Source: a virus. From it: a stretch of DNA of 34,098 nucleotides. Of the stretch, positions 1 through 34,098 are shown piece after piece (position 1 is the stretch's first letter; every line of letters begins with the position of its first letter). Location: the IMG/VR virus record IMGVR_UViG_3300023178_000156, positions 1 through 34,098 of that record; one strand, 5' to 3'. The notes beneath the pieces are model-generated. The model was not told the DNA's origin. It saw only the letters and a list, made by a program, of their open reading frames with translations, and did not search any database. The position numbers and the translations under genes are program-made.

Positions 1-2
1 AT

Positions 3-743
3 GACTATAACAGTGGAACTGTAAGATTCCAAATCAATGGTTCTTCAAGTTACACATTTGCGAATACATGGATAAACATCGGTGGTGGCGGTGTCGGTAT
101 CTATGATGGATATAACGGTGCTCACTTCTATCCAAACAATGCTACAAACTATGGTTCTTGGAACTTCTTAGGTAGCAGAAATGGTTGGAGAGGTATTGCA
201 TTCTCTGATGCTGGATATGACCCACACTTAATGTGGGATAGTTCAGGTAATGGTGGCTGGTATCATGAAGATCTAGGTCGTTGGTTATTCTATCATAGCC
301 GTAGCAGAAACTGTACTGGTGTTGCTTCATCAAGTACTGTTTCTGGTTATCGTATGAGAGTTAACGGTTCGCTTTACTGTAATGGTAATGTCGTTGCTTA
401 TTCTGATAGACGTAAGAAAAAGAATATCGTAACAATTGATAATGCTCTTGATAAAGTATTACAATTACGTGGTGTGTATTACGAAAGAATTGAAGACCTA
501 GTTGATGAACGTGATGACCTTTATAAAGGTCGTCAAGTTGGTATGATTGCTCAAGAGGTCCTAGAAATTGTACCTGAGGTTGTATCATACGCTGAAGAAC
601 TTGATGAATATGCACTTGATTATCCGAAGATGGTCGGTCTGCTTGTCGAGGCTCATAAAGACCAACAAGAGATTATAAATAACCAACAAGAACAAATTGA
701 TGAATTAAAGAAACTTGTGAATACATTAATGGAGAAACTATAA
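3..743 (+). CDS. Tail fibre/spike C-terminal part with S74 intramolecular chaperone (5' partial)
   Basis: The reading frame is open to the window edge, so the N-terminus is missing. The visible part is rich in Gly, Asn, Ser and Tyr, as in beta-structured fibre shafts. The motif SDRRKKKNI (Ser codon at 402-404) matches the SDxRLKxxI signature of the peptidase S74 / endosialidase chaperone domain. In that family the domain trimerises the fibre and then cuts itself off at the Ser, using a Ser-Lys dyad; here the Lys is five residues after the Ser. Downstream come VGMIAQEVLEIVPEVV, also typical of S74, and a C-terminal Gln/Glu-rich coiled coil (HKDQQEIINNQQEQI). Role inferred: receptor-binding tail fibre matured by autoproteolysis. 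The Leu usual before the dyad Lys is Lys here. Confidence 0.88.
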   Translation, partial: DYNSGTVRFQINGSSSYTFANTWINIGGGGVGIYDGYNGAHFYPNNATNYGSWNFLGSRNGWRGIAFSDAGYDPHLMWDSSGNGGWYHEDLGRWLFYHSRSRNCTGVASSSTVSGYRMRVNGSLYCNGNVVAYSDRRKKKNIVTIDNALDKVLQLRGVYYERIEDLVDERDDLYKGRQVGMIAQEVLEIVPEVVSYAEELDEYALDYPKMVGLLVEAHKDQQEIINNQQEQIDELKKLVNTLMEKL

Positions 744-744
744 A

Positions 745-1179
745 ATGGCTTTAATTAAAGAATACGAAATACCAGGTACTGGTTTATCTGCAGCGAATGC
801 TTATTTCGTTGTGACAGATGTAAAAGTACACAAAAGAATGCATGACTATAAAACACCTGTAGATACTTCTGACCCTACTGGTTATACAAACGGTGGAGTT
901 TGGGACGAAGGAACTGAGGTTCACTGGAAAGCAGGTTATATTGGTCATATCTACTTAACTATTTGGGCTAGTAAAGAAGCTCGAGAAAATGACCAGAAAC
1001 CTATTGGTATGGCTGGTGTTGATGCAACTGAAGTAGAGGCCGAAGTACATATTGGTACAAAAGGGCTTGACCACAGATGTGTATTTTTTGTTGATGTAGA
1101 TTCTGCAGATAACTATATCACACAGGCTTATACATACCTCAAAACATTAGATTATTTTGAGGGTGCAACTGAGGATTAA
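745..1179 (+). CDS. Hypothetical virion-associated protein, 144 aa
   Basis: The ATG lies one base after the stop of the fibre gene, with GGAGAAAC just upstream, so the two are probably co-translated. I do not recognise the family. The protein (starts MALIKEYEIPGTG) is soluble and of mixed composition, with no signal peptide or membrane segment. Segments such as HWKAGYIGHIYLTIWASKEA and EAEVHIGTKGLD suggest a small beta-rich fold. Position between a tail fibre and two small paralogous proteins suggests a fibre accessory or baseplate-associated role, but the sequence does not show one. Confidence 0.75.
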   Translation: MALIKEYEIPGTGLSAANAYFVVTDVKVHKRMHDYKTPVDTSDPTGYTNGGVWDEGTEVHWKAGYIGHIYLTIWASKEARENDQKPIGMAGVDATEVEAEVHIGTKGLDHRCVFFVDVDSADNYITQAYTYLKTLDYFEGATED

Positions 1180-1217
1180 TAAATATAACTATCCAAATTA
1201 ATTAACGGAGAAAAGAA

Positions 1218-1634
1218 ATGGCACTATCATATACATGGAAAATTACCGCCCTTAAGAAAAAGGACCAGGTAAATAGTGAAGGCGCAACACTCGAAGGTGC
1301 AGTGGTCCAAACTTATTGGGAAGCTGAAGGTACTGACGAGAGTGGAAATAAAGCATCATTCCAAGGTGCAACTCCTTTTTCAGCAGAAAATGTACCATCT
1401 GGTTCGTTTGTTGCTTTTGAGGAATTGACTGAGGAAAATGTTATTTCTTGGGTACAAAACATTGTTGACAATGACCCAGGTTATGCGGCTCACATTGAAG
1501 AAAGAATTAGAGCTGAGATTGATAAAACAATCGTTGAAGATGTCACGGAAGGTTCACTTCCTTGGTCTGACGGTTCTGAAGTCACTCCAGACCCTGAAGT
1601 TCTTGATTCTGAAGACGAAGAAGAAGTAGAATAA
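1218..1634 (+). CDS. Small conserved phage protein, paralogue A, 138 aa
   Basis: Preceded by AACGGAGAAAAGAA, a good ribosome site. The N-terminal ~85 residues contain SYTWKIT, KDQVNSEGATLEGAVV, VAFEELTEENVISWVQN and align along their length with the next gene (SYSW-type start, RDQVNSDGVTLENAVV, VAFDSLTEELVIGWIEN). This is a tandem duplication. The C-terminal ~50 residues are strongly acidic (ending SEDEEEVE), include SLPWSDG, and are shorter in the partner. The pattern resembles a small uncharacterised protein family common in marine T4-like phages (DUF7936-like, from memory). Function unknown; a tail or fibre accessory role is inferred from position only. Confidence 0.8.
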   Translation: MALSYTWKITALKKKDQVNSEGATLEGAVVQTYWEAEGTDESGNKASFQGATPFSAENVPSGSFVAFEELTEENVISWVQNIVDNDPGYAAHIEERIRAEIDKTIVEDVTEGSLPWSDGSEVTPDPEVLDSEDEEEVE

Positions 1635-1648
1635 TCTAGGAATAACAA

Positions 1649-1981
1649 ATGACCTATTCCTGGACCATTATAAAGTTTGAAACCAGAGACCAAGTCAATT
1701 CTGATGGCGTCACTTTGGAGAATGCTGTCGTCACTGTAAAGTGGAAACGCGACGGGGTTGATTCAAATGGTACAACAGGTTCAGTTTTGGGCTACACCGT
1801 CCTCTCAGCAGAGACTGTAGCCCAAGGCGATTTTGTTGCATTTGACTCTCTTACAGAAGAATTGGTTATCGGCTGGATTGAAAACTCACTTAGCGCGGAA
1901 AGATTGGCTGAATATAATACAGCAATTCAAGAGCAAATCAATAAACAATCTTCCACAGAGCGCACCCCGCCTTGGGCATAA
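1649..1981 (+). CDS. Small conserved phage protein, paralogue B, 110 aa
   Basis: The second copy of the tandem pair, starting 14 bases after paralogue A with AGGA upstream of the ATG. It retains the Y-S-W start, the DQVNSDG-TLENAVV strand and the FVAFDSLTEELVIGWIEN helix. It ends in a short tail (TERTPPWA) that aligns with SLPW in copy A, where an acidic extension follows. It is the last gene before a strong sigma70 promoter, so it probably ends one transcription unit. Function unknown. Confidence 0.8.
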   Translation: MTYSWTIIKFETRDQVNSDGVTLENAVVTVKWKRDGVDSNGTTGSVLGYTVLSAETVAQGDFVAFDSLTEELVIGWIENSLSAERLAEYNTAIQEQINKQSSTERTPPWA

Positions 1982-1987
1982 AAACGG

Positions 1988-2016
1988 TTGACAACTGACA
2001 TAAATAGTGTTATAAT
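1988..2016 (+). promoter_or_regulatory. Sigma70 promoter for the glycan cassette
   Basis: TTGACA (1988-1993), a 17-base spacer and TATAAT (2011-2016): both hexamers match consensus with ideal spacing. It stands in the gap after paralogue B and ~42 bases before the start at 2058. Most structural genes here lack such a promoter, so the downstream genes are probably readable by unmodified host polymerase. A weaker late-like box, CATAAATA, overlaps at 2000-2007. Confidence 0.85.
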
Positions 2017-2057
2017 ACACTTAAAACTTTAGAATATTTTTATATAATGGAGAAAAT

Positions 2058-3095
2058 ATGCATGATTTGCGCCACCATGGCCTTGTACATTACGCCCTGA
2101 AAAGAGGCGGAAGTATCCATCCAATTACACTACCTAAGGAATTAACTGGCGAAACTGGGATTATGAATCCTTCCATTTACGTACATAATGGAAAGATTCT
2201 ATTAAATGTTCGCCATGTCAATTATACACTTTACCATTCAGAAGGTAAAAAATTCCCACATACTTGGGGTCCTCTCCAATATATCCACCCAGAAAATGAT
2301 GTATGTCTAGCGACACATAATGTAATGTGTGAGTTAGATACAAATATGAACATGCTCAGTGCTGGTCGTATCAAAATGAATCTGGATACAGGTGAACCAA
2401 CTTGGAATTTTATCGGTTTAGAAGATGGTAGATTATTCTGTTGGGAAGACCGACTTTTCCTTTGTGGAGTTCGTAGAGATTGCTACGACGATAAAGGTAA
2501 AGGTCGTATGGAAATGTGTGAAATAGAATTTATTGATGGTTTATGGCAGGAGGTTTCACGTAATCCTATACCGGCTCCTGGTGACGATGGCACATATTGT
2601 GAAAAGAACTGGATGCCAATCCTTGATATGCCATGGCATTTTGTCAAATGGTGTAATCCAACCGAAGTTATTAAATACGATATTGACACAAGAACAACAA
2701 CTACAGTTCACTTAGATGAGTCATCAAGAATAGATGCTCCGCGTGATTATAGAGGTGGTTCACAAGTAGTTCCTATTGGTGATAATAAACGACTTGCATT
2801 TACTCACGAGATTGATTTATTAAAAGACCCATTTTATAGAAAAGATGGTCATTATAATCATCGTATTCTTGTATGGGACGAAGATTGGAATATCATTCAT
2901 AAAACAGAGGATTTCCATTTTATGGGAACTCAAATTGACCCAACTACAGGTTATGAATATAATATTGAATTTGTGACAGGTATGTGTTTTCTGAATGGAA
3001 ATGTTTATATTAGTTATGGTTATCAGGATAATGGTACATTTATTTTGAAAATGCCAGAAAAAGTATTTTTTGATTTTGTAGGGAGGCTGGCATAA
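2058..3095 (+). CDS. GH130/GH43-like five-bladed beta-propeller glycan-active protein
   Basis: 345 aa, ATG with GGAG six bases upstream. Visible features are NPSIYVHNGKILLNVR (residues 37-52) and GLEDGRLF (120-127), which match the N-terminal strand and the E-D-x-R turn of GH130-type glycoside phosphorylases and related five-bladed propellers. Repeated W/H/D-rich blades follow. GH130 enzymes usually have EDPR; here it is EDGR. GH130 enzymes phosphorolyse beta-mannosides, but many phage relatives have no assigned substrate. It is first in an operon with a sugar-nucleotide enzyme and a methyltransferase, so a role in modifying surface glycans of host or virion is inferred. The exact reaction cannot be read from sequence. 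Confidence 0.7.
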   Translation: MHDLRHHGLVHYALKRGGSIHPITLPKELTGETGIMNPSIYVHNGKILLNVRHVNYTLYHSEGKKFPHTWGPLQYIHPENDVCLATHNVMCELDTNMNMLSAGRIKMNLDTGEPTWNFIGLEDGRLFCWEDRLFLCGVRRDCYDDKGKGRMEMCEIEFIDGLWQEVSRNPIPAPGDDGTYCEKNWMPILDMPWHFVKWCNPTEVIKYDIDTRTTTTVHLDESSRIDAPRDYRGGSQVVPIGDNKRLAFTHEIDLLKDPFYRKDGHYNHRILVWDEDWNIIHKTEDFHFMGTQIDPTTGYEYNIEFVTGMCFLNGNVYISYGYQDNGTFILKMPEKVFFDFVGRLA

Positions 3096-4321
3096 TGTTG
3101 CAAGAGTTATTGAACAAACACTGTATGGACCCAAAAAATCCGAATAAAATATTTGATTTGGCAAAAGAATATGACCGACTTGAACAAGGTGCTATGGCTG
3201 TATCTTTATATCTTAAGGCGGCCGACCTTACAGAGGATAAATTATTACAATATAAATGTATGATTGGTATTGGCAATTGCTATTGGAGACAAGGTAATAG
3301 AACATATACAGTCGAAGGTGCATTTCAAGATGCTGCAGCTCTCATTCCGGAAAGACCTGAAGCACATTATTTCCTCGCTGGTCTTTGTGCTGAAAGACAA
3401 TTATGGAAAGCCTCATATTTACATGCAAAATTAGCTAGACTATTTAATGTCAGCGATGATATCGATGTAGGATATAAAGGTCGTAAGGCTTCTGCTGTAC
3501 AGGAAGCAATTGCAAAATGGTATATTACTGGAACACAAGAAGGTAAACATGCTTTATTTGACCTCAAATTTAAATCTGTTCTTGATGATGAATTATACAA
3601 TAAAGTTAATACTCTATTAACAGGAATTTTTTATCCAGATACAATTCCATATTCTGTAAAAGATAGAGAAAGATTTAAATACCCATTCCCAGGTTTTGAT
3701 ACAATTCAAAAAAATTATTCTAAACATTTCCAAGATCTTTTTGTATTATCAGTACTGAATGGTAAACAAAATGGAACATATTTAGAGATTGGTTCCGGTG
3801 ACCCGTTCGTGCATAATAATACAGCATTACTTGAAACTGAATTTGGTTGGAAAGGAATTTCGATTGACAACCAAGGTAGTTTGTGTTATAATTTTAAAGA
3901 GAATAGAAATAATACAGTAATATGTGCTGATGCTACTGAAATCGGATATGCCGATTTATTTGACAAACATTGCATGGAGCCTGTAATTGATTATTTACAA
4001 ATAGATTGTGATGAACTTTCAGTTGATATTCTAGAAAAAATTCCATTTAATCAGTATGGGTTTAGAGTTATAACATTTGAACACGACAAATACAGACTCG
4101 GTGATGAGATTAGAGATAAGGCTAGAGAACATTTAAGACAATTTGGGTATATTCCATTGGTGAATGATGTAGCCTTTACAGAGGAGTGTTCATACGAGGA
4201 TTGGTATGTACATCCAGCATTGGTAGATATTCCAGAGAAAATGAAAACTGATAAATCAGTAAATTTTGTATGGGAATATTTTATGAAACCTTTAACTGAA
4301 GAAAATGAGAGAAAATTATGA
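3095..4321 (+). CDS. TPR domain fused to FkbM-like methyltransferase
   Basis: 408 aa; the start overlaps the previous stop by one base (TAATG). Residues ~15-120 form helical TPR-like repeats (QGAMAVSLYLKAADL, HYFLAGLCAERQLWKASY). Residues ~225-385 form a Rossmann methyltransferase: SAM-binding motif YLEIGSGDP (229-237), acidic ribose-binding residue in ISIDNQ, DYLQIDCDE (299-307) and ITFEHD (326-331), the order seen in FkbM-family O-methyltransferases. These typically methylate sugars or small molecules. It overlaps the next gene by ATGA, so the pair is translationally coupled. Inferred role: methylating a glycan built or trimmed by its neighbours. Confidence 0.75.
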   Translation: MLQELLNKHCMDPKNPNKIFDLAKEYDRLEQGAMAVSLYLKAADLTEDKLLQYKCMIGIGNCYWRQGNRTYTVEGAFQDAAALIPERPEAHYFLAGLCAERQLWKASYLHAKLARLFNVSDDIDVGYKGRKASAVQEAIAKWYITGTQEGKHALFDLKFKSVLDDELYNKVNTLLTGIFYPDTIPYSVKDRERFKYPFPGFDTIQKNYSKHFQDLFVLSVLNGKQNGTYLEIGSGDPFVHNNTALLETEFGWKGISIDNQGSLCYNFKENRNNTVICADATEIGYADLFDKHCMEPVIDYLQIDCDELSVDILEKIPFNQYGFRVITFEHDKYRLGDEIRDKAREHLRQFGYIPLVNDVAFTEECSYEDWYVHPALVDIPEKMKTDKSVNFVWEYFMKPLTEENERKL

Positions 4322-5067
4322 TAACTGTGGTCGCAACAGGTGGATTTGACCCGATTCACTCTGGTCATATTGAGTATTTAAAAGACGCAAGTACATTTGG
4401 AACAAGATTGGTCGTAGGAATTAATTCCGATAGCTGGTTAAAGCGAAAGAAAGGTAGATATTTTATGCCTTGGGAAGAGCGTGCAGCCATTGTTGAAGCA
4501 TTATCTTCTGTCGATAAAGTTCTATCGTTTGATGATAAAGATGATACTGCGATACATTGCTTGGAACAAGTTAAAACATTATATCCAAATGATACTATTA
4601 TATTCGTAAATGGTGGAGACAGAACATCAGATAATATTCCAGAAATGGCTGTGGAAGGTATTGAATTTGAGTTTGGAGTTGGTGGTGATAATAAGAAAAA
4701 TTCCTCAAGCTGGATTCTAAAAGAGTGGGCACAACCTATGGTGAAAAGAGCATGGGGTAATTATACAGTATTACATAATGGTCCTTCATGGCAAGTAAAA
4801 GAATTATCATTTGACCCCGGATTAGAATTAAGTGACCAAAGACACGAACACCGGTCGGAACATTGGCACATTGTTGATGGTATAATTGAAATGAGAATCC
4901 AAACAAAAACAAAAACCATCACACAAGAATTTGGCCCTGGCGAAAGCATTGATATTCCAAAAGGTGCTTGGCACAAAGCAAAAAATGTGGGAATTAAACC
5001 TGCAAAAGTAATTGAAGTTTGGCTAGGAAATCTTCTTTCTGAAGATGACATAGAGCGACGAGACTAA
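4318..5067 (+). CDS. Cytidylyltransferase - cupin fusion (sugar activation)
   Basis: 249 aa, two domains. Residues 1-~135 are an HxGH nucleotidyltransferase: VATGGFDPIHSGH with HSGH at 14-17, VVGINSD (32-38), and a Lys/Ser-rich KKNSSS (126-131) where the RTxGISTT element usually sits. This is close to RfaE/HldE- and TagD-type enzymes that make CDP- or ADP-activated polyols and heptoses. Residues ~141-240 are a cupin of the mannose-6-phosphate isomerase type II / ManC C-terminal kind: WGNYTVLHNG, then QRHEHRSEHWHIVDG (174-188) with metal-binding His/Glu, and KGAWHKAKN. The fusion suggests coupled isomerisation and nucleotidyl transfer in sugar supply. The substrate is unknown. Confidence 0.82.
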   Translation: MITVVATGGFDPIHSGHIEYLKDASTFGTRLVVGINSDSWLKRKKGRYFMPWEERAAIVEALSSVDKVLSFDDKDDTAIHCLEQVKTLYPNDTIIFVNGGDRTSDNIPEMAVEGIEFEFGVGGDNKKNSSSWILKEWAQPMVKRAWGNYTVLHNGPSWQVKELSFDPGLELSDQRHEHRSEHWHIVDGIIEMRIQTKTKTITQEFGPGESIDIPKGAWHKAKNVGIKPAKVIEVWLGNLLSEDDIERRD

Positions 5068-5068
5068 G

Positions 5069-5076
5069 TATAAATA
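5069..5076 (+). promoter_or_regulatory. T4-type late promoter box
   Basis: An exact TATAAATA octamer just after the cytidylyltransferase stop and 32 bases before the next ATG. In T4 this single -10 element is read by the phage late sigma factor gp55. It marks the return from the sigma70-driven glycan cassette to late virion genes. Confidence 0.55.
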
Positions 5077-5107
5077 ATCTTACAAAATAAATTATTGGGA
5101 TTACGTA

Positions 5108-5353
5108 ATGGCTATTTCATTTACATCTTCATCAACATTTAATGTAAGCAATAAATACATTGGTACTATAGAGGCTACACAAGATGGTGGAGAGGACATA
5201 TCTTTTTCAACTGATAGTGCTGATATTATTATTAGTGAGAATGGTACCTGTCAATTTTTAGTTGGGCAATTGGCTGGAACTTATAATTTTACAATTACAG
5301 CAACAAGTGCATCAGAATCCGAAAGTCAAAACATTACGGTCACAGTAGTATAA
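5108..5353 (+). CDS. Small Ig/cadherin-like adhesin domain protein, 81 aa
   Basis: A single beta-sandwich-like domain: alternating hydrophobic strands, the motif GTCQFLVGQLAGTYNFTITA, and a terminal strand SQNITVTVV. This matches the last strands of cadherin- or Ig-like repeats (x-G-x-Y-x-F/L-x-I/V-T-A). No signal peptide. A Thr/Ser-rich start (ISFTSSSTFNVS) is typical of phage tail decorations. It probably decorates the tail or fibre; no specific ligand can be inferred. Confidence 0.7.
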   Translation: MAISFTSSSTFNVSNKYIGTIEATQDGGEDISFSTDSADIIISENGTCQFLVGQLAGTYNFTITATSASESESQNITVTVV

Positions 5354-5356
5354 ATA
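5349..5356 (+). promoter_or_regulatory. T4-type late promoter box
   Basis: TATAAATA overlapping the stop codon of the 81-aa gene, ~34 bases upstream of the next start, with further AT-rich sequence and the ribosome site TAGGAGACGA. The exact octamer could occur by chance in AT-rich DNA; position supports function. Confidence 0.5.
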
Positions 5357-5389
5357 TAATAATAACTGCTAATAGTCTAGGAGACGAAG

Positions 5390-6382
5390 ATGGCAATTAA
5401 GGTCAATGGCGTAACTGCCATAAACAATTCTAAAGTACTTCAAAATATTGGAAGAGCAGATAACTGTAGATATAATGATTTCCATCCTGCAGGAATTGTT
5501 GATATGGGTACCAGTACACAAATTACCAACGGAGATCCAGTAAAGTCTAAAACATTAACAGCAGATACAACTTTTACACATTCTAAGATCTTAAATTCCC
5601 CTAATTGCGAAATACTTTTGCATCTGGATTTAAGTACTGACGGTTGGACTCCAACATTTCCATCAAATTATAATTTTCCAGCAACCCCAGCTTGGTCGGC
5701 TCATAGATACTGGATGATAACAATACTTGAACGCACCACCGACGGTGGCGCATATCTATGCACAGCACAAGGCTTTGATGAAGGTCCATATTCTGGTTCA
5801 GGTTTAGGTGGAAGTGGAGCATTTTTAACCTCTACATGGACCACACCAAATGGGTGGCGCACACAAGATATTTACTATTCTGGATACGGATTTCCAGAAA
5901 CATATTGTTATATTTCATTCCAGCATGATGCTGCAAATCAAAGAGTCATTGTCACTTATGCTCACGGCAACAGTAGTCAACCAACACAGTTTCAGCCCGC
6001 CGTCTATGTGACCTATGGTGGATTAAGCAATATTTCTACTGTTAGAGTTCAATATAATGTACAATCACAATCTTGTATTGGAGATTGTAATGCAAGTAAT
6101 TATGGATTCGGCCCGACACCAGTACAGGATAATAAACTTTCTGGCTCATATTATACACTTTCTGGTTTAGGAACACAAACATTTGCCTGGATGGCACAAG
6201 CAAACCCAAATACTTTTCAAAATAATGATACAACCACAACAGCAGATTTTAGTTCAGCAAATCCAGATTTTCGCATTGAAATTGTTGATAGTGTAGAAGG
6301 AACATTTACCTCGACTTCTGAAATGTCTAGTTTTCATGGTGTTAATTTAAGGGCATATATAGGTACAGTACCAATTAAATAG
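5390..6382 (+). CDS. Tail fibre/adhesin-like protein, MAIK-type, paralogue 1
   Basis: 330 aa; strong site TAGGAGACGAAG before the ATG. The N-terminus MAIKVNGVTAINNSKVLQNI is the short attachment-like motif seen in marine phage fibre proteins. Residues ~55-110 hold a strand pair ending FPATPAWSAHRYWMITI, a module also present in the genes at 6392 and 7125. The C-terminal 200 residues are Gly/Ser/Tyr/Thr-rich with QSCIGDCNAS (possible disulphide). No membrane segment or signal peptide. Inferred: a tail fibre or receptor-binding accessory subunit. Confidence 0.72.
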   Translation: MAIKVNGVTAINNSKVLQNIGRADNCRYNDFHPAGIVDMGTSTQITNGDPVKSKTLTADTTFTHSKILNSPNCEILLHLDLSTDGWTPTFPSNYNFPATPAWSAHRYWMITILERTTDGGAYLCTAQGFDEGPYSGSGLGGSGAFLTSTWTTPNGWRTQDIYYSGYGFPETYCYISFQHDAANQRVIVTYAHGNSSQPTQFQPAVYVTYGGLSNISTVRVQYNVQSQSCIGDCNASNYGFGPTPVQDNKLSGSYYTLSGLGTQTFAWMAQANPNTFQNNDTTTTADFSSANPDFRIEIVDSVEGTFTSTSEMSSFHGVNLRAYIGTVPIK

Positions 6383-6391
6383 GTTTAAGAT

Positions 6392-6871
6392 ATGGCAATA
6401 AAAATCAATAATATTGAGATAATGGACGATTGGACTTCTTCTTATGTTATATTGGAGGATTTGAATAATATCCAAGGAACATATCAGGGTTGCATGCGCG
6501 TCAGCGAAAGTAGCTATGGTATTAGTGATGGTGGTCCTTTCAGGATGTCTTTCGGCGGCGACTATACACGTATGTCTGTTTCTAGTCAAAACATAACGAT
6601 TACTATGCCAGATTATGGGTCGCCCGCCGGTGACCCAAGATCTGGAGGTAATTCTGGTTCAAATTTAAACGCACACGCAGGTGGTGGTTATGCAGTATTA
6701 TTCGATATGAGCAGTAATGGTTATGACATTACATGGCCTACAGAATATAAGTGGCCTAATGATTCTGAACCAGATTGGACAACTGCAAGATATTGGTATA
6801 TACACACAGTTTGCTATTCAACAAGTATTATATTTGCTACCGCAACACCATTCGATGCACTTTCAACGTAG
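6392..6871 (+). CDS. Short fibre-like protein, MAIK-type, paralogue 2
   Basis: 159 aa, starting 9 bases after the previous stop. It shares the MAIK-I-N start and the module ITWPTEYKWP ... EPDWTTARYWYI with its neighbours, but stops shortly after that module, so it lacks the long C-terminal region of the others. Central Gly/Ser-rich linker (GGNSGSNLNAHAGGG). It may be a trimmed derivative of a longer fibre gene or a functional small subunit; no broken remnant of a longer C-terminus is evident downstream. Confidence 0.68.
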   Translation: MAIKINNIEIMDDWTSSYVILEDLNNIQGTYQGCMRVSESSYGISDGGPFRMSFGGDYTRMSVSSQNITITMPDYGSPAGDPRSGGNSGSNLNAHAGGGYAVLFDMSSNGYDITWPTEYKWPNDSEPDWTTARYWYIHTVCYSTSIIFATATPFDALST

Positions 6872-6879
6872 GATATAAG

Positions 6880-7125
6880 ATGGCTTTTACAGGAAACTCA
6901 ATTAATATAGAATTTACACTTACAGATAACACAGGTAATACATCTCCTGTATACCAGTCTGTTAAGGAACTAGAACCGATTGATATGCCAGACCAAATAA
7001 GTTTAATTAAAGACGTGGCAAAAGGGATTTTAACAAGTTCTGCAAATACAATTGTTTCGGTAGCATGGACACATTCATGTGGTCGATGTGAGACTAACGG
7101 TTTATTAGAAAGAGGTGGTGAATAA
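6880..7125 (+). CDS. Small hypothetical protein in fibre cluster, 81 aa
   Basis: The start is placed at the ATG at 6880 (MAFTGNSINIEF), which follows the previous stop by eight bases and has GGATATAAG upstream. A longer in-frame opening from 6775 would lie inside the preceding gene. Beta-rich first half, then SVAWTHSCGRCETNGLL with a C-x2-C pair that could bind metal or form a disulphide. It ends in TAATG overlap with the next gene, so expression is coupled. Function unknown. Confidence 0.65.
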   Translation: MAFTGNSINIEFTLTDNTGNTSPVYQSVKELEPIDMPDQISLIKDVAKGILTSSANTIVSVAWTHSCGRCETNGLLERGGE

Positions 7126-8240
7126 TGGCTATTAAAATTAATGGTGATTTAATTATATCTAATACTAGAGATATGAGTGATATTAGTATTGATTATCAAC
7201 CAGATTCCAGTACAGAAGGCCTTTTTGACCCTTTCATTTTTACCCCTGAAGTAAATACTATTACAAGTACTATTAATATGGGCACGTCATATATGACTGG
7301 TGTAATGACCGCAAATACAACCTATACAATTAGTGGTACTACTAATGTTGGTACTTGTTCTGTAGTAACGCTCGACACGACTACAACAGGCCATATACCT
7401 AGTTTTCCTAATAATGTTTCTTGGGAAAGTAATATCGAGCCGACATGGAGTGATTGGAGATATTGGGTAATTACCATGGCTCAAGTTGCAAATACCGAAG
7501 TAAGAGCAGCAGCTGTTGGTTATGTTTCAAACGCATCTGCACCAACTGAAACAATCGCGCTTGAAGGTACTACTGGGTCACCTGAAGCCTTTTTTGATAA
7601 AGCAACAAGTGACACGCATGATTTTGTTGCGGGTTGGACTTTTAATTCAGACGGAAATGTATACAAATACGAAAGCATTTATAACGTTGGCGGTGGTGGT
7701 ACATATTTACATGATAGTACAACTTGGAATAATATTACCCCATCTCAAACATATTGGATTCAAGTAAATAATCATGATAGCAGAACCTTATCAGTAAGTG
7801 ATAGTGACGATATTGGTGAATGGATTTCCTTGAGTTCTACTAGAACATTTAGATATAGAGATGGACAAACCTTAAATACATATTCTTCAAGATATGGGAC
7901 AATGAAAGTAGATATCGCTGAAAGAGATTTTGGAACTGAACAACATAGTACTTCCACTCCTCAATATTATTCAGCTACGATAGGTTATACAGATGGAGAA
8001 GGATTTCCAGAAACAATACATAACGCTTATTGGAATGGTACTCTTGTATACAGTGGTGGGATTGCCTCTACTACATCTGAAGGTGATATTTTTCTAGGTA
8101 CTGATGGAAATTATTATCGTACAGGAACTTTACAGCAGCAATTTGGAAATCCAACTACATATTCTTACGCAATACAACAAGCAACTTTTACCATTCTGGC
8201 TACTGGTTATTATAGAGTTAATTGGGAGGGCAACGCATAA
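7125..8240 (+). CDS. Tail fibre/adhesin-like protein, MAIK-type, paralogue 3
   Basis: 371 aa, start overlapping the previous stop (TAATG). N-terminus MAIKINGDLIISNTRDMSD, then the shared module PSFPNNVSWESNIEPTWSDW followed by RYWVITMAQ (residues ~88-115). The remainder is Thr/Ser/Tyr/Gly-rich and beta-structured (GGGGTYLHDSTTWNNITPSQ). It is coupled to the next gene by another TAATG. Compared with paralogue 1 the module is conserved while the distal half differs, as expected for receptor-facing segments under diversification. Confidence 0.72.
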   Translation: MAIKINGDLIISNTRDMSDISIDYQPDSSTEGLFDPFIFTPEVNTITSTINMGTSYMTGVMTANTTYTISGTTNVGTCSVVTLDTTTTGHIPSFPNNVSWESNIEPTWSDWRYWVITMAQVANTEVRAAAVGYVSNASAPTETIALEGTTGSPEAFFDKATSDTHDFVAGWTFNSDGNVYKYESIYNVGGGGTYLHDSTTWNNITPSQTYWIQVNNHDSRTLSVSDSDDIGEWISLSSTRTFRYRDGQTLNTYSSRYGTMKVDIAERDFGTEQHSTSTPQYYSATIGYTDGEGFPETIHNAYWNGTLVYSGGIASTTSEGDIFLGTDGNYYRTGTLQQQFGNPTTYSYAIQQATFTILATGYYRVNWEGNA

Positions 8241-8806
8241 TGCCATTACATTATCCACATTTATATCCCGCAATTACAGGCACAAATAAACCTGGTACAT
8301 TAGGTGGTGTCGGAGGTACAGATGTACCAGCTGGTACAACAACTGGTCGAATATCTTCGAATGGCATTGTATGTTCAGTGAAACACGCCGAAGTTGATTC
8401 TTCCACAGAAGTCATAGCATTTGTAGCTGGTAGACTTACTGTAAGATCTGATGGTGCTAATGCTGGCTTTTCCATATATGTTGAGTCAGATACTGGAAAT
8501 AGTGGAACTAGTTATTGGTATAATACTTCTGGTACTCAAACAATATTGTCTGACGATAATACAGAAGTGAAAATTTATGAAGAAAATACAGTGACAGCAA
8601 CTCATGTATCGTTTGATGGTAATTCTTATGTGGCTCTGCCTGACGACCAACAAGTTTCAGCTGGCGCGATTTCAGATTTTGTTGGATACACAGATACCAA
8701 TACGGTTAACGATACAATACCAGTTTACATTAGAGCGACAGGATATAATGATACATTGGTAGCTACATTTATATTCCGTGTTATAGCACAGGCAACAAGA
8801 ACATAA
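8240..8806 (+). CDS. Small Thr/Gly-rich fibre or decoration protein, 188 aa
   Basis: The start is placed at the ATG in TAATG at 8240 with GGGAGG about ten bases upstream; an in-frame alternative at 8222 would sit inside the previous gene. Protein begins MPLHYPHLYPAITGTNK, then GGVGGTDVPAGTTTGRISSN. The remainder looks like one or two beta-sandwich domains (VTATHVSFDGNSYVALPDDQ, FVGYTDTNTVNDTIPVYIRA). No catalytic motif. Last gene of the fibre cluster before the neck genes. Confidence 0.68.
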   Translation: MPLHYPHLYPAITGTNKPGTLGGVGGTDVPAGTTTGRISSNGIVCSVKHAEVDSSTEVIAFVAGRLTVRSDGANAGFSIYVESDTGNSGTSYWYNTSGTQTILSDDNTEVKIYEENTVTATHVSFDGNSYVALPDDQQVSAGAISDFVGYTDTNTVNDTIPVYIRATGYNDTLVATFIFRVIAQATRT

Positions 8807-8821
8807 TAAAGAGAAAGAAAA

Positions 8822-9781
8822 ATGGCACAACCAACATCAAGAACTGAATTTAAAGAATGGATACTCCGAAAGATTGGAGCACCAGTAATTCAGATTAACG
8901 TTTCCGATGAGCAAGTTGATGACCGTATTGATGAAGCGGTAGATTTCTGGCGTGATTATCACTACAATGGAAGCCAATTAGTTTATTTAAAACACCAAAT
9001 TACTGGTAGTAGTTTAACATTAACCGATGCAGACGCGGCTGATTTCCAAATAGGTGAAACTATTACTGGTGGTACATCTGGTGCTTCAACTGTAATTACC
9101 GGCGATTCAACCGGACAAACATTAACATATCACTCATTATCAGATAATAATGCATTCCAGGCTGGCGAAGTTATTACTGGAGGTGCTTCTGGCCAACAAG
9201 GCACAATTGGTTCAATTACGAAAGGTGATAAAGAGAATGGATACATTACATTACCAGAACAACTTTTAGGTATTTCTGGAATCTTTAATCTTGAAACAAG
9301 TATTAGTACTGGTGGGGGAATCTTTAATGTTCAGTATCAATTCGTATTGAATAATTTAGAAGATATTACAGGCTATAATGTTTCAAATTATTATATGGCA
9401 ATGTCTCATTTAGAATTTTTACAAGAAATGCTAGTAGGTAAACCACATATTCGCTATAATAAGCACGTCAATCGTTTATATATTGATGCTGATGCAAGTG
9501 CTTTAAGTGTGGGAAATTATGTTATTATAGAAGCTTATGATGTCATTGATGGCGATACATATTCAGATGTATGGTCCGATAGATGGCTACAAAATTACGC
9601 TTCAGCATTAGTTAGAGAACAATGGGGATTGAATTTAACTAAATTTGATGGTATGCAATTAGTCGGTGGTGTGACATTTAATGGAGCAAATATTCTTGCG
9701 GAAGCTAGGGAAGACCGACAGCGTATGGAGGAAGAAGCAATAACAACACTTCAACCTCTCAACTATAACTATATTGGGTAA
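8822..9781 (+). CDS. gp13: Neck protein gp13 (head completion)
   Basis: 319 aa (T4 gp13 is 309). The N-terminal segment EFKEWILRKIGAPVIQINVS then DEQVDDRIDEAVDFWRDYHY is diagnostic of T4-like gp13. gp13 and gp14 close the portal after packaging and join head to tail. Residues ~61-138 are an extra region with two copies of a Gly-rich repeat: F-x-I-GETITGGTSGAS (75-90) and F-x-A-GEVITGGASGQQ (112-126). The conserved fold resumes at GYITLPEQLLGISGIFN. Start ATG with AAAGAGAAAGAAAA upstream. Confidence 0.9.
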   Translation: MAQPTSRTEFKEWILRKIGAPVIQINVSDEQVDDRIDEAVDFWRDYHYNGSQLVYLKHQITGSSLTLTDADAADFQIGETITGGTSGASTVITGDSTGQTLTYHSLSDNNAFQAGEVITGGASGQQGTIGSITKGDKENGYITLPEQLLGISGIFNLETSISTGGGIFNVQYQFVLNNLEDITGYNVSNYYMAMSHLEFLQEMLVGKPHIRYNKHVNRLYIDADASALSVGNYVIIEAYDVIDGDTYSDVWSDRWLQNYASALVREQWGLNLTKFDGMQLVGGVTFNGANILAEAREDRQRMEEEAITTLQPLNYNYIG

Positions 9782-9784
9782 AAT

Positions 9785-10471
9785 ATGGCAACCAATGTCT
9801 TCTTTGATAACTATACAAACTTTAATGAGCAACAGCTGATTGATGATTTAGTTATTGAAAGTATTAAAATGTATGGTGTGGATGTTATCTACATCACTCG
9901 TATTGATGGAGCATTGGATAAAGTATTTAACGAAGATGACCTTCCATTATATAATGAAACATTTGAATTTGAGGCTTATGTTAAAAATGTAGATGGATTT
10001 GAAGGCGAGGGTGATTTCCTATCCAAGTTTGGTCTACAAATACGAGACCAGATGACACTTACAGTTGCAAACAGAACGTTCGAACGATTTGTCACAAGAG
10101 AAGAAGGTACAATTATTCGTCCAAAAGAAGGCGATTTAATTTACTTCCCTTTATCAGAAAACATTTTTGAAATTAAATTTGTTGAAGATGAAAGCCTATT
10201 CTATCAATCAGGTGCTTTACAAGTATTTGATATGACTTGTGAATTGGCTGAATACACAGGTCAAAGATTACAAACTGGCCGTGATAATATTGACACATAT
10301 TTTGATGCATTTAATAGAGAAATACTCACATCAAATACAGCTACATTGAATGCTGTTGCTCAGGTTGACCCAATTGCTCGTAATTTAGTCTTTGAACAGG
10401 AAGGCGATGCAATTATTGACTTTAGTGAAATTGACCCATTCAGTGAAAACATTTACATCAACGACGATTAA
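9785..10471 (+). CDS. gp14: Neck protein gp14 (head completion)
   Basis: 228 aa (T4 gp14 is 256), starting three bases after gp13. The start MATNVFFDNYTNFNEQQLID, EDLVIESIKMYGVDVIYITR-like helix-strand, and FLSKFGLQIRDQMTLTVANR are characteristic of T4-like gp14. It works with gp13 in the neck ring between portal and tail terminator. The C-terminal half (GQRLQTGRDNID, FSEIDPFSENIYIND) is conserved in marine relatives. Confidence 0.88.
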   Translation: MATNVFFDNYTNFNEQQLIDDLVIESIKMYGVDVIYITRIDGALDKVFNEDDLPLYNETFEFEAYVKNVDGFEGEGDFLSKFGLQIRDQMTLTVANRTFERFVTREEGTIIRPKEGDLIYFPLSENIFEIKFVEDESLFYQSGALQVFDMTCELAEYTGQRLQTGRDNIDTYFDAFNREILTSNTATLNAVAQVDPIARNLVFEQEGDAIIDFSEIDPFSENIYINDD

Positions 10472-10479
10472 GGTATAAT

Positions 10480-11298
10480 ATGGGAATTGCAAATTATTTT
10501 TACAACTCTACTTTGAGAAAATATGTTGCTCTATTCGGCACATACTTTAATCAGATGAAAATCCAAAGAGCGGATAATGATGGTACTTTAATACAAGATA
10601 TGATTGTACCTATTTCATATGCTCCTTTCCAAAAGATTTTAGCTCGTGTGACACAAGACCCTAATTTTTTAAAGGGTGTAGCAATTAACCTGCCAAGAAT
10701 GTCGTTTGAAATGACCAATATGACATACGACCCAGAACGTAAAGTTGCTCCAACAAGAAAGGTAAGAAAAACTGGAGTTGATACTGAAGGTGGTGGCAGA
10801 CGATTTGTATATGCTGGAGTGCCATACAATTTAGATTTTTCATTGTACATTATGGCTAAATATAATGAAGACGCAGTAAAAATATTAGAACAAATTTTAC
10901 CATTCTTTAATCCAGAGTTTACAAGTACTGTGCGATTAATTGATGGTTTGGAACCAATGGATATACCTTTAATCCTGAATGATACAACATTTGAGGATTT
11001 ATATGAAGGCGACTTCGAGGAAAGAAGAAGTGTTCTTTATACATTAAATTTCACGATGAAAGGTTGGTTCTTTGGGCCAGAAAGAGATAAGGCTGTTATT
11101 AAGTTTATAGATGTTCGTTATGCAACGGATACACCTTCTAACACATCGTTTGAAGAATTTTATTCAGTGTCACCAGGTATGACTGCAAACAACGAACCTA
11201 CGACTGATAGAGCGTTAAGTATTGACTATAGTTTAATTGAATTTGATGATAATTGGGATTACACAGAGGAAATCGCAAATACAGCACCTTCCGTTTGA
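10480..11298 (+). CDS. gp15: Tail terminator / proximal sheath stabiliser gp15
   Basis: 272 aa, equal to T4 gp15. The N-terminus YFYNSTLRKYVALFGTYFNQ and IPISYAPFQKILAR-like segment, with PRMSFEMTNMTYDPERK, are gp15 hallmarks. The hexamer caps the tail tube and sheath and docks to the neck. Its end sits at an early-type sigma70 promoter whose -35 overlaps the last codons. Confidence 0.88.
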   Translation: MGIANYFYNSTLRKYVALFGTYFNQMKIQRADNDGTLIQDMIVPISYAPFQKILARVTQDPNFLKGVAINLPRMSFEMTNMTYDPERKVAPTRKVRKTGVDTEGGGRRFVYAGVPYNLDFSLYIMAKYNEDAVKILEQILPFFNPEFTSTVRLIDGLEPMDIPLILNDTTFEDLYEGDFEERRSVLYTLNFTMKGWFFGPERDKAVIKFIDVRYATDTPSNTSFEEFYSVSPGMTANNEPTTDRALSIDYSLIEFDDNWDYTEEIANTAPSV

Positions 11299-11323
11299 CA
11301 TTTATAATTAAATATGTTATAAT
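11295..11323 (+). promoter_or_regulatory. Sigma70 promoter for TagD-like gene
   Basis: TTGACA (11295-11300), 17-base spacer, TATAAT (11318-11323): full consensus. The -35 box overlaps the gp15 stop codon; the start codon of the next gene is ~32 bases beyond the -10. It is the only such promoter seen inside the otherwise co-directional gp13-gp23 block. Confidence 0.85.
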
Positions 11324-11355
11324 GGAACATAGCAATTTTATATAATGGAGTAATT

Positions 11356-11781
11356 ATGAAAGTAGGATTTACAGCTAGTACATTTGATTTATTACATGCT
11401 GGACATGTACAAATGTTAAGAGAGGCAAAAGAACAGTGTGACTATCTAATTTGTGGTTTACAAATGGACCCAAGCTCTGATAGGCCAGATAAAAATTCAC
11501 CTGTTCAAACTGTGGTTGAAAGATATACTCAACTTAAGGCGGTAAGTTATGTTGATGAAATTATACCTTATTCAACCGAAAGGGATCTAGAAGATATCCT
11601 TGAAATGTATACAATTCATGTTCGTATACTAGGAGAGGAATATCGCGATAAGGATTTCACAGGTAAAGATATATGCCGTAAACGAGATATAGACCTTTAC
11701 TTTAATAAGAGAGACCATCGCTTTAGTAGCAGTGGTTTGAGACAAAGAGTTTGTGATAAAGAAAAGGATTATGAGTACTAA
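11356..11781 (+). CDS. TagD/glycerol-3-phosphate-cytidylyltransferase-like enzyme
   Basis: 141 aa, close to the ~130 aa of TagD-type enzymes. GFTASTFDLLHAGHVQMLRE carries the HxGH motif (HAGH) that binds CTP; CGLQMDPSSDRPDKNSPVQT and RYTQLKAVSYVDEIIPY follow the family order; RFSSSGLRQRV stands where RTxGISTT lies. Such enzymes make CDP-glycerol, CDP-ribitol or related activated alcohols. TATAATGGAGTAATT precedes the ATG. Separated from the other nucleotidyltransferase by the neck genes but, like it, sigma70-promoted; probably part of the same glycan or phospholipid-headgroup pathway. Confidence 0.82.
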   Translation: MKVGFTASTFDLLHAGHVQMLREAKEQCDYLICGLQMDPSSDRPDKNSPVQTVVERYTQLKAVSYVDEIIPYSTERDLEDILEMYTIHVRILGEEYRDKDFTGKDICRKRDIDLYFNKRDHRFSSSGLRQRVCDKEKDYEY

Positions 11782-11783
11782 TT

Positions 11784-12290
11784 ATGAGCGATGATAAAAT
11801 TGCACAAGCACTAAATATGAGGCCTTTGGAAGAAGCAGAGGAAGAAAAACAAGAAATTTTGGATGAACTTAATCCGGATAAATTACCTGATTTACCTGCC
11901 AATGCATTCACTACAAATGACGAAGTAGAAAATTTACCAGCAGAGACACCAGCTGGCGAATTAGTTCCAGCAGATGTACTCGCTGATGAAAATTTAAAAG
12001 ACATTGAACTTGCACGACGAAACATTGAAAATATTATTGGTTTAGGTGACGACGCAGTGAAGGAAATGGTTGAAATTGCAAAACAATCTGAATCGCCTAG
12101 AGCATTTGAGGTTGTATCTCAATTAATGAAAACACTGCTTGACGCAAACAAAGATTATGTTGACATGTCAACCAAAAAGAGATATGCAAAGGAAGAACAG
12201 GCTCCTTCTACAAACGTCACAAATAATAATCTTATTGTATCAACAGCTGATTTACTTAAAATGATTAAGGACGATAATAGTAATGCCTGA
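11784..12290 (+). CDS. gp16: Terminase small subunit gp16
   Basis: 168 aa (T4 gp16 is 164). A long acidic N-terminus is followed by a helical centre (KDIELARRNIENIIGLGDDA, RAFEVVSQLMKTLLDANKDY) that matches the oligomerising core of T4-like small terminases. The Asn-rich NVTNNNLIVSTADLLKMIKD tail is also typical. It overlaps gp17 by eight bases. It recognises DNA for packaging and stimulates the gp17 ATPase. Confidence 0.88.
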   Translation: MSDDKIAQALNMRPLEEAEEEKQEILDELNPDKLPDLPANAFTTNDEVENLPAETPAGELVPADVLADENLKDIELARRNIENIIGLGDDAVKEMVEIAKQSESPRAFEVVSQLMKTLLDANKDYVDMSTKKRYAKEEQAPSTNVTNNNLIVSTADLLKMIKDDNSNA

Positions 12291-13902
12291 TTTTATTAAA
12301 GGATATCTGGGCAACAATGACCTCAAAAGATCTGGTGAGGAAATTGAATTTACACCTGATATGCTTAAGGAATATGTGAAGTGTTCTAAGGACCCAATAT
12401 ATTTCGCTGAAAATTATATTAAAATTGTACATGTAGATAAAGGTCTTGTAAACCTTGATATGTATGATTATCAAAAAGAAATTACAGAAAAGATTACAAA
12501 TAGTAGACGTGTTGCTGTATTAACAGCAAGACAGAGTGGAAAAACTACAACAGCAGTTGCAGTTATTTTACATTATATTTTATTTAATGAATTTAAAACA
12601 GTTGCTATTCTTGCAAATAAAGGTGATGCTGCAAGGGAAGTTCTTTCAAGAGTTCAACTTGCTTATGAAGCTTTACCTAAATGGATGCAACAAGGTATTG
12701 AGGAATGGAATAAAGGTAATATTACCTTGGAAAATGGCTGTAAAATATATGCGGGTACAACCACATCATCGGCCATTCGTGGTAAATCTATCAGTTTCCT
12801 CTATCTTGATGAGGTCGCGTTCATTGAAGGCTTTGATGAGTTTTTTGCTTCGGTATATCCGACAATCTCATCTGGTGATACCACAAAGCTCTTAATGACT
12901 TCTACACCAAACGGGTTAAACCATTTTTGGAAAACTTGTAAGGGTGCTGAAGAAAAGACCAATGGTTATGAATTTGTAAAGGTGATGTGGCATGATGTTC
13001 CAGGCCGTGATGAAAAATGGCGTAAGGAAACAATTGAAGCACTTGACCATGATGAAGAAAAGTTTAATCAAGAATATTGCTGTGAATTTATTGGAAGCTC
13101 TGGCACACTGATTAGTGGTGCCAAATTGAAACAGCTTCTACATTCCAAACCATTGGTTGAAAAAGAAAATATGTATCAATATGAAGCGGTGAAGGAAGGT
13201 CATGCATATGTAATGACTGTCGACGTATCTCGGGGAAAAGGCCTCGATTATTCGACATTTACTGTGTTTGATGTGACTGAAATGCCTTATAAACAGGTCG
13301 TTTGTTATAGAGATAATATGATAAGTCCTGTTGATTTCGCTTCAATTATATATAGAATAGGCCTAATGTATAATGAGAGTGCTATTCTGATTGAGGTTAA
13401 CGATATCGGTGAACAGGTTTCTGATGTACTTTTAATGGACTACGGCTATGAAAATCTTCTATTCACCGAGAATGCTGGACGTTCAGGTAAAAAAATATCA
13501 GGTGGATTTGGAAGAAGTGCTGACCATGGAATAAGAACAACAAAAAGTGTTAAACAAAAGGGTTGTTCAATACTAAAAATGCTGGTTGAACAAAATCAGA
13601 TGATTTTAGTAGATTATAACACAATACAGGAGTTATCGCGATTTTCTAAAAAGGGATTTTCCTACGAAGCTGAACCTGGGTTTCATGATGATATGGTCAT
13701 GAATTTAGTCATCTTTGCATGGCTAACTGATGACAGATTTTTCAGAGAATTAACAGACATAAATACCTTGGCACAATTAAGAGAAAAGACCGAGGAACAG
13801 CTCAACGAGGATTTATTACCCTTTGGGTTTATTGATACAGGCGACGACATCAACCAAGATGGTGGATGGCAGTCTGTACCTGGAAGAGCTTTTGAGGTAT
13901 AG
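12283..13902 (+). CDS. gp17: Terminase large subunit gp17 (packaging ATPase/nuclease)
   Basis: 539 aa (T4 gp17 is 610; marine relatives are shorter). ATPase domain: Walker A TARQSGKTTT (81-90), Walker B FLYLDEVAFIE (172-182), coupling motif LLMTSTPNG. Nuclease domain: MTVDVSRGKGLDYSTF with D324, IEVNDIGEQ with E381, and FHDDMVMN with D479/D480, giving the acidic RNase H-like triad. All catalytic residues are present, so it should be active. Pumps DNA into proheads and cuts the concatemer. Confidence 0.96.
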   Translation: MPDFIKGYLGNNDLKRSGEEIEFTPDMLKEYVKCSKDPIYFAENYIKIVHVDKGLVNLDMYDYQKEITEKITNSRRVAVLTARQSGKTTTAVAVILHYILFNEFKTVAILANKGDAAREVLSRVQLAYEALPKWMQQGIEEWNKGNITLENGCKIYAGTTTSSAIRGKSISFLYLDEVAFIEGFDEFFASVYPTISSGDTTKLLMTSTPNGLNHFWKTCKGAEEKTNGYEFVKVMWHDVPGRDEKWRKETIEALDHDEEKFNQEYCCEFIGSSGTLISGAKLKQLLHSKPLVEKENMYQYEAVKEGHAYVMTVDVSRGKGLDYSTFTVFDVTEMPYKQVVCYRDNMISPVDFASIIYRIGLMYNESAILIEVNDIGEQVSDVLLMDYGYENLLFTENAGRSGKKISGGFGRSADHGIRTTKSVKQKGCSILKMLVEQNQMILVDYNTIQELSRFSKKGFSYEAEPGFHDDMVMNLVIFAWLTDDRFFRELTDINTLAQLREKTEEQLNEDLLPFGFIDTGDDINQDGGWQSVPGRAFEV

Positions 13903-13913
13903 GCTCAACTTTT

Positions 13914-13921
13914 TATAAATA
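13914..13921 (+). promoter_or_regulatory. T4-type late promoter box (sheath gene)
   Basis: TATAAATA in the 80-base gap between terminase and tail sheath genes; the ribosome site AAAGGAGAAATAAT and ATG follow 62 bases later. The gap and strong ribosome site fit an abundant late product. Confidence 0.65.
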
Positions 13922-13982
13922 AAGAGTGATAACTAATTATAACAAATAGGTTTTAAATAGATAATATTAAAGGAGAAATAAT

Positions 13983-15896
13983 ATGGCTTTTTCCGTAAGT
14001 CCTTCCGTAATTGTTCGTGAAGTGGACGCATCAGCAGCGGTACCGGCCATCGCAACACCACCTGCAGCTATCGCTGGAGTGTTTAGATGGGGTCCTGTAG
14101 GCGAAGCAATTCTTGTTTCTTCGGAGAATGAACTAGTAAGTCGTTTTGGTGAACCAACCAATGATAACTATGAGACATTTTTCGTAGCAGCAGATTACCT
14201 TTCATACGCTAATGCATTATATGTAGCTCGTGTTGATAACGGTGCAGTCGCAGCTTCTGCAAGCGATACTTCAAACGCAAATACACAACTACACACTTTT
14301 GGTGGATTCGATGCTTTATATCCAGGCGCATTAGGTAATTCAATCGATGTTTCTTATTGTAAATCTGATGATTTTTCAGATGTATTAATTGACGTTGGTG
14401 ACATTACTGCTTCAAAAATCACTGGTAATACACAAATCTCTCAAACAATTTCATTTAATAGTTCAAGTGTGACCTTCGAGGTTGCTCCAGCTGAAAGAAT
14501 TACAGTTGCAGATGTGAATGTTGGTGATTTAATTAGAATCGGTAATGATTCTGTTGGTTATCAAGAAATTCCAGTCTCTTCACTTTCTGAAACAGCTTTG
14601 GATTCAGCAGGTGATGAAACTGCTAATAATGCATTAATCTCATCTTACGAGTATGTATTAACATTAAGCAATAACTATTTGCTTGCAGAAACAGACTTGA
14701 ATAAACTTTCATTAGAAAGAAAATGGAAACATGCTGGTTTATTTGGTGTCGCTCCTCAATCTGGAAACTATCACATCGCAGTTATTGATGGTGATGGTAG
14801 TGTCGCAGGTGAAGCTGGGGTAGCACTAGAAATTTACACAGACGTTTCAACAACATCAACAGCAAAAACATCAGATGGGTCAACAAACTATTATAAAGAT
14901 GTAATTGACCAAAGATCTGATTGGGTAAAAGTTGCAAATACTGCACACTTTGAAGCTCAAACACTTGCTTATGAAGATCTTGCAAATGGTACAGACGGTA
15001 CTTCAGAAAGTGCTACTGGACTAGGTGCTCTTGCAGGAGGTTATGACCTCTTCGCAAATGATAATGAAATCGATGTTTCATTTGTTCTTCAAGGTAAAGG
15101 TGATAACTCAGGTAATGTTGCAAACTATATTATCAGTAATATTGCTGAGAGTAGAAAAGATTGTATCGCATTCATTTCACCTTCTAAGGAAGCTGTTGTT
15201 GACGAAAACAAAACAAACGCAAAACTTACAAATGTAATTGCATACAGAAATGCATTACAGAATAGTTCATACTTCTTTATGGACTCTGGATACAAATATA
15301 GATACGACAAGTATAATGACACATACAGATATGTACCATTAAACGGTGACATGGCTGGTCTTGCTTCTCGTGTTGAACCTTATGAGTCTCCAGCTGGTTT
15401 CCGTAAGGGCGTAATTAAGAATGTTGTAAAACTTGCATTTAATCCAAGTAAAGCACAAAGGGACCAACTTTATAGTTCTGATGTTAACCCAGTAATGTCA
15501 CAGGTAGGACAAGGTGTTGTTCTATTTGGGGATAAAACAGGATTAGGTTTACCAACTGCATTCTCTAGTATCAATGTTCGAAGATTGTTCATTGCAGTTG
15601 AGAAAGTAATTGCTAATACCGCTCAAACATTCCTATTCGAGTTGAATGATGAGTTTTCACAAACTCAATTCAAGAATATAGTGGAACCTTTCTTAAGAGA
15701 TATTCAAGGAAGGAGAGGAATTATAGACTTCAGAGTTGTATCTGATAGTACTGTAAATACGCCAGCTATAGTGGACCAAGGTAAGTTTAGAGCTAATATC
15801 TTCATCAAACCTGCTAGAAGTATTAATGTAATTGAACTTACATTTGTTGCTACACGTAGCGGAATTGAATTTGAAGAGATTGTAGGTTCTCTATAA
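13983..15896 (+). CDS. gp18: Tail sheath protein gp18
   Basis: 637 aa (T4 gp18 is 659). The N-terminal SPSVIVREVDASAAVPAIAT and GVFRWGPVGEAILVSSENEL are the T4-like sheath start. The C-terminal block (NTAQTFLFELNDEFSQTQFK, RGIIDFRVVSDSTVNTPAIV, INVIELTFVATRSGIEFEEI) is the conserved tube-proximal contractile domain. Residues ~130-370 form the variable surface domain. Preceded by AAAGGAGAAATAAT, the strongest type of ribosome site in this window. Confidence 0.95.
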   Translation: MAFSVSPSVIVREVDASAAVPAIATPPAAIAGVFRWGPVGEAILVSSENELVSRFGEPTNDNYETFFVAADYLSYANALYVARVDNGAVAASASDTSNANTQLHTFGGFDALYPGALGNSIDVSYCKSDDFSDVLIDVGDITASKITGNTQISQTISFNSSSVTFEVAPAERITVADVNVGDLIRIGNDSVGYQEIPVSSLSETALDSAGDETANNALISSYEYVLTLSNNYLLAETDLNKLSLERKWKHAGLFGVAPQSGNYHIAVIDGDGSVAGEAGVALEIYTDVSTTSTAKTSDGSTNYYKDVIDQRSDWVKVANTAHFEAQTLAYEDLANGTDGTSESATGLGALAGGYDLFANDNEIDVSFVLQGKGDNSGNVANYIISNIAESRKDCIAFISPSKEAVVDENKTNAKLTNVIAYRNALQNSSYFFMDSGYKYRYDKYNDTYRYVPLNGDMAGLASRVEPYESPAGFRKGVIKNVVKLAFNPSKAQRDQLYSSDVNPVMSQVGQGVVLFGDKTGLGLPTAFSSINVRRLFIAVEKVIANTAQTFLFELNDEFSQTQFKNIVEPFLRDIQGRRGIIDFRVVSDSTVNTPAIVDQGKFRANIFIKPARSINVIELTFVATRSGIEFEEIVGSL

Positions 15897-15935
15897 TAGG
15901 ATAAATAATTTTTAGAAATAATAGGAGAAACGAGA

Positions 15936-16469
15936 ATGGCATTTAATATTAACGAGTTTAAATCACAACTAGTAGGTGGTGGTGCTCGGTCTTCCCTTTT
16001 CCAAGTGCAGATACTCAATCCTGTGGCTCCTGAAGCAGATTTCAAAGTTCCGTTTATGGTTAGGGCTGGTGGAATTCCAGCCTCAAACATAGGTTCATTT
16101 GAGGTTCCTTACTTCGGTAGAAACGTCAAATATGCTGGTGATAGAACATTTGATGATTGGACAGTCACAGTAATTAATGATGAGGATTTCATTGTAAGAA
16201 ATGGCTTCGAGGCTTGGATGAACGCTATCAATACTCATGATAGTAATGTTCGTGCATTACCTCAGGACTACAAGTCCAATGCCGTTATTACACAATATAG
16301 CAAAGATGGTGATGCTATCAGATCTTATGTATTTGAAGGCATGTATCCAACAACTATTGACCAGATCGACATGGATTGGTCAAACGTTGATGCTATAGAG
16401 GAATTCGGTGTGACATTTGCTTATGACTTTTGGAGAGTTGAAGGAAGCACTGGAATTCCAACTACATAA
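15936..16469 (+). CDS. gp19: Tail tube protein gp19
   Basis: 177 aa (T4 gp19 is 163). MAFNINEFKSQLVGGGARSS, then LFQVQI.NPV, VPFMVRAGGIPASNIGSFEV and PYFGRNVKYAGDRTFDDWTV are typical of T4-like tubes. Hexamers stack into the DNA conduit within the gp18 sheath. Preceded by AATAGGAGAAACGAG; a near-late box GATAAATA (15900-15907, one mismatch) lies ~30 bases upstream. Confidence 0.94.
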   Translation: MAFNINEFKSQLVGGGARSSLFQVQILNPVAPEADFKVPFMVRAGGIPASNIGSFEVPYFGRNVKYAGDRTFDDWTVTVINDEDFIVRNGFEAWMNAINTHDSNVRALPQDYKSNAVITQYSKDGDAIRSYVFEGMYPTTIDQIDMDWSNVDAIEEFGVTFAYDFWRVEGSTGIPTT

Positions 16470-16486
16470 TTTAAATAGGTGATATT

Positions 16487-18022
16487 TTGAAAATTTTTGG
16501 CTTTGAAATAAAGAGGTCAGAAGAGGAACTTGATAACGTACCAGTTTCTTTTGCTGAGCCCCAAAATGATGATGGTGCAATTACAGTAGGTAATGCGCTA
16601 GGTGGTTTTTATAATACAATTTTAGATATGGAAGGCTCTGCTAAAACAGAGTCTGAGTTAATTACTAGATATCGTCACATGGCGATGCAACCTGAGATTT
16701 CTCAGGCGATTGACGACATAGTCAACGAAGCAATTAGTATTGACACAAACGACCAAGTGGTAGAGATTGCTCTTAATGAGACAGACTTACCAGAAAAGGT
16801 TAGGAAGAAAATTGTTGATGAGTTTGATAACATACTGACGCTATTTGATTTTACAAATAACGCCTATGATATGTTTTATAAGTTCTATGTGGACGGTAGA
16901 TTAAATTATCACATTATTATTGATGATGATGATTTAAAGAAAGGAATTGTAGAATTAAGATATGTAGACCCTCGTAAGCTAAAACTTATTAGGGAAGTTG
17001 ATAAAAAGCAAAAAGACAAACACTCTGGTATTCCAACGAAAAGAGTTAAAAATGAATACTACATGTATTCAGATACTGGATTCCAGAATACAAGCACTGG
17101 AGGCGTAGGGTCGCCGGTTCCTGGTGGTACAACCGGGTTTAAAATTGCGAAGGACTCTATTGGTAGAGTGACTTCAGGATTGATGAATGAGAATAATAGT
17201 TTAGTATTATCTCATTTACATCCAGCAATTAAGGCACTTAATCAGCTTCGTATGCTTGAGGACGCAACAGTCATTTATACTTTGACTCGCGCGCCAGAGA
17301 GAAGAATTTTTTATATTGATGTAGGTAATTTGCCTAAGAATAAGGCGGAACAATATCTTAGAGATATGATGGCCCGTCATAAAAATAAACTTCAGTATAA
17401 TTCGTCAACAGGTGAAATTACAGATTCACGTAAAATGTTGACAATGACTGAAGATTTTTGGTTCCCTCGTAGAGGTGGCGAAAGGTCAACCGAGGTTGAT
17501 ACTTTAGCCGGAGGTGCAGCTCAAGCTTTAAGTACTGATGAGAACCTTCAGTATTTTCAGCGTAAGTTATATAAAGCACTGAAGGTACCTTTAACAAGAT
17601 TGGAACCAGAAACACAGGCAACTTTTGGACGTGCATCTGAAATTACTCGTGATGAACTAAAATTTGGTAAGTTCATACGTAGGGTAAGAACAAGATTTTC
17701 TTGGTTATTCAATATGGTACTTGAGAAACAATTGGTATTGAAAGGAATTTTAACACCAGAAGAGTTTAACGAAATCAGAAATCAAATTCGTTATGACTTT
17801 GTAAAAGACAACTATTTCGAGGAACTTAAGGAAGCTGAGATATTAAGAGAAAGATTAACTACATTAAGAGACGTAGCTGATTACACTGGTAAGTATTTCT
17901 CTCATCAATGGATTGTGAAAAATGTTCTTCAAATGTCTGAAGAAAAGGCAAATGAAATGGAAGATGAGATTGAACAAGAAAGAAGAGCAGGCGCGTTCGA
18001 TGATGAAGACCAAGGTTTTTAA
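16487..18022 (+). CDS. gp20: Portal protein gp20 (TTG start)
   Basis: 511 aa (T4 gp20 is 524). Diagnostic segments are RYRHMAMQPEISQAIDDIVN, LEDATVIYTLTRAPERRIFY, VGNLPKNKAEQYLRDMM and FWFPRRGGERSTEVDTL. The dodecamer nucleates prohead assembly and is the packaging and exit pore. The predicted start is TTG at 16487 (TTG AAA ATT TTT), with AATAGGTGAT upstream. There is no ATG before residue 45, inside conserved sequence, so TTG initiation is likely. Confidence 0.95.
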   Translation: MKIFGFEIKRSEEELDNVPVSFAEPQNDDGAITVGNALGGFYNTILDMEGSAKTESELITRYRHMAMQPEISQAIDDIVNEAISIDTNDQVVEIALNETDLPEKVRKKIVDEFDNILTLFDFTNNAYDMFYKFYVDGRLNYHIIIDDDDLKKGIVELRYVDPRKLKLIREVDKKQKDKHSGIPTKRVKNEYYMYSDTGFQNTSTGGVGSPVPGGTTGFKIAKDSIGRVTSGLMNENNSLVLSHLHPAIKALNQLRMLEDATVIYTLTRAPERRIFYIDVGNLPKNKAEQYLRDMMARHKNKLQYNSSTGEITDSRKMLTMTEDFWFPRRGGERSTEVDTLAGGAAQALSTDENLQYFQRKLYKALKVPLTRLEPETQATFGRASEITRDELKFGKFIRRVRTRFSWLFNMVLEKQLVLKGILTPEEFNEIRNQIRYDFVKDNYFEELKEAEILRERLTTLRDVADYTGKYFSHQWIVKNVLQMSEEKANEMEDEIEQERRAGAFDDEDQGF

Positions 18023-18055
18023 TAAATAGATAATAGAATTAAATAGGGACTCAAT

Positions 18056-19630
18056 ATGAAACAATTTAAAGACATTCTCTCCGAGGTAGGCCAACCAAAG
18101 GCGCCCGAAGAAAAGAGATTTAAAGACCAACATGAGATTGAGCGAATCGATCATCCTGTTGCTTTGGATTCTCAATTTACAGGCGACATTGAAGGTTTAA
18201 CACCCAAGAAACGTCCGGCAGATAATGCCAAGGGAGATGATAAAAAAGCTTACGACCAAGCTTATAAAAAGAAAGTTTCTCAAACTCTACCTAAAAGAGG
18301 TAATACAATCGTTGTCGATGATGAAGAACTTACTGATGACTATGATTGGACCGAGGAAGAAATTAATACCCTCGCAGAGGAATTATCCAAATATGACCTG
18401 GAAGATCTTACAGAAGAAGAACTTGATGAGGTTATAGGACGTGCTGCAAAAGCAATTGGTAGAGGTATTAAACGACAAACCATAGACAGACTTACAACTT
18501 CTGGTCGTGCAGGCCGAGCTGAAAGACAAGCAGAAAAAATCGAAAAGAAAGTAAAAGCTAAAGAACGCTTGAAAAAAGCTCAGGAAAGATTACAAAAGGC
18601 TAAAGATGCGATTCAAAAAGCAAAAGAAGCCGAAAGAAATGCTGCAAGATCTGAAAGCGTTGATATTGAGCAAATGTCAATTACTGAAATCCTCGGTTTT
18701 AAAAACAAGAAACCTGAAGATAAATGGGACGACGAATACGATAAAATCATGGGCGATGAAGACCCTAATGATGCTCCAGAACAAGAAGAAGGTTATGATG
18801 AATCAGCATGTGTTGAGGATATGATGAAACTTCATGCTTCTGGTTGTTCCAAACACGAAATGTATGAAAAAATCAAAGAAAAGTATGGCTGTTCAAAGTC
18901 TACTTTCGAAGGTTTATATGCTTCAAACTGTATGGGCGAAGATGAAAAAGTTGAAGAAGAAGCTGAAACAGACTCAGCTGATACCCTTGATGCTCAACCT
19001 GATGAAGCTCCAAAAGTAAAACAAGATAAACTATCACCTTCAGCTGTTGAAATTGGTGTGTCTGGTGGTAGAAAAATTAAAGTCACATTCAAAGAAATGT
19101 TAGATAAAATCAGTACAGAGGAAGAGCTCTTGGAGAGTCCCCAAGAAGAAATTCCAATGATGATGAAACAATTACATTTCATTTGTTACGCCTCAGAAGA
19201 GATTAGTGAATATCTGAAGAGTGGTGTTGACCCAGAAGAGTGGTGGCAAAATAAACTTGCTGATGTATTCAGTAATGTTAAATCACTCTACGCATGGTCA
19301 AAAGGAGACCAACTGGTAAATCCTGTAAAAAAGATTAGTGCGGCCGCTATGTTTGACAAGGCCGGTATCTTAGGATTTGCAGAGTCTGCTGAAGAGCTTG
19401 AAGAGTCATCTGTAAAGTTTTCAGGTAATAAATTGAGAGCTAGAGCTGGTCAAGCAAAATTAGATAATGGTAAAAGAGTAAAGGTTGATAAACAAAAGGC
19501 TCAACTTTTAACTGATTTCTTTAAGCAATTAAAGCCAAAGGATGCCAAGGAAATGGCATCAAAATTAATGGCAGACGAGGACCAATTTAATGAGGTCGTT
19601 CAGTTTGCAGAAATTACGCTAGGCGGATAA
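18056..19630 (+). CDS. Probable prohead core/internal head protein with Cys-rich motif, 524 aa
   Basis: Highly charged protein between portal and protease, where T4 encodes small prohead core proteins gp67/gp68. N-terminus MKQFKDILSEV resembles a capsid-targeting sequence with an LxE site (LSE, 8-10) for the gp21 protease. Residues ~90-130 are acidic, ~150-200 a Lys/Arg/Glu coiled coil. Residues 251-292 hold a Cys motif (ACVEDMMKLHASGCSKHEMY, then YGCSKSTFEGLYASNC). A conserved C-terminal helical domain contains KQLKPKDAKEMASKLM. Far longer than gp67/68. Scaffold or internal-protein role inferred from position, charge and the LxE site; the Cys motif is unassigned. Confidence 0.72.
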   Translation: MKQFKDILSEVGQPKAPEEKRFKDQHEIERIDHPVALDSQFTGDIEGLTPKKRPADNAKGDDKKAYDQAYKKKVSQTLPKRGNTIVVDDEELTDDYDWTEEEINTLAEELSKYDLEDLTEEELDEVIGRAAKAIGRGIKRQTIDRLTTSGRAGRAERQAEKIEKKVKAKERLKKAQERLQKAKDAIQKAKEAERNAARSESVDIEQMSITEILGFKNKKPEDKWDDEYDKIMGDEDPNDAPEQEEGYDESACVEDMMKLHASGCSKHEMYEKIKEKYGCSKSTFEGLYASNCMGEDEKVEEEAETDSADTLDAQPDEAPKVKQDKLSPSAVEIGVSGGRKIKVTFKEMLDKISTEEELLESPQEEIPMMMKQLHFICYASEEISEYLKSGVDPEEWWQNKLADVFSNVKSLYAWSKGDQLVNPVKKISAAAMFDKAGILGFAESAEELEESSVKFSGNKLRARAGQAKLDNGKRVKVDKQKAQLLTDFFKQLKPKDAKEMASKLMADEDQFNEVVQFAEITLGG

Positions 19631-19634
19631 TAGT

Positions 19635-19642
19635 TATAAATA
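19635..19642 (+). promoter_or_regulatory. T4-type late promoter box (protease gene)
   Basis: TATAAATA five bases after the stop of the 524-aa gene and ~20 bases before the gp21 ATG, in a short AT-rich gap. Confidence 0.5.
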
Positions 19643-19662
19643 ATATTTAAATAGGTACCATT

Positions 19663-20346
19663 ATGAAACTTATATCAGAATATACAGAAGATTGCGAAAT
19701 CATCACCGAGGCTGCCGAAAACGGTAAGAAATCCTTCTTTATTGAAGGCATTTTCATGCAAGGTGATATTAAAAATCGTAATGGCAGAGTTTACCCTTGC
19801 GAGACTCTTGAAAACGAAATGAATCGTTATACAAAAGATTTCATTGATACAAAAAGAGCTTTAGGGGAATTAGGACATCCCGATGGTCCAACAATCAACG
19901 GGGATCGAGTTTCACATCTAATTACAGAAATGAAACGAGATGGAAACAATTTTTACGGAAAGGCAAAAATCCTTTCTACTCCTATGGGAGAAATTGTAAA
20001 AACTTTTATAGACGAAGGTGTCAAGATTGGTGTTTCTACACGAGGTCTTGGTTCAGTAAAACAACTGAAAGATGGTGTAATGCAAGTTCAAGAAGACTTT
20101 CATTTATCCACAGTTGATATTGTGACAGACCCTTCCGCTCCAGATGCTTTTGTAAATGGCATTATGGAGAATAGAGAGTATTACTACGATATCGCTTCTA
20201 ATACTTGGAGAGCTCAACAGGTAGCTGATGTTATCGATGAGATTGTCGAAGAAGTAGAGAAAAAGGTAAATCGTGTAGTGCGCAAAATTGACGAAGATAC
20301 GGCTACAAGAATGTTTGAAACATTTATCCGTACTTTAAGAAATTAA
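19663..20346 (+). CDS. gp21: Prohead maturation protease gp21
   Basis: 227 aa (T4 gp21 is 212). Serine protease of the T4 prohead type (family S77): FFIEGIFMQGDIKNRNGRVY, catalytic-His motif ALGELGHPDGPTI (H72), catalytic-Ser motif IGVSTRGLGS (S125), then VDIVTDPSAPDAFV. Cleaves scaffold and capsid proteins after (L/I)-x-E during head maturation. Its own start, MKLISEYTED, contains ISE, a possible self-cleavage site. Lies between the core protein and scaffold gene, as in T4. Confidence 0.94.
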   Translation: MKLISEYTEDCEIITEAAENGKKSFFIEGIFMQGDIKNRNGRVYPCETLENEMNRYTKDFIDTKRALGELGHPDGPTINGDRVSHLITEMKRDGNNFYGKAKILSTPMGEIVKTFIDEGVKIGVSTRGLGSVKQLKDGVMQVQEDFHLSTVDIVTDPSAPDAFVNGIMENREYYYDIASNTWRAQQVADVIDEIVEEVEKKVNRVVRKIDEDTATRMFETFIRTLRN

Positions 20347-20351
20347 CTTTT

Positions 20352-20359
20352 TATAAATA
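20352..20359 (+). promoter_or_regulatory. T4-type late promoter box (scaffold gene)
   Basis: TATAAATA directly after the gp21 stop; 62 bases of AT-rich leader with AAAGGAGAAAAATT lead to the gp22 start, the same arrangement as upstream of the sheath gene. Confidence 0.65.
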
Positions 20360-20421
20360 AAAACAGTCAAATTATTTGTTTGTTAAAAATTATTGTTATA
20401 ACATAATAAAGGAGAAAAATT

Positions 20422-21414
20422 ATGGCAGACGGAAAAGAATTCGTTGCTGATGACGGTATCTCAAAAGTACCTAATCCTGTTTCACCTGAAGGTGGAGAAG
20501 GCAAAAAGGACAAGTTGAAGAAAACCGCTGAAGATAAGCCTAAAGATGCAGTTGACCCTAAGAAAGTGATTCCTGGCCAAGAAAAGGCTGGTGAAGCAGT
20601 TCCTACTGCAGAGGATGTAGATGTAGAAACAGAAGAAGTGGAAACTATTGAAGAAGTAGTTGTTGAATCTTCTATTGAATCAATCATCGAAGGTGAAGAC
20701 TTATCGGAAGAATTCAAAAACAAAATCTCATTAGTTTTTGAAGCAGCTTTAAACGAAGAAGTTAACAAAAGAACAGAGTCTATCAAAGAAGAGCTTGAAT
20801 CTTCTTTAGATGAATCATTAAGTGAAGCAGTTGAATCCAGAATGGAAGAAATTGTTGAAAACGTAGATAAGTATCTTGACTACGTTGTTAATGAGTGGAC
20901 AAAAGAGAACGAAATCGCTATCGAAAGTGGTATCAAAGTAGAAATGGCAGAATCATTAATGTCAGGTCTTAAAGGATTATTCACAGAGCATAACATTGCT
21001 GTTGATGAATCTACAATCGATGTTGTTTCTGAACTCGAAGCAAAAGTTTCTGACCTTGAGGAAAAGCACAATACTCTCGTAAATGAGAATATTGACCTTC
21101 AGAGAGTAATCTCTGGTTCTCAGGCAGGTAAAGTATTTGATGAAATCGCTGAAGGCTTATCTGAAAATCAGGTTGAGCGTTTAAAGGTTTTATCTGAAAA
21201 GCTTGATATTGAAGATTTAGAGTCTTATACTGAAAATCTTCAAGTAATTAAGGAGTCATTCTTCTCTAGCAAACCAGCTGTGGAAACACAATCTGATTTA
21301 CAAGAAGAAAATGACGAAATTATTCTAGATGAACAGGAAGTAGTTAAACCAGCTTCTGATTACTCATCTATTAATGCTCTCGTAGAGGCATTTAACACTA
21401 GAAAGAATAATTAA
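20422..21414 (+). CDS. gp22: Prohead scaffold/core protein gp22
   Basis: 330 aa (T4 gp22 is 269). Very acidic and almost entirely helical: a Lys/Pro-rich N-terminus, an acidic stretch (ETEEVETIEEVVVESSIESI) and long coiled-coil segments (ELEAKVSDLEEKHNTLVNEN). The C-terminal helix SSINALVEAFNTRKNN matches the conserved end of T4-like scaffolds that contacts gp23. It is expected to be degraded by gp21. Order gp21-gp22-gp23 supports the call. Confidence 0.9.
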   Translation: MADGKEFVADDGISKVPNPVSPEGGEGKKDKLKKTAEDKPKDAVDPKKVIPGQEKAGEAVPTAEDVDVETEEVETIEEVVVESSIESIIEGEDLSEEFKNKISLVFEAALNEEVNKRTESIKEELESSLDESLSEAVESRMEEIVENVDKYLDYVVNEWTKENEIAIESGIKVEMAESLMSGLKGLFTEHNIAVDESTIDVVSELEAKVSDLEEKHNTLVNENIDLQRVISGSQAGKVFDEIAEGLSENQVERLKVLSEKLDIEDLESYTENLQVIKESFFSSKPAVETQSDLQEENDEIILDEQEVVKPASDYSSINALVEAFNTRKNN

Positions 21415-21471
21415 TTTTAACTTGGTTTTATTAATTAAATTAAATTAATTTTATTTTAAAGGAGATCCGAA

Positions 21472-22797
21472 ATGGATAATTACTCAAGACTAGTGGAAAA
21501 GTGGGGCCCTGTACTAGAGCACGAATCTTTTTCACCTATTAGTGACGCGCACAAAAGAGCTGTGACAGCTACTGTGCTCGAAAATACTGAAAAGGCACTA
21601 ATGGAATCTGGTGATTTATCAGCTAACATGACTTCACTTTTAAGTGAAGCATCACCGACTAACGATGCTGGAACAGGTGGCTTTAGTGGCCTATCTGGAA
21701 ACGCTGCTGCTGGTCCGGTTGCTGGTTATGACCCAATTCTTATTTCTTTAGTGCGTAGAGCAGTTCCTAACCTAATTGCTTATGACATCTGTGGTGTTCA
21801 GCCTATGACTGGTCCTACAGGTCTAATCTTCGCAATGCGCGCAAGATATGGCTCTCAAGGTGGTGCTGAAGCCTTATTCAACGAAGCTGATACAGACTTC
21901 GCTGGAACAGGTACTCATGCAAACACATTGCCTAATGCTAATACTCAGTTAATTACAACTGGTACTGGCTTAGACACAGGTGATGCTGAGGCTCTAGGTG
22001 ATGGCGTTGGTGCCGACTATGCTGAAATGGCATTCTCAATCGAGAAAGTGACTGTTTCTGCTAAGACTCGTGCCCTAAAGGCTGAATACACAACTGAATT
22101 AGCTCAAGACCTTAAAGCTGTTCATGGCTTAGACGCTGAGACAGAATTGGCTAACATTCTTCAAACTGAAATCTTAACAGAAATCAATAGAGAAGTTGTT
22201 AGAACAATTTATACATCTTCAGTAGTTGGTGCTGAGAACACAGCTTCTGCTGGCGTATTCGACTTAGATGTTGATGCAAATGGTAGATGGTCTGTTGAGA
22301 AGTTCAAAGGCCTTATGTTCCAAATCGAGCAAGAAGCTAACGCTATTGCTAAAGGAACAAGAAGAGGTAAAGGAAACATCGTAATCTGTTCTTCAGACGT
22401 TGCTTCTGCTCTTCAAATGGCTGGTGTATTAGACTACGCTCCTGCTCTAAACTCTAACTCTCTAGAAGTTGATGACACAGGCAATACTTTTGCTGGTGTT
22501 CTTAACGGAAGATTCAGAGTTTATGTTGACCCATTTGCTGGCGGAAACTACTTAGTAGTTGGTTATAAGGGTTCATCTGCATTTGATGCAGGTTTATTCT
22601 ACTGCCCATACGTACCATTACAAATGGTCCGTGCCGTTGGTGAAAATAGCTTCCAACCAAAAATTGGATTTAAGACTCGTTACGGAATGGTTGCAAACCC
22701 ATTCGCACAAGGTGATGTGTCTAGCCAAGGACTTGGTTCACTTGCTAACAACGTCAACAAGTACTACAGAAAAGTTAGAGTCACAAACTTATTCTAA
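21472..22797 (+). CDS. gp23: Major capsid protein gp23
   Basis: 441 aa precursor (T4 521; marine types are shorter). HK97-fold T4-like capsid: GYDPILISLVRRAVPNLIAY, DICGVQPMTGPTGLIFAMRA, NREVVRTIYTSS, RGKGNIVICSSDVASALQMA, FAGVLNGRFRVYVDPFA, FQPKIGFKTRYGMVANPFA. A gp21 site is visible at SLLSE|ASPTND (after E59), where T4 gp23 also loses an N-terminal delta domain of ~65 residues. TTTAAAGGAGATCCGAA before the ATG is a very strong ribosome site. A terminator follows. Confidence 0.97.
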   Translation: MDNYSRLVEKWGPVLEHESFSPISDAHKRAVTATVLENTEKALMESGDLSANMTSLLSEASPTNDAGTGGFSGLSGNAAAGPVAGYDPILISLVRRAVPNLIAYDICGVQPMTGPTGLIFAMRARYGSQGGAEALFNEADTDFAGTGTHANTLPNANTQLITTGTGLDTGDAEALGDGVGADYAEMAFSIEKVTVSAKTRALKAEYTTELAQDLKAVHGLDAETELANILQTEILTEINREVVRTIYTSSVVGAENTASAGVFDLDVDANGRWSVEKFKGLMFQIEQEANAIAKGTRRGKGNIVICSSDVASALQMAGVLDYAPALNSNSLEVDDTGNTFAGVLNGRFRVYVDPFAGGNYLVVGYKGSSAFDAGLFYCPYVPLQMVRAVGENSFQPKIGFKTRYGMVANPFAQGDVSSQGLGSLANNVNKYYRKVRVTNLF

Positions 22798-22837
22798 TCT
22801 GAAGTATAATAAGAAGTTTAGTTCACTAAACCACTTT

Positions 22838-22864
22838 AAAGGAGGCTTCGGCCTCCTTTTTTTT
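22838..22864 (+). terminator. Intrinsic terminator after major capsid gene
   Basis: AAAGGAGGC (22838-22846), UUCG loop (22847-22850), GCCTCCTTT (22851-22859), then more T. A 9-bp perfect stem with an ultrastable tetraloop and a U run. It ends the rightward late block and sits at the convergent junction with a leftward gene whose stop codon is at 22863-22865. On the minus strand there is only a short T run, so it is better oriented for rightward termination. Confidence 0.93.
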
Positions 22865-23180
22865 ATTCCCAGATAAAATTTTCCCAAGGTTCATAACAAC
22901 CATCGCAACCGATAGCTGAATTATCACAACCTCTGTTATCGTCAAAAATCTCTAACTTGATTTTGTCAAACATATCTTTTGTCAGTTTGACCATATTGAC
23001 ATTTTCCATAAAGATACATGATTCATAATCAATAGACATAGGCTTTACGTCGATATGATTTTCGCCAAACTCTTTAATCATTCCAACATATCTCTTACCA
23101 TTCAAGAAAAACTGACACTGTTCAAAAGTATCACCAAATGTTTCTTGACCAAGTTTAGTCCATTTTTCAAATAATTTCAT
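22863..23180 (-). CDS. Hypothetical protein, 105 aa
   Basis: Second gene of a leftward two-gene unit; ATG overlaps the stop of the upstream gene (TAATG), with AAGGAGATTGC before it. Begins MKLFEKWTKLGQETFGDTFE. The middle looks like a small beta-barrel (RYVGMIKEFGENHIDVKPMS). The C-terminus has RGCDNSAIGCDGCYEPWENF with three Cys, a possible metal-binding tail. I do not recognise the family. The early-type promoter upstream suggests a takeover or accessory function. Confidence 0.72.
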   Translation of the reverse strand: MKLFEKWTKLGQETFGDTFEQCQFFLNGKRYVGMIKEFGENHIDVKPMSIDYESCIFMENVNMVKLTKDMFDKIKLEIFDDNRGCDNSAIGCDGCYEPWENFIWE

Positions 23181-23479
23181 TATGCAATCTCCTTATAACC
23201 AGCAGCTTTACCATAGAATCCTAAAGATTCTAGTTTTAAAACAATCTCGTTAAATGCAGCACCTTCGCTGTTTTGTGGATAGATACCGACTGTCATTGGG
23301 TCGTCGATAAACAATTGACAATTTTCCCAGATTGGGTTATTGGAAATGTAATCATTAATGATTTTCTTTCCTTTTTCAAAGAGATTCTCGTCTCTAGTTC
23401 TGACCTCGAAGTCAGTAATTTCATAACCGTCCATAGTCAAAGATGGTTCCGGTTGGTTTCCTAATATTCTTATTTCCAT
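23180..23479 (-). CDS. Hypothetical protein, 99 aa
   Basis: First gene after the promoter at 23511-23539, with AAAGGAGTTTAA before the ATG. Soluble alpha/beta protein; begins MEIRILGNQPEPSLTMDGYE and contains FEKGKKIINDYISNNPIWEN and a C-terminal helix (FNEIVLKLESLGFYGKAAGY). No known motif. Translationally coupled to the 105-aa gene, so the two may work together. Confidence 0.72.
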   Translation of the reverse strand: MEIRILGNQPEPSLTMDGYEITDFEVRTRDENLFEKGKKIINDYISNNPIWENCQLFIDDPMTVGIYPQNSEGAAFNEIVLKLESLGFYGKAAGYKEIA

Positions 23480-23510
23480 TTAAACTCCTTTTTTCCTAAT
23501 TTATATAACC

Positions 23511-23539
23511 ATTATACCAAAATTGCTCGTTAAAGTCAA
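23511..23539 (-). promoter_or_regulatory. Leftward sigma70 promoter P23.5
   Basis: On the minus strand TTGACT (23539-23534), 17-base spacer, TATAAT (23516-23511), preceded by GTG as in the other four leftward promoters. The leader contains ATATAAATTAGGA (23506-23494), also found before two other leftward genes, then AAAGGAG. Confidence 0.85.
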
Positions 23540-23586
23540 CACGTAGAACGAAAAAAGTGCGATTATTTTGCTTTAAAAAGAAAGGA

Positions 23587-23802
23587 TTATTTGTCGTAGT
23601 ATGAGCGTACTAGATATACACGGATATATGCTAATACTGTCATTACAGCTGTGATAAGAACACTCAGCTTGAAAGGGTCTGTGATACCCATTATAGAAAT
23701 GAATAACCACAAAAAGAAAAGATTTAAAGGATAATTAATAACGAGACCAGTACCTACTGTCATAGCGGTCTCTTTATGTTTTTGTTTTGTTCGTTGGTTC
23801 AT
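23587..23802 (-). CDS. Small two-helix membrane protein, 71 aa
   Basis: Start placed at the ATG at 23802 (MNQRTKQKHKETAMTVGTGL), which overlaps the stop of the 44-aa gene by ATGA. The longer in-frame opening to 23985 runs into the tRNA and is rejected. Charged N-terminus, then two predicted membrane helices (about 20-39 and 46-63) and a basic end RVYLVRSYYDK. The layout resembles the small DUF7220-type phage membrane proteins (weak, from memory). Location downstream of the tRNA suggests expression from the ncRNA/tRNA promoter. Confidence 0.72.
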   Translation of the reverse strand: MNQRTKQKHKETAMTVGTGLVINYPLNLFFLWLFISIMGITDPFKLSVLITAVMTVLAYIRVYLVRSYYDK

Positions 23803-23933
23803 AATGCGGACCATATCAGATTTAAACAACCTTTGGTAAATGCTCCCTCGTACCAAAGTATTAACATTGCTAAAATTGTGATGGCTGTAAAACACCACAC
23901 GATTTCTCTTATTAATTGTATTATATCTTTCAT
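23799..23933 (-). CDS. Very small single-pass membrane protein, 44 aa
   Basis: ATG at 23933, only a few bases past the tRNA CCA end. Begins MKDIIQLIREIVWCFTAITI and continues LAMLILWYEGAFTKG, with a predicted membrane helix at about 11-27. Stop TGA overlaps the ATG of the 71-aa membrane protein. The coupling and matched membrane character support it as a real gene. No clear ribosome site separates it from the tRNA 3' end, so expression may need tRNA processing or a weak site. Function unknown; the pairing with a second small membrane protein is holin-like in outline only. Confidence 0.6.
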   Translation of the reverse strand: MKDIIQLIREIVWCFTAITILAMLILWYEGAFTKGCLNLIWSAL

Positions 23934-23937
23934 AATC

Positions 23938-24012
23938 TGGTAGCCCGTAGGAGAATCGAACTCCTGTTGCATGGATGAAAACCATGTGTCCTAACCACTA
24001 GACGAACGGGCC
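23938..24012 (-). tRNA. trnE: tRNA-Glu (anticodon TTC) with encoded CCA
   Basis: On the minus strand: acceptor GGCCCGT pairs with ACGGGCT (one G-U), discriminator A, genome-encoded CCA; anticodon stem CATGG/CCATG with loop TTTTCAT, giving anticodon TTC; T arm AGGAG-TTCGATT-CTCCT. D arm TCTAGTGGTTAGGA. Complete cloverleaf of 75 nt. Reads GAA/GAG, abundant in this AT-rich genome. Lies eight bases after the 3' stem of the large structured RNA and probably shares its transcript. Confidence 0.95.
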
Positions 24013-24013
24013 A

Positions 24014-24764
24014 AAACAATCGGCGGACCTTCCATATACGCCCATCAAAGGTATGTCAAGATCCGCCTTGGTATTGAACTTCTCACTCACAATCGTCATT
24101 TGTTATTTGAGCCGGTCTACCGGACCTGATGACTAATCAGGGATTTCAAACTACCTAAAACTTAAAATTTGGGGCGGTGGAATTTGTGTTAACGCAATTC
24201 GTTAAATAATGTGGAATTGTTAATCTTAAATTCCTGCCGCTACCCCGAGCTTTGAGCCCCTATTATTGAAACTCTTAAAAAATCGTAGGTACGTCTCTCG
24301 GACTTACATGGTACTCGTTAATCCCAGTCTCGGTTGGTACCGAAGTACCATCTCTGCCTAAAGGGAATAAAGCCTGGACTGCCGTCCTGTGTTCCTCGGT
24401 TTCCTTGCGGGGAAGGTGAGGCTCTTCCTTTTCCATTGCGCCCCTTCCCTAGATTATTGTACTTCATCTTGTGTTTCCGCACTAGTTTGGGGACTTCTGT
24501 ATCGAGCGTTTCTTCATACACGGAGACGCTTTCATACCCACTCTATTGATTCGTTCTGACCCGTATAATTACATGCATTCCTGCATCGGCCTTCCCATTA
24601 CTTCGGGCAATACCAACTTTGTACTTCGGTTGATATCCCCGGCTCAAGCTGCCGGTCGGGTTGTCCACCTATATCTTTGAGCCTTCCGATTGATAAGATC
24701 TTCTATTCGACTCAGGTTATCCATTCACCGATTGTCTCTGTCGGTGGGGTGTTTCCCTCAATAT
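24014..24764 (-). ncRNA. Giant structured non-coding RNA (GOLLD/ROOL-class candidate)
   Basis: About 750 bases with no credible ORF, visibly richer in G+C than flanking genes, directly behind a strong leftward promoter and ending eight bases before tRNA-Glu. Helices visible on the minus strand: CACCGA/TCGGTG (24726-24746), AGCGT/ACGCT (24505-24530), a GGGAAGG/CCTTCCC helix (24410-24449), perfect UUCG hairpin TGGTACTTCGGTACCA (24350-24335), CCTGA/TCAGG (24141-24125), CCGG-TAGA-CCGG (24123-24112) and terminal stem GGCGGA/TCCGCC (24067-24022) followed by GATTGTTTT. Size, phage context and tRNA adjacency fit GOLLD or ROOL RNAs, which form large ornate (multimeric) structures of unknown function. 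Class assignment is inference; existence as a structured RNA is better supported. Confidence 0.72.
24022..24067 (-). terminator. 3' closing stem of the ncRNA, possible weak terminator or processing stem
   Basis: GGCGGA (24067-24062) pairs with TCCGCC (24027-24022); the minus strand continues GATTGTTTT before the tRNA. Inner bases can also pair (CATAC with GTAT-ATG). The T run is short and displaced, so partial read-through into tRNA-Glu and the small membrane genes is likely. Confidence 0.4.
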
Positions 24765-24770
24765 GTGTCT

Positions 24771-24799
24771 ATTATACTATAACGAGTAGCAAAAGTCAA
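24771..24799 (-). promoter_or_regulatory. Leftward sigma70 promoter of the ncRNA/tRNA unit
   Basis: TTGACT (24799-24794), 17-base spacer, TATAAT (24776-24771), with GTG before the -35. Spacer TTTGCTACTCGTTATAG differs at one position from that of the promoter at 28975-29003. Predicted start near A24764. No ribosome site or ATG-led ORF follows, consistent with an RNA product. Confidence 0.88.
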
Positions 24800-24827
24800 C
24801 ACTTTTTTGAAAAAAGTTTTATTTTTT

Positions 24828-25223
24828 TTAATTTGATGTTAGAATCAATCTAGCATTATTAACTGTGGCAATTTGTATACCAAGAGTCACCAGGCCAACT
24901 ACATCGTTTTCCATATTGTGAGCTATTAAAGGAGCAAGTATTAATTTGTGTAATAATAATCTATCAAACGAGGGGTCCTCTCCTAATATCAAATTGCCTT
25001 CTCTTATCTGGTCTTTATTTTCCAATGCATATGCTGTAGTTGCAAAATCTAGTACATTCCAAAGATAAAAAGAATATAATGTTTCATCGGTTGCTGGGTT
25101 GTCTAATTCTACAAAGTTAAATCGTCTGCGGTCTTGTTCTATGACTATGGCATCAGCTTTCATTTGCTCGTAATCAAAAGGTTGCTGAGCTAGTGATGCT
25201 GCGACCATTGTTTCTAATAACAT
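24828..25223 (-). CDS. Hypothetical membrane-associated protein, 131 aa
   Basis: ATG with AAAGGAATAAT upstream. Hydrophobic start MLLETMVAASLAQQPFDYEQ, then YLWNVLDFATTAYALENK (53-70), GEDPSFDRLLLHKLILAPLI and a final hydrophobic segment (VVGLVTLGIQIA). The D-x2-TT-x3-x-E-N pattern and E-D-P-S turn recall small DUF5658-type membrane proteins, a tentative resemblance. It is the last gene of the leftward unit ahead of the ncRNA promoter. Function unknown. Confidence 0.7.
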   Translation of the reverse strand: MLLETMVAASLAQQPFDYEQMKADAIVIEQDRRRFNFVELDNPATDETLYSFYLWNVLDFATTAYALENKDQIREGNLILGEDPSFDRLLLHKLILAPLIAHNMENDVVGLVTLGIQIATVNNARLILTSN

Positions 25224-25306
25224 ATTATTCCTTTAATGTTTAAGCGAGGGTAATTTACGGTATATAAACATACCTTATAGTCATAAACGACGCTGGTAGC
25301 GATTCT

Positions 25307-26254
25307 CTATGAATGTACCGATTTACGACCTTGTGGAAACACATCGGCACTAAATGCGACATCTTCATATTGTTTTTCAGTACCAAACTCTCGCATGAGT
25401 TTCATTCCATAATTATTTGATTTATTTACAATATCCACATCAGATTTTAATATGGGAGCATTTTGTCTTGCTGGTAAACCATCAGCTCTTTTAATTGCAT
25501 TTAAATCAACAAAATGGTGAACTCGGCCATAACGTTCTCCAACTGTGACACAATCTGGATGCATTTCTTTTAACATCTGTGATTTAGTTTGAGAAGCATC
25601 TTCCTTATAATCGTTATAAATTTCAGATGTATTTCCACCCTTTACAGTTCCGGTTCTTAATTTACCACATAAGAAGGAATACATTAACATTGTACAGAGC
25701 CCTCGTTTTAAAACTCGTATACTCAGATCTACATCTTCGTTATATTTTCCTCTCCATTTTTCTGGGCAATCGTTGTCAATTAAAAAACATGACATGATTC
25801 TGGTATTCAGTACATAAGGTGGGTAATCAGTATCATCAACCACAAAGAATTTATATTGTAAACCAGCTAAAGCTACGTTTTCGTATCTATCTACAAAATC
25901 CTCGGTCGCTCTAAAAATAGCAGAACCTTTTTCCACACGATATCTTTTATTATTATGAACGCGCCAAAATTCAGATATATTATCGTCCATTAACCAATGA
26001 CGCTTGAAACCATTTGCCTGAGAATGTTCCCAGCACCAGTTCCGAGCTGGACCAGAACCTTTTCCATGATTACTGAATGGAAGTTTTAATACAGTTCCAA
26101 GTGGTCCAATGACCTCTTTATAGTTATCATATTCTTGTGGCTCAACTGCGATGAAATATGGGACGCCCATTTTCTCTAAAGCCTTAGGAGTGTATCGACT
26201 TTCCCAGCGACCTTTTGATATGATATAAATTGGATAACGATTATTCTTCGACAT
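25307..26254 (-). CDS. TET-associated-type glycosyltransferase (TAGT-like)
   Basis: 315 aa GT-A-like fold: IYIISKGRWESRYTPKALEK (9-28), YFIAVEPQEYDNY (33-45), LPFSNHGKGSGPARNW (58-73), HWLMDDNISEF (86-96) with the acidic D-D-N metal/sugar-nucleotide motif, and YNEDVDLSIRVLKRG (171-185) with a catalytic-type acidic cluster. This motif order matches TET/JBP-associated glycosyltransferases of phages, proposed to add sugars to oxidised or modified DNA bases. No TET dioxygenase or thymidylate-hydroxymethylase is in this window. It overlaps the 88-aa gene by 14 bases. Alternative: another GT-A enzyme modifying protein or surface glycans. Confidence 0.75.
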   Translation of the reverse strand: MSKNNRYPIYIISKGRWESRYTPKALEKMGVPYFIAVEPQEYDNYKEVIGPLGTVLKLPFSNHGKGSGPARNWCWEHSQANGFKRHWLMDDNISEFWRVHNNKRYRVEKGSAIFRATEDFVDRYENVALAGLQYKFFVVDDTDYPPYVLNTRIMSCFLIDNDCPEKWRGKYNEDVDLSIRVLKRGLCTMLMYSFLCGKLRTGTVKGGNTSEIYNDYKEDASQTKSQMLKEMHPDCVTVGERYGRVHHFVDLNAIKRADGLPARQNAPILKSDVDIVNKSNNYGMKLMREFGTEKQYEDVAFSADVFPQGRKSVHS

Positions 26255-26507
26255 ATCTACTCATCTGATTTTTTTCTGATTCTTTTCTTGGGTACCAAAC
26301 CACATTTGTTTTGTCAGTCAACTTATAATTCATTGCTTCGCCAAAATATGCTCGGTCTTCTTTTGACCGAAACTTTAATGTGACTTGTTTCCAAGGTTCA
26401 GTATTACGAGATACAAATGAAGGCATTCCAGCTGCATACCATTGTATGTAAGGATTACGCCATTCTTTTTGTAGCTCTTCTAGTGTGTCTACGGGTTTAA
26501 ATGCCAT
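26241..26507 (-). CDS. Small conserved phage protein upstream of TAGT, 88 aa
   Basis: Contains GMPSFVSRNTEPWKQVTLKF, RSKEDRAYFGEAMNYKLTDK and TNVVWYPRKE. This reminds me of a small phage family (E-W-x-x-MP-x-F, F-x-x-x-E-D, T-x-K-T-x-x-x-WYP) often found beside DNA-modification or ParB-like genes; it has no assigned function that I know. Soluble alpha/beta. The overlap with the glycosyltransferase gene suggests coupled synthesis and perhaps a shared task. Confidence 0.75.
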   Translation of the reverse strand: MAFKPVDTLEELQKEWRNPYIQWYAAGMPSFVSRNTEPWKQVTLKFRSKEDRAYFGEAMNYKLTDKTNVVWYPRKESEKNQMSRYVEE

Positions 26508-26527
26508 AATATTATTTAGATAATTTC

Positions 26528-27232
26528 TTAGGAAAAGAAATCGTCAATAAATGCAAATGCCTTTTCAAGGGTCATATTGTTCTCATCTATTGAGTAAATA
26601 TTTCTTGTTCCTGGTTTCGTAATTTGTTCTGGGTCAATATCAAAATGAGAACAGAATTCCTCAAGTTGCTTTAATCGTCCATCAAGTTTTTCCTTATTCG
26701 TCCAAACACCAACTGTAAGTGATACATCGCCTTCAACAGAGATGGTCACGGTCGGTTGCATTTGTTGACGAGTAGAAAACTCTAAAATGTGATTAGATGA
26801 CTTAATTACAATTACATTCAAACGACCAGCAAATTTTGCATAATTCTCCACATACCATTCTGGCATGGCTTCGAAATTATCATGTTGGTCTTTTTTGAAT
26901 TCATCAAAAAGTTCACTGAACTTTGCCATAATGAAACACTCCTTATGATGCCCAGCAACAGAGTTGTCACGAGGCTGATTTTTAGAAATGAGGAAGGATT
27001 CTAGAATGAAAGACTGAACATCTTTCTTTTCGTTCTTAAATTTTTCAAGGTTCTTTGCAATAATATAGAGATTATTTGTGTCATAATCCTTAGAGTCGAT
27101 GTGCGAAAGTGCTCTATTATAATTGCCCTTTCCAATATAAACCCATTCATCATTTTCTTTATATCCGTACACATACTGACCTAAGGTTTCCCAAAAGGCA
27201 CCAGGCGCGGATTCAAAGTCACTATCAAACAT
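26528..27232 (-). CDS. GIY-YIG-like (LEM-3 type) nuclease-fold protein
   Basis: The start is placed at ATG 27232 (MFDSDFESAP) because TAGGA lies just upstream; a TTG five codons earlier is in frame but has no site. N-terminal domain: YVYGYKENDEWVYIGKGNYN (20-39) with the Y-V-Y/Y-I-G pair, R40, SH (43-44), and ILESFLISKNQPRDN with a potential metal-binding Glu (E78), the pattern of LEM-3-like GIY-YIG nucleases. The C-terminal ~110 residues have a beta-rich region (QPTVTISVEGDVSLTVGVWT) and a helical end. T4-like phages carry GIY-YIG homing endonucleases, but a homing role is not shown; repair or defence nuclease are alternatives. Confidence 0.7.
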   Translation of the reverse strand: MFDSDFESAPGAFWETLGQYVYGYKENDEWVYIGKGNYNRALSHIDSKDYDTNNLYIIAKNLEKFKNEKKDVQSFILESFLISKNQPRDNSVAGHHKECFIMAKFSELFDEFKKDQHDNFEAMPEWYVENYAKFAGRLNVIVIKSSNHILEFSTRQQMQPTVTISVEGDVSLTVGVWTNKEKLDGRLKQLEEFCSHFDIDPEQITKPGTRNIYSIDENNMTLEKAFAFIDDFFS

Positions 27233-27258
27233 AAGTATTCCTACCAATAATTGATTCC

Positions 27259-27287
27259 ATTATAACACGCCGACTACGAAATGTCAA
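27259..27287 (-). promoter_or_regulatory. Leftward sigma70 promoter P27.3
   Basis: TTGACA (27287-27282), 17-base spacer, TATAAT (27264-27259): full consensus, preceded by CGTG. Leader of ~20 bases to the ATG at 27232. Drives the GIY-YIG-like gene and, by spacing, the 88-aa, TAGT and 131-aa genes. Confidence 0.9.
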
Positions 27288-27306
27288 CACGTTAAAAGTA
27301 ATTTTT

Positions 27307-27513
27307 TTATTTAATGTAATGTTCTAGAAAGTCGTGCATTATTTCTGGGTCATTATCAATTGATTGAACAATTGTTGCAATACCTAATGCATCGTTTCTT
27401 TTCATGAGTTCTTTGACTTCTTTTGCTCTCATTTCACCTTTTTCAACTAAGGCTTCATCGGTGAGTGCATGTGCTTCTTGAACTTTAAAGAGGGTAAAAT
27501 CATTAACTTTCAT
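27307..27513 (-). CDS. Hypothetical small protein, 68 aa
   Basis: Soluble helical protein (EAHALTDEALVEKGEMRAKE, KELMKRNDALGIATIVQSID). Overlaps the preceding gene by 11 bases and is the last of a run of three small genes before the next promoter. No recognised domain. Overlap structure and absence of frame breaks support it as genuine. Confidence 0.62.
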   Translation of the reverse strand: MKVNDFTLFKVQEAHALTDEALVEKGEMRAKEVKELMKRNDALGIATIVQSIDNDPEIMHDFLEHYIK

Positions 27514-27685
27514 TATATTTTAGGATTTCCAAATCTTTACCAGTTCCTCGTGTTTTGAGATAACCAGATTTAATTAATTCATCTATTGTCGCACCAGTAA
27601 TTACTTTTTTATTATAAGTTAATCCCCAGTACAGACCTATTGCGGTGTAAATAATAGCCACTACTAAAAAGTGTGATAATTCCAT
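27503..27685 (-). CDS. Small membrane-anchored protein, 60 aa
   Basis: N-terminal membrane helix (HFLVVAIIYTAIGLYWGLTY, about 5-24) followed by a short soluble tail with TGATIDELIKSGYLKTRGTG, which looks like a small helix-turn segment. ATG overlaps the previous stop (TAATG) with CGGAGGCAATTA upstream, a strong site. Function unknown; anchored cytoplasmic domain proteins of this size are common in early phage clusters. Confidence 0.65.
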   Translation of the reverse strand: MELSHFLVVAIIYTAIGLYWGLTYNKKVITGATIDELIKSGYLKTRGTGKDLEILKYNES

Positions 27686-27954
27686 TAATTGCCTCCGTGT
27701 CGCGCTAATATCTTTTCAATGATTTTATCCTGAGCAGTGAGGTCGTCGTAATGAATTCTATCCTCTTTACGATCTTCTTCACTATCTGGAATAATAAACC
27801 CTTCCTGAATAGCCATATTATAGATTTGGTCATCAGACATATGCGAAAGACATGCTTCGATAAGTTCAGTTTTACGCAACCTTCCTTTACGAATATCTTC
27901 CATAAGCGACACGGCAATAGCAGTGCTATTACTGTTTAAGTCTTGTGTAGACAT
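27685..27954 (-). CDS. Hypothetical protein, 89 aa
   Basis: ATG at 27954 chosen over a TTG two codons upstream because AGGAGAAATTTGTCT gives usable spacing. Begins MSTQDLNSNSTAIAVSLMED, then helical: RKGRLRKTELIEACLSHMSD, DQIYNMAIQEGFIIPDSEED. The middle resembles a small helix-turn-helix-like or helical bundle; no firm family. The leader has ATATAAATTAGGA (27978-27966), shared with two promoter-proximal genes, so an additional transcription or processing signal may sit here. Confidence 0.68.
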   Translation of the reverse strand: MSTQDLNSNSTAIAVSLMEDIRKGRLRKTELIEACLSHMSDDQIYNMAIQEGFIIPDSEEDRKEDRIHYDDLTAQDKIIEKILARHGGN

Positions 27955-27991
27955 AGACAAATTTCTCCTAATTTATATAATGTATATATTA

Positions 27992-28564
27992 TTAAGCCGA
28001 ACCCGGCAATCCTTGATATCCCTGCCACCAATCTGGAGCAGGTCTACCCCATTCCCATTTCGCAAAAGGTTTTGCGGCATGGTAATAGTTCCTATAAGCT
28101 TGCACTGCATCACCTTCCACCTTACAGGTTGGATAATGATTCATCGCTTGTGCGAACTCAGTAAGTCCTTTATCTGGTATATTTGTTGGTGGTTTCTCCA
28201 ACAGTGTACCGAGTTTGTTAAATGTGGCATGAACTCTGTCTCGTCTGTATTGATACTCTTTTGCCATTGCGACAAAATGTTCATAATGCCATTCGTAATT
28301 TGTCTTGCTTTCTGCTGTCCATGTAGTACAGGGGTGGTATTTGTGCACCGCTGCATAGTATAATTCGTCTCTTTCGTCTCCAAAAGTATAATATTGTTGC
28401 ATTGTCTTACCAGACTTTGATGGCCTACGTTCTGGTGTGCCGTCTAACATACGATGAACGGTCGATAACATCTGTGCTGATTCGACAATCATTTTAGGTA
28501 TGTGTTTATCGCACAAATTCTGTGCGGCAATTACTGGGTCGTAGTCTGTGACAAAAATATTCAT
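27992..28564 (-). CDS. Conserved phage protein, MNIFV-DxDP family, 190 aa
   Basis: Starts MNIFVTDYDPVIAAQNLCDK then HIPKMIVESAQMLSTVHRML, a very recognisable N-terminus of a widespread uncharacterised phage family (D-P-x2-A-A-x3-C-D-K-H-x2-K-M-x2-E-S-A-Q). Other conserved patches are YYAAVHKYHPCTTWTAESKT, NYEWHYEHF and GLTEFAQAMNH. Conserved Asp, His, Lys, Glu and Trp suggest an enzyme or nucleic-acid-binding protein, but no activity is established to my knowledge. The ATG lies only ten bases from the -10 box, so the mRNA is probably leaderless. Confidence 0.8.
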   Translation of the reverse strand: MNIFVTDYDPVIAAQNLCDKHIPKMIVESAQMLSTVHRMLDGTPERRPSKSGKTMQQYYTFGDERDELYYAAVHKYHPCTTWTAESKTNYEWHYEHFVAMAKEYQYRRDRVHATFNKLGTLLEKPPTNIPDKGLTEFAQAMNHYPTCKVEGDAVQAYRNYYHAAKPFAKWEWGRPAPDWWQGYQGLPGSA

Positions 28565-28574
28565 ATTGTGTGGT

Positions 28575-28602
28575 ATTATATCATACTCATCTCAAAAGTC
28601 AA
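28575..28602 (-). promoter_or_regulatory. Leftward sigma70 promoter P28.6
   Basis: TTGACT (28602-28597), 16-base spacer, TATAAT (28580-28575), preceded by GCGTG. The ATG at 28564 follows the -10 by ten bases, leaving a 5' leader of only about 3-4 bases. Confidence 0.8.
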
Positions 28603-28616
28603 CACGCTAGTGCTGA

Positions 28617-28662
28617 AATGTCGAGCGAAACCCGACATTCCAGATTTTGCCTAGATTAGGCA
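28617..28662 (-). other. Two RNA stem-loops between leftward units
   Basis: Minus-strand TGCCTA-ATC-TAGGCA (28662-28648) overlaps the stop of the 95-aa gene; AATGTCGGG-TTTCG-CTCGACATT (28639-28617) follows, with a G-U pair that exists only on the minus strand. No long U run, so a weak terminator or RNA-processing element rather than a classical terminator. Lies just upstream of promoter P28.6. Confidence 0.5.
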
Positions 28663-28943
28663 GCTGAAAGCATGGAAGCTGGGACCTTCCAAGTACCACT
28701 CTCAGTTTTGACATGTTGATATGTCGGATTCTTTTTAACCAAAGTTCCAGACACAACCTCGCCAGTTCTACTATTTGTAAACTGAACTTCCTGACCAACT
28801 CTAAATTCAGCCTTTTTACAAGCGGCATGGAATTTTTGTTGAGCCTTGAACATTCTAGCTACATATGCAAAATCTTCTGACGAAGACATTTTAGAGAAGG
28901 CTTTCTCTATTTGGTTAATATCTGATTTTTTTAATGTTAACAT
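28656..28943 (-). CDS. Small conserved phage protein with SH3/KOW-like C-terminus, 95 aa
   Basis: ATG at 28943 with ATAGGAGTTGTTT upstream; a TTG two codons earlier is less likely. N-terminal helices (LTLKKSDINQIEKAFSKMSS, FAYVARMFKAQQKFHAACKK), then a small beta-barrel: FRVGQEVQFTNSRTGEVVSG, TLVKKNPTYQHVKTESGTWK, VPASMLSAA. This G-x-x-V-x-F/W ... G-x-V/I pattern is common in small phage proteins that may bind nucleic acid. First gene of the leftward region. Confidence 0.75.
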   Translation of the reverse strand: MLTLKKSDINQIEKAFSKMSSSEDFAYVARMFKAQQKFHAACKKAEFRVGQEVQFTNSRTGEVVSGTLVKKNPTYQHVKTESGTWKVPASMLSAA

Positions 28944-28974
28944 AAACAACTCCTATTTCCTAATTTATATGTAC

Positions 28975-29003
28975 ATTATACTATAACGAGCAGCAAATGT
29001 CAA
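28975..29003 (-). promoter_or_regulatory. Leftward sigma70 promoter P29.0
   Basis: TTGACA (29003-28998), 17-base spacer TTTGCTGCTCGTTATAG, TATAAT (28980-28975): full consensus with GTG before the -35. The spacer is nearly identical to that of the ncRNA promoter. The leader carries ATATAAATTAGGA (28970-28958) and AGGAG. Confidence 0.9.
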
Positions 29004-29046
29004 CACTTTTTGTAAATTTTTTTAATTTTTTTGCCTGTACTATTCT

Positions 29047-29054
29047 TATAAATA
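29047..29054 (+). promoter_or_regulatory. T4-type late promoter box of the curli cassette
   Basis: TATAAATA 39 bases before the 29093 start, in the divergent gap where the leftward early genes end and the rightward cassette begins. The leader (CCCTGAGGGCGCGTCTCTCC) can form a CCCT/AGGG hairpin. No sigma70 consensus promoter is visible rightward here, so the cassette is probably late-expressed. Confidence 0.6.
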
Positions 29055-29092
29055 AACCCTGAGGGCGCGTCTCTCCTAAAATAGGAAAAATA

Positions 29093-29389
29093 ATGGAAGA
29101 AATATTTCAGCTGATTTCGGATGTGGGTTTACCCATCGCCGGGGCGTTGACAATGGGATTCTTCATATTCATTATTATTAAGCAAATTTTTGAAGGAATC
29201 GTTGATAGCATTAATACATTAACAATGTTTTGTGAAAGCCTCGAAAACAGAGCTCGGACTATGTCAAATGAGATGGTCAAAATCGATCTGCTTGTGAGTA
29301 GCGCGCTGGGATTAAATCCTGATATTGAGAGAGTAGCTCGGGCAGAGAATTTTATTGAGGACGGAAAACTCGACGTAAGGAGAGATTAA
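29093..29389 (+). CDS. Small membrane/coiled-coil protein A of curli cassette, 98 aa
   Basis: TAGGAAAAATA precedes the ATG. Architecture: short N-terminal helix, one strong membrane segment (about 11-33, VGLPIAGALTMGFFIFIIIK) and a soluble helical tail (TMFCESLENRARTMSNEMVK, IDLLVSSALGLNPDIERVAR). The gene at 29609 has the same plan (V/I-S-D-x-G-x-P, membrane helix, long helix), so they look like paralogues. The one-TM plus amphipathic coil layout is seen in some small holin-like phage proteins, but identity is unproven. First gene of the unit. Confidence 0.7.
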   Translation: MEEIFQLISDVGLPIAGALTMGFFIFIIIKQIFEGIVDSINTLTMFCESLENRARTMSNEMVKIDLLVSSALGLNPDIERVARAENFIEDGKLDVRRD

Positions 29390-29607
29390 TGTTATTTTGT
29401 GGCTATAAATGGGAGCTGACTCCCTGTGGCGATATTCTAATTTTTGACGCAGAATCGCGATATGCAGACCTAACATTGGATAAATTTAATTGGAATGTAG
29501 GAGATTATTTTGTGGCAAGTGAAACTGAATTAGGCCAACCGATGTTAAGTAGAGTAGACAAACGTGTTGATTTTGATAATAATGAACAATTAAAGTTTGA
29601 TTTTTAA
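29389..29607 (+). CDS. Hypothetical small protein, 72 aa
   Basis: Start overlaps the previous stop (TAATG) and GTAAGGAGAG is just upstream. Soluble beta-rich protein: MLFCGYKWELTPCGDILIFD, ADLTLDKFNWNVGDYFVASE, QPMLSRVDKRVDFDNNEQLK. Its compact domain has no signal peptide or membrane segment. It sits between the two paralogous membrane proteins and is co-translated with the first. Not recognised. Confidence 0.65.
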   Translation: MLFCGYKWELTPCGDILIFDAESRYADLTLDKFNWNVGDYFVASETELGQPMLSRVDKRVDFDNNEQLKFDF

Positions 29608-29608
29608 G

Positions 29609-29878
29609 ATGGATATAGCACAATTAGTATCAGATTATGGCTTTCCGACCATAATGGTAGTCGGATTGGGCTATTTCGTGTATTTTGTTTATAACTTTAT
29701 AAATGAACATATAGACCCAGCAATTGAGAAAATGCATTTTCAATTAATAAAGGTAATTGACCAAATGAGAATGCTAGACCAAGATCTTATTCGCTTACAG
29801 CAAAAAGTAGATGTGGTATTAAAATATAAAGAAAATGAAAGGCTTAAAAATAAAGATGAAAAACCAACTAAAAAGTAG
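29609..29878 (+). CDS. Small membrane/coiled-coil protein B of curli cassette, 89 aa
   Basis: ATG at 29609 right after the previous stop; an in-frame TTG at 29597 is inside the upstream gene. MDIAQLVSDYGFPTIMVVGL starts a membrane segment (about 12-31), followed by a long Gln/Lys/Asp-rich coiled coil (FQLIKVIDQMRMLDQDLIRL, QQKVDVVLKYKENERLKNKD) and a basic end. Same layout as the 98-aa protein. It overlaps the start of csgF. The pair could form a membrane platform or lysis-type element serving the secretion genes; this is inference. Confidence 0.7.
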   Translation: MDIAQLVSDYGFPTIMVVGLGYFVYFVYNFINEHIDPAIEKMHFQLIKVIDQMRMLDQDLIRLQQKVDVVLKYKENERLKNKDEKPTKK

Positions 29879-30350
29879 TTTAATTTTATTATTTGCAATA
29901 GGTACCGTTCAGGCAGAACCTATTGTACACAAGTTTAAAAATCCTTCTTTCAGTGGTGTGGGTACAGGTGCTCACTATCTGACCATTGAAAACCAGGAAC
30001 ACAGTAGAAAAGAACAAATCAAAGATGCTTTAGAAGCTGCACGAAGAGCTGCAGAGAGAGAAGCAGATAATACAACCCTCGCAAAATTTATTCGTAATTT
30101 AGAATCGCGTATATATGCTCAATTAGCAAAACAACTAGTTGACAATATGTTTTCAAATGATAATCCCGTAAGGTTTGGTTCATTTGTCCTTGAAGGTTCT
30201 ACAGTGACATATGAAGTACTCACAAATGAAGATGGTACTGAATATATCAAAATGACAATTGTAGGCGAAGATGGAACAACAACAGTAATTGAAATTCCTA
30301 TAGGAACAGGAACATTTGGAAGCGATGGAAACTCTGACCCGAACGGCTAG
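29856..30350 (+). CDS. csgF: CsgF-like curli secretion accessory factor
   Basis: Start placed at ATG 29856 (signal peptide MKNQLKSSLILLFAIGTVQA, cleavage before EPIV); ATG 29835 is in frame and would add seven residues. The mature N-terminus EPIVHKFKNPSFSGVGTGAH matches E. coli CsgF (FQFRNPNFGG ... NNGAF), the part that inserts into the CsgG channel and makes the second constriction. The Ala/Glu/Arg-rich helix (AARRAAEREADNTTLAKFIR) and terminal strands (VTYEVLTNEDGTEYIKMTIV, TTTVIEIPIGTG) match the family's neck helix and DPBB-like end. 144 aa mature against ~119 in E. coli. Overlaps csgG by 26 bases. Confidence 0.9.
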   Translation: MKNQLKSSLILLFAIGTVQAEPIVHKFKNPSFSGVGTGAHYLTIENQEHSRKEQIKDALEAARRAAEREADNTTLAKFIRNLESRIYAQLAKQLVDNMFSNDNPVRFGSFVLEGSTVTYEVLTNEDGTEYIKMTIVGEDGTTTVIEIPIGTGTFGSDGNSDPNG

Positions 30351-31302
30351 TATTATAGCACTTGCATTTATGACTGGCTGTGCCAGTGTTCCGCAATGGT
30401 CTGAAGGTCCAGCTTATTGTGAATATGGCGAAGGAAGATTTGCACAAGGATTTAATACCGATTTTGATAATGATGGTATTATAAATGATGATGCTTTAAG
30501 TGTTGGAAAACAACTGTATACCGGTACTCGTAAATATATCGAGACAAAGCAAATTTGTGTTGAACAACCAGAAGTTGTAGATCTTCCATCATATATTGAT
30601 TTATTAAATTTACCACCAGCTGAAACAAGACCGGTCGTTGCTGTATATCAATTTTTAGATAAAACAGGGCAACGTAAAGATTCAGTCACAGGACAAAGTT
30701 TTTCCACAGCTGTGACTCAAGGTGGAACAGAATTATTAATTGACGCTCTTAAAACTGCAGGCAATGGAACCTGGTTTAGAGTAGTTGAACGACAAGGGAT
30801 TGATGCTCTTGTAAGAGAAAGACAAATTATTAGAAGTGGCAGAGATGAAGCTGCCAAAGCTCTTGGAGAAGAGCCACAAAAATTAGGACCACTTTTATTT
30901 GCAGGAATGATAATTGAAGGTGGTATTATTGGATATGATAGTAATTTAAAAACTGGTGGCCGAGGGGCCAGAACTTTAGGGATTGGATTTTCACGTCAAT
31001 ATAGACAAGACCAAGTGACAGTATCGCTGAGAGCGGTAAGTGTTTTAACAGGCGAAGTACTATTAAATGTCCAAACAAAAAAGACAATTTTAAGTTATGG
31101 TTCCGGAGGGGATATATTTAGATTTATTGAACAAGGAACACAGTTGATTGAATATGAAGACGGTGTGGGAAATAATGAATCAGTGACATACGCAGTGCGA
31201 ACAGCTATCGAGGCTGCCGTGCTGGAAATGGTTTACCAAGGAGACAGACGTGGCTTCTGGAAAATCAATAATAAAAAAATAGAGGAAACGAAAGATGATT
31301 AA
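30325..31302 (+). CDS. csgG: CsgG-like outer-membrane curli secretion channel (lipoprotein)
   Basis: 325 aa from ATG 30325 (an in-frame TTG at 30316 is rejected). Signal peptide with lipobox FMTGC, C19 the lipidated residue. Core matches CsgG throughout: LPSYIDLLNLPPAE, VYQFLDKTGQ, SFSTAVTQGGTELLIDALK, WFRVVERQGIDALVRERQII, IEGGIIGYDSNLKTGGRGAR, RAVSVLTGEVLLNVQTKKTI, LSYGSGGDIFRFIE, QGDRRGFW. This gives the nonameric 36-strand channel. The constriction loop keeps Phe (F126, as E. coli F56) but lacks the Tyr and Asn (Y51, N55). Residues ~25-85 are an N-terminal extension with a calcium-type D-x-D-x-D-G-I loop (46-56) and extra Cys. Overlaps the curlin gene by eight bases. Confidence 0.95.
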   Translation: METLTRTASIIALAFMTGCASVPQWSEGPAYCEYGEGRFAQGFNTDFDNDGIINDDALSVGKQLYTGTRKYIETKQICVEQPEVVDLPSYIDLLNLPPAETRPVVAVYQFLDKTGQRKDSVTGQSFSTAVTQGGTELLIDALKTAGNGTWFRVVERQGIDALVRERQIIRSGRDEAAKALGEEPQKLGPLLFAGMIIEGGIIGYDSNLKTGGRGARTLGIGFSRQYRQDQVTVSLRAVSVLTGEVLLNVQTKKTILSYGSGGDIFRFIEQGTQLIEYEDGVGNNESVTYAVRTAIEAAVLEMVYQGDRRGFWKINNKKIEETKDD

Positions 31303-32023
31303 AAAACTATTAGGCCTAAGTTTAGTATTAATCTCTGGTTTCGCATTTGCTCAAGCTACCGATGATAACGAAATTAACATCGAGCAGGTTGGTGATACTT
31401 TAACATTATATGTTGACCAATATGGTTATGGTAATAAAATTGGAGCTGACGATTTTAGTTCATCTTCAAGTGCTATGGTTATTACTGGTTCAACTTTGAC
31501 TTTTAATATAGACCAAATCGGTAATCAGAATCTATTATTCGGCCCATTAATTGCTGATAGTAGCACCTATAACTTATTGTTTACAGGTGATTCTAACGAG
31601 TGGGATTGGGACATTGGATATGTTGGCTCTTCAGATAGTACTACTATGGATGTAGATATTACTGGTGATTCTAACATAATGGATTTTGACCAAGGTTATA
31701 ACGCAAGCGCGGAAAGGTTGGATTTCGATCTAACTATAATTGGAGATAGTAATGTCTTTGATGTCGATATAGACGTAGATGATGCTATTTGGAACTTCGA
31801 TATTACTGGAGGTTCAAATGACATTAATACTATGCAAAAAGATGGTGGTGAACAAGAAATCAATTTAACACTTGATGGTTCATCAGCTGATATTGACATT
31901 AATCAGTTAAGTGGTACATGTCCTACGGGTGTCTCAACCTGTAATGGTATCATAACACTAGATGTTGATTCTGAAAATGCAACAATTCAGATTAATCAAA
32001 AAGACAGCTCTAACGACAGCTAG
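31295..32023 (+). CDS. Curlin-like repeat protein 1 (secreted, amyloid-type candidate)
   Basis: 242 aa. Signal peptide MIKKLLGLSLVLISGFAFAQ with cleavage near ATDD. About eight repeats of ~22-26 residues, each with two short alternating strands and a G-x-x-N turn: NEINIEQVGDTLTLYVDQYG, LTFNIDQIGNQN, DVDITGDSNIMDFDQG, LTIIGDSNVFDVDID, FDITGGSNDINTMQK, LTLDGSSADIDINQLSG. The first repeats keep the curlin Q-x-G-x-x-N signature; later ones are Asp-rich with fewer Gln. A Cys pair (TCPTGVSTC) lies in the last repeat. RBS AGAGGAAACGAAAG. Immediately after csgG, so the obvious secretion substrate. Confidence 0.85.
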   Translation: MIKKLLGLSLVLISGFAFAQATDDNEINIEQVGDTLTLYVDQYGYGNKIGADDFSSSSSAMVITGSTLTFNIDQIGNQNLLFGPLIADSSTYNLLFTGDSNEWDWDIGYVGSSDSTTMDVDITGDSNIMDFDQGYNASAERLDFDLTIIGDSNVFDVDIDVDDAIWNFDITGGSNDINTMQKDGGEQEINLTLDGSSADIDINQLSGTCPTGVSTCNGIITLDVDSENATIQINQKDSSNDS

Positions 32024-33122
32024 TATTCTACTATTTTCGATGGGTTCTAATGCAGAGCCCATCGGGAATATCATTGAGCACAAGGGAAGTGCTTCTATCA
32101 CTCGTGAAGCTGGAGCAACGTTAGAGGTTTCAGATACACAAGTTCCAGATATTGTAATGAATGACACGGCCGAAACAGAAAATGGTCGAATGTTAATTGA
32201 GTTCCTAGACGAGGCTGAACTTAGCCTTACAGAAAATACAAAGGTATACATTGACCGTGTATACTATGACCCAGATCCAAGCAAATCAAAAATGGCTATG
32301 AGAATGGCAATGGGAACTGCAAGGTTCGCATCTGGCCGATTGGGCATGGTCAATAAAAATAATATAGACATACAAACACCTACAGCTACTATATCAGTTC
32401 GTGGGACAGATTTTACAACAACTATTGACGAGCTCGGAAGATCGCTTGTCATTCTTTTACCAGACCAATATGGTAATCCATCAGGTACCATAGAGGTATC
32501 AAATCTGGGTGGTACTATCGTTTTAGAGGAAGCTTATGCAGCGACAATGGTTTCCACATTGGATTCTCCACCTACTCCTAAAGTCAGTATACAGAACATC
32601 ACACCAGCGATGATTGATAATATGTTTATCGTATCACCGCCACCAGAAGTGAAAGAAGCTATTGAGGAAGAAATGGCAGATGATGCAAATGAAGACCAAG
32701 GATTGCTTGACATTGACTTTTTAGAGTTTACAGAATTGGAAGAAGATTATCTTGAAGATGATGCATTGGAATTTACTGAACTGGATATTGATTTTCTTGA
32801 TGTTGATTTCTTAACTGATGTTTTGGATATTGTGGAAGAGCTCGTAAAAACCACTGCTGCGCTTGATGATAGAGCAATTGCTGGAACTTCATTGGGAGCA
32901 GAATTAAAGGGAGCCACATTTGGACTTAATGCTGATTCTCAATATAACATTTATGAACAAGATGGAAAAATTGTATTTTACAGACAAGTGCAAGACACAA
33001 TTAAATTAGTATTTGCTATAGATGCTTCTGTAAGAATTGACACAGAGGTAGAAGGTTATTCTGGTATTATTAATTTAAATGGTGGAGACGATTCAGTTAT
33101 AGTTATAAAACAAGGTGGATAA
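31977..33122 (+). CDS. Exported FecR-domain protein in curli cassette
   Basis: Start at ATG 31977 (or 31962) overlaps the curlin gene end by 47-62 bases, so translation is coupled. Signal peptide MQQFRLIKKTALTTASILLF SMGSNA, cleaved before EPIG. A FecR domain spans about 35-190: GSASITREAGATLEV, AETENGRMLIEFLDEAELSL, GTARFASGRLGMVNKNNIDI, TPTATISVRGTDFTTT. FecR domains sense or bind surface and sugar ligands and often accompany exported beta-solenoids. A run of acidic repeats follows (LDIDFLEFTELEEDYLEDDA, LEFTELDIDFLDVDFLTD). The C-terminal beta domain ends IINLNGGDDSVIVIKQGG. A periplasmic or surface partner of the curlins is inferred. Confidence 0.82.
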   Translation: MQQFRLIKKTALTTASILLFSMGSNAEPIGNIIEHKGSASITREAGATLEVSDTQVPDIVMNDTAETENGRMLIEFLDEAELSLTENTKVYIDRVYYDPDPSKSKMAMRMAMGTARFASGRLGMVNKNNIDIQTPTATISVRGTDFTTTIDELGRSLVILLPDQYGNPSGTIEVSNLGGTIVLEEAYAATMVSTLDSPPTPKVSIQNITPAMIDNMFIVSPPPEVKEAIEEEMADDANEDQGLLDIDFLEFTELEEDYLEDDALEFTELDIDFLDVDFLTDVLDIVEELVKTTAALDDRAIAGTSLGAELKGATFGLNADSQYNIYEQDGKIVFYRQVQDTIKLVFAIDASVRIDTEVEGYSGIINLNGGDDSVIVIKQGG

Positions 33123-33130
33123 ATAAAATT

Positions 33131-33349
33131 ATGGAAATAGAAAAAATAATTGCAAATAGATGTGATTGTTCCTTATTGGAAGTCACAGACGAAAAACATA
33201 TTGTAGATGATTTAAACGCAGATTCATTAAGCGTAGTAGAAATTATTATGGATTTGGAAGAAGAATTTGGATTCCAAATTCCAGATGATGAAGCTGAAGA
33301 ATTATTTACAGTAAAACAGATTAAAGACTATGTTGAGGCGAATGCTTAA
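33131..33349 (+). CDS. Acyl carrier protein
   Basis: 72 aa (usual ~75-80). Four-helix ACP: EKIIANRCDCSLLEVTDEKH, then DDLNADSLSVVEIIMDLEEE with phosphopantetheine-accepting S32 in the D-S-L motif, FGFQIPDDEAEELFTVKQIK and DYVEANA. All functional landmarks are present, so it can probably be charged by a holo-ACP synthase. It overlaps the next gene by one base (TAATG). No acyltransferase is in the window. Sitting between an exported FecR protein and a curlin, it may provide acyl groups for a lipid or toxin-type modification; this is speculation. Confidence 0.93.
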   Translation: MEIEKIIANRCDCSLLEVTDEKHIVDDLNADSLSVVEIIMDLEEEFGFQIPDDEAEELFTVKQIKDYVEANA

Positions 33350-34086
33350 TGGACGAATTTGATAGAAAATTAGATAAATGGTTATTAGGATTTTCCTGGT
33401 TATTGTTGGGAATGTATTTTATTTTGGCAGCTGGTAAAGCTTATGCAGATAATGTAATAACCATTGAACAAACTGGTGATAATTTAAATTTAGAGATTCA
33501 GCAATACGGTGCTGATAATGAAATTAAAATGTTGGACCAATATTCGTATATCAATGCGTCAACATTAGATTTATTAGTTGTTCAGTATAATACCGCAGGT
33601 CTTGATAACACAATAGTATTTGATGAAATCAGTGGAACAGGTAATGAATTTAAATTAGGTCAAGGTGTTGCTTTTGATAACACCACACAAGGCTGGAACT
33701 ATGATGGTGCCGAAGGCGGTGGTCATTATATGGAAATAGATTTATATGGTAATGATAACTTTGTTGAATGGCATCAAACAAATCAAAGTGGCGCAACTGA
33801 CGGACATGATTTTAACTTACATGTTGCTGGGTCTGATAATTGGATAGATGGAAGACAACAATCTTCAGGTGCAAAAGAAGCAAACATTACACTTTATAAT
33901 TCAGACAATGTTTTAACATTTAGACAAAAAGGTGCTAACGCAAACCACACAGCAAATATTACTTTAGATGGTATTTACGGAACGGACGCGCTTATTAGAC
34001 AAAATAGCACAACCAATCAAACATATAACTTATCAGTGGATTGTTATACGGTTGGTGGTTGCTCAGTAAATGTGTTGCAAGAATAA
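33349..34086 (+). CDS. Curlin-like repeat protein 2 (secreted)
   Basis: 245 aa. Unusual signal: acidic-basic n-region MDEFDRKLDKW, hydrophobic core LLGFSWLLLGMYFILAA and AYA cleavage before DNV. Seven or so curlin-like repeats: ITIEQTGDNLNLEIQQYGAD, NEIKMLDQYSY, MEIDLYGNDNFVEWHQTN, LHVAGSDNWIDGRQQSSG, ITLYNSDNVLTFRQKGAN, ITLDGIYGTDALIRQNSTTN. Keeps more Gln/Asn than protein 1, closer to classical curlins. The first repeat matches protein 1 (I-x-IEQ-x-GD-x-L-x-L-x3-QYG). A C-terminal Cys pair (CYTVGGC) is also shared. Either subunit or nucleator; which is unclear. Confidence 0.86.
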   Translation: MDEFDRKLDKWLLGFSWLLLGMYFILAAGKAYADNVITIEQTGDNLNLEIQQYGADNEIKMLDQYSYINASTLDLLVVQYNTAGLDNTIVFDEISGTGNEFKLGQGVAFDNTTQGWNYDGAEGGGHYMEIDLYGNDNFVEWHQTNQSGATDGHDFNLHVAGSDNWIDGRQQSSGAKEANITLYNSDNVLTFRQKGANANHTANITLDGIYGTDALIRQNSTTNQTYNLSVDCYTVGGCSVNVLQE

Positions 34087-34098
34087 TGCAAGAGTTAG
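34086..34098 (+). CDS. Start of a further gene in the curli cassette (3' partial)
   Basis: ATG overlaps the curlin-2 stop (TAATG), the same coupling used through this cassette; only four codons (Met-Gln-Glu-Leu) are visible. CsgE- or CsgC/H-like partners, or another curlin, could lie here; the sequence does not say. Confidence 0.4.

Follow-up and report, generated by a model that had tools for sequence, protein, structure and literature searches.

Gene content of the cassette

The window analysed here, the whole stretch of 34,098 bases, is a viral genome fragment whose terminase, tail sheath and major head protein each fall into the corresponding phage family and whose capsid gene is 76% identical to that of Pelagibacter phage Mosig across 746 bases; the source virus is a T4-like marine myophage. 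The right end of this record (29093–34086) is taken up by a single rightward unit of overlapping or abutting genes, in the order leader gene 1, a 72-aa ORF, leader gene 2, CsgF, CsgG, curlin 1, a FecR-domain protein, an acyl carrier protein (ACP) and curlin 2 (Table 1). The initial annotation had described one tight rightward unit with csgF, csgG, two curlins, an exported FecR protein and an ACP, led by two small membrane or coil proteins and a TATAAATA box, and the genes, their order and their overlaps agree with that description, both leader proteins and the box being present at the front of the unit. The profile search that it had proposed as a check recognises both CsgG and CsgF above the curated Pfam cut-offs, as it also does FecR and the PP-binding domain of the ACP; export signals of the cassette proteins were called by eye.

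The extent of the unit was seen correctly as far as the named genes go, but the 72-aa ORF and the run past the edge of the record had been overlooked. Contig L004, which is 99.94% identical to the record across 23318–34098 (a 10,783-base match), continues into three more genes, and the cassette is therefore longer than first stated. These genes encode a 119-aa membrane protein without a Pfam match, a 679-aa CHASE2 cyclase (CHASE2, 9e-29; adenylate/guanylate cyclase, 1e-15) and an exported 223-aa protein. Pfam recognised no CsgE among the nine cassette proteins of the record and the three downstream ones of L004.

Table 1. Features of the curli-type cassette, with positions in the window
Feature	Position	Strand	Support
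T4-type late promoter box TATAAATA	29047..29054	+	exact match
Leader gene 1, 98-aa membrane-helix and coil protein	29093..29389	+	phrog_18771 9.7e-24; hydrophobicity peak 2.35
72-aa ORF, no family	29389..29607	+	Pfam and PHROG scans; in 8/100 loci
Leader gene 2, 89-aa paralogue of leader gene 1	29609..29878	+	phrog_18771 5.2e-24 (computed for the ORF from 29597); hydrophobicity peak 1.55; alignment
CsgF	29856..30350	+	PF10614 1.7e-14; start picked by eye at the ATG before the signal peptide (ORF opens at 29835)
CsgG, outer-membrane lipoprotein pore	30325..31302	+	PF03783 5.5e-55; solved E. coli CsgG 2e-49; start at first ATG (ORF opens at TTG 30316)
Curlin-like protein 1, exported repeat protein	31295..32023	+	PF07012 0.0015; strand-rich repeat model
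Exported FecR-domain protein with curlin-like C-terminal strand motif	31977..33122	+	PF04773 3.8e-9; motif 54/54; model
Acyl carrier protein, a recent insertion	33131..33349	+	PF00550 3.4e-10; missing in sisters L008 and L057
Curlin-like protein 2, C-terminal Cys pair	33349..34086	+	PF07012 0.015; homologous to curlin 1

Conservation of the arrangement among viral loci

A search of a viral collection yielded 348 stretches with a confirmed CsgG relative, and the best 80 of these 348, near-duplicates among them, were analysed. Within this set CsgF lies upstream of CsgG in all 77 loci with room for it and the pair of leader genes is present in 76 of the 77, while the order curlin–FecR–(ACP)–curlin–cyclase is kept in every one of the 49 loci with sufficient downstream sequence, 46 of them without ACP (one with a split cyclase frame) and three with an inserted ACP. 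The cassettes of HTVC008M and Melnitz have the same order without ACP. A synteny survey had been suggested beforehand, and the shared order in all 49 loci long enough bears out the cassette; judged from this comparison, the gene arrangement is not due to chance.

The pore and its putative substrates

Both pore components of a type VIII system are recognised in the record (Table 1). Its CsgG aligns with the solved E. coli CsgG across residues 91–321, and the loop with Phe56 (E. coli numbering) retains Phe-Ser-Thr-Ala-Val while the preceding residues differ from those of the E. coli protein. A lipobox-like site, defined by a loose pattern, occurs in 55 of 59 CsgG sequences, and about 70 additional residues separate the lipobox from the CsgG core. 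The CsgF relatives share the N-terminal motif F-x-[NS]-P-x-F (55/55), and a search of solved structures with the CsgF profile gave no match.

Taken singly, the two curlins of the record lie beneath the Curlin_rpt (PF07012) cut-off (Table 1), and neither has a PHROG match. In the curlin-1 alignment each of the 47 members matches PF07012 at E ≤ 1 (best 1e-5), and hhalign shows the two curlins to be homologous (probability 98.3, E 1.2e-14); by these alignments the two proteins qualify as curlin-repeat substrates of a type VIII system. The AlphaFold2 model of curlin 1 is a strand-rich repeated fold (pLDDT 81, pTM 0.77), for which Foldseek returned zero solved structures at E ≤ 0.001. Its VIA-align neighbours are general beta-helical proteins, with the SufB-SufC-SufD complex as the top match (Z 17.3, 199 residues, rmsd 3.3). 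Two cysteines lie at most 15 residues from the end of curlin 2 in 49 of 49 distinct sequences and at most 38 residues from the end of curlin 1 in 53 of 55, the exceptions being L002 and L003, as read by eye from the sequence listings. Separately, CsgH matches were seen in 4 of 47 curlin-1 relatives (best 0.008).

The leader genes

Both leader proteins of the record belong to phrog_18771, and across the loci the leader proteins are of two paralogous types, each combining a hydrophobic stretch with a charged coil. The hydrophobicity threshold is passed by 86 of the 104 leader proteins, leader protein 2 of the record falling narrowly below it. The gene or genes preceding csgF in pelagiphages, which we equate with the leader genes by position, are labelled histidine kinase in PMC9599517. 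This label does not fit: the proteins are 83–126 residues long, 52 of the 104 are without any histidine, and a scan of 30 members listed 22 families with no kinase family among them. The leader genes thus appear to encode membrane-coil proteins without a kinase domain, a correction that we did not find in the accessible text of the published phage-curli work.

A late promoter box in front of the first gene

Counting near-duplicates, TATAAATA lies at most 100 nt upstream of the first cassette gene in 56 of 79 loci, and at most 100 nt upstream of each other cassette gene in 0 or 1 locus. Among distinct upstream sequences the exact box is found within 150 nt in 38 of 55 and is missing in 17, vs 2.7% of random stretches (212/7,900); some of the first-gene starts behind these counts were set mechanically and possibly lie too far upstream. 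Both cultured isolates, L002 and L003, are without the exact box upstream of the first gene. The late box seems to be conserved at the first cassette gene only, a pattern of which the accessible text of the phage-curli papers gave no mention, and we infer that the cassette is transcribed as one late unit. The late expression proposed by the initial annotation is to this extent borne out, as far as can be read from the DNA.

The FecR-domain protein

Behind a signal peptide (called by eye), the FecR protein has its recognised FecR domain, then a linker modelled with low confidence and, at the C-terminus, a strand-rich domain; the model has a mean pLDDT of 67, and by eye the protein looks fully exported. 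In the fold search, which barely covered the C-terminal domain, the FecR part resembles the anti-sigma signalling domain of PupR (VIA Z 15.2, rmsd 2.8 over 139 residues, 9% identity) and, weakly, 5ix9, described as a 'cell surface anchoring domain' (Z 6.5, rmsd 2.1 over 72 residues); a search of solved structures with the FecR profile gave no match. Pfam recognised no sigma factor among the cassette proteins. Of the first 44 bacterial matches listed with the phage FecR profile as query (E up to 2.3e-24), 35 are frames of at least 500 aa, shorter frames being common lower among the matches; a scan of 10 of the long proteins showed repeats of the RTX, cadherin-like or Calx-beta type in 5.

A motif, hydrophobic-x-hydrophobic-x-Gln, lies within the last 10 residues of the protein in every distinct phage sequence (54/54), a count to be read with the motif having been defined after the sequences were viewed and with family members that are non-independent. 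The same motif occurs in curlin 2 (45/49 in the last 10 residues, 47/49 in the last 20) and in curlin 1, where a short tail follows it (2/55 in the last 10, 55/55 in the last 20). The other families have it in the last 10 residues as follows: leader proteins 0/104, CsgF 0/56, CsgG 0/59, cyclases 0/40, the 223-aa family 1/32 and the 119-aa membrane protein family 9/19. It is found in none of 22 distinct bacterial FecR-domain ORFs, which are complete in the DNA examined and include some near relatives and, as the last few, weak matches; by eye, it also ends the 10 FecR proteins that are complete among the phage-type cassettes of bacterial bins. The likeness to the curlins is confined to this motif, as HMMs of the tail and of the repeat scored a median near 0 bits on FecR, and hhalign of the C-terminal domain against the curlins did no better than reversed or unrelated controls; the profiles do not support a curlin repeat in the FecR tail.

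The presence of the tail motif in phage but not bacterial sequences hints at a fibre part over a regulator. Tentatively, and as a possibility that we rate below even odds by a good distance, FecR would be such a fibre part: its FecR domain might hold it at the cell surface, as it may do where it begins long surface proteins of bacteria, while the curlin-like last strand might nucleate, cap or anchor the amyloid in place of CsgB, within a rewired late curli system that coats cells and debris around lysis. No earlier report of the tail motif was found in the accessible text of the phage-curli literature.

The acyl carrier protein

Beyond its PP-binding match, the ACP is supported by a DSL serine motif in 7 of 7 distinct relatives. 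Of the 49 loci that extend far enough downstream, only three have it (L004, L060 and L061), which belong to two lineages, and the insertion sits after the stop of FecR and before the start of curlin 2. Close sisters do not have it: L057 is without ACP though its CsgG is 98.7% and its FecR 99.0% identical to the L060 protein, and L008 is without it though its FecR is 96% identical to that of the record. We therefore rejected the ACP as an integral part of the cassette and, going by these comparisons, consider it a recent insertion and a passenger gene. The nearest ACP relatives (57–61% identical, L085–L099) lie in loci without cassette genes. In two of these 15 loci (L086 and L091) the neighbours of the ACP relative are structural or spanin-like by eye. 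A literature search found nothing linking ACP with curli in marine phages.

Cassettes in bacterial genomes

A bin titled Candidatus Pelagibacter is the only one of 197 genomes from its order in which CsgF was found, and the contig concerned also has terminase and portal genes of phage. Should SAR11 be the host, the whole function would thus come with the phage. In the class of a bin titled Maricaulis, CsgF was found in 7 of 385 genomes, 6 of them above the cut-off with that bin included, and the cassettes of the Maricaulis-titled bin are phage-type. The five other above-cut-off bacterial loci, scanned with the phage models, have CsgG and curlin-like ORFs (5/5) and CsgF (3/5). Unlike the phage cassette, these Alphaproteobacteria-type loci gave no leader, FecR, ACP or cyclase match in the same scan, within the roughly 19 kb covered, and the FecR-family matches of their genomes lie elsewhere. 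What the curli loci of Alphaproteobacteria and the E. coli csg genes share with the phage cassette is CsgG, CsgF and curlin-like proteins.

A CsgF scan of bacterial genome contigs gave 11 loci, all with the phage-type order and not the bacterial curli type. Phage genes lie beside the cassette in L110 and, weakly, in L109; the ORFs tested in L104 (one) and L129 (two) had no match.

Comparison with published phage systems

According to the accessible text of the papers concerned, csgF and csgG were reported in pelagimyophages in 2020, with sibling capture suggested (PMC7029224), and curlins, FecR and the cyclase in pelagiphage myo- and podoviruses in 2022 (PMC9599517), where metatranscriptomes show expression of the cassette and superinfection defence is proposed among other roles. 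A pore was also reported in 2022 for Melnitz, with a lysis role proposed for it as a gated secretin or pinholin; that text says that csgA and csgB are missing and that no clumping was observed in infected cultures (PMC9004378). The Melnitz record annotates curlin-repeat, FecR and cyclase proteins. In what could be consulted of this work, superinfection exclusion, aggregation and lysis are thus already in print as proposed roles.

The initial annotation had pointed to csgF/csgG-type genes in pelagimyophages such as HTVC008M, rightly, since that record names CsgF, CsgG and a curlin; its impression that the present set is richer than those known did not hold, as in the published portions seen only the ACP is extra. 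With csgF/csgG, curlins, FecR and cyclase already published, the cassette is of a known kind, of which we describe a new member with an ACP insertion. The Pelagibacter phage type VIII systems (HTVC008M and the podovirus clades of PMC9599517, as far as described there) share the leader gene or genes, csgF, csgG, curlin, FecR, curlin and cyclase, and differ in that here an ACP stands between FecR and curlin 2 and there the genes before csgF are called histidine kinase. The curli region of Methylophilales phage Melnitz (L003) has the same order and families but is without ACP.

Proposed function and alternatives

The best reading of the locus is a functional phage type VIII (curli) cassette that would lay down a late surface coat in a T4-like marine myophage (probability roughly two in three). 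Besides the family matches and the shared gene order, this reading draws on the late box, the beta-helical neighbours of curlin 1, the CsgF N-terminal motif, the lipobox-like CsgG sites, the single CsgF genome in the order of the Pelagibacter-titled bin and the FecR tail motif. Against it count the lack of a recognised CsgE, the sub-cut-off scores of the single curlins, the empty Foldseek search for curlin 1, a FecR tail that profiles do not link to the curlins and whose motif recurs in the 119-aa family, the 17 upstream sequences without the exact box and the Melnitz cultures, in which no clumping was seen. Late in infection the Sec pathway would export the cassette proteins, CsgG and CsgF would assemble the outer-membrane pore, and the curlins would leave through it and polymerise to an amyloid coat on the infected cell. 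FecR, with its curlin-like C-terminus, could sit at the surface as fibre anchor, cap or nucleator, and the membrane CHASE2 cyclase might report the envelope state or be a co-travelling signalling gene. The coat could hold virions and neighbouring cells together, or hide the receptors that the dying cell and its remains still display. Given its late production, it would most likely act at and after lysis instead of excluding other phages early.

Alternatively, the CsgG/CsgF pore could be a lysis device: as infection ends, it and the two small membrane proteins would jointly depolarise the envelope or break through it, a role of the kind suggested for the Melnitz pore. The late box upstream of the first gene, a weak holin PHROG match of leader protein 1 (0.0013) and weak YvrJ matches in 2 of 30 leader members (best 0.13) are consistent with such a device. 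It leaves unexplained the two curlins, FecR and cyclase ordered in 49 of 49 loci, and CsgG is an outer-membrane pore; we consider a lysis device unlikely. Slightly less likely again is a signalling or uptake module in which FecR and the CHASE2 cyclase sense the envelope or iron state and CsgG admits solutes. The likeness of the FecR part to PupR, the cyclase itself and a cyclase-like ORF close to five bacterial FecR loci argue for it, and against it stand the apparent full export of FecR, the lack of a sigma factor among the cassette proteins, the long, often repeat-bearing bacterial FecR proteins and the curlins, for which it gives no explanation. Superinfection exclusion is expected early in infection, and since the box conserved upstream is a late-type one, a curli coat serving early exclusion, as proposed in PMC9599517 and by the initial annotation, is the least probable of these alternatives.

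If the late amyloid fibres of the preferred type VIII reading are real, the virus equips a planktonic host with a surface organelle apparently missing from the group of that host, and such a coat would affect the encounters of virions with new cells in dilute seawater. The late box, the correction of the leader genes and the FecR tail lead to predictions on the timing of the cassette and on which of its parts to target first.

Spacing of the late promoter box

The late promoter box of T4 occupies positions -13 to -6. Across the fetched loci, TATAAATA lies exactly 13 nt ahead of the ATG start at 18 distinct first-gene sites, and the same distance recurs at 18 further sites that do not belong to first genes. 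Leader gene 1, the first gene of the curli secretion cassette, has this spacing in the related loci L005, L010, L019, L078 and others; in the window, 46 nt separate box and start. If the box occupies -13 to -6 as in T4, late mRNA would be leaderless at the 13-nt sites.

Variable parts of the cassette

Between FecR and curlin 2, where the window carries its acyl carrier protein (ACP) gene, other phages have ORFs of 46-69 aa that share a WH...KG...WIF-like pattern and by eye appear to encode membrane proteins. The four ACP genes compared among marine phages occupy differing genomic places, and in three of them the stop overlaps the next gene's start as TAATG, an arrangement resembling that of a small mobile gene unit.

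Features of the window and related loci
Feature	Location	Strand	Remarks
Glucosyltransferase-family match	window 25310-26254	-	beta-glucosyl-HMC-alpha-glucosyltransferase family, phrog_842, 1e-50
tRNA-Glu gene	window 23938-24012	-	anticodon ttc
ACP gene	window 33131-33349
ACP gene	L060:7175-7384
ACP gene	L091:6998-7213
ACP gene	L086:6998-7213
Junction ORF (example)	L079:9737-9946
Junction ORF (example)	L062:9784-9924

The window CsgG carries an extension at residues about 22-90, between lipobox and CsgG core, whose acidic DFDNDG stretch resembles a calcium loop by eye; in phages HTVC008M and Melnitz, CsgG is about 50 residues shorter. Separately, record OR851715.1, which spans 1,499 bases and bears the name Salmonella phage S.Kent 1-2-1, contains a CsgG-like stretch (43.7% identity); it may be host DNA.

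Curli genes in bacterial bins

Phage-type curli cassettes (L102-L112) also lie within bins that carry titles such as Flavobacteriales, Planctomycetaceae, Synechococcus and Candidatus Pelagibacter, so that csg genes found in marine bins may be of viral origin.
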